Part shown: positions 1-64,000 of the stretch, one piece after another
Position numbering within the stretch: the first letter of the stretch is position 1
Layout: the number at the start of each line of letters is the position of its first letter
Source: Marinobacter fonticola
GTDB lineage: Bacteria; Pseudomonadota; Gammaproteobacteria; Pseudomonadales; Oleiphilaceae
Direction: 5' to 3'
NCBI RefSeq assembly: GCF_008122265.1
Contig: NZ_CP043042.1
Span: 3,286,001 to 3,350,000, forward strand
Length of the DNA: 64,000 nt
The notes under the pieces: model-generated
The model's database searches: none
What the model was told of the DNA's origin: nothing
Seen by the model: the letters and a program-made list of their open reading frames with translations, nothing else
Program-made: the position numbers and the translations under genes

Positions 1-50
1 AATTGATTGACTAAGGTTGATGAGAGGCTTATACCGCGAGGAGGTCAGGC

Positions 51-785
51 TCAGATCTGTTCGCTTTCGCTCACCTCAGCTTGGTTGCCGGCCATTTGGG
101 TCGAGCCGCAATTGAGGTAGTCCGAAGACTGCAGCCATTGCTGATCCGGATAGTAGGTAAAAACGAATTGACCGCCCTTCAGGCTATCCACCACCTTGCG
201 GATCACCTTCTGGCTGACCGCCGGGCAACCGTGACTGCGGCCAATACGTCCGTAACTCTGGACCCAGGAGGCATCGACGTAGTCGGCGCCGTGGATCACG
301 ATGGCACGCTGGCGGGCGAGATCGTTGATGCCGGGTTCGAGACCGTCGAGACGTAGGGAGTAGCCGTGCTTGCCACGGTAAGTTTCACGGGCCTGGAACA
401 GCCCGATGCTCGACTGATGGCTGCCCTCGACATTGGAAAAAGCGCTCGCCTGGACCAGACCGGAGTTTTTGCCATGGGCCACCAGGTCCCGTAGGACCAG
501 GGCGCCCGTCTCCAGGTCAAAGATCCAAAGCCGCCGCTCTGAGGACGGCAGGGAGAAGTCGATGACGGCGAGACGCTTGGGCTTGCCAAGTCCGCTGCTT
601 ACCGCACACTGAGAGGCTTGCAGAGCGTTTTTCAGCACGTCACGGCTGATCTCGGGGGCGGCTACGCTGAGCCTGCCGTACAGCGTTTTGTCGAGCCCGG
701 ACGCCAGCGTGTGCGAGGACAATGAAAACGAGAACAGTACGCCCAGTGCGACTGCCAGCACGCATTGAAAGCGACTGCTAAACAT
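51..785 (-). CDS. Murein L,D-transpeptidase catalytic domain protein (YkuD_2 type)
   Basis: Exported protein of 244 residues that probably acts on peptidoglycan peptides in the periplasm. The N terminus (MFSSRFQC then a hydrophobic stretch ending near ASG) looks like a signal peptide. The catalytic signature is visible: His165 in VIHGADYV and Cys187 in RSHGCPAV, the pattern of the YkuD_2 family. The ATG at 785 was chosen because a GAGAGG lies a few bases upstream and the signal peptide then begins at residue 1; a longer reading to 896 adds 37 residues with no export signal. It is divergent from a second L,D-transpeptidase gene at 908, so the 122 bp between them probably carries both promoters. 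Whether it cross-links, anchors a lipoprotein or is a carboxypeptidase cannot be read from sequence. Confidence 0.85.
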   Translation of the reverse strand: MFSSRFQCVLAVALGVLFSFSLSSHTLASGLDKTLYGRLSVAAPEISRDVLKNALQASQCAVSSGLGKPKRLAVIDFSLPSSERRLWIFDLETGALVLRDLVAHGKNSGLVQASAFSNVEGSHQSSIGLFQARETYRGKHGYSLRLDGLEPGINDLARQRAIVIHGADYVDASWVQSYGRIGRSHGCPAVSQKVIRKVVDSLKGGQFVFTYYPDQQWLQSSDYLNCGSTQMAGNQAEVSESEQI

Positions 786-907
786 CTTTAGACCTCTCGG
801 GTGTTTGAAACTCGGGTATCGCGAATTCAGTTCGGCGCAAATGCCGGGACTGACTTCCGGAGCCGCATGCCCCGAAAGGATGGTGCATTCTAGCAAGGTT
901 TTCTGCG

Positions 908-2506
908 ATGGAAATCAGGCTGTACAAAAACCATACAATCCGCAACGTATGGCGACGCGCTCTCGCCGTCGCCGTCTGCTTTTGCCTGCTACCGGCAGCC
1001 GAGGCCCTACACCGCATCGACCCCGATCAATGTGAGCCGCTGCCGGACAATTCGTCCTTTCATCACGCCGCCATGGCCAGATTCAGCACTCAGTCCGGCA
1101 GCGCCGAGCTCTGGGCCGACAGCCAACGCCTGCAAGCGTTGATCGACGCTCTCGACAGTCTGGCTGCCGATGGGCTGGAGCCGGCCGACTACCATACCGA
1201 TGCGCTCAAGCATGCGCTGGCCCATTTCAAAACGTGGGGCCAACTGGGGAAATGCGATATTCGCCTCGCCAATGATGCCTATCTTCGAGCCCTGACAGAT
1301 CTGCGGTTCGGCAAGACCCATAAGCGCGAGGAACACGCCATCTGGTACGCCGCCACTCTTTCACGCGGCGAAGATCCTGGCGGCGTAGTGACATTGGCGC
1401 TGAACGGCCTGGACAACCTGGCTCAAGCTTTGACGGATGCTCGTCCCGATTTGCCGCGATACCGCTACTTGCGGAGAGGGTTCGTGCAAGCCCAGGCCGA
1501 CTTCCCGCAAACCTGGGCACAGGTGCCGAACGGCCCCACTCTCGAGAAAGGCGACCGAGGGGACCGGGTCGCCCTATTGCGCGAGCGCTTGGCCGCGGAG
1601 GGCTACCTGACCTCGCCACCAGCGGTACGAGGCCAGCTCGGCGCGCCCTTCGACGATGACCTCGAGCTGGCGGTGGAGCGTTTCCAGCGCCGGCATAGTC
1701 TAACCGTGGACGGCAAGGTGGGCGCACGCACGATAGACGAGCTGAACATTTCGCCGCAGCAGCGCCTGGAACAGATTCGAGCCAACCTGGAGCGGTTGCG
1801 CTGGCTGGCCCGGGATATGGAACGCACGCTGCTGCTGGTGGACATCGCCGCGGCACGGATCCACTACTACGAGGATGGCGACCTGATCTGGTCCGGCCGG
1901 GCTCAGGTGGGCAAGCCCCGAAGAGCCACGCCGGAACTGAAATCGGTGATCACCCACGTCACGGTCAACCCGCACTGGAATATGCCGCGCAGTATCTTCC
2001 TGCGTGACGCCCTACCTTCGATCTTGCGGGATCCTCTTTACCTGAGCAAACGGGGCATCCGCGTCTATGACCGGGAGGGCAATGAGCTCACCCAGACCGA
2101 AGCCGACTGGAGCAACCCGCATGGCCTGAGGCTGCGCCAGGACCCGGGGCCAGGAAACGCCCTGGGCCAGGTGGCACTTCGTTTTTCCAATCCGTTCGCC
2201 GTTTACCTGCACGACACGCCGGCGGCGAGCCTGTTCGAGAGCCAAAATCGATTCTACAGCTCAGGCTGCGTCAGGGTGGAAGACGCGATGACACTGACCC
2301 GAATGCTGTTCCGCCATGCCAGCCCCGATTTCAAGCAGCACTTCGAAACCGTGCGGACATCCGGCGAATCCCAGAACATCCATCTGCCCCGCGGCGTCTA
2401 CATCCTAATGGCGTATTGGACGGCCGAAGCTGATGCCTCCGGCCAGATCACCTACCGGCCCGATGTTTACGGCAGCGACGGTCAGTTGCTGGCCTTGCTG
2501 GAGTAG
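908..2506 (+). CDS. L,D-transpeptidase with peptidoglycan-binding domain (YcbB/LdtD-like)
   Basis: Periplasmic enzyme of 532 residues resembling E. coli YcbB (LdtD), which makes 3-3 cross-links between meso-diaminopimelate residues of neighbouring stem peptides. After a short basic start and hydrophobic signal segment ending near AAEA, an N-terminal scaffold domain is followed by a PG_binding_1 domain (about residues 215-280, with GDRGDRVALLRERL and FQRRHSLTVDGKVG) and a YkuD catalytic domain. The catalytic motif YSSGCVRVE puts the nucleophile at Cys454, and HDTPAASLF precedes it as in the family. The protein is shorter than E. coli LdtD (about 615). It is transcribed away from the other L,D-transpeptidase at 785. 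Confidence 0.9.
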   Translation: MEIRLYKNHTIRNVWRRALAVAVCFCLLPAAEALHRIDPDQCEPLPDNSSFHHAAMARFSTQSGSAELWADSQRLQALIDALDSLAADGLEPADYHTDALKHALAHFKTWGQLGKCDIRLANDAYLRALTDLRFGKTHKREEHAIWYAATLSRGEDPGGVVTLALNGLDNLAQALTDARPDLPRYRYLRRGFVQAQADFPQTWAQVPNGPTLEKGDRGDRVALLRERLAAEGYLTSPPAVRGQLGAPFDDDLELAVERFQRRHSLTVDGKVGARTIDELNISPQQRLEQIRANLERLRWLARDMERTLLLVDIAAARIHYYEDGDLIWSGRAQVGKPRRATPELKSVITHVTVNPHWNMPRSIFLRDALPSILRDPLYLSKRGIRVYDREGNELTQTEADWSNPHGLRLRQDPGPGNALGQVALRFSNPFAVYLHDTPAASLFESQNRFYSSGCVRVEDAMTLTRMLFRHASPDFKQHFETVRTSGESQNIHLPRGVYILMAYWTAEADASGQITYRPDVYGSDGQLLALLE

Positions 2507-2789
2507 AGGTTATGAACAGGCCAGTTTTCCCGCAGTAAACGCCCACCACGCCTTATATCACCCCTGATATCACCCCTGTCCGCATCGACCCACTAGCCGG
2601 TGTGCGAAAAATGTCGGCACACGTTCCCTACCAGACAGTGCACTCGTTTTTACCGGCAGTGCCTTAACACTCGCGAATACCTTCAGCGACAGTTGTTTAC
2701 ATTTTCGAACTACAGGAACAGGAGACATTGCCGATAATAAAGTTAGAAAAAGCATTAATTGCCATATTCACCCAACGGAATATCCGCTA

Positions 2790-4466
2790 ATGAGTAAATT
2801 CAATCGTCTGCGTATTCGATCCCGCCTGCTCATTGCTGTGCTGGTTCCGGTTGTTCTTACGGCCCTGACCTTGAGCTGGCTTACCGTGAACCAGCTCAGA
2901 AGTGGCGGCGAGGCCGAAATCGAGCTGCTTCGACAAAACCTGATCGAGGCGCGCAAGGCCGGCCTGAAAAACATCGTCGAGACGACGCAGTCGGTTATCC
3001 GGGAGGCCATGGGCGATCCCACCCTCAGCGAGGACGAAGCCAAGAAAGAGGCCCGTGAACGCATCCGGTCCATTACGTTCAGCGACAACAACTACGTGTT
3101 CGCCTATCAGCGTGATCTGTTCAACCTCGCCTACCGACCCGATCCGAGCCGCGAAGGGCCGACGACCAATCCCGACGTCCGCAAGCTGATCAGCAACATC
3201 ATCAAGGCAGCGGAGCGTGATGGCTTCCATACCTACGATTGGCCCAATCCCGCGACCGGCAACATCGAGCAGAAAGTGTCTTACGCCACCATTATCCCGG
3301 AGTGGAACTGGATGATTGGCGCTGGCGTTTATACAACGGATATTCAGGTTGCCTTAACAAAGGCACAAGGCGAGGTAGAGGCGAGTGTGGACCAGGCCAT
3401 TATGTTCTTTGCGCTTGTCACCTTGGCTGTCATTGTCGCCGCCTTGCTGATTGGCCTGTCTGTCGGCCGCACGGTCACCAAACCACTAAACCGCGTCAGC
3501 GACTTGATGCGGGAAATTGCCGAGGGTGAAGGCGACCTGCGCCAGCGCTTACCGGAAGACGGCAACGACGAGCTCGCTGAACTGGGCCGGCGCTTCAATG
3601 CCTTTACCATCAAGATCCAAAACACGATCCGGGAGGTCGGCGCAACCACAGACCAGGTGGCCTCCGCCGCCGAAGAGCTTAGCCGGGTCGCGGTCGAGAC
3701 CCGCGCTTCGGTACAGGAGCAAGGCTCGGAAACCGACCAGATCGCTTCCGCCATTAACCAGATGGCGGCGACGATCCAGCAGATCTCAGGCAACGCCAAC
3801 GAAGTTGAGAGCGCCGCTTCCGATACGGACCGGATGGCGAAGGACGGTGGGGCCACCATTGCCCAGGCCCAGGCTGCAGTGAATCAACTGTCGGAAGAAA
3901 TCGAAGACACGGCCAGTACCATCAGCGCATTGGCACAGAAATCAGACGATATTCAGCAGGTTCTGGACGTGATTCACGCGGTCACCGAGCAGACCAATCT
4001 GCTCGCGCTCAACGCAGCTATCGAAGCGGCACGCGCTGGCGAGCATGGCCGTGGGTTTTCGGTGGTCGCGGACGAAGTGCGCCAGCTGGCAAAACGCAGT
4101 GCCGAATCGGCTGATCAGATCCGCAGCATGATTGAAGGTTTCGTCACCGAATCTCGGGCAGCCGTAGAGCGTATGAACGCCTCGCAGAATCGGTCCGGGG
4201 AAACAGTGGAACGCATTAACCACGCCACATCGGCGTTGAACACGATTGAAAATTCGGTGGGCCATATCCACGATCAGGTCACACAGATCGCAACAGCAGC
4301 GGAAGAGCAAAGTCAGGTCGCCGAAGAGATTAACCGCAACGTGGTTAGAATCGTTGAAGCGGCTCAACGTAGCGATACTGGGGTGACGCAGACCAACGAT
4401 GCCAGTCAGGAGCTGGCTCGCCTGGGCGAGAACCTAAGGGACTTGGTAGGACAATTCAAAGTTTAG
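2790..4466 (+). CDS. Methyl-accepting chemotaxis protein with periplasmic Cache domain
   Basis: Inner-membrane chemoreceptor, 558 residues. One membrane segment lies near residues 12-32 and a second near 204-226. Between them is a periplasmic sensor with single-Cache features ([10 protein letters not shown], then [15 protein letters not shown] and [12 protein letters not shown]), the sCache_2 pattern that often binds small carboxylates. A HAMP domain follows, then a long helical signalling domain. The CheA/CheW-binding hairpin tip is visible around [20 protein letters not shown]. No C-terminal NWETF-like pentapeptide is present. Ribosome binding at the ATG is weak (GGAATATCC). No che genes lie nearby, so it is a dispersed receptor; the ligand is unknown. 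Confidence 0.92.
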
Positions 4467-4499
4467 AGTCTATCAATATCTAAATAGACGCAAAAGGCG

Positions 4500-4523
4500 C
4501 CGACCCGCAAAGCTGCGGGTCGG
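4500..4523. terminator. Bidirectional terminator hairpin between convergent genes
   Basis: Perfect 10-bp stem CCGACCCGCA / TGCGGGTCGG with loop AAGC, placed between the chemoreceptor stop and the stop of the convergent PEP-CTERM gene. Read on the minus strand it is followed by a short T run (CCTTTTG), so it fits the minus-strand gene best. Confidence 0.65.
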
Positions 4524-4555
4524 AGCACACGTGCTAGGTCTGCAAGCTCTGAAGC

Positions 4556-5257
4556 TTATGCAGCAGACTTACGACGGGCTGCAGCGCCCATGCCTAGCAG
4601 ACCCATGCCGAACAGTGCCAGAGTACCGGGCTCGGGTACTTCAGCTACCGCAGCAACGTCGGTCAGACCAACGACGATGTCGTTAAAGTCGCCGTCGCCG
4701 TTAGCTTGGTCTTCGAAAGCAACAACCAGGTTAGAGCCGAACAGGCCTTCACCAGAAGTACCTACGGTATCGTAGATCAGGGCCGGATCGAACGATGCGT
4801 TCATGTCCGGATCTGAGAAGTACTTGTTGCCGTTACCATTATCGATGTAGAAACCGAAAACGTTACCAAGCTGCACCTGATTACCTGTGGTCAGGTTGGT
4901 CGCCAGACCGGTAGCCAGATCGAAAGTCACCGTGGCACTTGTGTTAATGTCCGTGCCACCAGTAAACAATTCAAGCTCTTCGCCAGTGTTCTGGTCGAAG
5001 ATACCGAACGAGTTGCCGCTTGCCAGGTTAGCGTACTCAGCAAGCAAGGTGACGTTGGTGTCATCGAGATCGCCATCGGTATCAGTGAGAGTGACATAGC
5101 TCGCACCAGTATCGGAGTACTTGCCATCCGGTACATCAGCGAATACCTGATCGCCGCTATCGGTTTTCAGATCGGCCAGATCTGTGGGCACTGCTGCGAC
5201 ACTGCCTGCAGCTAACATAAACGCTGAACTTACGAGTAGTTTTTTTGCGAACATCAT
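4556..5257 (-). CDS. PEP-CTERM sorting domain protein
   Basis: Exported acidic protein of 233 residues. It starts with a signal peptide (MMFAKKLLVSSAFMLAAGSVAA) and ends with a typical PEP-CTERM signal: VPEPGTLALFGMGLLGMG followed by the basic tail AARRKSAA (residues about 207-233). In this family the C-terminal signal is recognised by an exosortase and the product goes to the surface or the exopolysaccharide matrix. The body is rich in Asp, Asn, Gly and Thr, with a DUF4114-like end (VVAFEDQANGDGDFNDIVVGL) close to the sorting signal. AGGAGGAC lies just before two consecutive ATGs; spacing favours the second (5254). A sigma-54 type promoter is found upstream at 5334-5350. No exosortase gene is in the window. 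Confidence 0.9.
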   Translation of the reverse strand: MMFAKKLLVSSAFMLAAGSVAAVPTDLADLKTDSGDQVFADVPDGKYSDTGASYVTLTDTDGDLDDTNVTLLAEYANLASGNSFGIFDQNTGEELELFTGGTDINTSATVTFDLATGLATNLTTGNQVQLGNVFGFYIDNGNGNKYFSDPDMNASFDPALIYDTVGTSGEGLFGSNLVVAFEDQANGDGDFNDIVVGLTDVAAVAEVPEPGTLALFGMGLLGMGAAARRKSAA

Positions 5258-5333
5258 GTCCTCCTGGACTTACTCCATTTCATGTGACTCCCCGCCGATG
5301 AAAAGTCATAAACGGGAAACGCTATCCGAGAGT

Positions 5334-5350
5334 AGCAAGGGCAATGCCAA
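5334..5350 (-). promoter_or_regulatory. Sigma-54 (-24/-12) promoter for the PEP-CTERM gene
   Basis: On the minus strand the sequence TTGGCATTGCCCTTGCT matches the sigma-54 consensus TTGGCAC-N5-TTGCT, with GG and GC separated by exactly 10 nt. Transcription would start near 5323, leaving a leader of about 65 nt before the start codon. PEP-CTERM genes in other proteobacteria are known to be RpoN/PrsK/PrsR controlled, so motif and context agree. Confidence 0.7.
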
Positions 5351-5735
5351 CTCTCTCAAACGCCCGCCCCAGGCCTTTCTGAACTTTCGTTAATAGTCAA
5401 ATCGTTAAAGATTCAAACACATCGATTAAAGTTACACATGAAACTTAATGCCTTGTTTTTACTTATTTTTATTTTTATCTATCTATCGCGTTTTAAACAT
5501 AAGTTAAACCTTGGTCTCAGATGGCTGTTAAATTCGTTGCTTTAGTATCGTCAAGTAAGCTGACACCTGGACAGTCGACCGCTCTCGCGGTATTAAGTGG
5601 CTACTCTCCGGGACTTAAGAAGCCTCCGATGGCCCTTAGGGTCAACACCAAAGGTCAACAGATCGGATGCCTGATCAGCCCAACTAGGTCCGGTCGCGAA
5701 TGGATCGGCCTGCGGTCCAGTTAACAGTGAGTCTT
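5351..5735. other. AT-rich intergenic region between divergent genes
   Basis: This stretch lies between the sigma-54 promoter of the PEP-CTERM gene and the VanZ-like gene. Its middle part (about 5395-5515) is strongly AT-rich compared with its surroundings and would be a suitable place for activator (EBP) binding or an H-NS-like silencer. A 67-codon reading frame from 5521 has no ribosome binding site and no recognisable product. No other structure seen. Confidence 0.4.
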
Positions 5736-6704
5736 ATGCCGAATATCGCCACCCTCTTTACTACTCCGCCATTCCGGCGCATCCGGATCCTCTACGCCAC
5801 CATTGCGCTGTTTTTGCTGCCTCTGTTCTTCATGGGCGGCCCGGACTGGACATCCGGTCCACTTTTCAAGGCAGCCTGGAATCTGGGGCATATTCTCTTC
5901 TTCGCCCTCTTCACGCTCGCGCTGCAGCCGCAGGATAGGCTCTCAGGCGTTCGCCTGTGGTTGGGCATGACGTTGGCAGTTATTGTGGCGGGCATCGTCA
6001 TCGAATGGCTGCAGGGCAACCTTGGCCGTCAAAGTGACTGGCACGATATTTTGCGAAATCTGGTGGGCACTTGGTTGGTATTGGCTTGGGTGAAGCAGCC
6101 CGCCGGCCAAACCTACGGTGCCCGTCAGTCCCGGGCCAGAGCTATACGCTGGCTCCTACGCGGCATCGCCCTGGCGCTACTGGCCGTAGAGCTCACGGCA
6201 GTGGCCGCAGTGGCCCTACGGCAGTATCACATTAGCCAGCAATTGCCGACGCTCTACGATTTCAGCCAGTCGAACCCACTGCATTTCTGGCGAGGCAACG
6301 TGTATCGCTCAACCGAACATACGTTCGAGAACGATTTCAGCCTACGCATCGAACTGGGAACGAACTTTTACACCGGCGCTGCCTTGGATAACTTGCCGGA
6401 CGACTGGCGCAACTATGAAGCCCTGGTTGTGACGATATTTAATCCGGAGCGGACGCCGGTGGACATGACTCTCCGCGTCAACGACGTTGTTCACGACCGC
6501 GGGCGCAATGCCTATAATGACCGCTACAACAGGCGATTGCCGCTACAATCCGGCATGAACCGCGTGCGCATCCCGCTGAGCGAGATCCGTGACGCTCCGG
6601 CATCGCGTACCATGGACATGGACGAAATACGCCGTTTAGTGATTTTCACGACACAGCTCGAGCAGCGGCGCGAATTGTACCTACAGGAGCTGTCTCTCGA
6701 CTGA
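5736..6704 (+). CDS. VanZ-like membrane protein with C-terminal extracytoplasmic domain
   Basis: Protein of 322 residues from the ATG at 5736. The N-terminal half is VanZ-like, with hydrophobic segments around LYATIALFLLPLFFMGG, NLGHILFFALFTLAL, LGMTLAVIVAGIVIEWLQ and the family motif IEWLQGNLGRQSDWHDILRNLVG. A further membrane segment (LLRGIALALLAVELTAVAAVAL) leads into about 150 soluble residues with beta-rich, carbohydrate-binding-module-like character (DFSLRIELGTNFYTGAALDN, MNRVRIPLSEI). The start is uncertain: an in-frame ATG at 5700 adds 12 residues, and only a weak AGTGAG precedes 5736. Function of the family outside glycopeptide resistance is unknown. Confidence 0.8.
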   Translation: MPNIATLFTTPPFRRIRILYATIALFLLPLFFMGGPDWTSGPLFKAAWNLGHILFFALFTLALQPQDRLSGVRLWLGMTLAVIVAGIVIEWLQGNLGRQSDWHDILRNLVGTWLVLAWVKQPAGQTYGARQSRARAIRWLLRGIALALLAVELTAVAAVALRQYHISQQLPTLYDFSQSNPLHFWRGNVYRSTEHTFENDFSLRIELGTNFYTGAALDNLPDDWRNYEALVVTIFNPERTPVDMTLRVNDVVHDRGRNAYNDRYNRRLPLQSGMNRVRIPLSEIRDAPASRTMDMDEIRRLVIFTTQLEQRRELYLQELSLD

Positions 6705-6831
6705 CCCGGGCGCGCGTGCACGGCACACTAGTTCGGCGCAGAGCTTTACTTGTGTAAATGCAACGCTGGCTATCCTATGCAAACTATTGCCTTTGTTGCT
6801 CTACAACGATTGAAATTATTTCCAAACGACT

Positions 6832-7251
6832 ATGACGACAACCAATCTGAGCTTTCAACTGACCGACACCAAGGAATTACCCACTGCGCTCAACTGGCTC
6901 GACGGACACTTCTCCGAAGCGGGTGCCGATGCGGGGGTCAATGCCGATCTTAAACAGTTGCTGAACGCTCAAGTGCAGGACGTATTCAGCCATCACGCTC
7001 ATGAGCCTCGCAGCGTCGAAATGCACGTGGAACTGGAGCTGGATCGGGGGCAGGTTTTGCTAAGGCTGATCGATAACGGCCAACCGTATAATCCTCTGAG
7101 CAATGGCCTGTCGGCGAAAAACCAGGGAGGAGCGTCAAAGAGCTGCAGTTGCGGCGCGGTATTAATTCAAGAACTCACCGATGCACAATCCTATCGTCGC
7201 CGGCACGAGCATAATGTTCTGGAGTTGACCCGCCATTTTCTGCCGGGCTAA
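6832..7251 (+). CDS. RsbW-like ATP-binding protein (anti-sigma kinase fold)
   Basis: Small protein of 139 residues that looks like a HATPase_c_2 / RsbW-type serine kinase domain. The N-box equivalent is around LKQLLNAQVQDVFSHH and the G1 box is LRLIDNGQPYNP, close to the family DxGxPFDP. A glycine-rich segment (GASKSCSCGAVLIQELTD) occupies the position of the G2 lid, and the C terminus (HEHNVLELTRHF) matches the final strand of the fold (N-x-L-x-L). The N-box asparagine is replaced (QDVFSHH), so kinase activity is doubtful. No STAS antagonist or sigma factor is adjacent. Partners cannot be named. Confidence 0.7.
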   Translation: MTTTNLSFQLTDTKELPTALNWLDGHFSEAGADAGVNADLKQLLNAQVQDVFSHHAHEPRSVEMHVELELDRGQVLLRLIDNGQPYNPLSNGLSAKNQGGASKSCSCGAVLIQELTDAQSYRRRHEHNVLELTRHFLPG

Positions 7252-7316
7252 CACGTCCTTCTGCCCAAGCTAAAACGCAAGATGTATGGTTAGCGCCCCC
7301 GAGCAACAACTCAGTT

Positions 7317-8171
7317 TTAAAGGGCGTCCAACGCCACTTTTAGCGTCTCGCCAATCCGTGCGTTGAGCTTCAGGCTTACCAGGTCGTCGGCCCGGGTGCG
7401 ACCGATGTTCAGCGTCGCCACCGGCTTTTCCCACTCCCTGGCGTAACGGCAAAAGCGGAAACCGGAATACACCATCAGCGAAGAACCAACGACTAACAGG
7501 CCATCGCTGGCCTTTAGGGTATCCAAGGCAGACGTTACGCGCTGTTTCGGCACGAAGTCACCAAAGAAGACCACATCGGGTTTGAGGATACCGTCGCAAT
7601 TGGGGCAGTTCGCGACCTGAAACTTGCTGAAATCCACATCCAGATCCGCATCGCCGTCCGGCGCGGTGGCTGCGGTGTAGTGACGAAAAGCCGGGTTCAG
7701 GTCGCTGCAGCGGGCATGGACTTCGTCGCGATCGCAGCGGTAGCCGCAATCCATACAGATCACCTGGTCTGCGCGACCATGCAGATCCAGCACCGACTCG
7801 GCCCCCGCACGCTGGTGCAGGCGGTCCACGTTTTGGGTCACCGTCAGGCGCGAGTGGGCTCGGCGCTCCAGCTCCGCCAGTAAGAAATGGGCCGGGTTGG
7901 GCTGGGCATTGCGCATCACCGGCCAGCCAATGAGGCTGCGCCCCCAGTAACGCCGGCGGGTGTGGTCTTCGGTCATGAACGCTTGGTGCTGCACCGGTTG
8001 CTTACGCTTCCAAGCACCGTCGCCGTCGCGGTAGTCCGGAATGCCGGAATCGGTACTGACACCTGCGCCGGTAAGCACCAGCAACTTGGGGTGGCGGTCG
8101 ATAAATTCGGCCAGCCGTGCGCCCGCCTCCTCAGGTCGATGCAGCTCAAGGGGTGGCAGATCAGCAGTCAT
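7317..8171 (-). CDS. NAD-dependent protein deacylase, sirtuin family (SIRT4-like)
   Basis: Cytoplasmic Sir2-family enzyme, 284 residues from the ATG at 8171, that removes acyl groups from lysines using NAD. NAD-binding motifs are clear: VLTGAGVSTDSGIPDYRD, TQNVDRLHQRAG with the catalytic His in LDLHGR, and VVGSSLMVYSGFR. Zinc is held by two Cys pairs, CMDC and CPNC. The sequence is longer than E. coli CobB and has the extended zinc module of class II (SIRT4-like) sirtuins, often deacylases or lipoamidases. An upstream in-frame start at 8207 adds 12 residues; neither has a strong ribosome binding site. It is convergent with the RsbW-like gene. Substrates are not predictable. Confidence 0.9.
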   Translation of the reverse strand: MTADLPPLELHRPEEAGARLAEFIDRHPKLLVLTGAGVSTDSGIPDYRDGDGAWKRKQPVQHQAFMTEDHTRRRYWGRSLIGWPVMRNAQPNPAHFLLAELERRAHSRLTVTQNVDRLHQRAGAESVLDLHGRADQVICMDCGYRCDRDEVHARCSDLNPAFRHYTAATAPDGDADLDVDFSKFQVANCPNCDGILKPDVVFFGDFVPKQRVTSALDTLKASDGLLVVGSSLMVYSGFRFCRYAREWEKPVATLNIGRTRADDLVSLKLNARIGETLKVALDAL

Positions 8172-8376
8172 GGAACGCGGTCTCGCGGAATAAGCGTCTA
8201 AAACCATATTACTACTTTAGTGATCGTTGCCCCGTCCGCCAAGGTCGTTTTGGCGTATCGGTATCGGTAAATGCCGCTAGTGCAGCGTCTGAATCATCTT
8301 CACAATGTTGCTAGAAACTTGGCATCCCATTAGTTTGCGCGATAAATTAACGCCATATCTTTCTGGGGAGCCTCCG

Positions 8377-8826
8377 ATGTCCAAGAACGACGAATGCGAT
8401 GAATTGAGACTGGAAAACCAGCTCTGCTTTGCCCTGCATTCCACGTCTCTGATGATGACCAAGGTGTATAAGCCCTTTCTCCGGGAATTGGGCCTGACTT
8501 ACCCGCAATACCTGGCCATGCTGGTTCTATGGGAATCTAACGGACTTACCGTAGGCGAAATGAGTCAACGCCTGTTGACCGATCCGGGATCCCTCACTCC
8601 ACTGCTAAAACGTCTGGAAGCCGAAGGCTTAATCAAACGCACCCGCCGCCCCACAGACGAGCGTGTTGTCGAGTTGCGACTGACCACTGATGGCCAGCAG
8701 CTACGCGAAAAAGCACGCGCAGTACCGAGTTGTATCGCGGACGCCAGCGATCGGAGCATCGAACGTCTGATGGCTCTGAAAGAGGAACTGGTGGCTCTTC
8801 GCAATAACCTGCAGAGCGCCCTTTAA
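8377..8826 (+). CDS. ohrR: Organic hydroperoxide-responsive MarR-family repressor OhrR
   Basis: Winged-helix repressor of 149 residues that releases DNA when an N-terminal cysteine is oxidised by organic peroxides. The reactive cysteine is Cys17 in the family motif NQLCFALHS; further cysteines (Cys7 and one in AVPSCIAD) might form a disulfide as in 2-Cys OhrR. The helix-turn-helix with LTYPQYLAMLVLWE, LTVGEMSQRL and the wing RRPTDERVVELRLT is typical. The ATG at 8377 was chosen because GGGGAG lies 6-7 nt upstream and the protein then has normal length. Its target ohr follows in the same direction 292 bp later, with its own presumed promoter between them. Confidence 0.93.
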   Translation: MSKNDECDELRLENQLCFALHSTSLMMTKVYKPFLRELGLTYPQYLAMLVLWESNGLTVGEMSQRLLTDPGSLTPLLKRLEAEGLIKRTRRPTDERVVELRLTTDGQQLREKARAVPSCIADASDRSIERLMALKEELVALRNNLQSAL

Positions 8827-8838
8827 GGACAGCCTTCA

Positions 8839-8882
8839 GCCCGTCGCCAACGACCGTATGGCCCGTCGCCGACGACCGTATG
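8839..8882. repeat. 22-bp tandem direct repeat (2 copies)
   Basis: Two adjacent 22-bp copies (8839-8860 and 8861-8882) differing at one position; the core reads CGTCGCC(A/G)ACGACCGTATG. It begins 13 bp after the ohrR stop codon. Role unknown; a duplicated protein-binding site or simple slippage duplication are both possible. Confidence 0.75.
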
Positions 8883-8977
8883 AAAAGGGTGATACTCGCT
8901 TGGAAAAGACAATAGAGGGCGATAGAACGCGTGCAGAAAAGAATCGATTTAAAGACGGTCATGACCATCACCGAAAT

Positions 8978-9053
8978 TTAACTTGCGCACAAAATAAATC
9001 GTAACTAGGCTAATTATGCACTTACTGCACTAACGTTTAGCGCGCAAAGTTAA
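8978..9053. promoter_or_regulatory. Probable ohr control region with spaced inverted repeat
   Basis: AT-rich segment before ohr. TTAACTTGCGC (8978-8988) and GCGCAAAGTTAA (9042-9053) are inverted copies with one extra base in the right arm, separated by about 53 bp. The position, between ohrR and ohr, makes these arms candidate OhrR operators. The assignment is inference; the published OhrR sites vary between genera. Confidence 0.4.
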
Positions 9054-9118
9054 GCGCTATAGGGTTACAGCAGTATCCGAAAGCACAACATTCGTTCAAC
9101 CGAGACAAGGAGATTAGA

Positions 9119-9547
9119 ATGTCGCTCGAGAAAGTTGCTTATCGCGCTAAAGCCGAAGCTACCGGCGGCCGCGACGGACGCGCCGTATCCTCCGACGGAA
9201 TTCTGGATGTTGCATTGACCACACCGAAAGAGATGGGTGGCGGCGGTGGAAACGGCACCAATCCGGAACAGCTCTTCGCCGCGGGCTACTCAGCCTGTTT
9301 TCTGGGTGCCATGAAATTTGTTGCGAGCCAGGACAAGCTGTCTATTCCGGACGACACTTCCGTTGAAGGCAATGTGGGTATCGGTCCGATCCCTACCGGC
9401 TTCGGTATCGAAGTGGAGCTTCGTATCAGCCTGCCCGGCATGGACGACGATCAGGCCAAGCAGCTGATCGACAAGGCCCACGTGGTATGCCCGTATTCCA
9501 ACGCAACCCGTGGCAACATCGACGTCACCCTGACCCGGGTCGACTGA
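9119..9547 (+). CDS. ohr: Organic hydroperoxide resistance peroxidase Ohr
   Basis: Thiol peroxidase of 142 residues, the usual length for Ohr. It reduces fatty-acid and other organic hydroperoxides, with electrons from lipoylated proteins. The two redox cysteines are Cys60 ([11 protein letters not shown]) and Cys124 ([13 protein letters not shown]), and the conserved glycine-rich segment [20 protein letters not shown] is present. AAGGAG lies 7 nt before the ATG. It sits downstream of its regulator ohrR in the same direction, and a hairpin follows the stop codon. Confidence 0.96.
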
Positions 9548-9555
9548 CGATTATG

Positions 9556-9585
9556 GCCCGTGCCGCCCTTGCGGCACCGGCTTTA
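9556..9585 (+). terminator. Rho-independent-like terminator after ohr
   Basis: Stem GTGCCGC / GCGGCAC (9560-9566 and 9571-9577), extended outward with one mismatch by GCC/GGC, loop CCTT, followed by TTTATTCTT. It starts 9 bp after the ohr stop codon. Confidence 0.7.
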
Positions 9586-9770
9586 TTCTTCCCTCGAACA
9601 CGTCCTTACCCTCCATCGGCCTTGCCGCAGAACCTTTAGAGTTCCTCGACTGGCCCATCTCAGACTATGAGCTATTGGTCCATATTTAGGGTGGCTCTGT
9701 ATAATTGCGAGTGTCCACCCCTGATTCTCACGAACGTTCTGAGTCCGCCACTAGAGCAGCAACCTGAAGA

Positions 9771-10637
9771 ATGCACCGAGCCAAATCGAAAAAATTAACG
9801 AAGTTAACCTGTGTTCAGTGGGCGCTGGGCGTCCTGGCGAGCATGCTCTTGCAAACGGCGTGGGCTGACCCTCTACGCGCTTGCTACGGCGACTGGCAGC
9901 CTTACATCTATAAAAACGATCGGAACGAACTGGTCGGCATCGCCAAAGATCTTCTTACTGCGGCGGTCGAGGCTATTGGTCAGGAAATCGAGTACGTCAG
10001 GCTGCCCTATAAACGCTGTATTTTAGAGGTCCGGTCAGGCCGTCTGGACATCGTGATGCTCACATCGCCGGCAATATCTACCGACCTCATCGAATCCAGA
10101 ACCATTTTTGCTTACTGGCGGCCGGCGGCTATTGTTCGCAACCAGGATGCCCTCACCCATTTCAGCACTTTAAAACAGCTGTCCGACCGGGTGGTTATCG
10201 TTATCGATAGCTACAAGTATCCAGAACCTCTCCGCCGCTGGCTTGAAGGTCATGCCACCGTCGTGAAGGCCAGCTATGGCAGTGAGCAGGTCCAAGGTTA
10301 CACCGTACCCTATCGCATGCTGGAAGCCGGCCGGGGCGATGTGTTCATCGAAGACCTTTTCTGGAGCCACAACTTCATTCACGAGTACGATCTGGACCTG
10401 CGGGTCTTGGAACCGGCAATCACCTGCGAGACTAACTCGATCAGCTTTCGCAAGGGCCTGTCGGACCTACGGGATAAAATCGACCACGCCTTATCGGTGC
10501 GCGGCACCGAGTTTAGGGAGGCGCTATTCATGGCGTACACGGGCCAGCCGGAGTCAACGTTCGCCTACGCGCCGAGAGCCGGTTCCAGGCACGACACCGA
10601 TCGTAGGCCTTGTGGTGGGCTGAAGCTGCGGTATTGA
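9771..10637 (+). CDS. Periplasmic solute-binding protein (SBP_bac_3-like)
   Basis: Exported protein of 288 residues. A basic N terminus and hydrophobic segment (VQWALGVLASMLLQTAWA) form a signal peptide. The mature part starts like amino-acid-type binding proteins: YGDWQPYIYKNDRNELVGIAKDLL, then LPYKRCILEVRSGRLDIVML, the spot where family 3 proteins contact the ligand amino group. No ABC permease or ATPase gene is near, so it may be an orphan binding protein or a stand-alone sensor, as is common in marine gammaproteobacteria. The ribosome binding site is weak. The ligand is unknown. Confidence 0.75.
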   Translation: MHRAKSKKLTKLTCVQWALGVLASMLLQTAWADPLRACYGDWQPYIYKNDRNELVGIAKDLLTAAVEAIGQEIEYVRLPYKRCILEVRSGRLDIVMLTSPAISTDLIESRTIFAYWRPAAIVRNQDALTHFSTLKQLSDRVVIVIDSYKYPEPLRRWLEGHATVVKASYGSEQVQGYTVPYRMLEAGRGDVFIEDLFWSHNFIHEYDLDLRVLEPAITCETNSISFRKGLSDLRDKIDHALSVRGTEFREALFMAYTGQPESTFAYAPRAGSRHDTDRRPCGGLKLRY

Positions 10638-10655
10638 TCGATGCTAACCGCGCGT

Positions 10656-10921
10656 AGTGTGCCGTGCGGTTAATTCGCTGATCTACTGAGCCCCTGAGAG
10701 CTTTGAGAGCAAGGCGCGGTGGCGAAGGTTTGGTGGTTCCAAATCGAGCCAGCGCAACGCGGCTATCAAAGCTCTCAGGGGCTCCCGAAGGGCGCGCCGC
10801 TGACGACGCTGGGCCGTCGTTTCCAAACCTTAACGGGGAACCACCCCGCCTGCGGCTTGGCGCCTTGTCCAGCGCCGTCAGCGACGCGCAGTAGATCAGC
10901 GAATTAACCGCACGGCACACT
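10656..10921. mobile_element. Two-hairpin palindromic element, copy 1 (266 bp, non-autonomous)
   Basis: Non-coding element bounded by 33-bp perfect inverted repeats (10656-10688 and 10889-10921, outer end AGTGTGCCGTGCGG). Inside are two hairpins in tandem. Stem A is 10688-10706 with 10766-10784, a perfect 19 bp. Stem B is 10792-10812 with 10869-10889, 19 of 21 paired. They are separated by CCGAAGG (10785-10791). Loop A holds GCAAGGCGC, TGGTGGTTCC and GCAACG; loop B holds GGAACCACC and GGCGCCTTG, the complements of the first two. The trinucleotide CGT flanks both ends and might be a target duplication. No transposase is encoded. It lies between a solute-binding gene and the convergent DUF6160-like gene. 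Confidence 0.85.
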
Positions 10922-11074
10922 CGTAGCACTGTCTTTTACGGCGTCTTTGGGACGCCTCATCGATACCATGTGGCAAAAAAAGCCTCCGCACAGATAACCG
11001 GCGGAGGCACGGGTGGCCCTCGACACACTCTCGACACATCGTCTTCGGACCTGGCTTGGGGTTGCGTTAAATCC

Positions 11075-11887
11075 TTAGTGACCGTAGATACGCATCTGCG
11101 TCTGCTGGATAGACAGATCATCCAGGGCGATGGAACCAATGGAGGTTCCACCCACCAATACGCCACCAATATTCATGTCGGCGTCGAAGGTGTTGATATC
11201 CACCGCGAGACTATCCACACCGGCAGCGTTGGGCGCCTTGTAGACATCCATTTCGGCAATCGCGCCCAGCGTGACGATATTGGGGTTATCGTCGTAATCC
11301 GCACCCGTCAGTTCCAGATCCCGTATGCCCACGGCCATGAAGGGCACATCCACATCCATGTCGTCGATGGCAAAGCGTGTGCGGATATTCATGTGGTCGG
11401 TTTCGGTATCCACACGAATCTTGAGTTCGGTAAACAACCCTTCGATGGACAGGTTGTCCATTAACAGCGTGCTATCGGTATGGCCACGAAGTTCCCAGGC
11501 GCCCGTGCGCACCGCGAAATCGATGGGTGAGCCAAACAGCGGGAAGACATCGATGGCTGCATCGCCATCTTCCAGCACATCGATGTTGATCCTGATGTTG
11601 TCGATCAGGTCTGTGGCTTCGTTCGGAATGGCAAAACCCAGTTCTGAAAACATGTCGTCGCGTCCCGCACCACCGACGAAAATGTCGCTAACCGCTAGCG
11701 TGCCTTCGTCGATGTAGCGAAACTCGTCGATGTTGACCTGCGTTTCCAATTCGATGGTCACCCCCGCCTGGCCGGTAATACCGCCCATTGCAGAGTCGTC
11801 GAGCGCCTTCAATTCCGCCTGCGCCGCGAGAGGCAGTCCGGATACAGCCAGCGCCAGGGCTGTGGTTTTCAGGCTAGTCATGGTCAT
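11075..11887 (-). CDS. Exported DUF6160-like (putative pilus/FilA-related) protein
   Basis: Secreted or surface protein of 270 residues. A signal peptide (TTALALAVSGLPLAAQA) is followed by the motif LKALDDSAMGGITGQAGVTIELE, which I recall as the hallmark start of DUF6160 proteins, a family linked to Acinetobacter FilA-type pilus systems. The rest is an acidic, beta-rich repetitive sequence (for example DMDVDVPFMAVGIRDLELTGADYDDN and SIGSIALDDLSIQQTQMRIYG). AAGGAAC precedes two closely spaced ATGs; spacing would suit the one at 11881 as well. It is next to the exported choice-of-anchor protein at 12045 on the same strand. Function unknown; the family call is from memory of motif. Confidence 0.7.
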   Translation of the reverse strand: MTMTSLKTTALALAVSGLPLAAQAELKALDDSAMGGITGQAGVTIELETQVNIDEFRYIDEGTLAVSDIFVGGAGRDDMFSELGFAIPNEATDLIDNIRINIDVLEDGDAAIDVFPLFGSPIDFAVRTGAWELRGHTDSTLLMDNLSIEGLFTELKIRVDTETDHMNIRTRFAIDDMDVDVPFMAVGIRDLELTGADYDDNPNIVTLGAIAEMDVYKAPNAAGVDSLAVDINTFDADMNIGGVLVGGTSIGSIALDDLSIQQTQMRIYGH

Positions 11888-12044
11888 GTTCCTTTTTCAT
11901 TGTTGCTCGGTTCGTTATTGTTGGTCTGTCGTTGCTTAATCACTGCTTAGTCGTCGTTTACCGGGAGTGTCTGATGCGTGTTGTCGCCTCCCACCGCTAT
12001 CGCCTGGAAAACCGGGCGCCCCGGGCGGGGCACCCGGCGACCCC

Positions 12045-13856
12045 TTACAGGTTCGGAGTCAGCGCCAGGTTGATCTCGTTGCCATCGCCTGCCAGGAACA
12101 GGTTGAGGATGTCGGTCAGGCCGCCGCAATTTTCCAAAGGCGGCAGTGCATAGGTCCCGGAGAGGTTGCCGCCTTCCAGCGGTTTGAAGGTTTCACCTTC
12201 CGGCGACTGCATGTCGATAGTGACCGGATCGATGGTCTGGCACCGATCGCCGCCGCCAATCGGCAACTTGAAGCCGAACAGGTTGATGGTGACCTTGGGC
12301 ACCTTGACGATCAGCTTGGACTTCGCAGTCAACGTGCCGTCGACCAAGGTGCCAGTGGTCTGCTCAACCGCTTCGAACTCGACGTTGGCCGTGGCTTTCA
12401 GACGCTTGAAGAACTTGATGACCCGGAAAGATCCCTGGGTCGGCTCAATGTTCAGGTCAGCGGTGTACATACCCGTCGCCAGCTCCAGCACCGCGTCGAT
12501 GGTGCCGTTGATCGGCAGGGTACTGTCGGACGCCTTGATATAGGTGGAGCCATCGATATCGAGCAGGAAGTCAACGGTGCCGCTGCTGCCGTCGTCACCT
12601 TCGCCGTTGAGCGGAACGGTGAGGCTCGCGCTGTCCGGATCGTCGGATTCGATGACCAGGTCGGCGTTGCCGGCTTGGGCTGACGCTGGCGTGTACGTCA
12701 CGGTAACGGCACAGCTTGCGTCGGGCGCGACCGTGGCACAGTCGTTGGTCTGCATAAACTCGCTGGTGGCGCCGTTGATGTTGATCGCGGCAATATTCAG
12801 GGCAGCGGCACCGGTGTTGGAAACCGTCACGGTCCGCTCGGCGGTGGTACCGACCTGGACCGCACCAAAGCTGACGTCCTCGGGTGAAGCCGCGATGTTC
12901 GGTGTCGCTACGCTGTAGCTGGTGCCGGTCAACTGCAGTGCCACACTCGGATTTTCAGGATCGGTAGAATCCACGGTCAGCGTCGCGACCTGTTCGCCGT
13001 CGCCGTCCGCGTAGTAGGTCAGATCAACGCTGCAGCTTTCCCCCACAGCGACGGTGGTGCAGTCGTTAGTCAGCATGAAGGCCGCCGGGTTGGTTCCGCC
13101 CAGGGTAATGTTGTTGATACCCAGTTCGGCGCCGCCGGTGTTGGAGATGGTGACAGTCTGTTCGCCTGTCAGGCCGGATTGCACTTCGCCGAAGTCGACG
13201 GTTTCAGCCGGTTCCAGGCTAATAACCGGATCGGCTGTCTGCTCGCCGACGATCTGAAACGTCTGCAAAACGTTATCCTGACCGGCCACCTGGGTACAGT
13301 CCGCAATGAACTCGCCAATCGGTGCTGGCGCGACGGAGCCATCGGCCGTGCGCGCGGTCATATCCAGCACCAGACCACCGACGACGATGGCGCCTTCGCC
13401 CACTTGGTCGGCGGTGAATGTCTGCGCGGCTGCGTCGCCTGTCGCCGGCACCGTAAAGGCACCGGTCTCGTCCGGAATGGGGGATTGCGGAATCGTCAGC
13501 GGAACGGTGATGTTGGTATCTCCGGTGACGGTGCGAATGATATTGGTGGATGTGGCCACACCCTCGATGGTCTCCGACCCCACCAGTTTCAGGCCAGTGC
13601 GGGAGTTCTCGTTAACCGTGGTAAGGGCTTCGATCTGGAAGGGCCCCAGCGGCTGACCGACCTGTGCCTCGGTCGGGATGTCCGCCGAGATTTCCGCCAA
13701 AATAGGCTGTTCGCCGATCAACGGAAACGGGCAGGTATATTCAAGGGTGAGCGATACCGGTTCGGCGGTCGCAGCACCGCTTGCCGCCATCAGCGCCGCG
13801 GCGGTAATGGCAAACGGCAAATGGCGCGAGCGCCTGCGTGCATTCTTCGAATTCAT
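12045..13856 (-). CDS. Exported choice-of-anchor D (ASH/HYDIN-type) domain protein with DUF6801-like N terminus
   Basis: Large exported protein, 603 residues, with a signal peptide ending near SGAATA. The first about 210 residues start LTLEYTCPFPLIGEQPI, resembling the DUF6801 family. Two immunoglobulin-like choice-of-anchor D repeats follow (about 215-315 and 318-422). Each has the pattern VDFGEVQSGLTGEQTVTISNTG or VSFGAVQVGTTAERTVTVSNTG, with a DCTTVAVGESCSVDLTY or DCATVAPDASCAVTVTY strand carrying paired cysteines. The C-terminal about 170 residues (from DFLLDIDGSTYIKASD) is a further beta domain with CQTIDPVTIDM. AGAGGA lies 6-7 nt before the ATG. The likely role is surface or adhesive structure; no anchor sequence is visible. 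It is followed by the DUF6160-like gene. Confidence 0.8.
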   Translation of the reverse strand: MNSKNARRRSRHLPFAITAAALMAASGAATAEPVSLTLEYTCPFPLIGEQPILAEISADIPTEAQVGQPLGPFQIEALTTVNENSRTGLKLVGSETIEGVATSTNIIRTVTGDTNITVPLTIPQSPIPDETGAFTVPATGDAAAQTFTADQVGEGAIVVGGLVLDMTARTADGSVAPAPIGEFIADCTQVAGQDNVLQTFQIVGEQTADPVISLEPAETVDFGEVQSGLTGEQTVTISNTGGAELGINNITLGGTNPAAFMLTNDCTTVAVGESCSVDLTYYADGDGEQVATLTVDSTDPENPSVALQLTGTSYSVATPNIAASPEDVSFGAVQVGTTAERTVTVSNTGAAALNIAAININGATSEFMQTNDCATVAPDASCAVTVTYTPASAQAGNADLVIESDDPDSASLTVPLNGEGDDGSSGTVDFLLDIDGSTYIKASDSTLPINGTIDAVLELATGMYTADLNIEPTQGSFRVIKFFKRLKATANVEFEAVEQTTGTLVDGTLTAKSKLIVKVPKVTINLFGFKLPIGGGDRCQTIDPVTIDMQSPEGETFKPLEGGNLSGTYALPPLENCGGLTDILNLFLAGDGNEINLALTPNL

Positions 13857-14240
13857 GGTTCGTCCTCTGCTTTGAGCATTTAACTGTTTTTGTTGGGCTC
13901 GCAGACTGCATCGATGAGGACTTCTTTATCGATCTGCGGCGTATCCCTGTCGTCCGTCGTGTTTGAAACAGACAACTGCCTGGATACACCCACCTCGGGA
14001 GATGTGGTGCATCACGCTCATTAGGCGTGCCGGGGACCACCACCGTCATTGCCAGAAACGGCAAGCTCTTTGACAAAATAGGAACGAAACCCGATCAATC
14101 GGCTGAATCGTGAAGACCTTCAAATTTCTGACAGGTCATGCGTTATTGGCCCGATACGACTGTATTGGGAGACTGTCTTGGAAAACTGTAGCGAGATGAG
14201 GTATTGATCGGAAAAGGAACGTATTGGTGGGGCAAGCCAG
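13857..14240. other. Intergenic region upstream of the choice-of-anchor D gene
   Basis: 384 bp between two minus-strand genes, the AraC-type regulator and the exported protein. It must contain the promoter for the latter. The words GACTGT and GTATTG recur several times between about 14140 and 14215, but without regular spacing. No coding sequence, RNA or clear terminator seen. Confidence 0.35.
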
Positions 14241-15272
14241 TCAGTGATCCAACGTATCGCGGCTGTGATGACGCCGGATCTCCCCGGGGGTATGGCCGGT
14301 CCAGCTTCGATAGGCCCGGGTAAAACTGGCCTGGTCGCTAAACCCCATCTTCTCGGCGATGACTTCCAGCGCCACGGTGGTTTCAGTGAGGTAGCGCGTG
14401 GCGTAGATACGGCGGATCCCGTTGCGAATCTCGCGAAATGTCGTTCCTGCAGACGCCAGATGATGACGCAGTGAACGGGCACTCATACCAAGCTCCCTTG
14501 CAGCGCAGTCCAGACTGCCGCCCGGTCCCGGGTGGTGCATGACGATGTCCCGCACCCTGGCGACGATCTCCCCTGGACTTTCCGGCTGCATTTCTTCGCG
14601 TGAACGCGCCTTGGCCAGAAAATACGCCAGCCCCAACTTCTTGTCCCTCACCGGGCGACCGGAGAGAGGCATAACCACTTGGGTAGCCGGCGCATCGAAG
14701 ACGACCTCGGCGCCCCGGGTCAGTCGATGCCAACGCTCAAGGCCGATATCGCTGCTGAAGTCGAATTCGAAGCGGAACTGCCCACAGGCCTGAGACGCTA
14801 GCGCGTGAATACTGCCCATATAGATCTTGGCCATAAAGGGCCGGAGATCCCCCAGCTCCCAGGAGTCACGCAGGCGAATACGCACGTCCTCGCCGGTTGA
14901 ACTCAATTCCATATCCATAATCGGCAGACAGACCCGAAGGTACTGCACGATCATGCTCACCAGCTTGCGCGGGTCTTCCTGGCCGAGCAGCGCAAAACCG
15001 AGTAGACCATGGGCCGGAAAGTCCAGTTGCTGGCCGAACTCAAAGCCAGCGGTCTCGTCGCGCAGCAGCGAATTCGCCTGGCGCAGGATCTGGATCACCT
15101 GGTTCATGGATAGAAAGGCTTCGGGATTATCGAGGATCGACTGGTCTATGCCGGAGCCTTCGACCAAAGCTTGCCGCCCTATTCCTCGCGCCTCCATGAA
15201 GCGCAGAAATCGACGGCCATAGCGCACGGAAACAATGGGCACGTTGTAGACCATGCGGCTGGACGGGTGCAT
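14241..15272 (-). CDS. AraC-family transcriptional regulator with arabinose-binding-like (OruR type) sensor
   Basis: DNA-binding regulator of 343 residues. The N-terminal two thirds match the AraC-like ligand-binding domain of OruR/ArgR-type regulators (RFLRFMEARGIGRQALVEGSGID, DFPAHGLLGFALL). The C terminus (about 235-335) has two helix-turn-helix units: LDCAARELGMSARSLRHHL and ALEVIAEKMGFSDQASFTRAYRSW, followed by TGHTPGEIRR. AGGGATGAC lies just ahead of the ATG at 15272; an in-frame ATG at 15254 is possible. Its neighbours are an exported protein and a cytosine-type permease, both on the same strand, so the target is not obvious. Confidence 0.88.
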   Translation of the reverse strand: MHPSSRMVYNVPIVSVRYGRRFLRFMEARGIGRQALVEGSGIDQSILDNPEAFLSMNQVIQILRQANSLLRDETAGFEFGQQLDFPAHGLLGFALLGQEDPRKLVSMIVQYLRVCLPIMDMELSSTGEDVRIRLRDSWELGDLRPFMAKIYMGSIHALASQACGQFRFEFDFSSDIGLERWHRLTRGAEVVFDAPATQVVMPLSGRPVRDKKLGLAYFLAKARSREEMQPESPGEIVARVRDIVMHHPGPGGSLDCAARELGMSARSLRHHLASAGTTFREIRNGIRRIYATRYLTETTVALEVIAEKMGFSDQASFTRAYRSWTGHTPGEIRRHHSRDTLDH

Positions 15273-15676
15273 TGGGTCATCCCTGAAGTCCGGTCTTTCA
15301 GTTTGAGGAACCTCCGACTACCGGCAACGGGCGAGAGTGACCTCGCCCTATCCTTGTTGCCCGGAAGGATGCTCGCTTCGCCACGGTCAGTTGATGGCGG
15401 ACATAACCACCCTGCCTTGCGAGCGCTGACCCGAGTATAAGAAGAAGAGTAATTGGTCTTTCTGCCAACCGATCACGCTTTCTCGACGATGGCCGAAAAT
15501 GACAACGTGCGTCGTTGACCTTGTGAACGAGCGAACAGATGTAAGCCCGACGCAGTTTCTTCGTGAATGAACAGCCTGTTATTGGCCAGGCCAGCCGTTC
15601 ACTTCCGCCGGTACGACTGTACGGGAAACGAGCACCCGGCCATCGCGCACGGAAGCCAGAACAGGCTATTGATTGA
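15273..15676. other. Intergenic region upstream of the AraC-type regulator
   Basis: 404 bp between the permease stop codon and the regulator. GTACGACTGTAC (near 15611) is a short palindrome. No gene, RNA or convincing terminator is visible; it should hold the promoter of the regulator. Confidence 0.35.
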
Positions 15677-16951
15677 TCAGCACGTCATAGGACGCCGCGC
15701 CTTGATCCAAGCCGTGGCCAGATAAATCAGGGCAAAAGCGAGAATCGCGGCCACCACACCCACGAGAGGTGCAATCCACGGCGAGGTATAGGCTGCCAAC
15801 GAACCGAGACCGTAGGCCGCAAGGCCGGTGATGTTAAAGGCCGGAAGCGAGGCTGTTTCCAGGTTGGGGTAAACCCCACGCCATGCGACCAAATAGTTGG
15901 CCATAATTACGCCGCCTACCGGGGGAATGAAGGTAGCCAGCAGAGCCAGGAAAGGTATCAACCATTCGTACATGCCCAGCACCGCCAGCAGCGTGCCGAT
16001 TCCGGCGCCAATCACGGTTATCAGCCTGCGGCGGCGCGTGCGAAACATATTGCAGCCCGCCATGGCGAAGTTGTAGACGGTGTTATCCTGGGTGGTCCAC
16101 AGGTTGAGAAACAGCATCAGGATTCCCATGGTCGCCAGGCCCTGTGCTACTAGAATGTCGACGATATCCGCTTGCCGGTAGACCAGCGCGCCGACTGCAC
16201 CAACCAGCGTCATCAGTCCGTTTCCTACAAAGAAGGCCGCCAGGGTGGCAAACACCGCCGCTTTACTGGAACGAGCGAAGCGCGTCCAATTGGTCGCTTG
16301 GGTGCCGCCACTCACAAAGGTGCCGAATACCAACGTAATTGCCGCCGCCATGCTCACCTCGCCAGAAGGTGCAACGGCGCCCAGGCCTTTTATGCCACCA
16401 CCCTCCATAATGGCGATGGTCATGCTAACCGCGATAAGAATCATCATGGCCGGCACCGCAAAACGCGACAGCCATTCCAGTCCGCGATATCCCACAAGCG
16501 CACTGATACAAAATCCGAAACCAAACATGACCATCAGGGGCAGCTCCCAGCTCTGAGCCAGCCCCGTCATCTTGACCAACATAATCGCCATGGTGGCTGT
16601 TCCCCAGGCATACCAGCCAATTTGGGTAAAGCCGAGGATGAAATCCGACAATTTACTGCCCATCTGCCCGAAGGCAAACCGGCTCATCTGAGCGGTGTTC
16701 AAGCCAGAGCGAGCGGCAATATAAGCCAGAACCGCCGCGTAGGTGCCGAGTAACAGGTTGCCGATCAGCAACACCAGCAACAGGGTCTCAAAATCGAAAG
16801 CGGCGCCGATCGAACCGCCGACCCACATGGTTGCGGTAAAAAACGTAAAGCCCAGCAGCACCAGCCCCATGGATGCCAGACTCTTACGTGCCTCCGGTGG
16901 CACGGCGCTGAGGGGATAGTCCTGTTCCCGAAGTCTCCCTGAATCGCTCAT
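15677..16951 (-). CDS. Cytosine permease-like NCS1 transporter (CodB family)
   Basis: Inner-membrane transporter of 424 residues, close to the length of E. coli CodB (419). About twelve hydrophobic segments are visible. The N-terminal pattern VPPEARKSLASMGLVLLGFTFFTATMWVGG aligns well with CodB, as does IGNLLLGTYAAVLAYIAARSGLNT and FTQIGWYAWGTATMA. The family carries cytosine or other nucleobases and related heterocycles with protons or sodium. No cytosine deaminase gene is adjacent, so the substrate may not be cytosine. GGGAGTG precedes the ATG. Confidence 0.85.
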   Translation of the reverse strand: MSDSGRLREQDYPLSAVPPEARKSLASMGLVLLGFTFFTATMWVGGSIGAAFDFETLLLVLLIGNLLLGTYAAVLAYIAARSGLNTAQMSRFAFGQMGSKLSDFILGFTQIGWYAWGTATMAIMLVKMTGLAQSWELPLMVMFGFGFCISALVGYRGLEWLSRFAVPAMMILIAVSMTIAIMEGGGIKGLGAVAPSGEVSMAAAITLVFGTFVSGGTQATNWTRFARSSKAAVFATLAAFFVGNGLMTLVGAVGALVYRQADIVDILVAQGLATMGILMLFLNLWTTQDNTVYNFAMAGCNMFRTRRRRLITVIGAGIGTLLAVLGMYEWLIPFLALLATFIPPVGGVIMANYLVAWRGVYPNLETASLPAFNITGLAAYGLGSLAAYTSPWIAPLVGVVAAILAFALIYLATAWIKARRPMTC

Positions 16952-17178
16952 GCGCTCTGCACTCCCGTTTTATGGGTATAGGTTGGCCATCATGTTGTTC
17001 GTCAGGCTCGTGATGGTGTCGCAGTCAATGACCTAGGTCAGGTGTACGGACTTCTACGCGGTTTAAAATGGAGAAGTGGTCTCTATATTGACAATCACAG
17101 CAGTCCCAGCATTGATAATCAAAGCAATGCCAACTTGGAAAGTCCAAGCAATACGCAGTAAGCGCGAGGACAAGCGCA

Positions 17179-17487
17179 ATGGCAAGTACACGTTTCAGCC
17201 GTATTTTGATCGCCATCGCGATCACGCTGTTTTTCGTTGGCTCGACGGTGTCCGGGCCCGCCGATCTGGCGTCGGGCTACTCAACCGGGGCGTATAGCGC
17301 CGATACCTTCGCCAGTGCTGCTGACGATACGTTTTCCTCCGCTGACCTTTCCTTCTGGCCCCAAGCGATCAGTTTCGTCGCTCTGGCGGCTTTGATGGTG
17401 CTGGTAGGCTTACACCCCCGGCCAGCCGTCCAATCCTATTCGATCAGCTATCCGGTTTTGCCTCAAGGCCCGCCGACGCGTCATTGA
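17179..17487 (+). CDS. Small membrane protein of unknown function
   Basis: 102-residue product with two hydrophobic segments (ILIAIAITLFFVGSTV and AISFVALAALMVLVGL) separated by a Ser/Ala/Thr/Asp-rich linker. GAGGA lies 9 nt before the ATG. The tail is Pro-rich (HPRPAVQSYSISYPVLPQGPP). I do not recognise a family. It is in line with the downstream CBS-domain gene, 88 bp away, so they may be co-transcribed. Possibly a short hypothetical gene; coding support is the ribosome binding site and membrane topology only. Confidence 0.5.
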   Translation: MASTRFSRILIAIAITLFFVGSTVSGPADLASGYSTGAYSADTFASAADDTFSSADLSFWPQAISFVALAALMVLVGLHPRPAVQSYSISYPVLPQGPPTRH

Positions 17488-17575
17488 ATCCGTTGAACAC
17501 CGACCCGAAACGCGCCAACCAACACGGTTGGCAGCACTCGGGCATCTAACGAATTCGATTACGAGAGGCGTCTCC

Positions 17576-18178
17576 ATGAACACAAGCTACCATCCGTTAC
17601 CGACCAGTGAAGTGCTGGCCAACCCGCGTATTGTCGATCCTGACGTGCATCCCGAGTTGACCCCGGACGATCCAGCAATCGCCGTCATGCGCGACTTTCG
17701 AGAGAAGCCGCCAGAAACAATCGGCAGCGACATGCCGATAACCGAAGCCCGTACATTGATGAAGCTCGCCGATGCGCCACTCAAGCTGGTGACCAACCGT
17801 TCGGAGGAATTCATCGGCCTCATTGCATTGAAAGATATCCTGGGCAAAAAGGCCCTGGCCCAGGCACACGCCATGGGCACGAGCCTGGGAGACGTTCAAG
17901 TGAAGGATATTATGGCGCGGGCCAACCAGTTTCCCAGTGTCCATATGCGTCATCTTGCCAACGTCCGCATAGGGGATGTGGTGGAAACCTTCAATCAGGC
18001 GCAGACCGACCACTTCCTGGTGTTCGAGGACGATGAAAACTATCCCGGACGTACGCGCTTGCGCGGGCTTATCTCCTCCAGCCTGATCGCGCGACACCTG
18101 CACATCGCCCTGGAAAGCAATGCCCGGGCGCGATCGTTTTCCGATATCGTGCATGCGGTGCATGGGCATTTCGACTAG
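17576..18178 (+). CDS. CBS-domain pair protein
   Basis: Cytoplasmic protein of 200 residues made of a tandem CBS pair (about residues 50-195), a module that binds adenine nucleotides to sense energy state. First CBS: SDMPITEARTLMKLADAPLKL then EEFIGLIALKDILG; second: VQVKDIMARANQFPSV then FEDDENYPGRTRLRGLISSSLIARHL. There is no enzymatic or transport domain. GAGAGGCG precedes the ATG at 17576, which sets the start; a longer reading upstream has no ribosome binding site. A hairpin follows the stop codon. Partner unknown. Confidence 0.85.
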   Translation: MNTSYHPLPTSEVLANPRIVDPDVHPELTPDDPAIAVMRDFREKPPETIGSDMPITEARTLMKLADAPLKLVTNRSEEFIGLIALKDILGKKALAQAHAMGTSLGDVQVKDIMARANQFPSVHMRHLANVRIGDVVETFNQAQTDHFLVFEDDENYPGRTRLRGLISSSLIARHLHIALESNARARSFSDIVHAVHGHFD

Positions 18179-18190
18179 ACGCCGTTAAGC

Positions 18191-18220
18191 CAGAGGGCCG
18201 ATTGTAAGATCGGCCTTCTG
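18191..18220 (+). terminator. Hairpin after the CBS-domain gene
   Basis: CAGAGGGCCGAT and ATCGGCCTTCTG form a 12-bp stem with one mismatch and loop TGTAAG, starting 13 bp after the stop codon. Only a weak T content follows, so terminator strength is uncertain. Confidence 0.55.
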
Positions 18221-18277
18221 TGTCGGGCGTCTTGGGAACCATAGAGCTTCTCTGCACACGCGGCCTTCCCAATCGAT

Positions 18278-18592
18278 CTAACGCGCTTGCCGTCTTTCCA
18301 AGGCCTCGAAGGCATCCGTTTTTATCGGTTGCCGGGCGGCCCAGCGTACATCCTCGCGGTTGAGTCCGAGGATCGCCAGGCTGCGGTCGTCGAACCGCAA
18401 GAGACGACAAAACTTACGACGCCGGAACCAGAGACGCAACCAACGATCCAGAGCTTCGGTCAGGTGTATCGGTGGCATGGCCGGCATATAGAACTCGGGG
18501 ACCGGCGTTTTGTCACGCTGAAACGCAGGGCGGCGGCTCGATGTTATGTTTTCCTCGCTCATATTTCGATCTGTCATGTTTTGATCAGTCAT
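18278..18592 (-). CDS. DUF1127 (YjiS-like) domain protein
   Basis: Small protein of 104 residues. The N-terminal half is disordered and Met/Asn-rich; the C-terminal half matches DUF1127: WLRLWFRRRKFCRLLRFDDR then SLAILGLNREDVRWAARQPI, comparable with the arginine-rich helix and L-x-D-IGL-x-R-x-D-V pattern of that family. Some DUF1127 proteins bind RNA and affect small-RNA turnover. The start at 18592 is fixed by GGAGG 8 nt upstream. It is divergent from a LysR-type regulator, a common arrangement in which the regulator controls the small gene; that link is inference. Confidence 0.75.
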   Translation of the reverse strand: MTDQNMTDRNMSEENITSSRRPAFQRDKTPVPEFYMPAMPPIHLTEALDRWLRLWFRRRKFCRLLRFDDRSLAILGLNREDVRWAARQPIKTDAFEALERRQAR

Positions 18593-18763
18593 GGACGGAT
18601 CCTCCATTCAAACCCGTTGAGTTTGCCGGCAAGTCCCTTACTGTTCGCCAGCCTTGAACGTCAGGTTGCATTGCCCACTTTGTTCAATCCATCGAAATAA
18701 ACTACACTATGATTTCAATTTAATTGAACATAAGGTTTGTCAGGCAAAGCACGGAGCATCCCA

Positions 18764-19702
18764 ATGAACGTCACCTCGCCAGCTCTGAACACGCGCGCCC
18801 TTCCCCTGCTGGAGAGTGACGTGCTGCGAACCTTCGTTGCCATTGCGGAAACCGCCAGCTTCAGCCGTGCCGCCAAGCAGGTGTTTCGTACCACCTCGGC
18901 GGTGAGCATGCAGATTAAGCGGCTGGAGGACATGCTCGGCAAACAGCTCTTTGTGCGGGAGGCACGGCGCGCCTCCCTGACGCCGGAGGGCGAAACGCTG
19001 TTGCGTTATAGCCGGCGCCTGTTGAAGCTCAACGAAGAGGCGGTCTCCGAATTCCTGCGGCCGTGCCTTAGCGGGACCGTCAAATTCGGCACGCCGGACG
19101 ATATTGGCACGCGCATTCTTCCCAGCGTGCTGGCAGATTTCGCCCGCTCTCACCCGGCGGTACAGGTGGATGTGGTGGTCGGCAACAGCCAGAGCATGAT
19201 GGAGCGCATCGAATCCGGGGAGATCGATCTGGCGCTGGTCACTGTCGGTAGCGAAGGACGAACCGGGCTGGGAACGGTGGTTCACACCGAGCCGCTGATT
19301 TGGGCCTACCGCGCCGGTGGTACGGCGATTGAACGCTCGCCTCTGCCGGTGGCCTTCGCCAGCCCCGGCTGCATTTGGCGAGCGACGGCCCTGGCTGCAC
19401 TGGATCGAGCCGGCATCGCTTACCGGGTGGCCTACACCAGCGAACATTGCGCTGGCCAGCAAGCCGCCATGGAAGCGGATCTCGCTGTTGCCCCGTTCCC
19501 CCAAGGCTTGGTCCGCAAACCTATTCGCCAGGTTCCCGAGGCTGCTGGCCTCCCACCGCTGGGCCATTACCAAATCGAAATGCTGTCCGGTGGCCAGAGT
19601 GACAATGCCGTCGAGGCCCTGGCGGGGCATATCTCACGGGCGTTTACGGCATTACGGGGCGAGCAGGCGGTGTATTCGGATACCCCCGCGCAGCTTGCTT
19701 AA
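18764..19702 (+). CDS. LysR-family transcriptional regulator
   Basis: DNA-binding regulator of 312 residues. The N-terminal winged helix is clear (DVLRTFVAIAETASFSRAAK, TTSAVSMQIKRLEDMLGKQLF, LTPEGETLLRYSRRLLKLNEEAV). The effector domain starts near GTVKFGTPDDIGTRILPSVLADF, and the sensor half contains SGEIDLALVTVGSEGR. CGGAG 8 nt before the ATG at 18764 decides the start over an upstream TTG. It is divergent from the DUF1127 gene, and both promoters lie within 18593-18763, which includes an AT-rich block near 18695-18730. Effector unknown. Confidence 0.88.
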   Translation: MNVTSPALNTRALPLLESDVLRTFVAIAETASFSRAAKQVFRTTSAVSMQIKRLEDMLGKQLFVREARRASLTPEGETLLRYSRRLLKLNEEAVSEFLRPCLSGTVKFGTPDDIGTRILPSVLADFARSHPAVQVDVVVGNSQSMMERIESGEIDLALVTVGSEGRTGLGTVVHTEPLIWAYRAGGTAIERSPLPVAFASPGCIWRATALAALDRAGIAYRVAYTSEHCAGQQAAMEADLAVAPFPQGLVRKPIRQVPEAAGLPPLGHYQIEMLSGGQSDNAVEALAGHISRAFTALRGEQAVYSDTPAQLA

Positions 19703-19796
19703 CGGTTGTTGCCTGAGGCAGCCTTAAGGGGCCTTCGAGCATCAAGCCTGTAAACGGACTTTTTGGAGGCTCCCTGAACTTTGGGCGCGAGGACGC

Positions 19797-20840
19797 ATGG
19801 AGATTCTGCTCTGGTTAGCGGTTGCGCTGACCGGCACGGCTATTATCTGGAAAGGCAGCGGCTTGCTGGAGACCTCCAGCGCACGGCTCGCGGCCTATTA
19901 TTCCCTGCCGGAAATCGTCCAGGGCGCCGTTGTCGTCGCTGTGGGTTCCAGCTTCCCCGAACTCTCCACCACCGTCATTTCGACGCTGATACACGGCGAA
20001 TTCGAACTGGGCGTGGCCGCCATCGTCGGTTCGGCACTGTTCAATATCCTGATTATTCCTGCCGCCGCCGGGCTGAGTACCCGCAAACAGTTAAAAGCCA
20101 ACCGGGATCTGGTCTACAAAGAAGCCCAGTTCTACATGATCGCGGTCGCGGTGCTGACGCTGACCTTCGCCTTCGCCGCCATCTATTTCCCGGTGGAGAA
20201 TGAAAACGCCATCGTTGGCGAGATCAACCGCTGGCTGGCTCTGATGCCCATCGCGCTCTATGGGCTCTATATCTTCGTGCAGTATCAGGACACGCTGGAC
20301 CAGGGCGAGAAAGTCGATACCACGGGTATTTCCGCGCCAAAGGAATGGGGCAAACTGGGCCTGTCGCTGATCGTTATCGTGATCGGCGTGGAAGGTCTGG
20401 TGCGTGCCGCCATCAATTTCGGCGAGATTTTCAATACTCCCAGTTTCCTCTGGGGCATCACGGTCGTCGCTGCCGGCACTTCGATCCCCGACGCCTTTGT
20501 CTCGATCCGAGCGGCACGGGATGGCCGCGGCGTCACCAGCATCGCCAATGTGCTGGGTAGCAATACCTTCGACTTGCTGGTCTGTATCCCTGCGGGTGTG
20601 CTGATCGCCGGTACCACGGCAATCAACTTCTCCGTCGCCGCGCCGATGATGGCGGTGCTAACCGCAGCCACCATCCTGCTTTTCCTGCTGATGCGCACAC
20701 ACATGGTTCTTTCGCGGCCCGAGTCCGTTGTTCTTCTGGTGTTCTATCTGGTATTCGTGGTGTGGATCAGCGCGGAAAGCTTCGGCATCGTCGACTGGGT
20801 ACCCGGCTTGCCGCCGGCGTCGCCCCAGGGCGCGCATTAA
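19797..20840 (+). CDS. Sodium/calcium antiporter (CaCA family)
   Basis: Integral membrane exchanger of 347 residues, about ten transmembrane segments in two inverted halves. The two alpha repeats are visible: VVVAVGSSFPELSTTVIST with VAAIVGSALFNILIIPA, and VVAAGTSIPDAFVSIRAARD with IANVLGSNTFDLLVCIPAG. The acidic residues E and D in GSS-x-PE and GTSIPD are the ion-binding positions of the family. A GAGGA precedes the ATG. The next gene, 83 bp downstream in the same direction, resembles a calcium-dependent nucleotidase, so the pair may share a calcium theme. Confidence 0.88.
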   Translation: MEILLWLAVALTGTAIIWKGSGLLETSSARLAAYYSLPEIVQGAVVVAVGSSFPELSTTVISTLIHGEFELGVAAIVGSALFNILIIPAAAGLSTRKQLKANRDLVYKEAQFYMIAVAVLTLTFAFAAIYFPVENENAIVGEINRWLALMPIALYGLYIFVQYQDTLDQGEKVDTTGISAPKEWGKLGLSLIVIVIGVEGLVRAAINFGEIFNTPSFLWGITVVAAGTSIPDAFVSIRAARDGRGVTSIANVLGSNTFDLLVCIPAGVLIAGTTAINFSVAAPMMAVLTAATILLFLLMRTHMVLSRPESVVLLVFYLVFVVWISAESFGIVDWVPGLPPASPQGAH

Positions 20841-20923
20841 TTTGACCCCTACATTCGCTTGCGAGACGCTAAACCGGTACCGCGAGCGATACGACACCCA
20901 CAACGCAAAGGCAGGCGACGACC

Positions 20924-21880
20924 ATGCAACTTGCGGATAGACAGCGACTGACACGCTACACTGCGGATATCGACACCTACACGCTTGCCATCATCACCGA
21001 CGAGGACCACGCCTCACAGGTCGAACTCGATGATGGCCAGACCGCATGGCAATCCACATTACGCTACGACAGACTGACCCGCAGCCAGGATCCGCAAACG
21101 GGCCAGGTCCGTTATTCACTTGAAGAGATTCCGGCGGACCAAGGCGGCGAGCACCAGTTGATCAGCCTGATTGCCGAGGGTGGACGCGGCGCTGAATTTT
21201 CCGAACTGGTGATGTTCGGCGAGCGGCTGGTCACCTTCGACGATCGCACCGGCCTGGTATGCGAGATCCGCAACGACAATCAGCTGGTGCCGCGTCACAT
21301 CCTCATGACCGGCAGCGGCGACGAACGGTTCAAGGGCTTTAAAAGCGAGTGGGCCACCTTGAAAGGCGACCGGTTGATCGTCGGCAGTCACGGTAAGAAA
21401 CCCCAGGAGGAGTGGATTAAGGTGCTGGACCGCGACTACCGGCTCCAGAGTATCAACTGGCAGGACCAATACCAGCGCATCCGCGACGCCCTGGGGGTCG
21501 GAGCCGACGGCTACGTGATCCACGAGGCGGCCGAATGGCACCCCGACCGCAACGAGTGGCTATTCTTCCCGCGCAAGATTTCCAATACCCCCTTCGACGA
21601 ACCTGTGGACGAACGGGAGAAAGGCACGAATACCCTGATTATCACCGACGACGAATTCAGCGATATCCGCACGATACAGGTGGGCGAGCGGGTACCGGAA
21701 CGCGGCGTGTCATCCTTCAAACTCGTCCCCGGCAGACCCAATGAATGCATCGGCCTGAAAAGCGTAGAAATTGGCGATCGTACCGAAACCTACCTGTTCT
21801 GCTTCGATCTTGACGGTAATGTCCTGCAGGAAGATACCTTTCTTGGACACTACAAGTGTGAAGGCGTGGAAATTATCTAA
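20924..21880 (+). CDS. Apyrase-like protein, soluble calcium-activated nucleotidase (SCAN/CANT1) family
   Basis: 318-residue protein that matches the five-bladed propeller apyrase family best known from human CANT1 and blood-feeding insects, which hydrolyse UDP, GDP or ADP in a Ca-dependent way. Matching segments run through the protein: FSELVMFGERLVTFDDRTGL, FKGFKSEWATLKGDRLIVGS, GYVIHEAAEWHPDRNEWLFF, DEREKGTNTLIITDDEFSDI, RGVSSFKLVPG and CIGLKSVE ending in YKCEGVEII. No signal peptide is visible at the ATG chosen, so it may be cytoplasmic; the ribosome binding site is weak and an alternative start cannot be excluded. It follows a Na/Ca antiporter gene. Confidence 0.8.
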   Translation: MQLADRQRLTRYTADIDTYTLAIITDEDHASQVELDDGQTAWQSTLRYDRLTRSQDPQTGQVRYSLEEIPADQGGEHQLISLIAEGGRGAEFSELVMFGERLVTFDDRTGLVCEIRNDNQLVPRHILMTGSGDERFKGFKSEWATLKGDRLIVGSHGKKPQEEWIKVLDRDYRLQSINWQDQYQRIRDALGVGADGYVIHEAAEWHPDRNEWLFFPRKISNTPFDEPVDEREKGTNTLIITDDEFSDIRTIQVGERVPERGVSSFKLVPGRPNECIGLKSVEIGDRTETYLFCFDLDGNVLQEDTFLGHYKCEGVEII

Positions 21881-21894
21881 GCAGCCTCTGCCAG

Positions 21895-22161
21895 CTAACG
21901 CAATTGGCTGTCCTTGCTGCCCCGGCGGTTGTAGCCGCTATGCGGTCCTGCGGACTTGTCGCGTTCGCTTTGGCATTGCACGCACAGGCGCACCCCGGGC
22001 AACGCTTTGCGGCGGGCCTCGGGAATGACCGCATCGCACTCTTCGCAATGCTCAAGGCTCTCGCCAGAAGGCAATTGGGCTCGCGCCCGCTGAAGTTCGT
22101 CTTCGACGGTGCTGTCGATCTGATCCTGAACCGCACCGTCCTTTGACCATCCGCCAGCCAT
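21895..22161 (-). CDS. DksA/TraR-type C4 zinc-finger protein (YbiI-like)
   Basis: Protein of 88 residues, length and sequence very like E. coli YbiI. The C4 zinc finger uses Cys39, Cys42, Cys60 and Cys63 (HCEECDAVIPEARRKALPGV then LCVQCQ), and the C-terminal signature GYNRRGSKDSQLR is conserved. The long coiled coil that DksA inserts into the RNA polymerase secondary channel is missing, so a DksA-like role is not assured. It is convergent with the apyrase-like gene, with only 14 bp between the stop codons. Confidence 0.9.
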   Translation of the reverse strand: MAGGWSKDGAVQDQIDSTVEDELQRARAQLPSGESLEHCEECDAVIPEARRKALPGVRLCVQCQSERDKSAGPHSGYNRRGSKDSQLR

Positions 22162-22292
22162 GGGACTCTCCTGTATGCGTGTCGGTCATTCAATACTCCG
22201 CCCCCGGAAGGCCAGATTCAAGCCGGCTAAAACAATGTGAAATCTGTGGACTCATCCTACAAACACTGCATTTAGCGACTACAGTTGTAGAT

Positions 22293-22349
22293 GAGCCGGA
22301 CAGAGGTACAGGAGCCAGATAGAGGTACAGGAGCTGGATAGACCTCTCG
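22293..22349. repeat. 19-bp direct repeat (3 degenerate copies) ahead of a GGDEF-EAL gene
   Basis: Three adjacent 19-bp units (22293-22311, 22312-22330, 22331-22349). The first two read GAGCC(G/A)GA(C/T)AGAGGTACAG, and the third keeps only GAG-C-GGATAGA. It lies about 100 bp before the start codon of the GGDEF-EAL gene. Confidence 0.7.
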
Positions 22350-22451
22350 CGAAAGAGTGAGGCAGTAACCTCTCAACAGCCAAACCAGCCAAAAAGAATA
22401 ACGCTCTATCGGCGCTGAGCTGGATTGGGAGGTCACCGCAAGGAGGCAACA

Positions 22452-24905
22452 ATGGGACGTGCCGAATCCGGTAGCAAGCAACGTCGACGTTTGAAAGTAG
22501 CCAGCCTGATCACCGGGCTGGTCGTTATCGTGCTTGCTGCTGTCGCGTTTACCGTTTCGGTGGTGCAAATCCAGTCGGCGATTGCGGCTTACGCCGGCGG
22601 CAACAGCGCGTGGTCACGGGCACAGGTCAGTGCCGTTTTACACCTGGATAGCTACGCCCGCACTGGCAGACCCGAGGAGCTGCAGGCCGCGAAAAGATGG
22701 CTTGAAATTCCATTGGGCGACATGGTCGCCCGGCGCGCCATGGAAGCGGAGTCGCTAAACGCTCAGGACGCCCGAGCGGGACTCATCCAGGGCCAAAACG
22801 ATCCCCGCGATTTAACGCGCATGATCTGGCTGTTCCGGTATTTCTCCCAACTGGATCATTTTCAGAGGGCGGTCCAGGCCTGGCGCGAAACCGATCCCTA
22901 CCTCCTTGAACTCCAGCAAATCACGCAATCGCTTGAAAGCCAATGGCAGTCGGGAACACCGAGTCCGGAGCGTATCGAAAACCTTCGAGGCCGCCTCAAG
23001 GCCATCAACGCCGAACTGGACACGCTGGCTCGGGAGTTTCGTGTGGCGATGGGCGAAGCCGCTCGCTGGACCACCACCATTCTCTCCCTCGCCAGCGTTG
23101 AATTCCTGGTTTTATTATCCGCCTTGGCCTGGATAATCGGACACCGGCTGGTCCGCATTCAGCGGACCCATGAGTTGAAATTCCGCGCAATTTTTGAGCA
23201 GACGGCGGTCGGCATTCTGCAAATTGCACCGGACGGCAGCATTCTGGAAGTGAACCAGGCCGCCAGCGAAGTGCTCCATCGCGATCGTTCGGAGTTGATC
23301 GACCTGCCCTTTTACCATTTGGTCCACCCGGAAGATTGGGCGCTGGATCGCCAGGAGCGCCTGGAGCTCCTGGACGGCCGAAGGGCAAGCGCCACTACCG
23401 AGTATCGGCTGCTCAAAGGCGACAACGAGCTACTCTGGGCCAGGCTGACAGCCTCTATGGTGTGGCACCAGGTCGGCACGTCGCCGTATATGATCGTCAT
23501 GCTCGAGGATATTTCGGAATCCCGCAGGCTGGCTTACGAATTGAGCTTCCAGGCCACACACGATGAGCTGACCGGCCTGTTCAACCGGCGCGAATTCGAA
23601 CACCGCCTGGCCACGACCCTCGGACGAGCCCGCAAGGACGCGTCGGTCCACGCGCTTTGCTTTATTGACCTCGACCAGTTCAAGGTGGTTAACGACACCT
23701 CCGGCCACACCGCCGGCGACCAGCTCCTACATCAAGTGTCGCAGCTCGCACGGTCCACTCTGCGCGACCACGATATCCTGGCACGCCTTGGTGGTGACGA
23801 ATTCGGTGTCATCCTGGAGAACTGCAACCTTGATCAGGCTGCGATCGTGGCGGAAAAATTGCGTACTTCGCTCGAATCCATCGTATTCAGTTGGGAGGGC
23901 ATCAACCACAGTATCGGCTGCAGCATTGGCGTGGTCGCTATTACCACGGATGCCCCGGATACCGGGGAGCTTATGCGGGCGGCGGATATTGCCTGCTACG
24001 TGGCCAAAAACGAAGGCCGTAACCGAGTTTACGTGTCTGAGCTAAACGACCGTCTGCAAGCGGTCCATCGTGGCGAAATGGCCTGGCTCAATCGCATTCA
24101 GGACGCCTTGCATGAGAACCGTTTCTACCTGGACGCACAATTGATCGTGCCCATCGACGGGACCTCCGCCCTGCCCCGCTATGAGGTATTGATCCGCCTG
24201 AAGGATACCGACGGCGAAACCGTGCCCCCCTCGGCTTTCTTGCCCGCAGCGGAACGTTATGGCGTGGTCAATAAAATTGATCGCTGGGTCATTGGCGAGG
24301 TTATCCGCCAGTTGTCACGGCACCCCGAACACCTCGAGCGCATCGAAGCCTGTCATGTAAACCTGTCCGGACGCACGTTCGATCAGGCAGATTTCGCCGA
24401 CTTCGTGATTGACCTGATCCGCGAACACAAGCTTCCGGCCCATAAACTCTGTTTCGAGATCACCGAGACCGCTGCGGTACACAACCTGGTGGATGTGCAG
24501 ACCTTTATGGTCCGCTTATCGAGAATGGGCTGCACCTTCGCTCTCGATGACTTCGGTACCGGCCTATCTTCCTTCAGTTACCTGCGCCAACTGCCGGTCG
24601 AATGTTTGAAAATCGATGGCTCCTTCGTTCGCCATATCGCCACCGATGAAAGCGACCGCGCCATTGTTCGAGCCATTCATGAAATTGGGCATACACTGCA
24701 AAAATGTACCATCGCCGAATTCGTCGAGAACGACGAGGCGGCCGCTATCCTGGGCGACATCGGCGTAGACTACCTACAGGGTTATGGTCTGCACCGGCCC
24801 TGCCGCTTCGACGAGCTTCTCGTCAACGCGCTGCCTGAAAACAAACACATTTCCCGACTGCGCAAGTGGACGCGGAGACAGGCGCGGGGTGTGGATAAAC
24901 GGTAA
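22452..24905 (+). CDS. PAS-GGDEF-EAL membrane protein (c-di-GMP turnover)
   Basis: Inner-membrane signalling protein of 817 residues. Two membrane segments (about 20-42 and 210-232) enclose a helical periplasmic sensor; a PAS domain follows (about 240-360, FRAIFEQTAVGILQIAPDGS), then GGDEF and EAL domains. The GGDEF motif is intact at residues 447-451 (ARLGGDEFGV), so diguanylate cyclase activity is possible; no RxxD I-site is obvious just before it. The EAL motif reads EVL (Glu578, YEVLIRL), which keeps the metal-binding glutamate. Other phosphodiesterase motifs are present: VNLSGRT, ITETAAV, LDDFGTGLSSF, LKIDGSFV and LQGYGLHRP. AGGAGG sits 5-6 nt before the ATG. Net activity cannot be predicted. 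Confidence 0.93.
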   Translation: MGRAESGSKQRRRLKVASLITGLVVIVLAAVAFTVSVVQIQSAIAAYAGGNSAWSRAQVSAVLHLDSYARTGRPEELQAAKRWLEIPLGDMVARRAMEAESLNAQDARAGLIQGQNDPRDLTRMIWLFRYFSQLDHFQRAVQAWRETDPYLLELQQITQSLESQWQSGTPSPERIENLRGRLKAINAELDTLAREFRVAMGEAARWTTTILSLASVEFLVLLSALAWIIGHRLVRIQRTHELKFRAIFEQTAVGILQIAPDGSILEVNQAASEVLHRDRSELIDLPFYHLVHPEDWALDRQERLELLDGRRASATTEYRLLKGDNELLWARLTASMVWHQVGTSPYMIVMLEDISESRRLAYELSFQATHDELTGLFNRREFEHRLATTLGRARKDASVHALCFIDLDQFKVVNDTSGHTAGDQLLHQVSQLARSTLRDHDILARLGGDEFGVILENCNLDQAAIVAEKLRTSLESIVFSWEGINHSIGCSIGVVAITTDAPDTGELMRAADIACYVAKNEGRNRVYVSELNDRLQAVHRGEMAWLNRIQDALHENRFYLDAQLIVPIDGTSALPRYEVLIRLKDTDGETVPPSAFLPAAERYGVVNKIDRWVIGEVIRQLSRHPEHLERIEACHVNLSGRTFDQADFADFVIDLIREHKLPAHKLCFEITETAAVHNLVDVQTFMVRLSRMGCTFALDDFGTGLSSFSYLRQLPVECLKIDGSFVRHIATDESDRAIVRAIHEIGHTLQKCTIAEFVENDEAAAILGDIGVDYLQGYGLHRPCRFDELLVNALPENKHISRLRKWTRRQARGVDKR

Positions 24906-24992
24906 TCCCCTTGCTGTTGGTAAGTGTCGCTATTCACCCCCATGTATAGGAGACGACGCTTAATCATGGACCCAACCGCAAAGGAGAAGAGC

Positions 24993-26369
24993 ATGAGCGA
25001 TGTTTACCAGACGGTAAATCCTGCAAACGGCGAGCCCATCGAAAGCTATCAAATGATCAGCGACGATAAGGTGAGAACCCTGGTCGTCCAGGCACACGAA
25101 GCCTTTCTCGAATGGCGCAAAACCTCTTTCTCCGACAGGGGCGAGATACTGCGCAACATTGCCCGCATTCTCCGCGAGCGCAAGGATTCCCTCTGCGATC
25201 TGATGACCCAGGAAATGGGCAAGCCCATACGTCAAGGCGGTGACGAAGTGGAGTTGTGCGCCGCCATCTGCGAGTACACCGCGGATAACGGCGCCGACGA
25301 ATTAGCCGATGAAAAGCGCCCGCTGGAGGGTGGCCATGCGTTAGTGACCTATCAGCCCCTTGGCGTTATTCTGGGCATTCAGCCGTGGAACTTTCCACTC
25401 TACCAAGTCGTTCGCTACAGCATCGCCAACATCATGGCGGGGAACACGGTCTTGCTAAAGCACGCCCCGAATGTGTGGGGGTCAGCGCTTGAGCTGGAAA
25501 AAATCTGTCGCGAGGCCGGCCTCCCCGAGAACGTCTTCACCGTCCTGCTTATCGATGCGAAACAGACCGCGCCAATCATCGAGCACGAGTATGTGCGCGG
25601 GGTAACGTTGACGGGCAGTCCCGGTGCCGGTAGCAAAGTCGCGGCGAAGGCTGGCGAATGTCTCAAAAAATCCGTGCTTGAGCTGGGTAGCAACGACGCG
25701 TACCTCGTCCTTGAAGACGCCGATATCGAAAAAGCGGTCAAGACCTGTGTTCAGGCCAGGGTTATCAATAATGGTGAAACCTGCGTGTCGGCCAAACGCT
25801 TCATCGTCGTCGATAAACACTACGAAGCGTTCCGGGACGCCATGGTCGATCAGATGCAGAAACTCAAATACGGGGACCCGACCGACCCCGAAAACGATAT
25901 TGGTCCCATCGCCCGTGACGATCTGAGGGAGACCCTTCACAAGCTGGTCAGCGAATCCATCGAGAAAGGCGCAAAATGCCTGATCGGCGGCGAAGTACCG
26001 AGTGGGCCGGGCTATTTCTATCCGCCTACAGTGCTGGAAAACCTGAAACCCGGCATGCCCGCCTACGACGAGGAACTCTTCGGTCCCGTTGCATCCTTGA
26101 TTCGGGTTAAAGACGACAACGAGGCGATCGAAGTCGCGAACGACTCACGGTATGGCTTGGGCGGCGGTATCTTCTCGAAGGATCAAGCCCGCGCCATCGA
26201 TATCGCTCGAAACATGTTCGATACCGGCATGGTTAACATCAACGGCTATCGACTCGCTCAACCTCACCTGCCTTTCGGCGGTGTGAAGGACAGCGGCTAT
26301 GGCCGGGAACATGGCGGCTTTGGCATGAAGGAATTCGTCAATGCCAAAACCGTAATGGTCATCGAGTAA
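24993..26369 (+). CDS. NAD(P)-dependent aldehyde dehydrogenase, succinate-semialdehyde type (Sad/YneI-like)
   Basis: Cytoplasmic dehydrogenase of 458 residues, the size of the E. coli Sad (YneI) branch. It oxidises succinate semialdehyde or a related aldehyde to the acid. Motifs: QPWNFPLYQVVRYSIANIMAGN (catalytic Asn), LTGSPGAGSKVAA (cofactor binding), ELGSNDAYLVLEDAD (catalytic Glu) and NNGETCVSAKRF (catalytic Cys). In the glutamate motif the usual ELGG is ELGS. The start at 24993 has AAGGAG at good distance; two upstream in-frame starts (24966 and 24924) would add residues. No gab cluster is adjacent. A hairpin terminator follows. Confidence 0.9.
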   Translation: MSDVYQTVNPANGEPIESYQMISDDKVRTLVVQAHEAFLEWRKTSFSDRGEILRNIARILRERKDSLCDLMTQEMGKPIRQGGDEVELCAAICEYTADNGADELADEKRPLEGGHALVTYQPLGVILGIQPWNFPLYQVVRYSIANIMAGNTVLLKHAPNVWGSALELEKICREAGLPENVFTVLLIDAKQTAPIIEHEYVRGVTLTGSPGAGSKVAAKAGECLKKSVLELGSNDAYLVLEDADIEKAVKTCVQARVINNGETCVSAKRFIVVDKHYEAFRDAMVDQMQKLKYGDPTDPENDIGPIARDDLRETLHKLVSESIEKGAKCLIGGEVPSGPGYFYPPTVLENLKPGMPAYDEELFGPVASLIRVKDDNEAIEVANDSRYGLGGGIFSKDQARAIDIARNMFDTGMVNINGYRLAQPHLPFGGVKDSGYGREHGGFGMKEFVNAKTVMVIE

Positions 26370-26381
26370 CTCGTGCCGTTC

Positions 26382-26404
26382 GAGGGCGCCGGCCTGGCGC
26401 CCTC
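26382..26404 (+). terminator. Hairpin terminator after the aldehyde dehydrogenase gene
   Basis: Perfect 9-bp stem GAGGGCGCC / GGCGCCCTC with loop GGCCT, 12 bp after the stop codon. No long T run follows; the 13-bp repeat array starts immediately after it. Confidence 0.65.
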
Positions 26405-26405
26405 A

Positions 26406-26496
26406 GTTCCTATCGACCGTTCCTATCGACAGTTCCTATCGACCGTTCCTACTGCCAGTTCCTATCGATAGTTTCTACCATCAGTTCCTACCAAAG
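26406..26496. repeat. 13-bp tandem repeat array, 7 units
   Basis: Seven head-to-tail 13-bp units with consensus GTTCCTATCGACC. The first three units are nearly identical; the last ones (GTTTCTACCATCA, GTTCCTACCAAAG) are diverged. The array fills the space between two convergent genes and runs over the last codons of the lipase-chaperone gene (stop at 26481). Confidence 0.9.
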
Positions 26497-27524
26497 TATC
26501 GCGGCCGCTCGTAGCGGAAGAAACCTTTCTCCTCCTCCAGCCGGATGGTCTTGGCTTCGTGCTGGAAATATTCATCCCGTAACTCGCCGAGTGCCTCGCT
26601 CAGAGCTTCGCCGTCAAGCTTTTCTGAGAACTGACGCCGTTCGGTCATATAGGCATGGCCGTTGTCCCAACGTTCGTTGCGACGCTGATCCTGTTCGGCC
26701 AGGCGTTGGACCTGCTCCTCCGAATAGCCCAACTGGCGCCGGGTAGCGTTGATCTGGGTCTGGCGGGCCTCCGGCGACATGTCTTTTAACTTCCCCTGGA
26801 CCGAGTCCAGACCGAAGTAGACCTGGGCCACCGTGCTGCCATCAATCATCGCCGAGCGCGTGGCGCTATCGTAAGTTTCCTGTAAAGCGGACTGGAGCTG
26901 GAACAGGGTCTCGTCGAGAGAGTTAACGTCCGTATTGTTAAGGCGTTCCACGGTTTGCTGGAATTGCTGCTGCTTCCTGGACCACGCATTCCTCTCCTCC
27001 GCCCAAATTAGCTCGGCATCCTCGCCAAACAGCCCCACGCGCTTGCGCCAGAGCGTGCCGTTACGCTCCAGCATCGACATATCGTCAAGCGCCAGACGGT
27101 TGTCCTCCAGCCAACGTTTGTATTCGGCCATGCGCGTCACGGTATGCAGGATTTGCTCGGCGTAGTCCGGGAAGGCGGTTCGAATAGCCTGGACGAACAG
27201 CATTTCGCCGGTGTCCGGGTAGCGTGCCACGAGCTTCTCACGTAGCTCCAGCAGCAGCGCCTGCACCCGTTTTTCATGAATGGTTTCGCCGTAGTTCTCC
27301 AGCAACTGAATAGCCAACGCCTGCACCTGCCGATCCAAGGAGTCGGCAGACCCATCGGTCGTTCGGGACGTCCGGGAAAGAGGCGGATCGCGATCAACGG
27401 CGAGCTGCGACACCTCGGACCCGGTTTGATTGCCACGCCAGGTCTGGAACATCGGGGATGTCGTCACCGCTGCCGCCGTGCATGCCGCGACGACACCCAC
27501 GCCGAGAAGAATGCGCTTGATCAT
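26481..27524 (-). CDS. Lipase chaperone (LifO/Lif)-like protein
   Basis: 347-residue, strongly helical protein with an N-terminal membrane anchor (ILLGVGVVAACTAAAVTTS), the layout and length of lipase-specific foldases. These are held in the inner membrane and fold a secreted lipase in the periplasm. Segments matching the family are GLFGEDAELIWAEERNAW, MSPEARQTQINATRRQLG, VQRLAEQDQRRNERWDNG and LGELRDEYFQHEAKTIRLEE. The conserved RxxFDYxxSAxGE motif of classical Lif proteins is not seen (QVQALAIQLLENYGETI instead). It follows a GDSL lipoprotein hydrolase gene 98 bp upstream on the same strand, the order of lipase and foldase genes elsewhere. Its 3' end overlaps a tandem repeat. Confidence 0.7.
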   Translation of the reverse strand: MIKRILLGVGVVAACTAAAVTTSPMFQTWRGNQTGSEVSQLAVDRDPPLSRTSRTTDGSADSLDRQVQALAIQLLENYGETIHEKRVQALLLELREKLVARYPDTGEMLFVQAIRTAFPDYAEQILHTVTRMAEYKRWLEDNRLALDDMSMLERNGTLWRKRVGLFGEDAELIWAEERNAWSRKQQQFQQTVERLNNTDVNSLDETLFQLQSALQETYDSATRSAMIDGSTVAQVYFGLDSVQGKLKDMSPEARQTQINATRRQLGYSEEQVQRLAEQDQRRNERWDNGHAYMTERRQFSEKLDGEALSEALGELRDEYFQHEAKTIRLEEEKGFFRYERPRYFGRN

Positions 27525-27622
27525 AGTGGTGAAATCGACTTTAGGAAGAATGAGGCGGACGACAGCGCGCCGCCCGCCTGTTTGCGTTGATCAAACAATA
27601 CAGCCGTGGCCAGACACCCTGC

Positions 27623-28402
27623 CTAAAGCAGCGGTTGCAGCTTGGGCCACACCAGATCCGCCAGCTTACGCGAACCGTTGGTATTGGGATGAATCCCATC
27701 GACAATGATGTCGGCGTCGTTGATCGTCGAACGGGGGTCTACGAACTGACAGCGCACCGCAGAGAAACTGCACGCCTGGGAAAGGCTCGTGTCACCGTAG
27801 TCGACCGCTTCTTCCATGCTATCGAGCAAGAAGATACCGTTCTTGGTGTAGTAATAGCCCAGGTAGATGACGTTATCGACGCCATCGGCATGCATGTCGT
27901 TCAGTAGATTGACCCCTTCTACATAGATATCGTCGATGAAATTCTTGCACTTACCGCTCAGGCGCCCGAACTGATACCACTGGGTTTTGCAGTTATAGGG
28001 ATCGAGCGCGATGGCCGGAATGAGGATATCGTTGCCGCCGCCATCCATCACGATGGTGTCGATATCGGGATTATCCGCGCGCGCCGTGCGATATTGGTCC
28101 GCCACGGACGTGGCAAGCAGCCCACCGGTAAGCTCGGCGCCAGAGAGCGTGTATTGCCGGAAAGTCTGACCGGCTTTGTCTTCCAGGAAATCCTGGAGTT
28201 TACCGGAGAGCGCAAAAATCGAATCGCCGATCGTCACCACCCGGTCGTTATCGGCGTCGGTTACCCGCGGATTGCTCAACAAGCTACCGGCGCCGCCGCA
28301 ACCGGTTAAAACCAGGGCGCACAGCAATGTTACCGGGAGTTTGAAGAATGCTTTTGGACGGAGTCTGGGCAGAAAGTGCCCCTTGCTTATCAGGTTTTTC
28401 AT
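27623..28402 (-). CDS. SGNH/GDSL hydrolase lipoprotein
   Basis: Exported lipoprotein of 259 residues, probably an esterase or lipase at the outer membrane. Lipobox LTGC occurs after a long basic N terminus and hydrophobic stretch (VTLLCALVL). The GDSL-type catalytic block I is TIGDSIF (Ser nucleophile), block III is MDGGGNDILIP with the Asn, and block V is DGIHPN (Asp and His). Two ATGs are close together; AAGGA 6 nt before 28402 favours that one over 28408. The next gene on the strand resembles a lipase foldase. Substrate unknown. Confidence 0.85.
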   Translation of the reverse strand: MKNLISKGHFLPRLRPKAFFKLPVTLLCALVLTGCGGAGSLLSNPRVTDADNDRVVTIGDSIFALSGKLQDFLEDKAGQTFRQYTLSGAELTGGLLATSVADQYRTARADNPDIDTIVMDGGGNDILIPAIALDPYNCKTQWYQFGRLSGKCKNFIDDIYVEGVNLLNDMHADGVDNVIYLGYYYTKNGIFLLDSMEEAVDYGDTSLSQACSFSAVRCQFVDPRSTINDADIIVDGIHPNTNGSRKLADLVWPKLQPLL

Positions 28403-28605
28403 CGTCATTCCTTGTGCATAGTTGTTTGTTGTTGTTCAAGAACTGCACAAAAGACTGTACCAAGGCGAGTCATACGGCTATTGCGAACTGGTTAACAACT
28501 AGCCAGAGACGATGACGAAGATCAACTCCCCACTGTGACGCGTTTGCCTTCGCACCAAAACAGGGCGTATCGTTTGCGGCCGAAACGACAATGTGGACGT
28601 GATCA

Positions 28606-29253
28606 ATGGGGATCAGGAACGAACGACTGCGCTGGCAGCTCGTATCCGGTGTACTTAAGGCACTTCATCTGGAACGGCTTTCACAGCGGTACAGTCACCG
28701 CGCCGTCATGGCAGGTTTCAGCTTCGTCAACGGTACCATCAGCATCGCGCTGATCTCGTTCGTCGCCTTAATGACGCAGGAGGCCTTCATTTTTCCCTCC
28801 CTGGGGGCTACGGCCTTTATTCTCTTCCACGTGCCGATGGCCGCTCCCGCATCGCCTCGCAATACACTATGCGGCCACCTGATCGGCGCCCTGATGGGCT
28901 ACGCCAGCCTTTATCTGTTCGGTCTTGCGGACGCGCCCTCCGCCATGGCGTCTGGGGTCAGCCCCGAACGCATCGGGGCCGCTGCGGTTTCATTAGGCGC
29001 CACCGGTTTTTTCATGGTGTGGTGTAGGGTTCCTCACCCACCGGCAGGCGCAACGGCACTGATCGTGTCGCTTGGCCTCATGCCGCAGTTGCAACAGCTA
29101 CCGCTACTTATGGCCGGTGTTGCCATGCTGCTGGTACAGGCCTTTACGCTGAATCGGCTCGCCGGCCTGCCCTATCCGCTGTGGCGTTCGGTAGAGGATG
29201 CCGATATGGGCCGCCCAGCGCCTGTCTCGCTCGGCACCGACGCCAACCGCTAA
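28606..29253 (+). CDS. HPP-family membrane protein
   Basis: Inner-membrane protein of 215 residues with four hydrophobic segments. It carries the HPP signature HPPAGATALIVSLG and the paired motif FPSLGATAFILF followed by ASPRNTLCGHLIGALMGY. HPP proteins in cyanobacteria and chloroplasts are nitrite transporters; the role in gammaproteobacteria is not established. No CBS domain is fused, unlike many bacterial HPP proteins. Ribosome binding is weak. It is convergent with the aldolase gene. Confidence 0.85.
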   Translation: MGIRNERLRWQLVSGVLKALHLERLSQRYSHRAVMAGFSFVNGTISIALISFVALMTQEAFIFPSLGATAFILFHVPMAAPASPRNTLCGHLIGALMGYASLYLFGLADAPSAMASGVSPERIGAAAVSLGATGFFMVWCRVPHPPAGATALIVSLGLMPQLQQLPLLMAGVAMLLVQAFTLNRLAGLPYPLWRSVEDADMGRPAPVSLGTDANR

Positions 29254-29285
29254 ACGACCTTCCCAGACGAAAACTAGAAAGCGGC

Positions 29286-30308
29286 CTAGACCGCTTCCTC
29301 CTGCTGGGATTCGTAAACACCCCGGCGCGCCATGCTGTTGAGTTTGGCCCGTTTGAGGAAAGCCTGCTGCGCCTTCTCCAGGTTGCTGGTATCGCCACCC
29401 CATGCCTTCATGGCATGTTCCTGCAACGCGCGACCGTAGGACATGCTCAGGTGCCAGGGCGCCTTGTCGCGCAAATGATTGAGCGCATTGAGATTGGCGG
29501 TAGCCTCTTCCGACGTCTGGCCCCCGGAGAGAAAGTTGATGCTCGGCACAGCTGCCGGCACGGTGCGACGCAGGATCCTGAGCGTCATCTCCGCCACTTC
29601 TTCCGGTGAGGCTTTACCGGTTTCTTTACCCGGCGTGATCATGCTCGGTTTGAGGATCATATGCTCGAGCACCACGCCATGTTGATGCAGAGCGTGGAAG
29701 ACCGAATGCCAGACCTGCTCGTTAACCTCGGCAGCGCGGTACATGCTGTGATCGCCGTCGATCAGCACTTCCGGCTCAACAATGGGCACGATACCTGCCG
29801 CCTGGCAAATCGCCGCGTAGCGGGCCAGCATTTCGGCATTGGCCGTGAGGCCAAGCGGGGTCGGATTATGATCGCTGATGGGATACACCTCGCGCCACTT
29901 GGCGAAACGTGCACCCTGGGCCTTATAGCCTTGCAGGCGGTCTTCAAGGCCGTCCAAGCCATAGGTGATCATGTCCCCCGGTGCGCCCGGTAACGGCGCT
30001 TTGCCCTTGTCCACTTTGATGCCGGGAATAACACCCTGGGAGGCGGCCAGCTCCGGCAGCGGCGTACCCTTATCGTCCTTCTGGCTCAGGGTTTCCTCGT
30101 AGAAGATCACGCCGCAGATGTAATTGCCCACCTCCGGTGTGGATAGCAACATGGAGCGATACCAGCGCCGATTTTCCTCGGTGGATTCCACACCCACCGC
30201 CTTAAGGCGCTTGGTCATGGTTCCTGTGCTTTCATCGGCAGCCAGGATGCCACGCTCGGAATCAATCATATCGTCGATGGTTTTCTGCAGCTCCGCGCTG
30301 TTTGACAT
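29286..30308 (-). CDS. Fructose-bisphosphate aldolase, class I
   Basis: Glycolytic/gluconeogenic enzyme of 340 residues that splits fructose 1,6-bisphosphate through a lysine Schiff base, not a metal. Family sequences include GILAADESTGTMTKRLKAVG, ENRRWYRSML, VIPGIKVDKGKAPLPG, ARFAKWREVYPI, VEPEVLIDGDHS, the Schiff-base segment LEHMILKPSMITPG and LSGGQTSEEATANLNA. It is of the eukaryotic-like class I type. The start at 30308 is supported by AAGGAGG 7 nt upstream. It stands alone without other glycolytic genes. Confidence 0.95.
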   Translation of the reverse strand: MSNSAELQKTIDDMIDSERGILAADESTGTMTKRLKAVGVESTEENRRWYRSMLLSTPEVGNYICGVIFYEETLSQKDDKGTPLPELAASQGVIPGIKVDKGKAPLPGAPGDMITYGLDGLEDRLQGYKAQGARFAKWREVYPISDHNPTPLGLTANAEMLARYAAICQAAGIVPIVEPEVLIDGDHSMYRAAEVNEQVWHSVFHALHQHGVVLEHMILKPSMITPGKETGKASPEEVAEMTLRILRRTVPAAVPSINFLSGGQTSEEATANLNALNHLRDKAPWHLSMSYGRALQEHAMKAWGGDTSNLEKAQQAFLKRAKLNSMARRGVYESQQEEAV

Positions 30309-30588
30309 GCTAAAGCCTCCTTGTGAGTCCACTGGTCACACGATACTTGCTGATTTAGCCACGCTGGGCAAGGGGCGGAGCCGGCTGTTAACGCTCCTGT
30401 CATGATTGATAGGCCTTCATCCAGTGCCGAATCTGCGGCTACTCGGCCCTTTGCGGACACCAAAACCGGTCGTCCCAGTGACGGCTTGTTTCGGCGAACG
30501 CCACGACCTCAAGGGCTGCATCGACAAGAATGAGAGGGATGAGGCGCCCTGGCGTCTTGCGCGGTAGATAGCTGCACTGCGCAAACGC

Positions 30589-31104
30589 CTAATCGTGGTT
30601 CGTTGTAAGACCCTGGGGATCCTCCAGGCCAAGCCGTTGGTGCCAGTCGGCCAGGGATTCGTCAGGATATCCCTCGAACACCTTGTCGTTCTCGCCGGCG
30701 TCGACCTTCACCCAATCGGGTTTCGAACCGATCATCAGGTGCGTCCGCTCCGGTGGCTGCGGTAAAGGCGTATCGATGGCCGACGCCATGGGATGGACCA
30801 GTTCGGGCCAGCGGGGATCCCACAACCACAGCGCGCTACCGCAGTTCTTGCAGAAGTGGCGCGCCGCCGGACTCTCTTCCATAGTGCCATTCTCGGCGTC
30901 GGAGATACGCGCGTGGTAGATGTTGATGTTCTCCTGCCCGTAGATATGCAGAGTGCCGTAGTCGGCGCTCAGATTAATGGCATAGCCCCCGCCGCCGGCG
31001 GTCTTGCGGCAAATGGTGCAATAGCACTGCATAAAGGGATAAGGATGGATCGATTCGACAAAGAAACGAACCGCGCCACAGTGACAAGATCCTTCGAGTT
31101 TCAT
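30589..31104 (-). CDS. GFA-family zinc protein (CENP-V/GFA type)
   Basis: Protein of 171 residues with the glutathione-dependent formaldehyde-activating enzyme fold. Zinc-binding cysteines are seen in GSCHCGAVRF, QCYCTICRKTAGG and FCKNCGSALWLWD. The activity of most members is unproved and formaldehyde activation has been questioned for the founding enzyme. The ATG at 31104 has GGAG upstream; a GTG at 31122 would add six residues. It is isolated from other genes of C1 metabolism. Confidence 0.88.
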   Translation of the reverse strand: MKLEGSCHCGAVRFFVESIHPYPFMQCYCTICRKTAGGGGYAINLSADYGTLHIYGQENINIYHARISDAENGTMEESPAARHFCKNCGSALWLWDPRWPELVHPMASAIDTPLPQPPERTHLMIGSKPDWVKVDAGENDKVFEGYPDESLADWHQRLGLEDPQGLTTNHD

Positions 31105-31425
31105 GTCCTTCTCCAGAGTCACGGGTATTGAGTGAATTAACGAGCACCGTACTGACCGGGACTGCTAACGACCTCCGGAAATTCAGACGCTAAAGTGCTT
31201 ATCTACTTTAACGCCGATGAGCAGAACTCATTCCTACGCTAACGCGTCAGCCGCGCTCTGAAAAGCAAACCATGTTAAGGCATATTTTTTCTCAGGATAT
31301 GCTACATACAACCTGGCGGGATCATCTTAATCGGTGAAAGCCTGGTTGGCGGGGACTCATTAATGAAGACGGTGAACGCATTACCGATATTTATGTAATG
31401 CGTAACCCCAACAAGATGGATCATG
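31105..31425. other. Intergenic region left of repeat element copy 2
   Basis: Upstream region of the GFA gene, with an AT-rich block (31260-31330) that could carry its promoter. No gene or stable hairpin seen before the repeat element begins at 31426. Confidence 0.35.
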
Positions 31426-31693
31426 TAGTGCACTGTTTGGTTAATTCGCTGACTTACTGCGAGCTTCTGAAGGCTTTGGGCAAGGCGCTGGTCTGCAGGT
31501 ATGGTGATTCCATGTCAAAGAGCAGCAACGCAGATCCAAAGCCTTCAGAAGCTCGCCCGAAGGGAAACCCTGAGAATCTGGCTAGCGGCGTTGCGGCGAC
31601 TCGGTGTGGAACCACCGCACCCTCGCCACCGCGCCTTGCTATCCAGATTCTCAGGGTCTCATTAAGTCAGCGAATTAACCAAACAGTGCACTA
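31426..31693. mobile_element. Two-hairpin palindromic element, copy 2 (268 bp, non-autonomous)
   Basis: Same architecture as the element at 10656. Terminal inverted repeats of 31 bp (outer end TAGTGCACTGTTTGG, inner part GTTAATTCGCTGA shared with copy 1). Stem A: 31459-31479 with 31536-31556, 21 bp perfect. Spacer CCGAAGG at 31557-31563. Stem B: 31564-31585 with about 31639-31660, core 15 bp perfect (ACCCTGAGAATCTGG), two mismatches in the extension. Loop A has GCAAGGCGC and AGCAACGC; loop B has GCGTTGC, GGAACCACC and GCGCCTTGC. The stem sequences differ from copy 1. A 99-codon frame runs through it but is an accident of the repeat. Confidence 0.85.
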
Positions 31694-31818
31694 GGTCCTA
31701 TCGTTCCAAAATCCGAGATAAATCTTGCAGGTGGCCATCAAAACGTAAGCGATGATGGTCGAGACAGAGGAGATGCTACCCGATGAGTGCGACTCAAACT
31801 CCAGATAAGGAAGCAACC

Positions 31819-32250
31819 ATGACCCAGGACGGCCGTAAGCGTCTGACATTGGCCAACCCGGAAGGTCTTTACGATCCTTCCGAGAATGGCTATTCCCACG
31901 TGGCGGTGGTCGCACCCGACAGCCGACTCATCTACATCGCCGGCCAGGGCGGTGAGAACGCGCAGGGCGAACTGCCGGACGATTTCCACCTGCAAGTGCG
32001 CTGGGCTATCGCCAACCTAAAAATAGCCGCTAACGCCGCTGGTGCGGAATTGAAGGACATCGCCAAACTGACCGTGCTGATCGTGGATCATTCCGAAGAG
32101 CGGCTGCGCATTCTCACGGAAGAGCTAAATTCGGCCTGGGGATCGGAGATGAAACCGACTTGCACGCTGATTCCCGTACCCCGATTGGCGCTGGACGGGA
32201 TGCTGTTTGAAGTCGAGGCCGTGGCAGTGGCGCCCGAACGGGAGTATTGA
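31819..32250 (+). CDS. RidA-family protein
   Basis: Small cytoplasmic protein of 143 residues of the YjgF/YER057c/RidA fold, which forms trimers; the best known member hydrolyses reactive enamine/imine intermediates. The start (RLTLANPEGLYDPSENGYSHVAVV), IYIAGQGGENAQGELPDDF and KPTCTLIPVPRLALDGMLFEVEAVAV match the family. The catalytic Arg position of RidA (RxCVxVxxLP) is occupied by KPTCTLIPVPRL, so deaminase activity is doubtful and this may be a Rid subgroup with another role. AAGGAAG lies ahead of 31819; an ATG at 31783 is an alternative. Confidence 0.88.
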   Translation: MTQDGRKRLTLANPEGLYDPSENGYSHVAVVAPDSRLIYIAGQGGENAQGELPDDFHLQVRWAIANLKIAANAAGAELKDIAKLTVLIVDHSEERLRILTEELNSAWGSEMKPTCTLIPVPRLALDGMLFEVEAVAVAPEREY

Positions 32251-32411
32251 GCCGCTATCGCGTTCCATAGCACAGGCTACTGTAGCGGACGCTAAAAGGG
32301 ATCTTGCAGTAGGTTTGCAGAATCCCATTTAGCAATGCCGGCTAAGCTCGTGCCGGAAGAAGATGCCACTTGAGTATGGCCTTCCGGCCGCGGCAACGAT
32401 AATCTCCGGCG

Positions 32412-33116
32412 ATGAGACTCGATCGCTTCATCTGCAAACGGACCCGGCACAGCTACAAGCACTCGCGCCTACTGGTTGCCAATGGCCATGTGTGCGTGGA
32501 CGGTAAGACCGAATGCAACCCGGTCTACGAGGTGGGACGGTTCACCACGGTAGCGGTCGAGGGCGTCATTCTTCAGCAACGAACGCCGCATTATCTGATG
32601 CTGCACAAACCGGTCGGCTACCTGAGCGCCACTGAGGACCGTCAGCACCGCACCGTTCTCGACCTCGTAACGCCGGATCTACGACCGCATCTCCACATTG
32701 GCGGGAGACTCGACCGCAGCTCGTCGGGTTTGATCATCCTCACTAACGATGGCTTATGGTCACGACGCCTCACCGAACCTCGCGAGAAGATGCCGAAGAC
32801 CTACCGCGTGCAGACCCTAAAACCGATCGGTGCGGACACGGCCAGGCGATTTGTAGAGGGCATCTACCTGGCCTACGAGAACCTGACCACCTCCCCGGCA
32901 GAGCTGGAGCACATCGATACGTGCGAAGCCCGGCTAACGATTTACGAAGGACGCTATCATCAAGTCAAACGGATGTTTGCCGCCGTCGGCAACCAAGTGA
33001 CGGCACTGCACCGGGAGCGCATGGGCGACATTCGGCTCGACCGGGCTTTGGCGCCCGGTCAGTCGCGGCCATTGTCTGAAACTGAAATCGCATCGGTGTG
33101 GCAAAAGGGACTCTAA
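32412..33116 (+). CDS. Pseudouridine synthase, RsuA/RluB/E/F family
   Basis: RNA-modifying enzyme of 234 residues that converts a specific uridine in rRNA to pseudouridine. An S4 RNA-binding domain (MRLDRFICKRTRHS, LLVANGHVCVDG) is followed by the synthase domain. The catalytic aspartate is in GRLDRSSSGLIILTNDG, and the supporting motif KTYRVQ plus LTIYEGRYHQVKRMFAAVGNQVTALHR is present. The length and order match RsuA (16S U516), but the exact target is not certain. The usual GRLDxDTxGLL is GRLDRSSSGLI. No strong ribosome binding site. Confidence 0.9.
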   Translation: MRLDRFICKRTRHSYKHSRLLVANGHVCVDGKTECNPVYEVGRFTTVAVEGVILQQRTPHYLMLHKPVGYLSATEDRQHRTVLDLVTPDLRPHLHIGGRLDRSSSGLIILTNDGLWSRRLTEPREKMPKTYRVQTLKPIGADTARRFVEGIYLAYENLTTSPAELEHIDTCEARLTIYEGRYHQVKRMFAAVGNQVTALHRERMGDIRLDRALAPGQSRPLSETEIASVWQKGL

Positions 33117-33136
33117 GAACCTAATAAGAAATCGCT

Positions 33137-33874
33137 TCAGTGCTGCTTGAGGGACGCCATCAACTTCTCCGCATCGTGGGGAGCGCACGCCTTTTCGTCG
33201 TTATCGAAATAGCAAAACACATCGCGGCCCTCATCGCGCCAACGGCTGATCTTGCGCGCGTACCCCGCCAGCGTCCGGCCATCGTACGCGCCGGTGTAGG
33301 CTGTTTCTTCCGGCCCGTGCAGGCGGATGTAGATAAAATCGGCCGTGGTCTCCTCCGGTGATTGGTATTGCTGGTAATCGTAGAAACACAGAGCAGCGTT
33401 GTACTGTTTCAACAACGCGTAGACTTCATCGCAGTGCCAGCTTTTATCGCGGAATTCAAATGTATAGCGGTGCCCCTTCGGGAGCTTTTGGAGAAAAGAC
33501 GCCAGACGCTCGGTATTCACCCGCCAGTTAGGCGGCAATTGAAACAGGATCGGGCCGAGCTTTCTTTCCAATGGCTCCAGAGCGTGGAGGAGCTTGTCGA
33601 TACCTTCGTCCGGGTCCTTCAATTTTTTCATGTGGGTGAGGTAGCGGCTGGCTTTGCAGGAAAACAGGAAGTGATCAGGGGCTTCGTCCCTCCAGCCTTT
33701 TGCCGTTTCCGGCTTGGGCAGGTTGTAGAAGCTGTTATTGACTTCCACCGTGGAGAAATGGCGAGCGTACTGGGGCAGCAACTCGCTCTTCTTCAAGCCG
33801 TCAGGGTAGAAGTCCCCGGCCCAGCTATCGAAGTTCCAGCCCGATGTACCGATATGAACCTGACCTTTGCTCAT
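33137..33874 (-). CDS. DUF72 family protein (YecE-like)
   Basis: 245-residue TIM-barrel-like protein of unknown function. Family motifs: IGTSGWNFDSWAGDFYPDGL at the start, YARHFSTVEVNNSFYNLP, FSCKASRYLTHMKKL, GPILFQLPPNWRVN, YTFEFRDKSWHCDEVYALL and ADFIYIRLHGPEE, then DVFCYFDNDEKACAPHDAEKL. The gene converges on the pseudouridine synthase with 20 bp between their stop codons. Nothing in its context shows the function. Confidence 0.92.
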   Translation of the reverse strand: MSKGQVHIGTSGWNFDSWAGDFYPDGLKKSELLPQYARHFSTVEVNNSFYNLPKPETAKGWRDEAPDHFLFSCKASRYLTHMKKLKDPDEGIDKLLHALEPLERKLGPILFQLPPNWRVNTERLASFLQKLPKGHRYTFEFRDKSWHCDEVYALLKQYNAALCFYDYQQYQSPEETTADFIYIRLHGPEETAYTGAYDGRTLAGYARKISRWRDEGRDVFCYFDNDEKACAPHDAEKLMASLKQH

Positions 33875-34098
33875 GATGCCTCCCTTATCAATCTCTCAAT
33901 CGAATCCTTTGGAGGCGGTACGGCTCCATCCGCCGAACCTTCAGCCTACTGCGCCATGCCGCGACTTTAAACATCACAGGCTATTTCGCGAACTGTTATG
34001 AATGCTTTGTCATCTCTCATCAGGCATGCTTTCTGGTTAAACTTGTGGATTGTACGGGTAGGCTCGTTGCAGCCAAAAAAGCAAAAGGAAATGCACGC

Positions 34099-36933
<2,835 letters not shown>

Positions 36934-37050
36934 GGCTTTTTTATCAGCTGACGATTAATGCGGGTCGACGGGTTGTTCGTGGTCTAAGGGCTATCGGCAG
37001 CGAAAGTATTGCAATAGTTGCTGTTGGCGGCGCCTATTCGCGATCTTGGA

Positions 37051-37081
37051 AATAAGCATTCGCGGAATCGCTTATTTTTTT
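37051..37081 (+). terminator. Rho-independent terminator
   Basis: AATAAGC and GCTTATT form a 7-bp stem, with inner ATTC/GAAT pairs around loop GCG and one bulged C, followed directly by seven Ts. It is 117 bp after the channel gene and 117 bp before the MFS gene, on the + strand. Confidence 0.75.
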
Positions 37082-37198
37082 ACGCCTGTCATCAGCGGAT
37101 AATGCCGTTTTGTTAGTCTTCTAAGAAACCCGGTTTCGTCCGTTCGGGACGTCTCTGCGGCGCCTCTATTTTATTTTCTGCGACTCAGTAAGGATGCC

Positions 37199-38422
37199 AT
37201 GTCGGCTTCAGTGTCTACTCACGATTTTTCTCGATTCAAGCTATTGCTGATCGAGTTTGCCCTGGCCATGGGTGGATTCGGCATCGGCACCGGCGAGTTT
37301 GCCATTATGGGTCTGATGCCCAACATGGCGCAGGATCTCGGGGTCAGCGAGCCCCAGATTGGCCACCTGATCAGCGCCTATGCCTTGGGTGTGGTCGTCG
37401 GCGCTCCGTTGTTAGCGATCCTGGGGGCACGGCTCTACCGGCGTCACTTGCTTCTTTTGTTGATGGCATTTTATGCCCTGGGCAATATCGCGAGTGCCAT
37501 GGCACCCACCTATGAATCGTTGATGGCACTTCGTTTTATTGCCGGGCTACCCCACGGTGCCTATTTCGGCGTAGCGGCCTTGGTCGCCGCGACGCTGGTG
37601 CCACCCAGCCAAAGGGCCAAGGCGGTGAGCCGAGTCATGATGGGCCTGACACTGGCCTTGCTGATCGGCAACCCCCTGGCAACCATACTGGGTCAATCCC
37701 TCAACTGGCGGTACGCTTACATCTTTGTCGGCCTGATCGCCGTACTGACCGTCGTCCTGGTGTTCTTCTTTTTGCCACTCAATCGCCAGGAAGTACGTAA
37801 CAGCCCCCTGCACGAAGTCCGGGCGTTCCGCGGCGCCCAGCTCTGGTATGCCCTAGCCATTGGTTCCATCGGCTTTGCCGGCATGTTCTGTGTGTTCAGT
37901 TATCTGGCGCCTACGCTGCTCAACGTCACCGGCATGGACCCCTTCTGGATTCCTATTGCGCTCGCCGTCTTCGGTCTCGGCGGCTTCATTGGCAATCTTC
38001 TGGGCGGCTGGCTATTCGATCGCCTGCAATTTCGTAGCGTCGGGCTGCTGCTGGTCTGGGCCATCGTGACGCTTTCGCTGTTTCCCCTCGCCAGTGAGTC
38101 GATCTGGACCCTGCTGGCGATCTGCTTCCTGGTCGCCCAGATGTCCGCCTTGGGGCCTGCCTTGCAAACACGGCTGATGGATGTTGCAAACGACGCACAG
38201 ACCTTGGCCGCTGCATCGCACCACGCCGCTTTCAATGTGGCCAACGCCTTGGGCCCCTGGTTGGGCGGCATGGCGATAACCGCAGGTCTGGGCTGGCAGT
38301 CCACCGGCTACGTTGGCGCCGCCGCCGCTGCCGCTGGCCTGGCGATCTTTGCCATGGCCTGGAGACACGAGGTCGGTACGACGACACTGACCGAAGCCAC
38401 CGAGCAGCCCGGCGCCGGCTAA
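37199..38422 (+). CDS. MFS transporter (AraJ/YdhP-like drug:H+ antiporter type)
   Basis: Inner-membrane carrier of 407 residues with twelve hydrophobic segments. The first segments resemble AraJ/YdhP-like DHA1 exporters: GTGEFAIMGLMPNMAQDLGV, QIGHLISAYALGVVVGAPLLA and the proline-containing GLPHGAYFGVAALVAATLVP. AAGGA is close to the ATG. The substrate cannot be deduced; related proteins export sugars, purine ribonucleosides or drugs. Followed by repeat element copy 3. Confidence 0.88.
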   Translation: MSASVSTHDFSRFKLLLIEFALAMGGFGIGTGEFAIMGLMPNMAQDLGVSEPQIGHLISAYALGVVVGAPLLAILGARLYRRHLLLLLMAFYALGNIASAMAPTYESLMALRFIAGLPHGAYFGVAALVAATLVPPSQRAKAVSRVMMGLTLALLIGNPLATILGQSLNWRYAYIFVGLIAVLTVVLVFFFLPLNRQEVRNSPLHEVRAFRGAQLWYALAIGSIGFAGMFCVFSYLAPTLLNVTGMDPFWIPIALAVFGLGGFIGNLLGGWLFDRLQFRSVGLLLVWAIVTLSLFPLASESIWTLLAICFLVAQMSALGPALQTRLMDVANDAQTLAAASHHAAFNVANALGPWLGGMAITAGLGWQSTGYVGAAAAAAGLAIFAMAWRHEVGTTTLTEATEQPGAG

Positions 38423-38604
38423 TAGCTCGGCTGTGAAAGCTATCGCGTCATGGCGTGTGGGACGGGGACGCCTGCCGGACCTTCAGCCATCGCCCGTCGC
38501 GGATGCGCCATGCAGCCAGACAACATGAAAACCTGACAACAATAGAGTCACTTGCGCTCAACCGAAGCCTCTGCAACTTTTAATAGACGCTGGAATACGT
38601 TTAA

Positions 38605-38870
38605 GGAACCTCTGATTAAGTCTATTGGCGATTCTGCAATCCTTGAGGGCCTTTCTGGCAAGGCGCGAATCGCCGGGAAGGGTGGTTCCCTTGCCAAGAT
38701 TTGCAACGAAGACTAGGAAGGCCCTCAAGGTTTGCCCGAAGGGGCTTGTCCTGAAAGCCGGAAGCCGCGTTGCGGCTTCTTGAAAGGCAACCAGCCTTCC
38801 TGCAAAGCCGCGCCTTGATTCCGGCTTTCAGGGCGAGCCAGAATCGCCAATAGACTTAATCAGAGGTTCC
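38605..38870. mobile_element. Two-hairpin palindromic element, copy 3 (266 bp, different ends)
   Basis: Same plan as the elements at 10656 and 31426, but with unrelated 32-bp perfect terminal repeats (38605-38636 and 38839-38870, outer end GGAACCTCTGATTAAG). Stem A: 38636-38655 with 38716-38735, 18 of 20 paired. Spacer CCGAAGG at 38736-38742. Stem B: 38743-38763 with 38819-38839, 19 of 21 paired. Loop A has GCAAGGCGCG, GGTGGTTCC and GCAACG; loop B has CGTTGC, GGCAACCAGCC and GCGCCTTG. The ends resemble those of some IS5-group elements, from memory. No transposase. It lies upstream of the DASS transporter gene, ending 46 bp before its start. Confidence 0.85.
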
Positions 38871-38916
38871 CTAATAAAGGACAAAAGGTCGACGTCTACA
38901 GAGGGAAGGACGAGGC

Positions 38917-40377
38917 ATGGACGAAAACGATGCGCATGGACAAGAGAAGAAAGGGCTGACCCGGGCACAGATTATCGGCTTTATCCTTGGCCCGCTGTTT
39001 CTGCTGGCCACGCTTATCCTGCCGGCGCCGGCAGAAATGTCGGAAGAAGCCTGGCGCGCCCTGGGCCTGATGCTGCTGATGGCCACTTGGTGGTCCACGG
39101 AAACCATCCCGATTCCCGCAACCGCGCTGATTCCCATCAGCCTGATCCCTGCTCTGGGATTGGGCTCCATCAAAGACGCCACGACGCCCTACGCCAATCC
39201 GATTATTTTCCTGTTTCTGGGGGGCTTTGCTATCGGTCTGGCGATGCAGCGCTGGAACCTGCACCGCCGCATCGCCCTTAACATATTGCGTGCCGTCGGC
39301 AGCCAGCCCCGACGTCAAATCGGCGGGTTTATTCTCGCCACGGCCTTCCTCAGCATGTGGGTCTCGAATACCGCCACCAGTATTATGATGCTGCCCATCG
39401 GGCTGTCGGTCGTTAACATGCGCGAAAGCGAGGACCCGGAGGCCTCGCGTCAATTCGCAACCCGCTTGCTACTCGCCATCGCTTACGCCGCCAGTGTCGG
39501 CGGGATTGCCACGCTGATCGGGACACCGCCGAACGCCCTTCTCGCCGCCTATTTGGCAGACAATCACGACATCGACGTGGGATTCGCGCAATGGATGCTG
39601 ATCGGCGTTCCGGTATCCCTCACGATGCTCGTAGCCGTGTGGTGGTGGCTGACCCGTGGCGATCTCGGTTTCAAGGATGGCGGCGAGAGCGGACAGCTAA
39701 TTCGCGATCAGCTTAAAGAGCTGGGAAGCATGGGCCGAGGCGAAAAGCTGGTGCTCACCGTGTTCGTGCTGACCGCCGCAGCCTGGATCTTCCAGCCACT
39801 GCTATCCGACGGTCTGCTGCCCTGGCTCGACGATACGGTGATCGCAATCGGCGCCGCCGTCGCCCTGTTCCTGATCCCTGTGGAGCTCAAGACCCGCACC
39901 TTCCTAATGAACTGGGAAACCGCACAGGACATCCCCTGGGGCGTTCTATTGCTATTTGGCGGTGGTTTGGCACTGGCCAGCGTCATCAGTAGTTCGGGGC
40001 TGGCGAAATGGATTGCGGAGAGTCTATCGGTGATTGGCGTGTTGCCTGCGATACTGACAATTGCCCTGGTCGCAGCGGTTATCATCTTCCTCACCGAAGT
40101 CACCAGCAACACCGCGACCGCCGCCGCCTTCCTGCCTTTGATGGGCGCACTGGCCACATCTCAGGGCGCCGAGCCCTATCTGCTTGCGGTGCCGGCAGCG
40201 ATTGCCGCTAGTTGCGCCTTCATGATGCCGGTCGCCACACCGCCAAACGCCATCGTCTTTGGCAGTGGGCACATGCGGATCGCCGACATGATCAGCGCCG
40301 GTTTCGTGCTGAATCTCATCGGCGTTGCGGTTGTGACAGTGATCGGATACGCGCTGATCGGCGTTGTGTTTGGCTGA
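38917..40377 (+). CDS. DASS-family sodium-coupled anion symporter (SLC13 type)
   Basis: Membrane protein of 486 residues that takes up dicarboxylates or similar anions with sodium. Both SNT motifs that bind sodium and the carboxylate are present: WVSNTATSIMMLPIGLSV and EVTSNTATAAAFLPLMG. Other family segments are WWSTETIPIPATALIPISLIP and ANPIIFLFLGGFAIGLAMQRWNLHRRIAL; MPVATPPNAIVFGSG closes the second half. A purine-rich GAGGGAAGGA lies upstream of the ATG. The promoter must be within, or left of, repeat element copy 3, which ends 46 bp before the start. Confidence 0.92.
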   Translation: MDENDAHGQEKKGLTRAQIIGFILGPLFLLATLILPAPAEMSEEAWRALGLMLLMATWWSTETIPIPATALIPISLIPALGLGSIKDATTPYANPIIFLFLGGFAIGLAMQRWNLHRRIALNILRAVGSQPRRQIGGFILATAFLSMWVSNTATSIMMLPIGLSVVNMRESEDPEASRQFATRLLLAIAYAASVGGIATLIGTPPNALLAAYLADNHDIDVGFAQWMLIGVPVSLTMLVAVWWWLTRGDLGFKDGGESGQLIRDQLKELGSMGRGEKLVLTVFVLTAAAWIFQPLLSDGLLPWLDDTVIAIGAAVALFLIPVELKTRTFLMNWETAQDIPWGVLLLFGGGLALASVISSSGLAKWIAESLSVIGVLPAILTIALVAAVIIFLTEVTSNTATAAAFLPLMGALATSQGAEPYLLAVPAAIAASCAFMMPVATPPNAIVFGSGHMRIADMISAGFVLNLIGVAVVTVIGYALIGVVFG

Positions 40378-40422
40378 CGTATTTAAGTCAGGATTCAAAC
40401 TGCGTCCTTGCCAGCCAATCGG

Positions 40423-40451
40423 CCAGAGGCCTGGGCTTTCCAGGCCTCTGG
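40423..40451. terminator. Perfect 12-bp hairpin between convergent transporter genes
   Basis: CCAGAGGCCTGG / CCAGGCCTCTGG with loop GCTTT. It sits between the DASS and BCCT transporter stop codons, so it can act for both; a T run is lacking. Its last G overlaps the first base of the repeat-end stub at 40451. Confidence 0.65.
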
Positions 40452-40474
40452 TGCACTGTTTGGTTAATTCGCTG
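40451..40474. repeat. Solo terminal repeat of element copy 2
   Basis: 24 bp identical to the terminal repeat of the 31426 element, beginning GTGCACTGTTTGG and ending TTAATTCGCTG, with no second end or hairpins next to it. It looks like a remnant or a landing site. Confidence 0.75.
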
Positions 40475-40482
40475 GAAAATAC

Positions 40483-42087
40483 CTACTTTCGCTCACCAAT
40501 CCCCAATCGCTCCCCATCGAGCTCATAGCGATGGCGCCGGTACTGCTTCAGGCCCACCAAAAGCCCCAAACACATTAACAGCAGCAGGATGACGAACGGA
40601 AAGCCAGCAATGGTGGCAACCGATTGCAGCGCTTTCAAGCCGCCAGCCACCAGCAGCACCGACGCCACCACGCCTTCGAGAATCGCCCAGAATACCCGGG
40701 TAGATGTTGGCGGATTCAGGTCCCCGCCCGAGGTAATGATGTCGATCACCAGCGAGCCGGAGTCAGACGAGGTGATGAAGAAGATAGCAACGGTGGCAAT
40801 GAGCACCATCATACTGCCCAACGAGACCCACTCCGGCACCGGGAAATTCTGCAGGAACTGAAAGGTCCCTTTGGCGGCGTTGGACGTGATTGTCGGTGCA
40901 AGGTTGCTGCCTTGATACAGCTCGCCATACAGCGCCGTACCCCCCATGATCGTCAACCAGACCATGGACACAATCGTCGGAACGAAAAGTACACCCAGCA
41001 TGTATTCCCGAATCGTGCGCCCACGGGAAATACGCGCGATGAACATCCCGACGAAGGGCGACCAGGAAATCCACCAAGCGAAATAGAATAGTGTCCACTC
41101 ATTTTGCCATTGAGTCGCATCGGGTGATTTGAACGCTTCGGCGTAGGTGCCCCGGCTGGGAATCTGCTGAATGTAGGAGCCGACGCTTTCAATCATGGCA
41201 TGGAACAGAAACTGGGTAGGGCCCGCGATCAACACGTAAAGTCCCAATATGCCTCCGGTCACCATGGCGAGCTTGGACAGCTTCTGAATGCCCTGATCCA
41301 GCCCGGTCACGACAGAAATGGTGGCGATAGCCGTCACGCCGCCAATCAGTCCTACCTGCATGTACTTGTTTTGCGGTAGAGAGAAGGTTTCGGCCAGCCC
41401 GGTGTTCATCTGCTCGACGCCGAGGCCGAGGGAAACCGCAACGCCAAACAGCGTGCCCACAACCGCAACCACGTCGATTGCCGCACCCAGGCGGCCGTTC
41501 ACTCGCTCGCCGAGAAGCGGATAAAACGCAGAACGCACGGTTAGCGGCAGGTCACGGTTATAACAAAAGAAGCCCATCGCGAGCCCTACCAGGGCGTACA
41601 TCGACCAGCCATGAAACCCCCAGTGGAAGAAACTATGGACCAGGGCATCCCGCGCGGCCTGCTCTGTTTGCGGCTCGCCGAACGGCGGGTTGGCAAAGAA
41701 CGAAACCGGACCGGCGACGCCGTAGAAGAGGAGCCCTACCCCTGTCCCCGCCGCAAACAGCATCGAGTACCACCCCCAACTGGAGAAATCCGGTCGCCGG
41801 TCCACCCCGCCCAGCCGAATATCGCCGTAACGGCCGAAAATCAGGTAAAGCGCAAAGATCAGGAACACATTCATCGCAAGCAGGTAAAACCAGCCCATGC
41901 CATTGGCAATGGCGTCTTGGACAACCTTAGCGCCTGATTCGAGTTGACTGGGAACGACGATACCGGCCAGAGCCAGCCCCATGATGATGAGTGCTGCGGG
42001 TATGAACACCCGGCGCTGTACCGGAATGCCCATCAGGTTGTTCTTGCGCGTACTGCCGTAACGCCCCTTATCGGATGAACCTGCCAT
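40483..42087 (-). CDS. BCCT-family betaine/carnitine/choline-type transporter
   Basis: Inner-membrane osmolyte carrier of 534 residues with twelve membrane segments. Family motifs: WYSMLFAAGTGVGLLFYGVA (the glycine-rich first repeat), HWGFHGWSMYALVGLAM and the signature FYFAWWISWSPFVGMFIARISRGRTIREY, whose tryptophans form the substrate box. The C-terminal tail is short (KQYRRHRYELDGERLGIGERK), without the long osmosensing helix of BetP. AAGGAGG lies 7 nt before the ATG. The transported compound (betaine, ectoine or choline) cannot be stated; the ectoine hydroxylase gene 1.6 kb away makes an ectoine-type solute plausible. Confidence 0.92.
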   Translation of the reverse strand: MAGSSDKGRYGSTRKNNLMGIPVQRRVFIPAALIIMGLALAGIVVPSQLESGAKVVQDAIANGMGWFYLLAMNVFLIFALYLIFGRYGDIRLGGVDRRPDFSSWGWYSMLFAAGTGVGLLFYGVAGPVSFFANPPFGEPQTEQAARDALVHSFFHWGFHGWSMYALVGLAMGFFCYNRDLPLTVRSAFYPLLGERVNGRLGAAIDVVAVVGTLFGVAVSLGLGVEQMNTGLAETFSLPQNKYMQVGLIGGVTAIATISVVTGLDQGIQKLSKLAMVTGGILGLYVLIAGPTQFLFHAMIESVGSYIQQIPSRGTYAEAFKSPDATQWQNEWTLFYFAWWISWSPFVGMFIARISRGRTIREYMLGVLFVPTIVSMVWLTIMGGTALYGELYQGSNLAPTITSNAAKGTFQFLQNFPVPEWVSLGSMMVLIATVAIFFITSSDSGSLVIDIITSGGDLNPPTSTRVFWAILEGVVASVLLVAGGLKALQSVATIAGFPFVILLLLMCLGLLVGLKQYRRHRYELDGERLGIGERK

Positions 42088-42436
42088 GGTCCGCCTCCTT
42101 GGCGTAAATGTGGATCCTTCACACCGACTGCAGTAAAAGACACCATTGAGTTAGTGGTTCATTAACGGTTGTACTTTTAATGGCTGTACTTCATTCAGCG
42201 CACCAGCGCCGATAGCCAATGCCCATCAAGACCTCTTAAACAGTCAAACACACCATTTTTTCTTGGCAATTTAAGTAAGTTTAACGTTTCGACAAACGCA
42301 CCTTGGGGTTGAGTCTTTCCGATAAACCCAACATATTCTAATAATGGTTATGAAAACTGATCGGAGGAACCCAAACCCTTTCCGTTCAGGCCAGGGAGCT
42401 CATATTGGAAGCAAAGAACCTAAGGAGAGATAACCT
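42088..42436. other. Divergent promoter region of the BCCT and EF-hand genes
   Basis: 349 bp, AT-rich around 42240-42360, between two divergently transcribed genes. A near-repeat GGTTGTACTTTTAA / GGCTGTACTTCATT lies at 42168-42196. No coding sequence or stable hairpin seen. Confidence 0.4.
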
Positions 42437-42781
42437 ATGAAGACAAGCTTGAAGACCCTGCCCACCCTGCTGAGCCTTGCCCTCATCGCTCCGGCCATTC
42501 AGGCGGGCGACTATCAGGGGGGTAGCGTCACTCCCCAGCCCGCGCGCGAGTCGAATACTCACTACCCGGGTTTGGGTATGAGCCAGGGTGGCCTGGACAC
42601 CAACCTGTTCAATCAACTCGACCGCAACCAGGACGGCACGTTGAGCGGTGAAGAACTAGACGCCTACGGCGAGCCTGCTGCCGGTGAAAAGAAGGAAGAA
42701 AAGCTACGCCTGCTAGATCGGTACGACGCCAATGATAATGGCACGATCAGCCGTGAAGAGTTCGATCAAGGCGAGGAATAG
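42437..42781 (+). CDS. Exported EF-hand protein
   Basis: Periplasmic or secreted protein of 114 residues with a signal peptide (LPTLLSLALIAPAIQA). Two EF-hand loops are visible: DRNQDGTLSGEE and DANDNGTISREE, with Asp/Asn at the calcium-binding positions and Glu at position 12. AAGGAGAG lies 8 nt before the ATG. It is probably a calcium-binding protein; no partner can be named from its neighbours. A long imperfect palindrome follows the gene. Confidence 0.85.
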   Translation: MKTSLKTLPTLLSLALIAPAIQAGDYQGGSVTPQPARESNTHYPGLGMSQGGLDTNLFNQLDRNQDGTLSGEELDAYGEPAAGEKKEEKLRLLDRYDANDNGTISREEFDQGEE

Positions 42782-42833
42782 TAGAAAAACATGATGCAGA
42801 AGCCTTGTGGCGCAATCCTGTAAGCGATTTTAG

Positions 42834-42881
42834 GGCCCGGGACGCGTTGGTGCTATCGATAGCAACCTCGCGCCCGGGTCC
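42834..42881. terminator. Long imperfect hairpin between convergent genes
   Basis: GGCCCGGGACGCG and CGCGCCCGGGTCC can pair, with an inner palindrome GCTATCGATAGC. It lies between the EF-hand gene and the convergent HAP gene, and is a candidate bidirectional terminator. Confidence 0.5.
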
Positions 42882-42922
42882 GTCGCCGAAGCTACAGTGA
42901 TCGGCTCACGGCTTCCTTCACC

Positions 42923-43351
42923 TTAATGGAAGAGCTGCTTGCGAATGCTCTCTTCGTCGTGAGTCACCAAGTTCTTGTCCAGACTTTGCGTCACCATTTT
43001 GCTAAGGGGCTTGCTCAACGAATTGCGAAGTATCCCGAGAAAGTTGGGCGCAGCAACCAGCACCAAGCTGTCAAAACGCCCTTGCTGCCGGCCTTCCTCC
43101 AACTTTTCCACAATGTTGCTGGCAAATGACTCGTGCTCTTGCCCCTGGTAATCCGGTTCTTCCATCTGGTTCTGGGCCACACCCATCCGGTCGTTGGTTT
43201 GTCCGGGCTTGTCAGCCACGAGGTCTCCATTATGAAGACGGCTTTCTGGGTGCTCGAAAGATGCAATCTCGGCTGGCGTATTAATGCGCTGGGTGGTTGC
43301 CAAAATACGGGCGTGAGCACTATCCGCTACGACGATCCAAGTCTTGTCCAT
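42923..43351 (-). CDS. Host attachment protein (HAP) family, eRF1-like fold
   Basis: Protein of 142 residues that begins MDKTWIVVADSAHARILATT and has DSLVLVAAPNFLGILRNSL and a DKNLVTHDEESIRKQL end, the pattern of bacterial proteins annotated host attachment protein, related to the archaeal-type release-factor-like (baeRF) fold. The name comes from plant-associated bacteria and says little about function here. The ATG at 43351 has GGAGGAATC in front; the longer reading to 43375 is not needed. Confidence 0.85.
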   Translation of the reverse strand: MDKTWIVVADSAHARILATTQRINTPAEIASFEHPESRLHNGDLVADKPGQTNDRMGVAQNQMEEPDYQGQEHESFASNIVEKLEEGRQQGRFDSLVLVAAPNFLGILRNSLSKPLSKMVTQSLDKNLVTHDEESIRKQLFH

Positions 43352-43662
43352 GATTCCTCCTGTTGCGTATGGCAACGGCGACTTTCACGGAATGGCCGGT
43401 GAGGACTCGATTCCAGAACGCGACCATCCCTCCTTATAACCTTAGCCTACGAAAAGGCGTTGGACACGAAAAGGGGTTACCCGAAAGGATACGGAATTGT
43501 AACCCTCATTTACGTGCTCTCCCTGTCTTCTAAGGGCTCTTTATGCGTTCATTGAGCGCAACGAAGGTATTACTTGTCGCACGCGATGTGCCCGCCAATG
43601 ATTGACTATGATCGCCAATCTGGTTTAGCGAACGCCTGCGATGGAAGCGGGACAGGCTTCCA
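43352..43662. other. Intergenic region between ectD and the HAP gene
   Basis: 311 bp; both flanking genes are on the minus strand, so the promoter of the HAP gene should lie near its left part. Short reading frames here have no ribosome binding site. No hairpin or repeat of note. Confidence 0.35.
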
Positions 43663-44571
43663 TTACGTGTTCGCTGACAGCGCAACATTGCGCTTGCGTG
43701 CGCCCAGGTATTCCGGACGGGGCTGGGTACCGGCGAACGGTTCGGCCAGGCGATTTTCAACGCTGTTATAGACGAAGAACAGGTTGGCACGCGGCCACGG
43801 CGACAAATTGGCATTGGAGGCGTGCAACGTATTGCAGTCGAACAACAGAAGCGACCCGGCAGGTCCGGTCGGCGCTTCGATGCCGCGTGAGTTCGCCAAA
43901 GACGCTATATCGTCCCGGTCGGGCACGCCGATTTCCTGGCTCTTGAGCGACTTCAGCCAATTATTGTCAGGGGTTTTGCCGACGCAGGGTACGAACCGAC
44001 GGTGTGACCCGGGTATCAGCATCAACGGACCGTTAAAGGCGTTGTTATCGGTCAGCATGATCGATGCGCTGACCGCACGCATCTTGGGCATACCATCCTC
44101 GCTGTGCCAGGTCTCGAAATCCGAATGCCAATCGAAACCGCCACCGCAGAACCCGGCCTTACTGTTGATACGCGATTGGTGGATGTAGACGTCGCCGCCT
44201 AAAAGTTGCTGGGCCATGCCCAGTAGTCGCGGATCACGCGTCATGCGATCAAAGGCTTCGGAAAGCTCATGCATGGCGAACACCGAGCGAATCTTTTCCC
44301 GCTCCGCGTCCATGATGACTTCCTCACGGTCCCGCATCTGCGGATCTCGGGCCATCGCATCGAGCTCTTCGAAAAAGGGTTCGACAACCTCTTGAGGGAA
44401 GAAGCTTTCAAGCCAAATGAAGCCGTCACGCTCGAACTGATCAAGCTGGGAGACGCCCAAGGGACCATGCTCACGTGCTTTGCCAGTGCTGTGTACGACC
44501 GGTTCCCTGCGATCAAACGTACCAAGCTTGTCGTCTAACCTGGTGGGGTAATGATCTGCAGTCTGCAACAT
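43663..44571 (-). CDS. ectD: Ectoine hydroxylase EctD
   Basis: Non-heme iron(II) and 2-oxoglutarate dependent dioxygenase of 302 residues that converts ectoine to 5-hydroxyectoine, a compatible solute. The EctD signature is clear: GGGFDWHSDFETWHSEDGMP, with iron ligands His149 and Asp151, and the distal His250 in CNTLHASNANLSPWPRANLF. PGSHRRFVPCVG and QSRINSKAGF match EctD as well. AAGGAGTC lies about 9 nt before the ATG. The biosynthetic genes ectABC are not next to it, so ectoine must be made elsewhere in the genome or imported. Confidence 0.95.
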   Translation of the reverse strand: MLQTADHYPTRLDDKLGTFDRREPVVHSTGKAREHGPLGVSQLDQFERDGFIWLESFFPQEVVEPFFEELDAMARDPQMRDREEVIMDAEREKIRSVFAMHELSEAFDRMTRDPRLLGMAQQLLGGDVYIHQSRINSKAGFCGGGFDWHSDFETWHSEDGMPKMRAVSASIMLTDNNAFNGPLMLIPGSHRRFVPCVGKTPDNNWLKSLKSQEIGVPDRDDIASLANSRGIEAPTGPAGSLLLFDCNTLHASNANLSPWPRANLFFVYNSVENRLAEPFAGTQPRPEYLGARKRNVALSANT

Positions 44572-45091
44572 ACCTAAAGACTCCTTTGTAAGTGTTTGTA
44601 ACCAACGCTACAAAACTATCAGTGAGCCAAAAGGCGAGACACAACATAAGTTGCTACAACATAGGTCAAAGGAACAAGTTATTTCCTTTAAAAACAGATA
44701 ATTAAGAAGCACAAAACAAGAAAATGGAGCGAATGAATGAAGCAGCTGTAACTTAACTACGAGGATGATTTGAGCCTGTCAGGGGATGCTTACGGTGCAA
44801 ACCTCCATCGCTCCTGACGATGTATCTACAAAAACGCCACAAGAAAGAAAAAAGGCACTGATTTCGGGTAGCTAGACGCACCATTGAACAAATTAAGAGC
44901 AAAAACCCCGCTAGGTTAAGGTTATTTCATTAAAACCACGAGGCGCTAAACATAGGTTATGGAGTTCCGAGCGCATCAGAGGCTGAATAGGGCGCTATAC
45001 AAAGCTGTACAGAATAACTGAGGCTAACAAAGCACTTACGACACAGCCCAGAAAAGTTTGGTCATTAACACCTCCGCACAGAATAGCGTTC
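44572..45091. other. AT-rich divergent promoter region, ectD and Crp/Fnr paralogue 1
   Basis: 520 bp without a gene, distinctly AT-rich from 44625 to 44780 and 44820-45060. It separates ectD from the first of three Crp/Fnr-type regulators and must hold both promoters. No Crp-like TGTGA-N6-TCACA palindrome and no stable hairpin seen. Confidence 0.5.
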
Positions 45092-45874
45092 ATGACAGAC
45101 ACTTTGGACACCCGCTTTATCGTTAAGCAGTTCGAAAACTACATCCCTCTTAGCTGTAAAGATAAGGAACTTGTCAGCTCGCTGGTAAAGCCTCCGGTTA
45201 CTTACCTTAAAAACACTTCGGTATGGCATCAAGGCACCAGCTCGGAACGCTTCTACATTCTCAGCAAAGGCTGGGTCTACGCTTATAGGAATATGGAAGA
45301 TGGAACCCGCCAGGTTCTCGATCTTTACGTTCCAGGCGATATTATCGGCTTACGGGAATTTGCGTTCCGTAAGCGTGGATCGGGACTGATGACCCTCAGT
45401 AACGCGGAACTCTATCCCTTTTCCATGCCGCAATTAAGTACTCTCTTTGCCCACTCTCCATCACTGTGCAATGTCCTCTTTACGATTGTTGCCCGCCACC
45501 AAGCGATCCTATTGGAACGCATGGTCAATCTGGGCCGGCGATCTGCAAGGGAGAAACTCGCCCACTTCCTGGTCGAGTTATCGGAACGACTGCGGCGGGT
45601 TCAGCGTATTCCCGGCAATGCTTTGGAGCTGCCCGTTCCCCAGGCGCTACTGGCCGATGCCTTAGGTTTAAGCGTCGTACACGTGAACCGGACCTGCCGC
45701 GAACTGAAAGAGAACGGCTTGGTAATGCCGGCAGGGAGTGGACTGACGATTCTGGATCTGGAGGGCCTACGGAAGGTCGCCCAGTTCGATGCTTATTACC
45801 TTGAGCACGATGCAGAAACTCTATCGGCCTATCTGCGCACATCGGCTGAGGCAAATGTTTCGCCGGATTGCTGA
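45092..45874 (+). CDS. Crp/Fnr-family regulator, paralogue 1
   Basis: Transcription factor of 260 residues. A cyclic-nucleotide-binding-like beta barrel (about 30-130; SERFYILSKGWVYAYRNMEDGTRQVLDLYVPGDIIGLREFAF) is followed by a dimerisation helix (LLERMVNLGRRSAREKLAHFLVEL) and a winged helix (LLADALGLSVVHVNRTCRELKENG). The cAMP-contact arginine/serine pair of Crp and the cysteine cluster of Fnr are absent, so the signal is unknown. It resembles the two genes at 46116 and 48491 along its whole length but is the most diverged of the three. The ribosome binding site is weak. Confidence 0.88.
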   Translation: MTDTLDTRFIVKQFENYIPLSCKDKELVSSLVKPPVTYLKNTSVWHQGTSSERFYILSKGWVYAYRNMEDGTRQVLDLYVPGDIIGLREFAFRKRGSGLMTLSNAELYPFSMPQLSTLFAHSPSLCNVLFTIVARHQAILLERMVNLGRRSAREKLAHFLVELSERLRRVQRIPGNALELPVPQALLADALGLSVVHVNRTCRELKENGLVMPAGSGLTILDLEGLRKVAQFDAYYLEHDAETLSAYLRTSAEANVSPDC

Positions 45875-46115
45875 GGCAGTTCGGATAAGTCTAGTATTCA
45901 GCGTATCGTTTCTTTGGGGCTGTACGTGGACGCACCATCTCCGTAACCTGATAACCTTAAGCTGAGGAATTTTCGCCGACACCTCCTTACCACCACTTGG
46001 AGGTTCGTCTTTCCGACGACGAAATCATTACGCAGACGATTTAAACGAAGCTTACTGAGCTCTAGGAGTGCATTTATCATACTGCTGCCGAGGACTTTGT
46101 AAGAGGGAGGACACT

Positions 46116-46889
46116 GTGGACGGCAGTTGCATCATCAAGCATTTCGAATACTATTCGCCCTTGACCGATAACGACAAAGTCTTATTGGATTCTCTGGAAA
46201 AGAATGCCAAAACGTATGCGAAGAACACAACGGTATGGGAGCAGGGCTCAAGCTCGGAGTATTTCTACACCGTAAAGAAAGGCTGGGCCTTTTCACATCG
46301 CTTGTTGGAAGACGGCTCGCGCCAGGTGCTCGATCTTTTCGTACCGGGCGATATCGTCGGGTTACGCGAATTCGCCTTCAAAACCCGGGTATCCGGACTC
46401 ACGGTGCTTAGCGATGCCGAACTTTGCGCGTTTCCCAAGTCCAGGCTAACGGAAGTCTTCGCCGAGTCTCTACTGCTATGCAATATATTCTTTACCATCG
46501 CGGCCCGCGATCAGGCCATTCTGCTTGAACGGGTGGTCAACCTGGGTCGCCGCTCCGCGATTGAAAAACTGGCTCATTTCCTGGTGGAAATCTCACAGCG
46601 GCTGAAAAAGACCAACGCCGACATTGGCAACCATACCAAGCTACCGTTGACCCAGCCCATGCTAGGCGACGCCCTTGGGCTTAGCTCGGTCCACGTTAAC
46701 CGAACGTTCCGCGAACTGAAGGCCCAGGGACTGATCAACCCTTGCAATGGACATGTCGAACTTCTGGATTTGGCTGGTCTTGAAGAGCTGGCCCATTTCG
46801 ACCACACCTACCTCCAGGAAGATATCACCGGCATGCTTGAACATGCCCGGGAATTACAGAAGGCAACCGACCAGCGCCGCCAGTCCTGA
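46116..46889 (+). CDS. Crp/Fnr-family regulator, paralogue 2
   Basis: Regulator of 257 residues, same architecture as its neighbours: N-terminal GSCIIKHFEYYSPLTDNDKVLLDSLEK, sensor barrel with EYFYTVKKGWAFSHRLLEDGSRQVLDLFVPGDIVG, helix ILLERVVNLGRRSAIEKLAHFLVE and recognition HTH MLGDALGLSSVHVNRTFRELK. The GTG at 46116 was chosen because GGGAGG sits 5-6 nt upstream and the protein then begins just where paralogue 3 begins; an upstream GTG at 46068 gives a longer form. Its closest relative here is the gene at 48491. Confidence 0.85.
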   Translation: MDGSCIIKHFEYYSPLTDNDKVLLDSLEKNAKTYAKNTTVWEQGSSSEYFYTVKKGWAFSHRLLEDGSRQVLDLFVPGDIVGLREFAFKTRVSGLTVLSDAELCAFPKSRLTEVFAESLLLCNIFFTIAARDQAILLERVVNLGRRSAIEKLAHFLVEISQRLKKTNADIGNHTKLPLTQPMLGDALGLSSVHVNRTFRELKAQGLINPCNGHVELLDLAGLEELAHFDHTYLQEDITGMLEHARELQKATDQRRQS

Positions 46890-46955
46890 CCGTATTCGGT
46901 TTAAGGCGCGATGCCCTCGAAGGTTCGAGAACGTCACTTCGCCTGGGCTAGTGCA

Positions 46956-48209
46956 CTAGGGCGTTTTACGATGACCGGAACCCATCACCCGCTTGAGGGT
47001 TAATCCCTGCACCAGAATCGAAAAAACCACCACGACGTAGGCCATCGGCAGGATCAAATCCCGTTCCGGCCCGGATGGCAGTGAGAGCGCCAATGCGACG
47101 GAAATACCGCCTTTGAGCCCGCCCCAGGTCATCGCACGAATAGAATTGGGATTGAACTCCCTGAATGGCCTAAGTGCCATAACCGGTATGCCCACCGCCA
47201 CCAGCCGCGACAGCAGCGCCAGTGGAATCGCCGCCAGCCCGGCCCATAGGATGGGCAACTCGAAATTCAGGATCAGCAGCTCCAGCCCCATCAACAAGAA
47301 CAAGACGGCGTTGAGCAGTTCGTCGACCAACTCCCAGAACGTATCCAGCTGCGCTTCGGTCTTCTCCGACATGGCGAATTTACGCCCGTGATTGCCCAGC
47401 ATCAGCCCGGCGACAACCACCGCCAATGGACCCGACATATGCAGCCGGTTGGCCAACGCATACCCGCCGGCGACCAAAGCTACGGTTACGAGAATCTCGA
47501 CCTGATAATTATCCAGTTGCCGCAGTAACCGGTAGCCGATGTAACCGAGTAGGAAACCCAGCACCAGGCCGCCCACGGCCTCCTCCAGAAACAGTAACCC
47601 AATGCTGGAGAAAGTCGCTTCCCGTTCACCCTGGGCGATGCCGAGAATGCCCAGAAAAACCACCACCGCGACGCCATCGTTGAACAGCGACTCACCGGCA
47701 ATCTTGGTCGACAGGCTATCGGGTGCATCGACCGATTTCAGGATCGCCAGAACCGCGACGGGATCGGTGGGTGCCACTACCGCGCCGAACAGCAGGCAGT
47801 AGATGAAGGGCAACGACAGGCCGAGCCAGTCCAGCACAAACCACAGAGCGCCCCCGACCAGAAACGTCGTCAACACAACGCCCAGGGAGGCCAGCAAGGC
47901 CACCAGCCATTTTTGCTCTGCCAAGTCGTCCAGATTGACGTGCAAGGCGCCGGCGAACAGCAGGAAACTCAGCAAACCGTCGAGCAGTGTTCTGCCCAGG
48001 TCGGCCTGCCCTACGAGCTGCTCGGCCCAATCGGTCAAATCATGGATACCCAGGTGGTTGAGTCCCACCAGAACCAGCGAAAACAACAGCGAGAACGCCA
48101 TGACGGCGATACTGGTGAGCAAGCCGATAAAACGGGCATTGATGTAGCTGAACAGGGCCGAAAGGCTCAGCAGGATGGCAACGATCTCGAATAGCGTCAT
48201 GTGGTCCAT
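46956..48209 (-). CDS. Cation:proton antiporter, CPA1/NhaP type
   Basis: Inner-membrane Na+(K+)/H+ exchanger of 417 residues with about twelve hydrophobic segments. The core motifs are LLFGAVVAPTDPVAVLAILKS and ESLFNDGVAVVVFLGILGIA, where the two acidic residues of the ND pair bind the cation, as in NhaP. The start is uncertain: the ATG at 48209 (MDHMTLFE) puts the first membrane segment near the N terminus, while reading further to 48335 adds a sequence without a signal. The gene lies on the opposite strand between two Crp/Fnr paralogues. Confidence 0.88.
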   Translation of the reverse strand: MDHMTLFEIVAILLSLSALFSYINARFIGLLTSIAVMAFSLLFSLVLVGLNHLGIHDLTDWAEQLVGQADLGRTLLDGLLSFLLFAGALHVNLDDLAEQKWLVALLASLGVVLTTFLVGGALWFVLDWLGLSLPFIYCLLFGAVVAPTDPVAVLAILKSVDAPDSLSTKIAGESLFNDGVAVVVFLGILGIAQGEREATFSSIGLLFLEEAVGGLVLGFLLGYIGYRLLRQLDNYQVEILVTVALVAGGYALANRLHMSGPLAVVVAGLMLGNHGRKFAMSEKTEAQLDTFWELVDELLNAVLFLLMGLELLILNFELPILWAGLAAIPLALLSRLVAVGIPVMALRPFREFNPNSIRAMTWGGLKGGISVALALSLPSGPERDLILPMAYVVVVFSILVQGLTLKRVMGSGHRKTP

Positions 48210-48490
48210 CACATTGCTTTTGGGGAAATGATGCATCGATTGGAGCAAATAAAGCGCCGTATTACCAACTACACAAGAGAAAGTATCCGCATCGCGGCCT
48301 GTTGCCGGCATGTTGATCGTAGACTTTTGATACAAGGCAAAGGTCAGGGTGTTATTCTTGAGTCAGGTATCACTTAGTACGTCCCGCAACGAGACCAGCG
48401 GCCCGTTTCGTTAGCGATAAGATCGTCCTACTTCGCTTTTAGCAACCATAATAACGACACGCCACTGGCACGGGCCTGGAGGGGAACGCA

Positions 48491-49297
48491 ATGAAATCGA
48501 GCTGCATTATCAAACATTTCGAGCATTACTCACCGTTGACCGACGATGACAAGGTGTTGCTCGACTCCCTGGAAAAGAGCCCTAAGGAGTACCGCAAAAA
48601 TACGTCGGTCTGGCTACAGGGAGAGCCTTCCAACCACTTCTATACCGTCAGTCAGGGTTGGGCCTACTCCTACCGCAACATGGAAGACGGCAGCCGTCAG
48701 ATACTCGATGTATACGTTCCCGGCGATGTCGTCGGCCTGCGGGAGTTTGCCTTCAATAAACGCATCACCGGGCTTATGGTGATGTCCGACGCCGTGCTCT
48801 GCGCCTTTCCTAAATCCCGCCTAACAGAGGTCTTTGCGGAATCTCTGCTGCTGTGCAGTATTTTCTTCATGATCTCGGCAGCGGACCAGGCGATTCTCCT
48901 TGAGCGCCTCGTGAACCTGGGCCGCCGTTCCGCCCGACAGAAGCTTGCTCATTTCCTGCTGGAAATTTCCAAGCGGCTGGAAAAGACCAACATCGATGTC
49001 ACCAATCACCTCCAGTTGCCTTTAACCCAAACCATCCTTGCCGACGCGCTGGGTTTGAGCGCCGTGCATGTCAACCGTGTCTTCAAGGAGTTGCGGGAAG
49101 AAAAGCTTGTCGGACAGATCAACGGCAACATTAAGCTCTTGAACGTTGCCGGACTGCGCGAAGTGGCCGGCTTCGACGGCACTTATCTGGAAGAGAACAT
49201 TGAACCCATGTTGCAGCAGGCCCGTCAGATGCAGGGGCGCATCGACGGGGCTGGCGGTGCGAACATTTCAGATTTGAACCTGGTGGCGAACCACTAA
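48491..49297 (+). CDS. Crp/Fnr-family regulator, paralogue 3
   Basis: Regulator of 268 residues beginning MKSSCIIKHFEHYSPLTDDDKVLLDSLEK, nearly the same N terminus as paralogue 2, with sensor barrel (NHFYTVSQGWAYSYRNMEDGSRQILDVYVPGDVVGLREFAF), helix ILLERLVNLGRRSARQKLAHFLLEISKRLEKTN and HTH ILADALGLSAVHVNRVFKELREEK. GGAGGGG lies 6-7 nt before the ATG. The C-terminal tail is longer than in the others. The signal ligand is not recognisable. The next gene, GGDEF-EAL on the minus strand, is convergent with 15 bp between the stops. Confidence 0.9.
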   Translation: MKSSCIIKHFEHYSPLTDDDKVLLDSLEKSPKEYRKNTSVWLQGEPSNHFYTVSQGWAYSYRNMEDGSRQILDVYVPGDVVGLREFAFNKRITGLMVMSDAVLCAFPKSRLTEVFAESLLLCSIFFMISAADQAILLERLVNLGRRSARQKLAHFLLEISKRLEKTNIDVTNHLQLPLTQTILADALGLSAVHVNRVFKELREEKLVGQINGNIKLLNVAGLREVAGFDGTYLEENIEPMLQQARQMQGRIDGAGGANISDLNLVANH

Positions 49298-49312
49298 GGC
49301 ATTAGAGGGACC

Positions 49313-51604
49313 TTAAACCGGCGTTTCCAGCGTTAGTGGTTTTTTTAAGTACGCCATGAGTCCGTCGAACGGCATGGGGTGGGTGAATAAATAGCCCTGC
49401 CCCAGGCTACATCCCAGCCGAGTCAGCAGGTCTCGCTGCCGGTTATTTTCCACCCCCTCTATGACAAGCCTGAGCTGAAGCTTGGGCGTCATATCCGCAA
49501 TCGCCGAAATCATCGACGTGGCGCTGGGCGTGTCTTCGGTCGCTCGCAGGAACGAGCCGTCCAGCTTGAGGGTGGATACCGGGAGAGCCAGTAGCCGTGA
49601 AATGGACGAATAGCCGGTGCCATAATCGTCGATGGTGAGCGCGAAACCGCGCTGCTGCAGTTCCTGAAGGACCTTCTCCATGCGAGCGATGTCACTCATC
49701 ATGGCCGCCTCGGTCACCTCCAATTCCACCGCTTCCGGTGGCAGACCGGCCTGGCGCACCATGTCGGCGATACGCGCGGGTAGCGACGGTTGCCAAAGCT
49801 GACGGACCGACAGGTTTAGCGACAAACGCAAGTCTGGCAAATGCTCTCGTGCTTTGCGCAAATCCTCGCAAGCCTTGCGAAGCGCCCACTCACCCACACG
49901 GATAATCAGCCCGGTTTCTTCCAGCATCGGCAGAAAGGCCTTCGGCGCCACCGTGCTGCCATCGGGCTGAGGCCACCGCAGCAGGGCTTCCACCGAGTGC
50001 ACATCGCCGGTTTCGAGATCGACCACCGGCTGATAGTGCAGCTCGAAATCCTGCTGCTGCACCGCTTCATACAAGTCTTGCTCCAACGCTACGAGACTGG
50101 AATGTTCAGCCGACAATTGGGCATTGTAGAACTGATAGCCATTGCCACCCTGGCTCTTGACCTCGTACATGGCCTGATCCGCCAAGCCCGGCAACGCCAT
50201 CGCTTCCTTGGTGTCGCGAGGAAACAGGCTGATACCGACACTGGCGCCAAGATAGTGCTCGTTGTGGCCATCGGTGAACGGTTTACGCATGCCGCTAACG
50301 ATCCGCTCCGCAACCTGGCTGGCTGCGCCGGTCAAATACGTGTGCTGGCTTTCCTCGTTGTATTCGAGGCCCGTGTCCAGCTTCTCGAAAGGCATCAGGA
50401 TCACGAATTCATCGCCCCCCTGACGCGATACGAAATCCTCTTCGCGTACCAGCCCCTGTAGACGCCGGGCCACTTTACGCAGCAACCGGTCACCGACTTC
50501 GTGCCCCATGCTGTCGTTGATGCGCTTGAAGCCGTCCAGATCGACGAACAACACCGCCGCGTAACGCCCATGACGATCCGCCTGGGCGCCCAGAGTCGCC
50601 AGCTGTTCATGGATCCACTGTCGATTCGGCAGCCCCGTGAGCACGTCTCGATACGCCCGCAGTTCAGCACTGTGTTTCGCCTGGCGTAAAGCTTCGCGAT
50701 CACGCAAGGCCTGCAAGCCAAAGGCTATATTTTCGCTCAGCCGCCCCATCAGCTCGATTTCCTCGGCCGTGAAGGCATGCCGCATCTCCGAGTAGAGCAC
50801 CAGAATACCGTCCCGCGTCTTGTCGAAGCGGCAGGGCAGCACCAGGCAGGAGCCAAAGCCATACTCTTGCACCATATCCCGCCAGGGCGCGATATTAGGA
50901 GCGCTCGCCATATCGTCGCAGACTTGAGCCTGGTGATTGCGGATGGCCCGGCCGGCGGGGCCGTCACCCTCCGGCCCTTCGCCCCAGGTGGGAGAAACAT
51001 GCGTAAGGTAGTTGCCAGCCGTGCCACTCTGGGCAAGGACGTCGATGCTCTTGCATTCATCGTGCTTGGCCAGCCCGACCCAGGCAAAACGGAATCCACG
51101 ATTGCTCACCAGCTCGTCGAGCGTGCTATTGAGCAATTCGTCCTCGCTGTCAGCGCGCAGAATGAGTTCGTTACACGCGGCAAACAAAGAGAACGCCCGG
51201 CCCAGGACGCGGAGTTCACTGTCGCTCTGAGCAACACGCTCGCGCAGACTGACCGATAGCTCGCGCACCCGCAGCAGGTTGTTGACCCGGGCGAGAAGCT
51301 CGGCGGGCTGAAAGGGCTGGACCATGACGTCATCGATCTGCTGGCCGATCATTCCCATGGACGCATCCAGTTCCCGCGCGGGCAGCATCAACAGGACCGG
51401 CATGGCCGCCGGCGCCTCGCGGGACCGCAGTATGCCGATCTCCTCCCGCCAGGCCTGCAGGGCCTCTCGGTCGACAATGACCAGATCTAACCCGCCAGCG
51501 TGGTGCAGTTCCGCCGGATCGGCGGTGACATCATGGCTGGCGAGCGTCGCCTCGATCAGGCGACTTTCGTCAGAATGACCTACAAGGGATAAAACACGTG
51601 TCAT
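49313..51604 (-). CDS. Pseudo-receiver, GAF, GGDEF and EAL protein (c-di-GMP turnover)
   Basis: Soluble protein of 763 residues. The first about 120 residues resemble a receiver domain (LDLVIVDREAL, MLPARELDASM, VMVQPFQPAELLARVNNLL), but the conserved lysine before PF is Gln, so phosphorylation signalling is doubtful. A GAF domain follows (about 150-310; FRFAWVGLAKHDECKSIDVLAQ, SCLVLPCRF). The GGDEF motif is intact (396-400, RQGGDEFVIL), and the EAL motif is intact (539-541, VEALLRWP), with ITEAAMM-type VTEAAMMSD, TIDDYGTGYSS and GQGYLFTHPMPF. AGGGA lies upstream of the ATG at 51604. The direction of activity is not predictable. Confidence 0.93.
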   Translation of the reverse strand: MTRVLSLVGHSDESRLIEATLASHDVTADPAELHHAGGLDLVIVDREALQAWREEIGILRSREAPAAMPVLLMLPARELDASMGMIGQQIDDVMVQPFQPAELLARVNNLLRVRELSVSLRERVAQSDSELRVLGRAFSLFAACNELILRADSEDELLNSTLDELVSNRGFRFAWVGLAKHDECKSIDVLAQSGTAGNYLTHVSPTWGEGPEGDGPAGRAIRNHQAQVCDDMASAPNIAPWRDMVQEYGFGSCLVLPCRFDKTRDGILVLYSEMRHAFTAEEIELMGRLSENIAFGLQALRDREALRQAKHSAELRAYRDVLTGLPNRQWIHEQLATLGAQADRHGRYAAVLFVDLDGFKRINDSMGHEVGDRLLRKVARRLQGLVREEDFVSRQGGDEFVILMPFEKLDTGLEYNEESQHTYLTGAASQVAERIVSGMRKPFTDGHNEHYLGASVGISLFPRDTKEAMALPGLADQAMYEVKSQGGNGYQFYNAQLSAEHSSLVALEQDLYEAVQQQDFELHYQPVVDLETGDVHSVEALLRWPQPDGSTVAPKAFLPMLEETGLIIRVGEWALRKACEDLRKAREHLPDLRLSLNLSVRQLWQPSLPARIADMVRQAGLPPEAVELEVTEAAMMSDIARMEKVLQELQQRGFALTIDDYGTGYSSISRLLALPVSTLKLDGSFLRATEDTPSATSMISAIADMTPKLQLRLVIEGVENNRQRDLLTRLGCSLGQGYLFTHPMPFDGLMAYLKKPLTLETPV

Positions 51605-51802
51605 AGGGGTCCCTAGGAAAACGAGTGTTATTCCCCGGACCTTACGCGACAACCGTTTCCCAAGTCCTTAACTTAAACAAGATCTTGAGAACGTTTAATT
51701 TCAGTTTCATCCCGCTTGATGCGCTTTTTGTGACAGCGGCGTCAGTAACTTAGGGCATGTCGCTGCTGTTTCCAGAACAGCCCTTGCCGGTAAACGTTAA
51801 TC

Positions 51803-52711
51803 TTACTTGCTCGGGCCACCGCCCCTTTCTCCCTCTTGCCGACGATAAAGCTGATAAATCGTCTGAAAATGCGACACGCTATCGGGCAGCAACGTGCCGG
51901 TATAAAGGTCGACCGCTAACTTCTGGATATCCTCACGCTCGAGTACTCGGTTGACCTCGGCAATGATTTCCCGGCCCCAGTCGCCTTCGGTACAGCCATA
52001 GTAGTCGTTGATGTAATCCGGTTGTTCGGACAGCGGCAGGAAGCCAAGGTCCGGCGCCCCCCGATCTCCCCATATCTCGGCGGCACCCTCGCCGTGGGTA
52101 AAATGGCCAGCCTCGGAAGAATACGCCAGCACCGCATCCACGCGCTTCGCTTTCAGCATCTGGAGCAACAGCGGGCTGTTACGCGAGGCAATAAGCCGCG
52201 TCGTTATGCCTTCCGGCGCATAGCGAGCTCTGACGATTCGATCGACCTCCTCGCCGTAGCTTCTTCCGCGCACAAACCCCAAGCGAATCGACGATTCATC
52301 CATCACCCGAGCGAGACTTAATTCGCCGTTTGCATCGATAAAGGATTTCAACTTCTCTTCGCTGCCCGCTCTGACGACCAAGCCCGGCGGCAGCATCGGC
52401 AGCACCGGCCGGGAGTACGCCACGTAAGGGGTACGCCCCGGTACTTTGATCAGCGCATGGGAACACATCTGCCGACCTTGCTTCATGTCGTACAGCAAAC
52501 GCGCGTAGTTCGACGTTCGAAATCGGTGCCGGTAATCCGGCAGCGCTGCGATCACCTCTAAGTGAAGACGGTCCATAACACCGTATTGGCCGGCCGCCAT
52601 CTCAAGAAAAAAGGGTGGAAACTCCGGTGAACGCCATTCCACAGTCGCAACCTGAGACTGGGCATGGGTGACCCAAAGCACGCATAGCGAACAAACCATC
52701 CAACGCAGCAT
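51803..52711 (-). CDS. Periplasmic TIGR02285-like substrate-binding protein
   Basis: Exported protein of 302 residues from the ATG at 52711, with signal peptide MLRWMVCSLCVLWVTHAQS. The mature part starts VEWRSPEFPPFFLEMAAGQYGVMDRLHLEV and continues with TSNYARLLYDMKQGRQMCSHALIKV, a pattern of the family I know as TIGR02285, distantly related to family 3 binding proteins. AGG and a longer GGGAGGTGA precede the start. It has no transporter gene beside it; it follows the GGDEF-EAL gene on the same strand, and such pairs sometimes form sensory systems. The ligand is unknown. Confidence 0.78.
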   Translation of the reverse strand: MLRWMVCSLCVLWVTHAQSQVATVEWRSPEFPPFFLEMAAGQYGVMDRLHLEVIAALPDYRHRFRTSNYARLLYDMKQGRQMCSHALIKVPGRTPYVAYSRPVLPMLPPGLVVRAGSEEKLKSFIDANGELSLARVMDESSIRLGFVRGRSYGEEVDRIVRARYAPEGITTRLIASRNSPLLLQMLKAKRVDAVLAYSSEAGHFTHGEGAAEIWGDRGAPDLGFLPLSEQPDYINDYYGCTEGDWGREIIAEVNRVLEREDIQKLAVDLYTGTLLPDSVSHFQTIYQLYRRQEGERGGGPSK

Positions 52712-53057
52712 TCGACCTATTTCACCTCCCCAGCTCACGCCGCCCGTCAAGAACCCGTTCGGTGGCAATATGGAACGTTACCTCTTAGCGTAAATGGTCG
52801 GTCGACGACGTCTCAAGCTCAAAACGCGCGTGCCCTACCAAGAGTTCATTTGCAATCCAGTGCTTTAATTGTAGTAGTCTAAAAGCAGCGACTTGGATGC
52901 ATTATCGGTTAAAAATGCTTAGGGAACCTTAGCATTCCTGCAATCCCCGGCAGTCAGGAGTTCAGCCGAGTCGTTGCTGTAACGGAAGGGCCATTGGCCG
53001 TCTGGCCGATGGCCACTTGGTTTATGGAGACACGCTACAGAGCAAGGAGAGAGCACC
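52712..53057. other. Divergent promoter region upstream of egtB
   Basis: 346 bp between the binding-protein gene and egtB, AT-rich from 52850 to 52935. It should hold the promoters of both. A palindrome-like GGCCATTGGCCGTCTGGCCGATGGCC lies at 52990-53015, close upstream of egtB, and could be an operator or attenuator hairpin. Confidence 0.4.
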
Positions 53058-54359
53058 ATGATTGGATTCGGTAAGCTCGCCGGCCGGGACGTGGACGAGC
53101 TAGCACCACTCGAACACATCCGTAACATGTACCGGGACGTGCGCCAGCGCTTCGAAGACTACTGCGCGCCCCTGGAAATCGAGGACTACGGGCTCCAGGC
53201 CGTAGCGGAAACCAGCCCCGCTAAATGGCACTTGGCCCACACCAGCTGGTTCTTCGAAACATTCATCCTCAAACCCTTCATGCCGGGCTATCAATCGCCC
53301 AACCCCCAATTCGAATACCTGTTTAATTCCTACTACAACGGCATCGGCGCGCAATTTCCCCGGTCGCAACGCGGCCTGTTGTCGCGCCCGACGGTGGCCG
53401 ACGTTTACGACTACCGCCACGCCATCGACGATGCCATGATACGGCTGCTTGAATCCGGCGACGGCGGCCTGAATACAGGCGATCTGAATACGATAGTCAC
53501 TCGAACGGAGCTGGGCCTGCAGCATGAGATGCAGCACCAGGAACTGTTCTTCACCGACCTGAAATACAATCTGGCGCTCAATCCGCTTTGCCCGGTCTAT
53601 GTCGATGCACCCGGGCATGAGGAACCCACCCGCCCACTTGCGCTGGCTTGGACGGCCCAGGAAGGCGGCATCCTCAAGATGGGCGCGGACGCCGATAGCA
53701 GCTTTTGCTTTGACAACGAAACCCCGCGGCACCGGGTTTTCCTGGAACCGTTCGAACTGGCTAATCGGCCGGTGACCAATGCCGACGTGCTCGCCTTCAT
53801 CGAGGACGGTGGCTACCAGCAGCCGGCGCTTTGGCTTGCCGATGGCTGGGGCAAAGTGCAGCAGGAGCAATGGCAGCATCCGCTCTATTGGCGTCAACAG
53901 GACGGCGAGTGGTTCGAGTTCACCCTGCACGGTCTGAAACCGCTCAACCCCTATGGTATCGCTTGTCACCTCAGTGCCTACGAGGCCGATGCCATTGCGC
54001 GCTGGTTCGACGCCCGCCTGCCGACGGAATTCGAGTGGGAATCGGTTGCCCAGCGCCAGCCCGTCAAGGGACATTTTGTCGACAGCGGTCTATATCACCC
54101 CGAAAGCGCGGACCCCGATACGTTGTTCGGCAGCATCTGGCAGTGGACCAGCAGCGCCTATGCACCCTACCCCGGCTACCGGCCGGCGGAAGGCGCCATT
54201 GGCGAGTACAACGGCAAGTTTATGTGCAACCAGCTGGTGCTACGCGGCGGTTCGTGCGTGACGGACCCACGTCAGGTTCGCGCCAGTTATCGCAACTTCT
54301 TCTATCCGCCGGATCGCTGGCAGTTCAGCGGCGTCAGGCTCGCCAGGGACGCTCGTTAG
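53058..54359 (+). CDS. egtB: Ergothioneine sulfoxide synthase EgtB
   Basis: Iron(II)-dependent enzyme of 433 residues that joins a thiol (gamma-glutamylcysteine or cysteine) to hercynine with oxygen. The N-terminal DinB-like bundle provides the metal site: His58 (AKWHLAHTSWFFE) and the HX3HXE motif His156/His160 (LQHEMQHQELFF). The C-terminal FGE-sulfatase-like half includes FELANRPVTNADVLAFIEDGGY, RLPTEFEWESVAQ, GSIWQWTSSAYAPYPGYRP and VLRGGSCVTDPRQVRASYRNFF. AAGGAGAG stands ahead of the ATG. egtD follows 65 bp later; no egtC, egtA or egtE is in the window, so the thiol donor may be cysteine. Confidence 0.94.
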   Translation: MIGFGKLAGRDVDELAPLEHIRNMYRDVRQRFEDYCAPLEIEDYGLQAVAETSPAKWHLAHTSWFFETFILKPFMPGYQSPNPQFEYLFNSYYNGIGAQFPRSQRGLLSRPTVADVYDYRHAIDDAMIRLLESGDGGLNTGDLNTIVTRTELGLQHEMQHQELFFTDLKYNLALNPLCPVYVDAPGHEEPTRPLALAWTAQEGGILKMGADADSSFCFDNETPRHRVFLEPFELANRPVTNADVLAFIEDGGYQQPALWLADGWGKVQQEQWQHPLYWRQQDGEWFEFTLHGLKPLNPYGIACHLSAYEADAIARWFDARLPTEFEWESVAQRQPVKGHFVDSGLYHPESADPDTLFGSIWQWTSSAYAPYPGYRPAEGAIGEYNGKFMCNQLVLRGGSCVTDPRQVRASYRNFFYPPDRWQFSGVRLARDAR

Positions 54360-54424
54360 GGGCTCATTGGGCTTTCTTATTCGGGGTTCTCGCTGGGGAT
54401 TCTCACTAAGGAAAGGGTAAAAAC

Positions 54425-55402
54425 ATGGCCGGATCCGCCAAAGTACTGCGCACAAAACTCGATTACGTCAACATGCACCCGGGTCAACAGGACGTTGTCG
54501 CCGAAGTGCTTGAAGGCTTGGGGCAGACACAGAAAACGCTCAGCCCCAAGTTTTTCTACGATGAACGCGGCTCTCAGCTGTTCGAGGCCATCACCGAGCA
54601 ACCGGAGTACTACCCCACCCGCGCCGAGCGAATGGTGCTGAAGAACAAGGCGTCGGAAATCGCCGACCATCTCGGCGCAGGCGCCATGCTCATCGAGCCT
54701 GGCTGCGGCAGCTGCGAAAAGGTGCGCTTGCTGCTCGATGCCCTGAATCCGTCGCGCTATGTGGCGATGGATATCTCCTCGGAGTTCTTGTTGAGCTCGG
54801 CTAACGCGGTCGCCAGGGACTTTCCAGACCTGGAGATCCAGGCCATCTGCGCCGACTTCTCTCAGCTCGACGCCCTGGCGCTGGAAGAAAGCAGCGCGCG
54901 ACGGGTCGCCTTCTTCCCCGGTTCGACTCTGGGCAACTTCGATCCGGCCACCGCGCGCGATTTCTTGCGTGCAGTGCGTCACTTGGTGGGTGACGACGGC
55001 GGCCTGCTGATCGGCGTCGACCGGCACAAAGACACCGGCATCCTTAATGCGGCATACAACGACCAGGCCGGGGTCACCGCGGCATTCAATCTCAACGCGT
55101 TAACCCATCTCAACCGCATCCTGCCAGCCAACTTCGATACCGATGCCTTTCGCCATAAGGCGTTCTATAACACCGAAGCCCGCCGCATCGAAATGCACCT
55201 GGAAAGTCTGCGGGACCAGTCCGTACACTGTGCGGGCCAGACGATTGACTTCCACGCTGGCGAAACCATTCACTCGGAGAACTCCTACAAGTATACCGAT
55301 GCGCATTTCAGTCATCTGGCACAGGAGACCGGCTTCAGTGTGGACGCCGATTGGTCCGATCCCCAGTCGCTGTTTTCGGTGTTTTATTGCCGGGCAAACT
55401 GA
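54425..55402 (+). CDS. egtD: L-histidine N-alpha-methyltransferase EgtD
   Basis: S-adenosylmethionine-dependent enzyme of 325 residues that trimethylates histidine to hercynine, the substrate of EgtB. Family segments: LSPKFFYDERGSQLFEAITEQPEYYPTRAE, the SAM-binding IEPGCGSCEKVRLLLDAL, FFPGSTLGNFDPATARDFL, LIGVDRHKDTGILNAAYND and IHSENSYKYTDAHF. AAGGAAAGGG lies before the ATG. It forms an operon with egtB. The stop codon lies in the first unit of a degenerate 19-bp repeat array that ends in a strong terminator. Confidence 0.95.
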   Translation: MAGSAKVLRTKLDYVNMHPGQQDVVAEVLEGLGQTQKTLSPKFFYDERGSQLFEAITEQPEYYPTRAERMVLKNKASEIADHLGAGAMLIEPGCGSCEKVRLLLDALNPSRYVAMDISSEFLLSSANAVARDFPDLEIQAICADFSQLDALALEESSARRVAFFPGSTLGNFDPATARDFLRAVRHLVGDDGGLLIGVDRHKDTGILNAAYNDQAGVTAAFNLNALTHLNRILPANFDTDAFRHKAFYNTEARRIEMHLESLRDQSVHCAGQTIDFHAGETIHSENSYKYTDAHFSHLAQETGFSVDADWSDPQSLFSVFYCRAN

Positions 55403-55494
55403 CTGTACTGTCCCGGCCAACCGTACTGTCCCGGCCCAACCGTACTGTCCCGGCCCAACCGTACTACGCCGTCCGACTGTACTACCCCGCCCAA
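55401..55494. repeat. Degenerate 18-20 bp tandem repeat, 5 units, running into a terminator
   Basis: Units start at 55401, 55421, 55440, 55459 and 55477; the consensus is CCGTACTGTCCCGGCCCAA. The second and third are identical; the last (CTGTACTACCCCGCCCAA) forms most of the left arm of the terminator at 55486. The array begins on the egtD stop codon. Confidence 0.85.
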
Positions 55495-55515
55495 AGGAAC
55501 CTTTGGGCGGGTTTT
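55486..55515 (+). terminator. Rho-independent terminator after egtD
   Basis: Perfect 12-bp stem CCCGCCCAAAGG / CCTTTGGGCGGG with loop AA, followed by TTTT. It ends the egtBD unit. Confidence 0.9.
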
Positions 55516-55615
55516 CCGACTGATAAATTGAACTACGCTCATTGTAGAGGAGACGAACTAACCGGCCCGAAGGCATAAAGCCTGGGCCCAAACCCATCGA
55601 GGAACGCTGTATTCA

Positions 55616-56368
55616 ATGGAACAGGCTGAACTGGAACGACGCGCAGGCTGGAAGAAATCGCCCGTACTGGGCATTCTGGCGAGCATTGTACTGGTCGGCG
55701 CGATTCTCGCCGTACTTTATGCCTTGGGCATCCACGAGCGTGTGGTCGAGCTCTTGCAATGGTTCGAAGCACAAGGTGCATGGGCGCCGGTGCTATTTAT
55801 CGTGATCATGATGCTGGTGATGGTTTTGCTGCTGCCCGGCGTGTTGTTCACCACGGGCGCCGGTTTCGTCTTCGGCGTCCTCGAAGGTACGGTCTATGTG
55901 GTCGGCGGCACGGTGCTCGGTGCTGCGGCGTCCTTCCTCATCGCCCGTCACCTGTTTGGCGAGCGGGCCAAAGAATTCATCATGGCCCGGGCCAAGCTCA
56001 AATTGATGAGCGACGAGCTAACGCCCCACGGCTGGAAGATCGTACTACTGACACGGCTGATCCCCTTCTTCCCCAGCAAGATCTCCAACTACTTCTTCGG
56101 GCTGACTCATTTTTCCCTGGGCGGGTTCGTGGTAGGGAGTACCATCGGCTTTATTCCCTTTTCCCTGCACAATGTCTACCTGGGCTCTCTCGCCGCCGAC
56201 CTGACCACCCTGGGCGTGCGCGAAACCGGTCGCTCACCGCTGGAATGGGCCATTTACGGTGCCGGGTTTGTAGGCACGGTTATCGCCGTGATTTTTCTGA
56301 ATCGACTCGCCCGCCGAGCGCTGGCCAAATACACCGGTAAAGATGAAATCGTGGAGGATGTATCGTGA
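55616..56368 (+). CDS. TVP38/TMEM64-family (DedA-like) membrane protein
   Basis: Inner-membrane protein of 250 residues with five or six hydrophobic segments. The family motifs are LLPGVLFTTGAGFVFGVLEG, GTVLGAAASFLIARHLFGERAKEF and LLTRLIPFFPSKISNYFFGLTHF, with the re-entrant loop pattern F-x-x-R-x-x-P-x-x-P. VTT/DedA-type proteins scramble or translocate lipids, but the role of this one is not known. The last codons overlap the next gene by 4 bp (GTGA), so the two are probably translationally coupled. Confidence 0.88.
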   Translation: MEQAELERRAGWKKSPVLGILASIVLVGAILAVLYALGIHERVVELLQWFEAQGAWAPVLFIVIMMLVMVLLLPGVLFTTGAGFVFGVLEGTVYVVGGTVLGAAASFLIARHLFGERAKEFIMARAKLKLMSDELTPHGWKIVLLTRLIPFFPSKISNYFFGLTHFSLGGFVVGSTIGFIPFSLHNVYLGSLAADLTTLGVRETGRSPLEWAIYGAGFVGTVIAVIFLNRLARRALAKYTGKDEIVEDVS

Positions 56369-58617
56369 GCTGGATGAAATGGCTGCCCTGGCGCTTTGTG
56401 GTTCGTCACGTGGCACGCAAGCACGGTTTCCTGGACCCGATTGCGTTGCTATCCCGCTTGCATGGTTTCGCTCAGCCATCGGAGGTCGGCGAGCCCATCG
56501 AACTCCTGCGGGCGGGCGTGGTATTCCATGCCCGGGGCCTGATCAACAGCCGTGTCGTTCAGCATAACCTGGACTGGCTCTGGCCCTACTGGATCGAGAA
56601 GCAGTTCGACCCGGTCGACCCGTCGTTTATTCCCCGCGCCTTTTCCATCACCCACATCAACCTCAGTCACCGCAACTGGACCGCCGTGGGCCATCCTGAT
56701 GTGGACGAGCTACCCATTGTCGACCCGCGCGGCCTGCTGACGCCGTTTTTCGACGGCTGGTCGCTGGACGGTTGGCTCATGGCCAACGACGGACGTTGTC
56801 TGCTGCCGTCACGGGTGCCTGAAGCCCAGCAACGGCAGGAACTGCGTGACGGTGTGAGCGTCACCACCGATACGTCGATGGACGGCCTGAAACTGACCAC
56901 TCGCAGTTGGGTGGAGCTGGAACAAGGCATACCCGTGTGCAAGATGAGTCTGCGGGCGCGCAGCGATAGCGAAAGCTCGCTGGTCCTATCCCTGCGCCCG
57001 AGTAACCCCGAGGGCATCAGCTTCATTCACAAAGCCAGGATTTCCGAGCAACGGGATGCCTGGACCGTCGACGGACACAAGTCTGTGATGTTCAGCCGTC
57101 CGGCTGACCGCCACCATGTATCCGACTACAAACAAGGCGACGTCCATATCCACTTGCAGGACCGGGATGACCAGACCGACGCTGTTTGCGACGTGGGCAT
57201 GGTCACGGCCGCTGCGTTGTTTACCGTCAAACCCGGCGAGACGACGGAAATTATCGCCAGCATCCCGCTATCGGATAAACGGGCGACGCTCGACTCGCCC
57301 GAGGCTTGGAGAGAGGAACGCGAGACCCACGCCAGGTTGGTCTGCCCCGATCCGCGTTACCAGTTCCTCTACGACGCCGCCGTGGTGTCGCTGATCCTGC
57401 ACTCGCCGGACGATGTCTACCCCGGCCCGTTCACTTACAAACGTTTCTGGTTCCGGGACGCGGCATTCATCATCAACGCGCTGCTGGGTATCGGCCTGAC
57501 TCGCCGTGCAGAACGGGCGCTGGATCGTTTCCCCGCCCGGCAGACGACGATGGGCTACTTTCGTTCTCAAGAGGGGGAATGGGACTCCAACGGCCAAGTG
57601 CTCTGGATTCTGCAGCGCTACTTCCACCTGACCGGCACCAAACCCGGTCCCGAATGGCACGGCCCGATCAAGCGCGGCGCCCGGTGGATCGCGCGCAAGC
57701 GTCTCAAGGACACACTCGACGCACCTCATGCCGGCTTGTTGCCGGCGGGCTTTAGCGCCGAGCATCTCGGACCCAACGATTACTATTTCTGGGACGATTT
57801 CTGGGGCATTGCGGGGTTGGAGGCCGCCAGCGAAATGCTGGCCGAATTCAGTGACGAGGAAAGCCGCGAGATGGCCCAAGAGGCCAACAACTTCACCCAC
57901 GCTGTGGACCGCTGCCTGGAGAAATGCCAGCAACGTCTGGGCCGTCTGGCGTTACCGGCGTCGCCCTATCGCCGTCTGGACGCGGGGGCGATAGGCTCCC
58001 TGGCGCTGGGCTATCCCACGCAGCTTTGCGATCCGGACGATCCGCGCCTGCTCGATCTGGCCGATTTTCTGATCGAGCGCTGCTTCGTCAAAGGCGCTTT
58101 CTATCAGGACATGATCCACTCGGGCCTTAACGCCTACCTGACACTTCACGTGGCCCAGGTGCTGCTGCGAGCGGGCGACCCGCGCTATATCGATTTAATG
58201 GATGCGGTCGCCGAGCTGGCGTCCTCGACCGGCCAATGGCCCGAAGCCATTCACCCCGGCACCGGCGGCGGCTGCATGGGCGACGGCCACCATGTGTGGG
58301 CTTCGGCAGAATGGGTGCTGATGGTCCGCAACTGTTTTATCCGCGAGGAAGGCGAGCGATTGGTGTTGTGCTCGGGCATTCCCCAGCGCTGGCTGGATCA
58401 GCCCAAGGCCACCAGCTTCGGACCCGCGCCAACCCGTTTCGGCACGGTGTCCGTCACTATCACCCCACATCCAGAAGAGGCCCCCACAGTCGAATGGGAG
58501 GCCGACTGGCACGCGGAAGAGCCGGCGATTGCCGTGCAACTGCCGGGTCACGACTCGATAATGGCGACCAAGGGCTCGCGCTCGGTCGCGCTGTCGCGGC
58601 AGGGCGAGGAGGTCTGA
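56365..58617 (+). CDS. Six-hairpin glycosidase-like protein of unknown specificity
   Basis: 750-residue cytoplasmic protein starting on GTG within the upstream stop (GTGA). The N-terminal half is a beta-sandwich-like region; the C-terminal about 400 residues have (alpha/alpha)6 six-hairpin features of the amylo-alpha-1,6-glucosidase / GH15-like superfamily: YPGPFTYKRFWFRDAAFIINALLGIG, DSNGQVLWILQRYFHLTG, DYYFWDDFWGIAGLEAASEM, FYQDMIHSGLNAYLTLHVAQVLL and QWPEAIHPGTGGGCMGDGHHVWASAEWVLMVR. Acidic residues in RFWFRDAA, WDDFW and WPEAIHP are candidates for catalysis. No signal peptide. Translational coupling to the TVP38 gene suggests a shared function with a membrane-linked glycan. The substrate is unknown. 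Confidence 0.75.
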   Translation: MSWMKWLPWRFVVRHVARKHGFLDPIALLSRLHGFAQPSEVGEPIELLRAGVVFHARGLINSRVVQHNLDWLWPYWIEKQFDPVDPSFIPRAFSITHINLSHRNWTAVGHPDVDELPIVDPRGLLTPFFDGWSLDGWLMANDGRCLLPSRVPEAQQRQELRDGVSVTTDTSMDGLKLTTRSWVELEQGIPVCKMSLRARSDSESSLVLSLRPSNPEGISFIHKARISEQRDAWTVDGHKSVMFSRPADRHHVSDYKQGDVHIHLQDRDDQTDAVCDVGMVTAAALFTVKPGETTEIIASIPLSDKRATLDSPEAWREERETHARLVCPDPRYQFLYDAAVVSLILHSPDDVYPGPFTYKRFWFRDAAFIINALLGIGLTRRAERALDRFPARQTTMGYFRSQEGEWDSNGQVLWILQRYFHLTGTKPGPEWHGPIKRGARWIARKRLKDTLDAPHAGLLPAGFSAEHLGPNDYYFWDDFWGIAGLEAASEMLAEFSDEESREMAQEANNFTHAVDRCLEKCQQRLGRLALPASPYRRLDAGAIGSLALGYPTQLCDPDDPRLLDLADFLIERCFVKGAFYQDMIHSGLNAYLTLHVAQVLLRAGDPRYIDLMDAVAELASSTGQWPEAIHPGTGGGCMGDGHHVWASAEWVLMVRNCFIREEGERLVLCSGIPQRWLDQPKATSFGPAPTRFGTVSVTITPHPEEAPTVEWEADWHAEEPAIAVQLPGHDSIMATKGSRSVALSRQGEEV

Positions 58618-58678
58618 GGAGAGTGGGCAACCATGGCGGTGCATCGCATAACCATGCGAGCCAGGCGGTATCCGCGCC

Positions 58679-60334
58679 TTAAGCGGCGCGGTCCGCCTTG
58701 CGTTCCTTGCGGAAGAAGGCCACGCATTGCTCCAGTTGCTTGCGCTCCGCAGCGGTCTGGTCCGCAAATTCGATACCGTAGCGATGGCGGTTATCCTGGT
58801 CCCGGCGCCAGACCACCTGCCCCCGAACCTCGACGATCCGCTGACGGGTGAAGTCGTGAATATCGTCACTGGGCATCTGGATCTGCAACCGCAGCCGATC
58901 TCCTTCGCCGAACCGTTGCTTGGCCAGCAAATTCAGGCCGGTCATGCTGATGTCCTGCGACAGCCCTTCGTACTGGGACTCCTTGTGCCAAATCGTGACC
59001 AGCAAGTGGCCGCTTACCCGCTGGGCATTGCGGCGTTCTTCGCCATCAACCGGCGCGCTGGCATTCTCGCTCAGGGTCTCGTCGTATTTCATGCCGGTAA
59101 GCTGACTTTGCAGGCGATTGGTTAGGTTGAACAGGGCGTCACCGATATTGGCCGTATTTCCAATCTTCTGCGAATTTTCCTGTAACGTACTGAAGAGTGT
59201 GGAAAGGGTATCGTTGACCTGCGCCAAACCCTCGAGCTGCTCGGTAGAAGCCTGGCTGATGCGCTGGTTGAGTTCCGTCGTCTTGGTGATGTCTTCGCCC
59301 ATGGCCTCGATAATGCCGATGGTGTGCTCGGAGCGCTCGCGGTTCTCATTCATATCGGTCACCACACCGTCCATAACCTTGGACACCGCTTCCACCCGCT
59401 TGATCAGCGCTTCCACGATTCGGGCGACTTCCTCGGCAGATTGTCCGGTCCGCGCCGCCAGAGCCCGCACCTCGTCGGCAACCACCGCAAAGCCACGCCC
59501 ACTGTCGCCTGCCCGGGCCGCCTCGATCGCCGCGTTAAGCGCCAGCAAATTGGTCTGCTCCGATATCGAGCGGATAGCGCCGACGATTTCTCCGATGGTA
59601 TCGGCCTCAGCCTGCAGCTCGCCCACTTCGCTGGAGGCCTTGCTGACCCCGTCACCAATGACCTGCATCTTTTGGATGGTCTGCTGTACCGAATCGACGC
59701 CTTCCCGTCCCCTGGCCTCGGTTTCCAGTGCCTTTTCCAGGGTGCTGCCGCTCAAGTCGCGGACCTGCTCGGAGGCATGGTGCAATGCATTGGTCGCTTC
59801 GGTGACCTCCGTCGAACGGGCTTCCTGGGCGCGGCTGATCTGCTCGATTTCACGGGAGACCGCGGCAATCTGATAGGCGGATTGCCCCATGTGAACCGAG
59901 GAGTCGTGGATACTGGCAATCAACTTGTTAAGCCGCGTAAGCATATCGTTGAACTGGCGCTGCACCTGCCCGATTTCGTCCTGCGATGTCACTTCGACCG
60001 GATGGGTCAAATCCCCCTTCTCCACCGATCGGAGGGAACGGATCAACGCCATGATGGGGCGCACCATGAATGCAGCGAGGATAGCGATAAGCCCGAACTG
60101 GACCACGAACTCCAGCGCCGACTCCCAGATGGCGGTCACCTTGACATCGTCGTAGTGCTGATGCAGCACGGCCATTATCTCTTCGCTGACGCCCTCTCGC
60201 TCAGCCAGAGCCAGCATCGATTGCAGATTCAGCATTTCGATAAAACGGTTATAAAGCGTCGTCGCCATGGTGACGGCGAAAAAGGTGAACTGTAGTTTCC
60301 AGCGGATGCTAAGACGTGACCACCAACCGAACAT
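58679..60334 (-). CDS. Chemoreceptor with C-terminal PilZ domain
   Basis: Membrane protein of 551 residues. Two hydrophobic segments ([15 protein letters not shown] near 15 and [16 protein letters not shown] near 80) flank a short periplasmic loop, followed by HAMP and a methyl-accepting signalling domain (tip [24 protein letters not shown]). A PilZ-type c-di-GMP binding domain is attached at the end: the first motif is ERRNAQR and the second is [12 protein letters not shown], with the barrel continuing to [12 protein letters not shown]. The start at 60334 has GAGGT a few bases upstream; an ATG at 60349 is the alternative. The fusion suggests that c-di-GMP level tunes taxis signalling. Confidence 0.92.
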
Positions 60335-60618
60335 GGCTACCTCAATCATTGTTACGCGGATACTCGCGACGCTTTAAAGCATTGGGAATGGCCGATTAAA
60401 GACCAATCAGACAAAGCGCGAATGTCATAGAATGCTTTTAAACGAACCGACTATTTGAACATACAACATAAGTCGGCAAGGCGAGGGAAAACTTAAGAGA
60501 ATTAACAATCTATTGACTTTTATGTCGTCAATCACTCCGCATAGGAACCGAGCGCCAGACGATTGCGCACTCGGTTGCCATCGCGCCCAATAAAAGCCGA
60601 ATCCGGCGTCAGGTCGAG

Positions 60619-61950
60619 CTACACCCCAAACGGATAAGTCTCGGGATTGGCGTCGCTCCACTCCGATACATTGTCCATCGGTTGAAGCGCTCGCGTGCGG
60701 TCAAAATGGAAGACGGCATCGAACTGTTCGGGCAAGCGGCAACGGAAGTAGTGGCTTTGGCGTTCGGTCCGGGGCAGATAAAGCACGCCAATCGCCCTTT
60801 CCAGGCGCGGTGCATGGAGAACCTCCGGCGAGGCGCTCCCAAGCTCCAGGAAAAAGTCGTTAGCTTCCATTTCGTGGAAGAGGCCTTCATAGCTCTCTGG
60901 CAAGGCCGGCCTGACCGCTTTGCGTTCGACCGGTCCATCCCACGCGGATGCTGCGGAAACTGAACCACTATGCGTCGTGAAGCCGACAAGCAAGGCATCG
61001 TCTCCGGCCCGTTCGCGGGCGAGCTGGCCGACGTTGAATTCGTCACGGTCACCCATCTGGGTCGCGCGGGCATCGCCAAGGTGGGAGTTGTGCTCCCAGA
61101 CGGCGATTCTGGCCGGCTTGCCCGAACGCTGGGAAAGATGCTTCTGCAAGGCCTCCAGCGTGTCGCTCATATGCCGGTCCCGTAGGTTCCAGGTGCTGAT
61201 GCGATCACCGAACATGGCCCGGTAGTAGTGCTCTGCATTGCGCACCAAACGGGCATTCTGTTCGGCCTGGAACAGTTCGTCCCGGGCCAGCATGCCATCT
61301 TCGCGCACGTAGTTGGGCGCATTCTCTCGGAGCCGGACCAGTTGATCGACCACTTCCTTCTCGCAGGATGGACGCCGTCCCATGGTGACACCGAAACCAT
61401 AGCGCTGTTCGCTGGAAAGATGATCCAGACAGCCGTATTGGCGTCGCGCTTCCTCGGCCGCTTCCGGATCGACGCGGTCCAGATACTCGAGCACCGCGCC
61501 GATGGATTCGTAGAGGCTGTACATGTCGAGCCCGTAAAAGCCGACACGCAGCTCTGCCGGCTGGCTTTGGTTGTATTCACGCAACCAGTCGACAAACTCC
61601 AGAATAACGGTATTACGCCACATCCACAGGGGAAAACGCTTAAAATCCGCCAAAGCCGCCTGTGCGGTCGTGTCTTTGCCGATTCCGTTAACATAACGGT
61701 TCACGCGATACGCCGCTGGCCAATCCGCTTCGACAGCGACCGCCTGCAAACCCTGATCGAGAATCAGGCGCTTGGTGATTTCGACCCGGGTTTCGTAGAA
61801 CTCATGGGTACCGTGGGTAGCCTCGCCCATGAGGATCAGCGATCTGTTCTTACACATTCGCAACAACGGATCGTAGTCGTTAGCACAGTTATGGAGAGGG
61901 ATCAGCGCTTTTTGAAGTTGATCAAGTTCGCTTGCGGTCTCGGTTGCCAT
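60619..61950 (-). CDS. Erythromycin esterase family protein
   Basis: 443-residue protein of the EreA/EreB-like fold. Family motifs: LILMGEATHGTHEFYETR (catalytic Glu/His region), VEADWPAAYRVNRYV, FPLWMWRN, GFYGLDMYSLYES and VWEHNSHLGDARATQMG (catalytic His). Most family members outside clinical resistance genes have no known substrate, so antibiotic hydrolysis should not be assumed. GGAGG precedes the ATG. The gene stands alone between the chemoreceptor and a DUF2721 gene. Confidence 0.9.
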   Translation of the reverse strand: MATETASELDQLQKALIPLHNCANDYDPLLRMCKNRSLILMGEATHGTHEFYETRVEITKRLILDQGLQAVAVEADWPAAYRVNRYVNGIGKDTTAQAALADFKRFPLWMWRNTVILEFVDWLREYNQSQPAELRVGFYGLDMYSLYESIGAVLEYLDRVDPEAAEEARRQYGCLDHLSSEQRYGFGVTMGRRPSCEKEVVDQLVRLRENAPNYVREDGMLARDELFQAEQNARLVRNAEHYYRAMFGDRISTWNLRDRHMSDTLEALQKHLSQRSGKPARIAVWEHNSHLGDARATQMGDRDEFNVGQLARERAGDDALLVGFTTHSGSVSAASAWDGPVERKAVRPALPESYEGLFHEMEANDFFLELGSASPEVLHAPRLERAIGVLYLPRTERQSHYFRCRLPEQFDAVFHFDRTRALQPMDNVSEWSDANPETYPFGV

Positions 61951-62151
61951 GGTCGCCTCCAGGTGATTAGAACAACTAATCCAGGCGCGACTTCATTTTC
62001 TGCGTCCTTTGTACCTCATACTTTATGGGTAAAGCTCATGCGCTTAAAGGGTTAGTGCACTCGGACGTTTTCCTCTGCGGCTATCCGTGGGATAGGATTG
62101 AAAGACTTCAACCATCCGGCTCTCTGTCGCCGTCACGGAAAGGACGCTCCA

Positions 62152-62559
62152 TTGAATCTGACCACGCCAGCTCTGCTCTTCCCCGCCATCTCCCTTCTAC
62201 TGCTCGCTTATACCAACCGGTTTCTGGTGCTGGCCCAATTGATCCGCCAGCTCAAACAGATGGAAAGCGAACGAGACCAGAGCATTATCGCCCGTCAGCT
62301 CGGCACCCTGCGCAAGCGCATCGTGCTGATCAAACGCATGCAGGCCACCGGTGTACTGAGCTTTCTGATATGCACGGTGTCCATGTTCGGTCTTTTCCTC
62401 GGCGCCAACGTTTTCGGCGTCATCTGTTTCGGTGCCAGCCTTATCCTGCTATCCCTGTCACTGCTGTACTCGCTCTACGAGATCATCATTTCCACCGACG
62501 CGATCAACGTGGAACTGGAGGATTTCGAAGCCCGGCATCGGCGGGGTATATCGTCCTGA
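62152..62559 (+). CDS. DUF2721 membrane protein (TTG start)
   Basis: Small protein of 135 residues with three hydrophobic segments (ALLFPAISLLLLAYT, ATGVLSFLICTVSMFGLFLG and VICFGASLILLSLSLLYSL). The opening NLTTPALLFPAISLLLLAYTNRF and LVLAQLIRQLK fit DUF2721. The start is TTG at 62152 with AAAGGA 8 nt upstream, which gives the family's usual N terminus; a longer reading from 62098 adds a non-conserved stretch. Function unknown. It converges on the DUF2238 gene. Confidence 0.8.
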   Translation: MNLTTPALLFPAISLLLLAYTNRFLVLAQLIRQLKQMESERDQSIIARQLGTLRKRIVLIKRMQATGVLSFLICTVSMFGLFLGANVFGVICFGASLILLSLSLLYSLYEIIISTDAINVELEDFEARHRRGISS

Positions 62560-62565
62560 TACGCT

Positions 62566-63237
62566 TCAGGAGCCCCCAAAAAACCGCGGATTCCGCTCAA
62601 TAAACGCATTGATCCAGCGCTCCAGGAACGACACCCGGCGTCCGTGCTTCAGGTAGTGCCAGCCCAGGATGGAAATCACCAGGGCGCCGATGGTATCGAC
62701 AATCAGGTCCCACATGGTGTCGGTGAGGCCAGACGGGTCGCCTAGCATCGGCTTCTGCATATTCATGCCAAAAACCTGATCCATGGTGAACTCGAAGATT
62801 TCCCAGATCGCACCGAAGCCCAGAGCAAACAGGAACGCAAAAAAAGCGACGAAGCCCGCCCGCAAGTGAACATCGACCCGGTCGGTTTCGTTCAGGATAT
62901 GCACCAGCAGGAAACCAACAATCCCCAATAAAAATCCGGAGCTGGTGTGCAACACGATGTCCCACCACCAAAAGCGCGTGTAATAATCGCGCACCTCACC
63001 CAAAAACAAGGCAGCGAAAACGAAAGCAATGGCCAGCAACTGCATCTGCGGCGGAACAAAAATTCGGAACCGGCGTTCAAGCACGACGGGGAAGAAGGTG
63101 ATACCGATGATCAGCAGCGTGAAGCCGGCCGTCACCCACTGCCTTTCCCATAACGCGAATAGCGCCTGGCCGAGAAGCACCAGTTGGAGGGCGACGGTGA
63201 TTCGCTGGTGAGTAATCCTGAAACGCATCCAAGGCAT
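62566..63237 (-). CDS. DUF2238 (YjdF-like) membrane protein
   Basis: Inner-membrane protein of 223 residues with six hydrophobic segments. DUF2238 motifs: RDYYTRFWWWDIVLHTSSGFLLGIVGFLLV, ALGFGAIWEIFEFTMDQVFG and GLTDTMWDLIVDTIGALV, with the acidic/histidine residues that mark the family. The start is uncertain (ATG at 63237 or 63228, or GTG at 63270); no clear ribosome binding site is present. Function unknown. Confidence 0.82.
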   Translation of the reverse strand: MPWMRFRITHQRITVALQLVLLGQALFALWERQWVTAGFTLLIIGITFFPVVLERRFRIFVPPQMQLLAIAFVFAALFLGEVRDYYTRFWWWDIVLHTSSGFLLGIVGFLLVHILNETDRVDVHLRAGFVAFFAFLFALGFGAIWEIFEFTMDQVFGMNMQKPMLGDPSGLTDTMWDLIVDTIGALVISILGWHYLKHGRRVSFLERWINAFIERNPRFFGGS

Positions 63238-63473
63238 CCATGAACTTGGGATTCCATCTGACCATATCACAGTAAGGCAGGCGCGCCGGGAGCATAAGAT
63301 TAAATGTCTTAAGTAGAGCGGTTCCGGAACCCGTGGTCCGAAACCGGTGGACCGAAACCCGTGGGAAACCCGTGGAGAACCCCTGAAAAGTGCTCAGAAG
63401 ACGACGTCGGTCGCCTATCAGTTATAACCTGCCATTCTCCGGGCCAGCCCCCGCTGGCCCGGGTTACCGCTCT

Positions 63474-64000
63474 TCAAGCGAGACCGAAGTTCTCCAGGAA
63501 ACAGCGGTAATCGCCCTCCACACAGTCCGCATAATCCTCGGCGATGGCTGTGACCAAGCGCACGAAATCGTCTTTCCGGTCCTCGGTCTTGGCCTGAATA
63601 CCTTGTTCGAACAGAAACGGCACATCGGGATTCAGGGTGCGGCTAGCGCGCTTGTGTTCAGTGGCCAGGATCTGGCCCCAGAGGCCCGCCATCTTCTTGA
63701 GATCTTTCTTTTTATCCAGCTTGTCGGTAGCAAAGTCGTCCTTGAACGGTGAACGCTCACGCACCGAGAACACGGCGCCATCCATCTTCAGCCAGCCCAG
63801 GTAACGGTCGGGATGCTCCGCCAGAGCCCGAAAGGCGCGGGCGTGGCGGGTGCCTTCGTTTTCGTAGGTCTGGTTGTAGGCCTCACGCTCTTCCTGCGAC
63901 ATGGCCGTCAGGGCCGACGGACCATCCTGCTGCTTGATGTCGAGGATTAGATCGTCGTGCTCCTCGCCGCCCGGCCCTTCAATCAGGGCATAAAACCGCG
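63474..64000 (-). CDS. DUF2252 family protein, partial (runs off the window)
   Basis: The reading frame stays open to the right end of the window, so only the C-terminal 175 residues are seen. The part before the internal ATG at 63902 continues in frame (for example RFYALIEGPGGEEHDDLILD, IKQQ) and matches the strand that DUF2252 proteins have before their variable middle part. Later segments YLGWLKMDGAVFSVRERSPFKDDF, MAGLWGQILATEHKRA and AIAEDYADCVEGDYRCFLENF agree with the family's C terminus. DUF2252 proteins are about 400-450 residues and have a kinase-like fold of unknown role. The start codon lies outside the window. Confidence 0.75.
   Translation of the reverse strand, partial: RFYALIEGPGGEEHDDLILDIKQQDGPSALTAMSQEEREAYNQTYENEGTRHARAFRALAEHPDRYLGWLKMDGAVFSVRERSPFKDDFATDKLDKKKDLKKMAGLWGQILATEHKRASRTLNPDVPFLFEQGIQAKTEDRKDDFVRLVTAIAEDYADCVEGDYRCFLENFGLA

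Follow-up and report, generated by a model that had tools for sequence, protein, structure and literature searches.

Two-lobed, non-autonomous transposons with probably exchangeable ends in Marinobacter fonticola and their relatives in other proteobacteria

A bacterial MITE is usually taken for the remnant of a single transposon and is tied to one transposase. An integron attC site consists of paired boxes around extrahelical bases and is located beside an integrase array. MITEPsy1 of Pseudomonas syringae is described as trapped while transposing in vivo, with a 4-nt duplication of CTAG or YTAA (PMC3189936). The Pseudomonas fluorescens repeats R0, R2, R6, R26, R178 and R200 are given as 89-352 bp long, and the ends of R0 and R2 as those of resident IS (PMC2718517). 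REPs are described as 20-40 bp long with a GTAG or CGTC tag, and REPINs as miniature mobile DNA (PMC3733652, PMC3116915). Judged by titles and the beginnings of abstracts among the papers listed, the two-lobed family reported here is not described in the open-access literature; subscription papers lay outside this scope.

The window, i.e. the whole 64-kb stretch of DNA that was analysed, corresponds to positions 3286001-3350000 of the single 4,543,926-bp contig of Marinobacter fonticola. Three elements of 266, 268 and 266 bp, proposed in an earlier note on this DNA, were found in it as follows (window positions; bit scores refer to the lobe covariance model).

10656..10921, no strand assigned: two-lobed element 1, 266 bp, end type T1a
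10656..10688, + strand: left terminal inverted repeat of element 1
10690..10784, + strand: lobe A of element 1, 80.9 bits
10784..10792, + strand: centre CCCGAAGGG of element 1
10792..10887, - strand: lobe B of element 1 (lobe A family, inverted), 63.5 bits
10889..10921, - strand: right terminal inverted repeat of element 1
31426..31693, no strand assigned: two-lobed element 2, 268 bp, end type T1b
31426..31459, + strand: left terminal inverted repeat of element 2
31462..31555, + strand: lobe A of element 2, 66.7 bits
31556..31564, + strand: centre CCCGAAGGG of element 2
31564..31658, - strand: lobe B of element 2, 76.3 bits
31660..31693, - strand: right terminal inverted repeat of element 2
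38605..38870, no strand assigned: two-lobed element 3, 266 bp, end type T2 (IS5-type GGAACCTCTGATTAA)
38605..38636, + strand: left terminal inverted repeat of element 3
38640..38733, + strand: lobe A of element 3, 69.6 bits
38735..38743, + strand: centre CCCGAAGGG of element 3
38743..38837, - strand: lobe B of element 3, 71.5 bits
38839..38870, - strand: right terminal inverted repeat of element 3

When lobe B is reverse-complemented, it aligns with lobe A as a member of one family. Between its terminal repeats, the element thus has two homologous hairpins that face each other head to head. The internal loop of the lobe consensus has CAAGGCGC on its 5' side and GCAACGC on its 3' side. Each of the three elements is predicted to fold into a long terminal stem that closes two hairpins, with z = -13.3 for element 1 (DNA parameters) and z = -18.0 and -16.2 for elements 2 and 3 (RNA parameters); none of 200 dinucleotide shuffles was as good in any of the three cases. 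The lobe model has six matches at E<=1 in the window, which are both lobes of elements 1-3 and nothing else. As these lobes are among the 68 in the model, the matches demonstrate consistency and are not independent proof. The elements are free of genes: 266-268 bp are too short for a transposase, and the frames touching the copies are open stretches that enter the palindrome. Element 1 has TA at its left boundary (10655-10656), and TC is read at the right boundary. The ATG of a DASS-family anion symporter gene (38917) is located 46 bp downstream of element 3.

The common plan that had been proposed for the three elements holds for the two hairpins and the terminal repeats. The repeats, however, are of two types, with variants of one in elements 1 and 2 and another in element 3. 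The centre CCGAAGG, formerly taken as invariant, is replaced by CCCAAAGGG, CCCGCAGGG, CCCGTAGGG or CCCTGCGGG in other copies. Three pairs of complementary loop motifs had also been listed. Of these, GCAAGGCGC/GCGCCTTG is present in all three elements, whereas the other two pairs fail in at least one copy: element 2 has TGATTCC instead of TGGTTCC, element 3 has GCAACCA at the place expected for GGAACCA, and loop B of element 1 lacks CGTTGC. Lobe B is the inverted homologue of lobe A, and this accounts for the complementarity of the two loops. The kissing loops that had been considered are therefore unnecessary and were rejected.

The covariance model of one lobe was built from 68 lobes, i.e. 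both lobes of 34 of the 60 aligned elements described below. It gave 72 matches in the 4.54 Mb genome, possibly a lower bound, as 150 of 2543 first-look candidates were scored. Sixty-two of these lobes form 31 pairs in the order + then -, with a gap of 6-9 nt in 30 of the 31 pairs; ten lobes are unpaired. A covariance-model search, the kind of check proposed in the earlier note, thus recovered head-to-head pairs in the genome, and the many copies expected from three in 28 kb are indeed present. Searches by DNA similarity with the three elements yielded complete copies, partial ones and ends on their own. Some two-lobed copies have been reduced to one lobe by deletion (e.g. contig positions 3185918-3186013).

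Two smaller kinds of element were observed alongside. A shorter, single-lobed MITE family with ends TAGGGAGCCTCTGAAAAA is 143-159 bp long where measured (loci L226 at 214005-214153, L231, L239 and L242). The single lobe of L226 carries the same GCAAGGCGC/GCAACGC motifs as the two-lobed elements, and the lobe model scores single-lobed IS5-type-ended elements weakly (27.7-34.0 bits). Possibly, the single-lobed MITE is the monomer of the two-lobed family. A mini element of 46 bp (TAGTGTGCCGTGCGGTTAATTCGCTGATCTACTGCGCGGCACACTA, with small variants) occurs in at least four copies (L044, L045, L046 and L047; e.g. 3420120 onward). It combines the T1a left end with a right end of 10 bp and seems to be a deletion derivative that spread independently.

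One two-lobed copy is located between trpE and trpG (4126894-4127159, L002) and another between cvpA and purF (2014597-2014876, L007). The assignment of cvpA relies on the Pfam colicin V production family, matched over its cut-off; the match to the NCBIfam model is below its cut-off. Both junctions are uninterrupted in all five congeners examined (G001-G005), so that the empty sites anticipated earlier were found at both loci examined. The copies are insertions at these two sites. The copy between trpE and trpG has CTAT on both sides, and the cvpA-purF copy has no matching flank. Flanks were tabulated for 17 IS5-type-ended copies, obtained by scanning 22 loci of this genome with the end pattern (there is no row for L004, L022, L231, L240 and L245). 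An identical 4-nt flank (CTAT, TTAG, CTAA or CTAG) is present in 8 of the 17, namely in 5 of 11 two-lobed full-length copies, 3 of 3 single-lobed copies and 0 of 3 deletion derivatives. The other nine, including the cvpA-purF copy, have none. In 11 of the 17 copies, TA occupies corresponding positions in the two flanks, as it does in 20 of 51 GGG..CCC-ended elements elsewhere. The many copies, the sites empty in 5/5 congeners, the target duplications at part of the copies and the ends shared in some cases with autonomous IS support well the non-autonomous transposon envisaged in the earlier note.

AGAGG in the T2 right end (CAGAGGTTCC) is located 6 nt ahead of the trpG start codon ATG and 8 nt ahead of that of purF. 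As read from the sequence, the two copies between these co-directional genes (trpE-trpG and cvpA-purF) apparently supply a ribosome-binding sequence in place of the one from which the insertion parted the downstream gene.

The same core is found inside five end sequences in this genome: T1 (TAGTGTGCCGTGCGGTTAATTCGC and TAGTGCACTGTTTGGTTAATTCGC, two variants), T2 (GGAACCTCTGATTAAGTC), T3 (GGAGCCTCTGAATAACTC), T4 (TAGTGTCCCTTAACRAAAGTTCGTC) and T5 (TAAGTGCTCCGTCAATACG, other end TAGTGCACCGTCAATACG). T2 and T3 share GGARCCTCTGAWTAA, and T1, T4 and T5 share the outermost TAGTG. The five are therefore not all unrelated; grouped by outermost bases they give TAGTG and GGARCCTCTGA, and they may amount to two end classes.

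Two IS families share ends with elements of this kind. L434, L436, L438 and L440 start with TAGTGTCCCTTAACAAAAGTTCGTC, in which 25 nt are identical to the T4 end of L435, with one difference compared to that of L433. Beyond this shared 25-nt end, the T4 copies and the IS630-family IS of congener G005 diverge at once. Coding pieces of the latter match NCBIfam NF033545 (IS630) at profile positions 1-81, 100-201 and 252-299, each scoring under the cut-off for the whole profile, which is normal for fragments; the frame is broken in the L438 copy, and contigs end inside other copies. Viral contig L293 contains an IS of 862 bp, bounded by GGGTCTGTTGACGTTT and GGGTCTGTTGACATTT, that encodes a 249-aa IS5-family transposase (277 bits with NF033580, cut-off 110). 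The ends of this IS (GGGTCTGTTGACRTTT) are also the ends of many elements in other genomes, and the GGGTCTGTTGAC ends present there equal them. The lobe model detects no lobe at E<=0.1 in its locus. Because IS5 and IS630 are different transposase families, the core is framed by different engines. Derivation from one IS by internal deletion was rejected, as the T4 copies diverge right after the 25-nt end and no lobe was detected in the L293 locus at E<=0.1.

No intact IS with T1, T2, T3 or T5 ends was found, hence none for elements 1-3. IS5-type or T1 ends that face each other at a distance of 0.6-3 kb were seen in this genome neither among the matches listed of 127, inspected by eye, nor among all 50 of a second search. 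The genome has one PF01609 match; for IS630 nothing exceeds the cut-off, with two weak matches of 24.4 and 19.9 bits. Scans of viral contigs for T1-like and T4 ends revealed no IS. The sole plausible T1-type autonomous IS among 64 viral stretches (L333) was judged from its reading frames not to be an IS. In G005, the TA bounding a T1-type element on the right is also where an IS630-family IS starts (L438, C40:46786), which gives an element-TA-IS junction. L436 (C28:78346) has such a junction as well, with an IS630-family IS at the TA of a similar end. An IS630 element abutting a T1-type end at a shared TA is a plausible first step in the acquisition of a new end.

An exact pattern for the element middle matched at least 119 stretches in genome contigs, with match lengths mostly of 68-74. 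Genera among the matches listed are Pseudomonas, Variovorax, Acidovorax, Azoarcus, Thioalkalivibrio, Alcanivorax and others. By sequence, relatives are thus assigned to beta- and gammaproteobacteria; the pattern is also matched in records whose titles name other phyla or classes (L080, L081, L092, L118 and L146). A strict pattern occurs in 24 of 369 genomes of the same class, this one included, and the reversed control pattern in 0 of 369; judged by record titles, the class is presumably Gammaproteobacteria in the broad sense. DNA similarity to element 2 was found in 9 of 58 relatives, its own genome among the nine. From 121 pattern matches, 90 elements were defined after 28 without outer arms and 3 with impossible boundaries had been dropped; some of the 28 are at contig ends and some (e.g. 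L092 and L146, with odd spacing) may be chance matches. Although the ends differ, 75 of the 90 boundary-defined elements are 260-275 bp long.

The strict pattern is also present in one viral contig, and lobes were detected by less stringent searches in the viral contigs L292, L303 and L307. A phage origin was rejected, one Pseudomonas copy having no match in phages. Two two-lobed elements (L191 and L192) with a further type of end, GGCTCATATCTTATGCCTCC, are located on the viral-classified contig IMGVR_UViG_3300022695_000189. Another (L277) is carried by a large conjugative plasmid of Pseudomonas aeruginosa (NZ_CP017294.1, near 8597-8791), with neighbours annotated as CaiB/BaiF CoA-transferase and acyl-CoA dehydrogenase, one on each side; no usable plasmid empty site was found for this copy. 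Variants with ends near GGGAAACACTGATTAATG occur in L110 (Thioalkalivibrio), L163, L177 and L184. In L184, L100 and L174, the stretch between the centre and GCGTTGC is enlarged in lobe B.

For the analysis of pairing, 106 elements of 255-290 bp were reduced to 69 by dereplication, and 60 of these were aligned (alignment A1). Nine, mostly irregular in length, were left out (L007, L078, L086, L110, L115, L135, L169, L175 and L182). The aligned elements stem mostly from the exact pattern, which itself contains GCAACGC, CCCGAAGGG and GCGTTGC and so dictates their conservation; CAAGGCGC, GCGCCTTG, the stems and the ends lie outside the search pattern. In these 60 elements, 85.6% of the structure cells pair (53.0% in shuffles), and 94.1% in the terminal stem. 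The covariation score is 0.720, compared to 0.175 in shuffles and 0.113-0.166 with slid partners; the structure was derived from the same 60 sequences, which favours it, and the slid-partner control gauges how much. Two of the five measures are hardly distinct from shuffles: pairs changed on both sides (106 vs 102.3, reached by 5 of 500 shuffles) and further pair types (380 vs 378.5, reached by 217 of 500). On the strength of the covariation score, the compensated stems described earlier are upheld. The partner arm of the same element is the best of the 60 in 54 elements for the terminal stem, in 56 for stem A and in 51 for stem B. In the terminal stem this needs no fold, because a transposase needs like ends. 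In the lobes, by contrast, it does need explaining.

Copying from arm to arm is known for quasi-palindromes. Three groups of closely related copies (roughly 85-98% identity to the query copy) have 15 cells with matched double changes, compared to ~0.6 expected under independence, besides 74 single changes and 3 unmatched doubles; these cells count sequences and not events, and shared ancestry inflates the counts. The T2 terminal repeats have 4 matched doubles and no single change. The sequences suggest that the matched changes are mainly due to copying of one arm from the other, and selection could contribute. For the arm-copying step taken alone, the chances of being right or wrong are about equal. 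The paired changes in close copies constitute a natural system for the question whether long DNA palindromes are kept perfect by selection on the fold or by copying between arms.

Most probably, the family consists of non-autonomous transposons with exchangeable ends. The unit is a hairpin lobe of ~95 nt with an inverted second copy 6-9 nt away, enclosed by terminal inverted repeats of ~25-34 bp. The ends would belong to whatever transposase moves the copy, and transposases of IS5- and IS630-family IS would act in trans on matching ends. Ends would be exchanged while the core is kept. The arms would be kept alike mainly by one arm templating the other in replication, i.e. by template switching in the palindrome; an end sequence newly gained on one side would be carried over to the other in this way too. 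The core is homologous across end types and genera; separate origins of the core inside different ends are less likely than exchange. A conserved non-coding core found in both beta- and gammaproteobacteria, and framed by ends of two transposase families, would imply that such elements can change their mobiliser and so persist beyond any one of them. More tentatively, and with a greater chance of being wrong than right, the two-lobed core may be a portable DNA-fold module that changes engines. An end captured on one side (e.g. from an IS at an adjoining TA, as in G005) would be copied to the other side, an unrelated transposase could then act on the element (a change from IS5 to IS630 or the reverse), and each lobe would be read as a hairpin on its own strand.

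Other explanations treat the pairing differently. Some copies are 97-98% identical, as would be the case had one sequence been duplicated recently and then changed at random. Relatives in many genera have little in common apart from motifs and pairing, however; the mean column identity is 53% across the 60-element alignment, and own-arm pairing is best in most elements (54, 56 and 51 of 60 for the three stems). Recent duplication is thus refuted and has practically no probability left. The very stable fold, the covariation and the position of some copies between co-directional genes, e.g. trpE and trpG, would fit a structured RNA, regulatory or processed, with its transcript fold under selection. 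Such selection should leave more G.U than A.C on one strand. Counted as isolated mismatches between Watson-Crick pairs, the terminal stem has 17 G.U and 26 A.C, outer stem A 38 and 8, and outer stem B 9 and 34; the lobes mirror each other and their outer stems sum to near balance (47 vs 42). Because wobbles are not enriched on one strand over the two outer lobe stems together, an RNA function at the transcript level is unsupported. Furthermore, the window has no Rfam 15 match at the gathering score. Four loci that were scanned gave eight sub-threshold matches, six of them to microRNA models and two of those overlapping a two-lobed element. Copies can also be absent in congeners. The structured RNA that the earlier note had considered is accordingly very improbable.

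Read in its own orientation, each lobe gives a different picture of the same mismatches: isolated wobbles in the outer stems number 38+34 compared to 8+9 A.C, on opposite strands for the two lobes. The fold itself could be a signal in DNA. The lobes would extrude as a cruciform or as single-stranded DNA, a protein (transposase or host factor) would read the unpaired CAAGGCG/GCAACGC, and selection would keep the pairing. CAAGGCGC and GCGCCTTG are nearly invariant in the 60 diverse elements while the surrounding stems vary, and the orientation and spacing of the lobes are fixed, which argues for such a signal. The wobble excess, however, is due to few positions (mostly alignment column 55 and columns 169-171) in related sequences, a weak hint that each lobe keeps wobble there in its own orientation. 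An excess of wobbles in the inner lobes (53 and 88 G.U, 25 and 62 A.C cells) was set aside, because conserved motif positions are forced to pair there in the structure used. As arm copying alone could keep the stems paired without recognition, the signal is a possibility that is doubtful at present. If the pairing resulted from palindromic origin and arm-to-arm template switching only, the core would be functionless and the element an ordinary decayed MITE. The excess of matched doubles among close copies and the symmetric mismatches of the terminal stem are consistent with this, but it would be left unexplained why the unpaired loop motifs, the spacing and the overall length are constant in many genera although the ends differ, and a decayed MITE is considered rather unlikely.

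The two-lobed elements are a real, widespread family of non-autonomous transposons of the MITE kind, notable for probably exchangeable ends and for concerted arms. They share with MITEs the short length, the absence of a transposase gene, terminal inverted repeats, target duplications, empty sites and, in some cases, ends in common with IS. MITEPsy1 is likewise non-coding with IS5-type ends (GGAAGGTCTGAAAAAGCC / GTATCCTCTGAAAAAGCC, compared to GGARCCTCTGAWTAA in T2 and T3). It differs by its length of 100 nt and its 18-nt repeats, and the description used for comparison mentions neither a two-lobed core nor an exchange of ends (PMC3189936). The R families of P. fluorescens are described as intergenic, with many copies and some forming hairpins; compared by description, one of them (e.g. 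R200, 320 bp) could belong to the family as a species-level member (PMC2718517). REPs and REPINs are similar as short palindromic repeats in many copies, whereas the two-lobed elements are ~266 bp long and have terminal repeats and, in part of the copies, a target duplication (PMC3733652, PMC3116915). Membership in REP/REPIN was rejected, since size and ends do not fit tagged palindromes of 20-40 bp as described (PMC3733652). QMITE2, ERIC, Correia and similar bacterial MITEs resemble the present elements in being short, with terminal repeats and stable predicted folds. Compared to these MITEs as they are described, the two-lobed family stands apart by its head-to-head homologous lobes and by a core common to unrelated transposase ends (PMC10969869).
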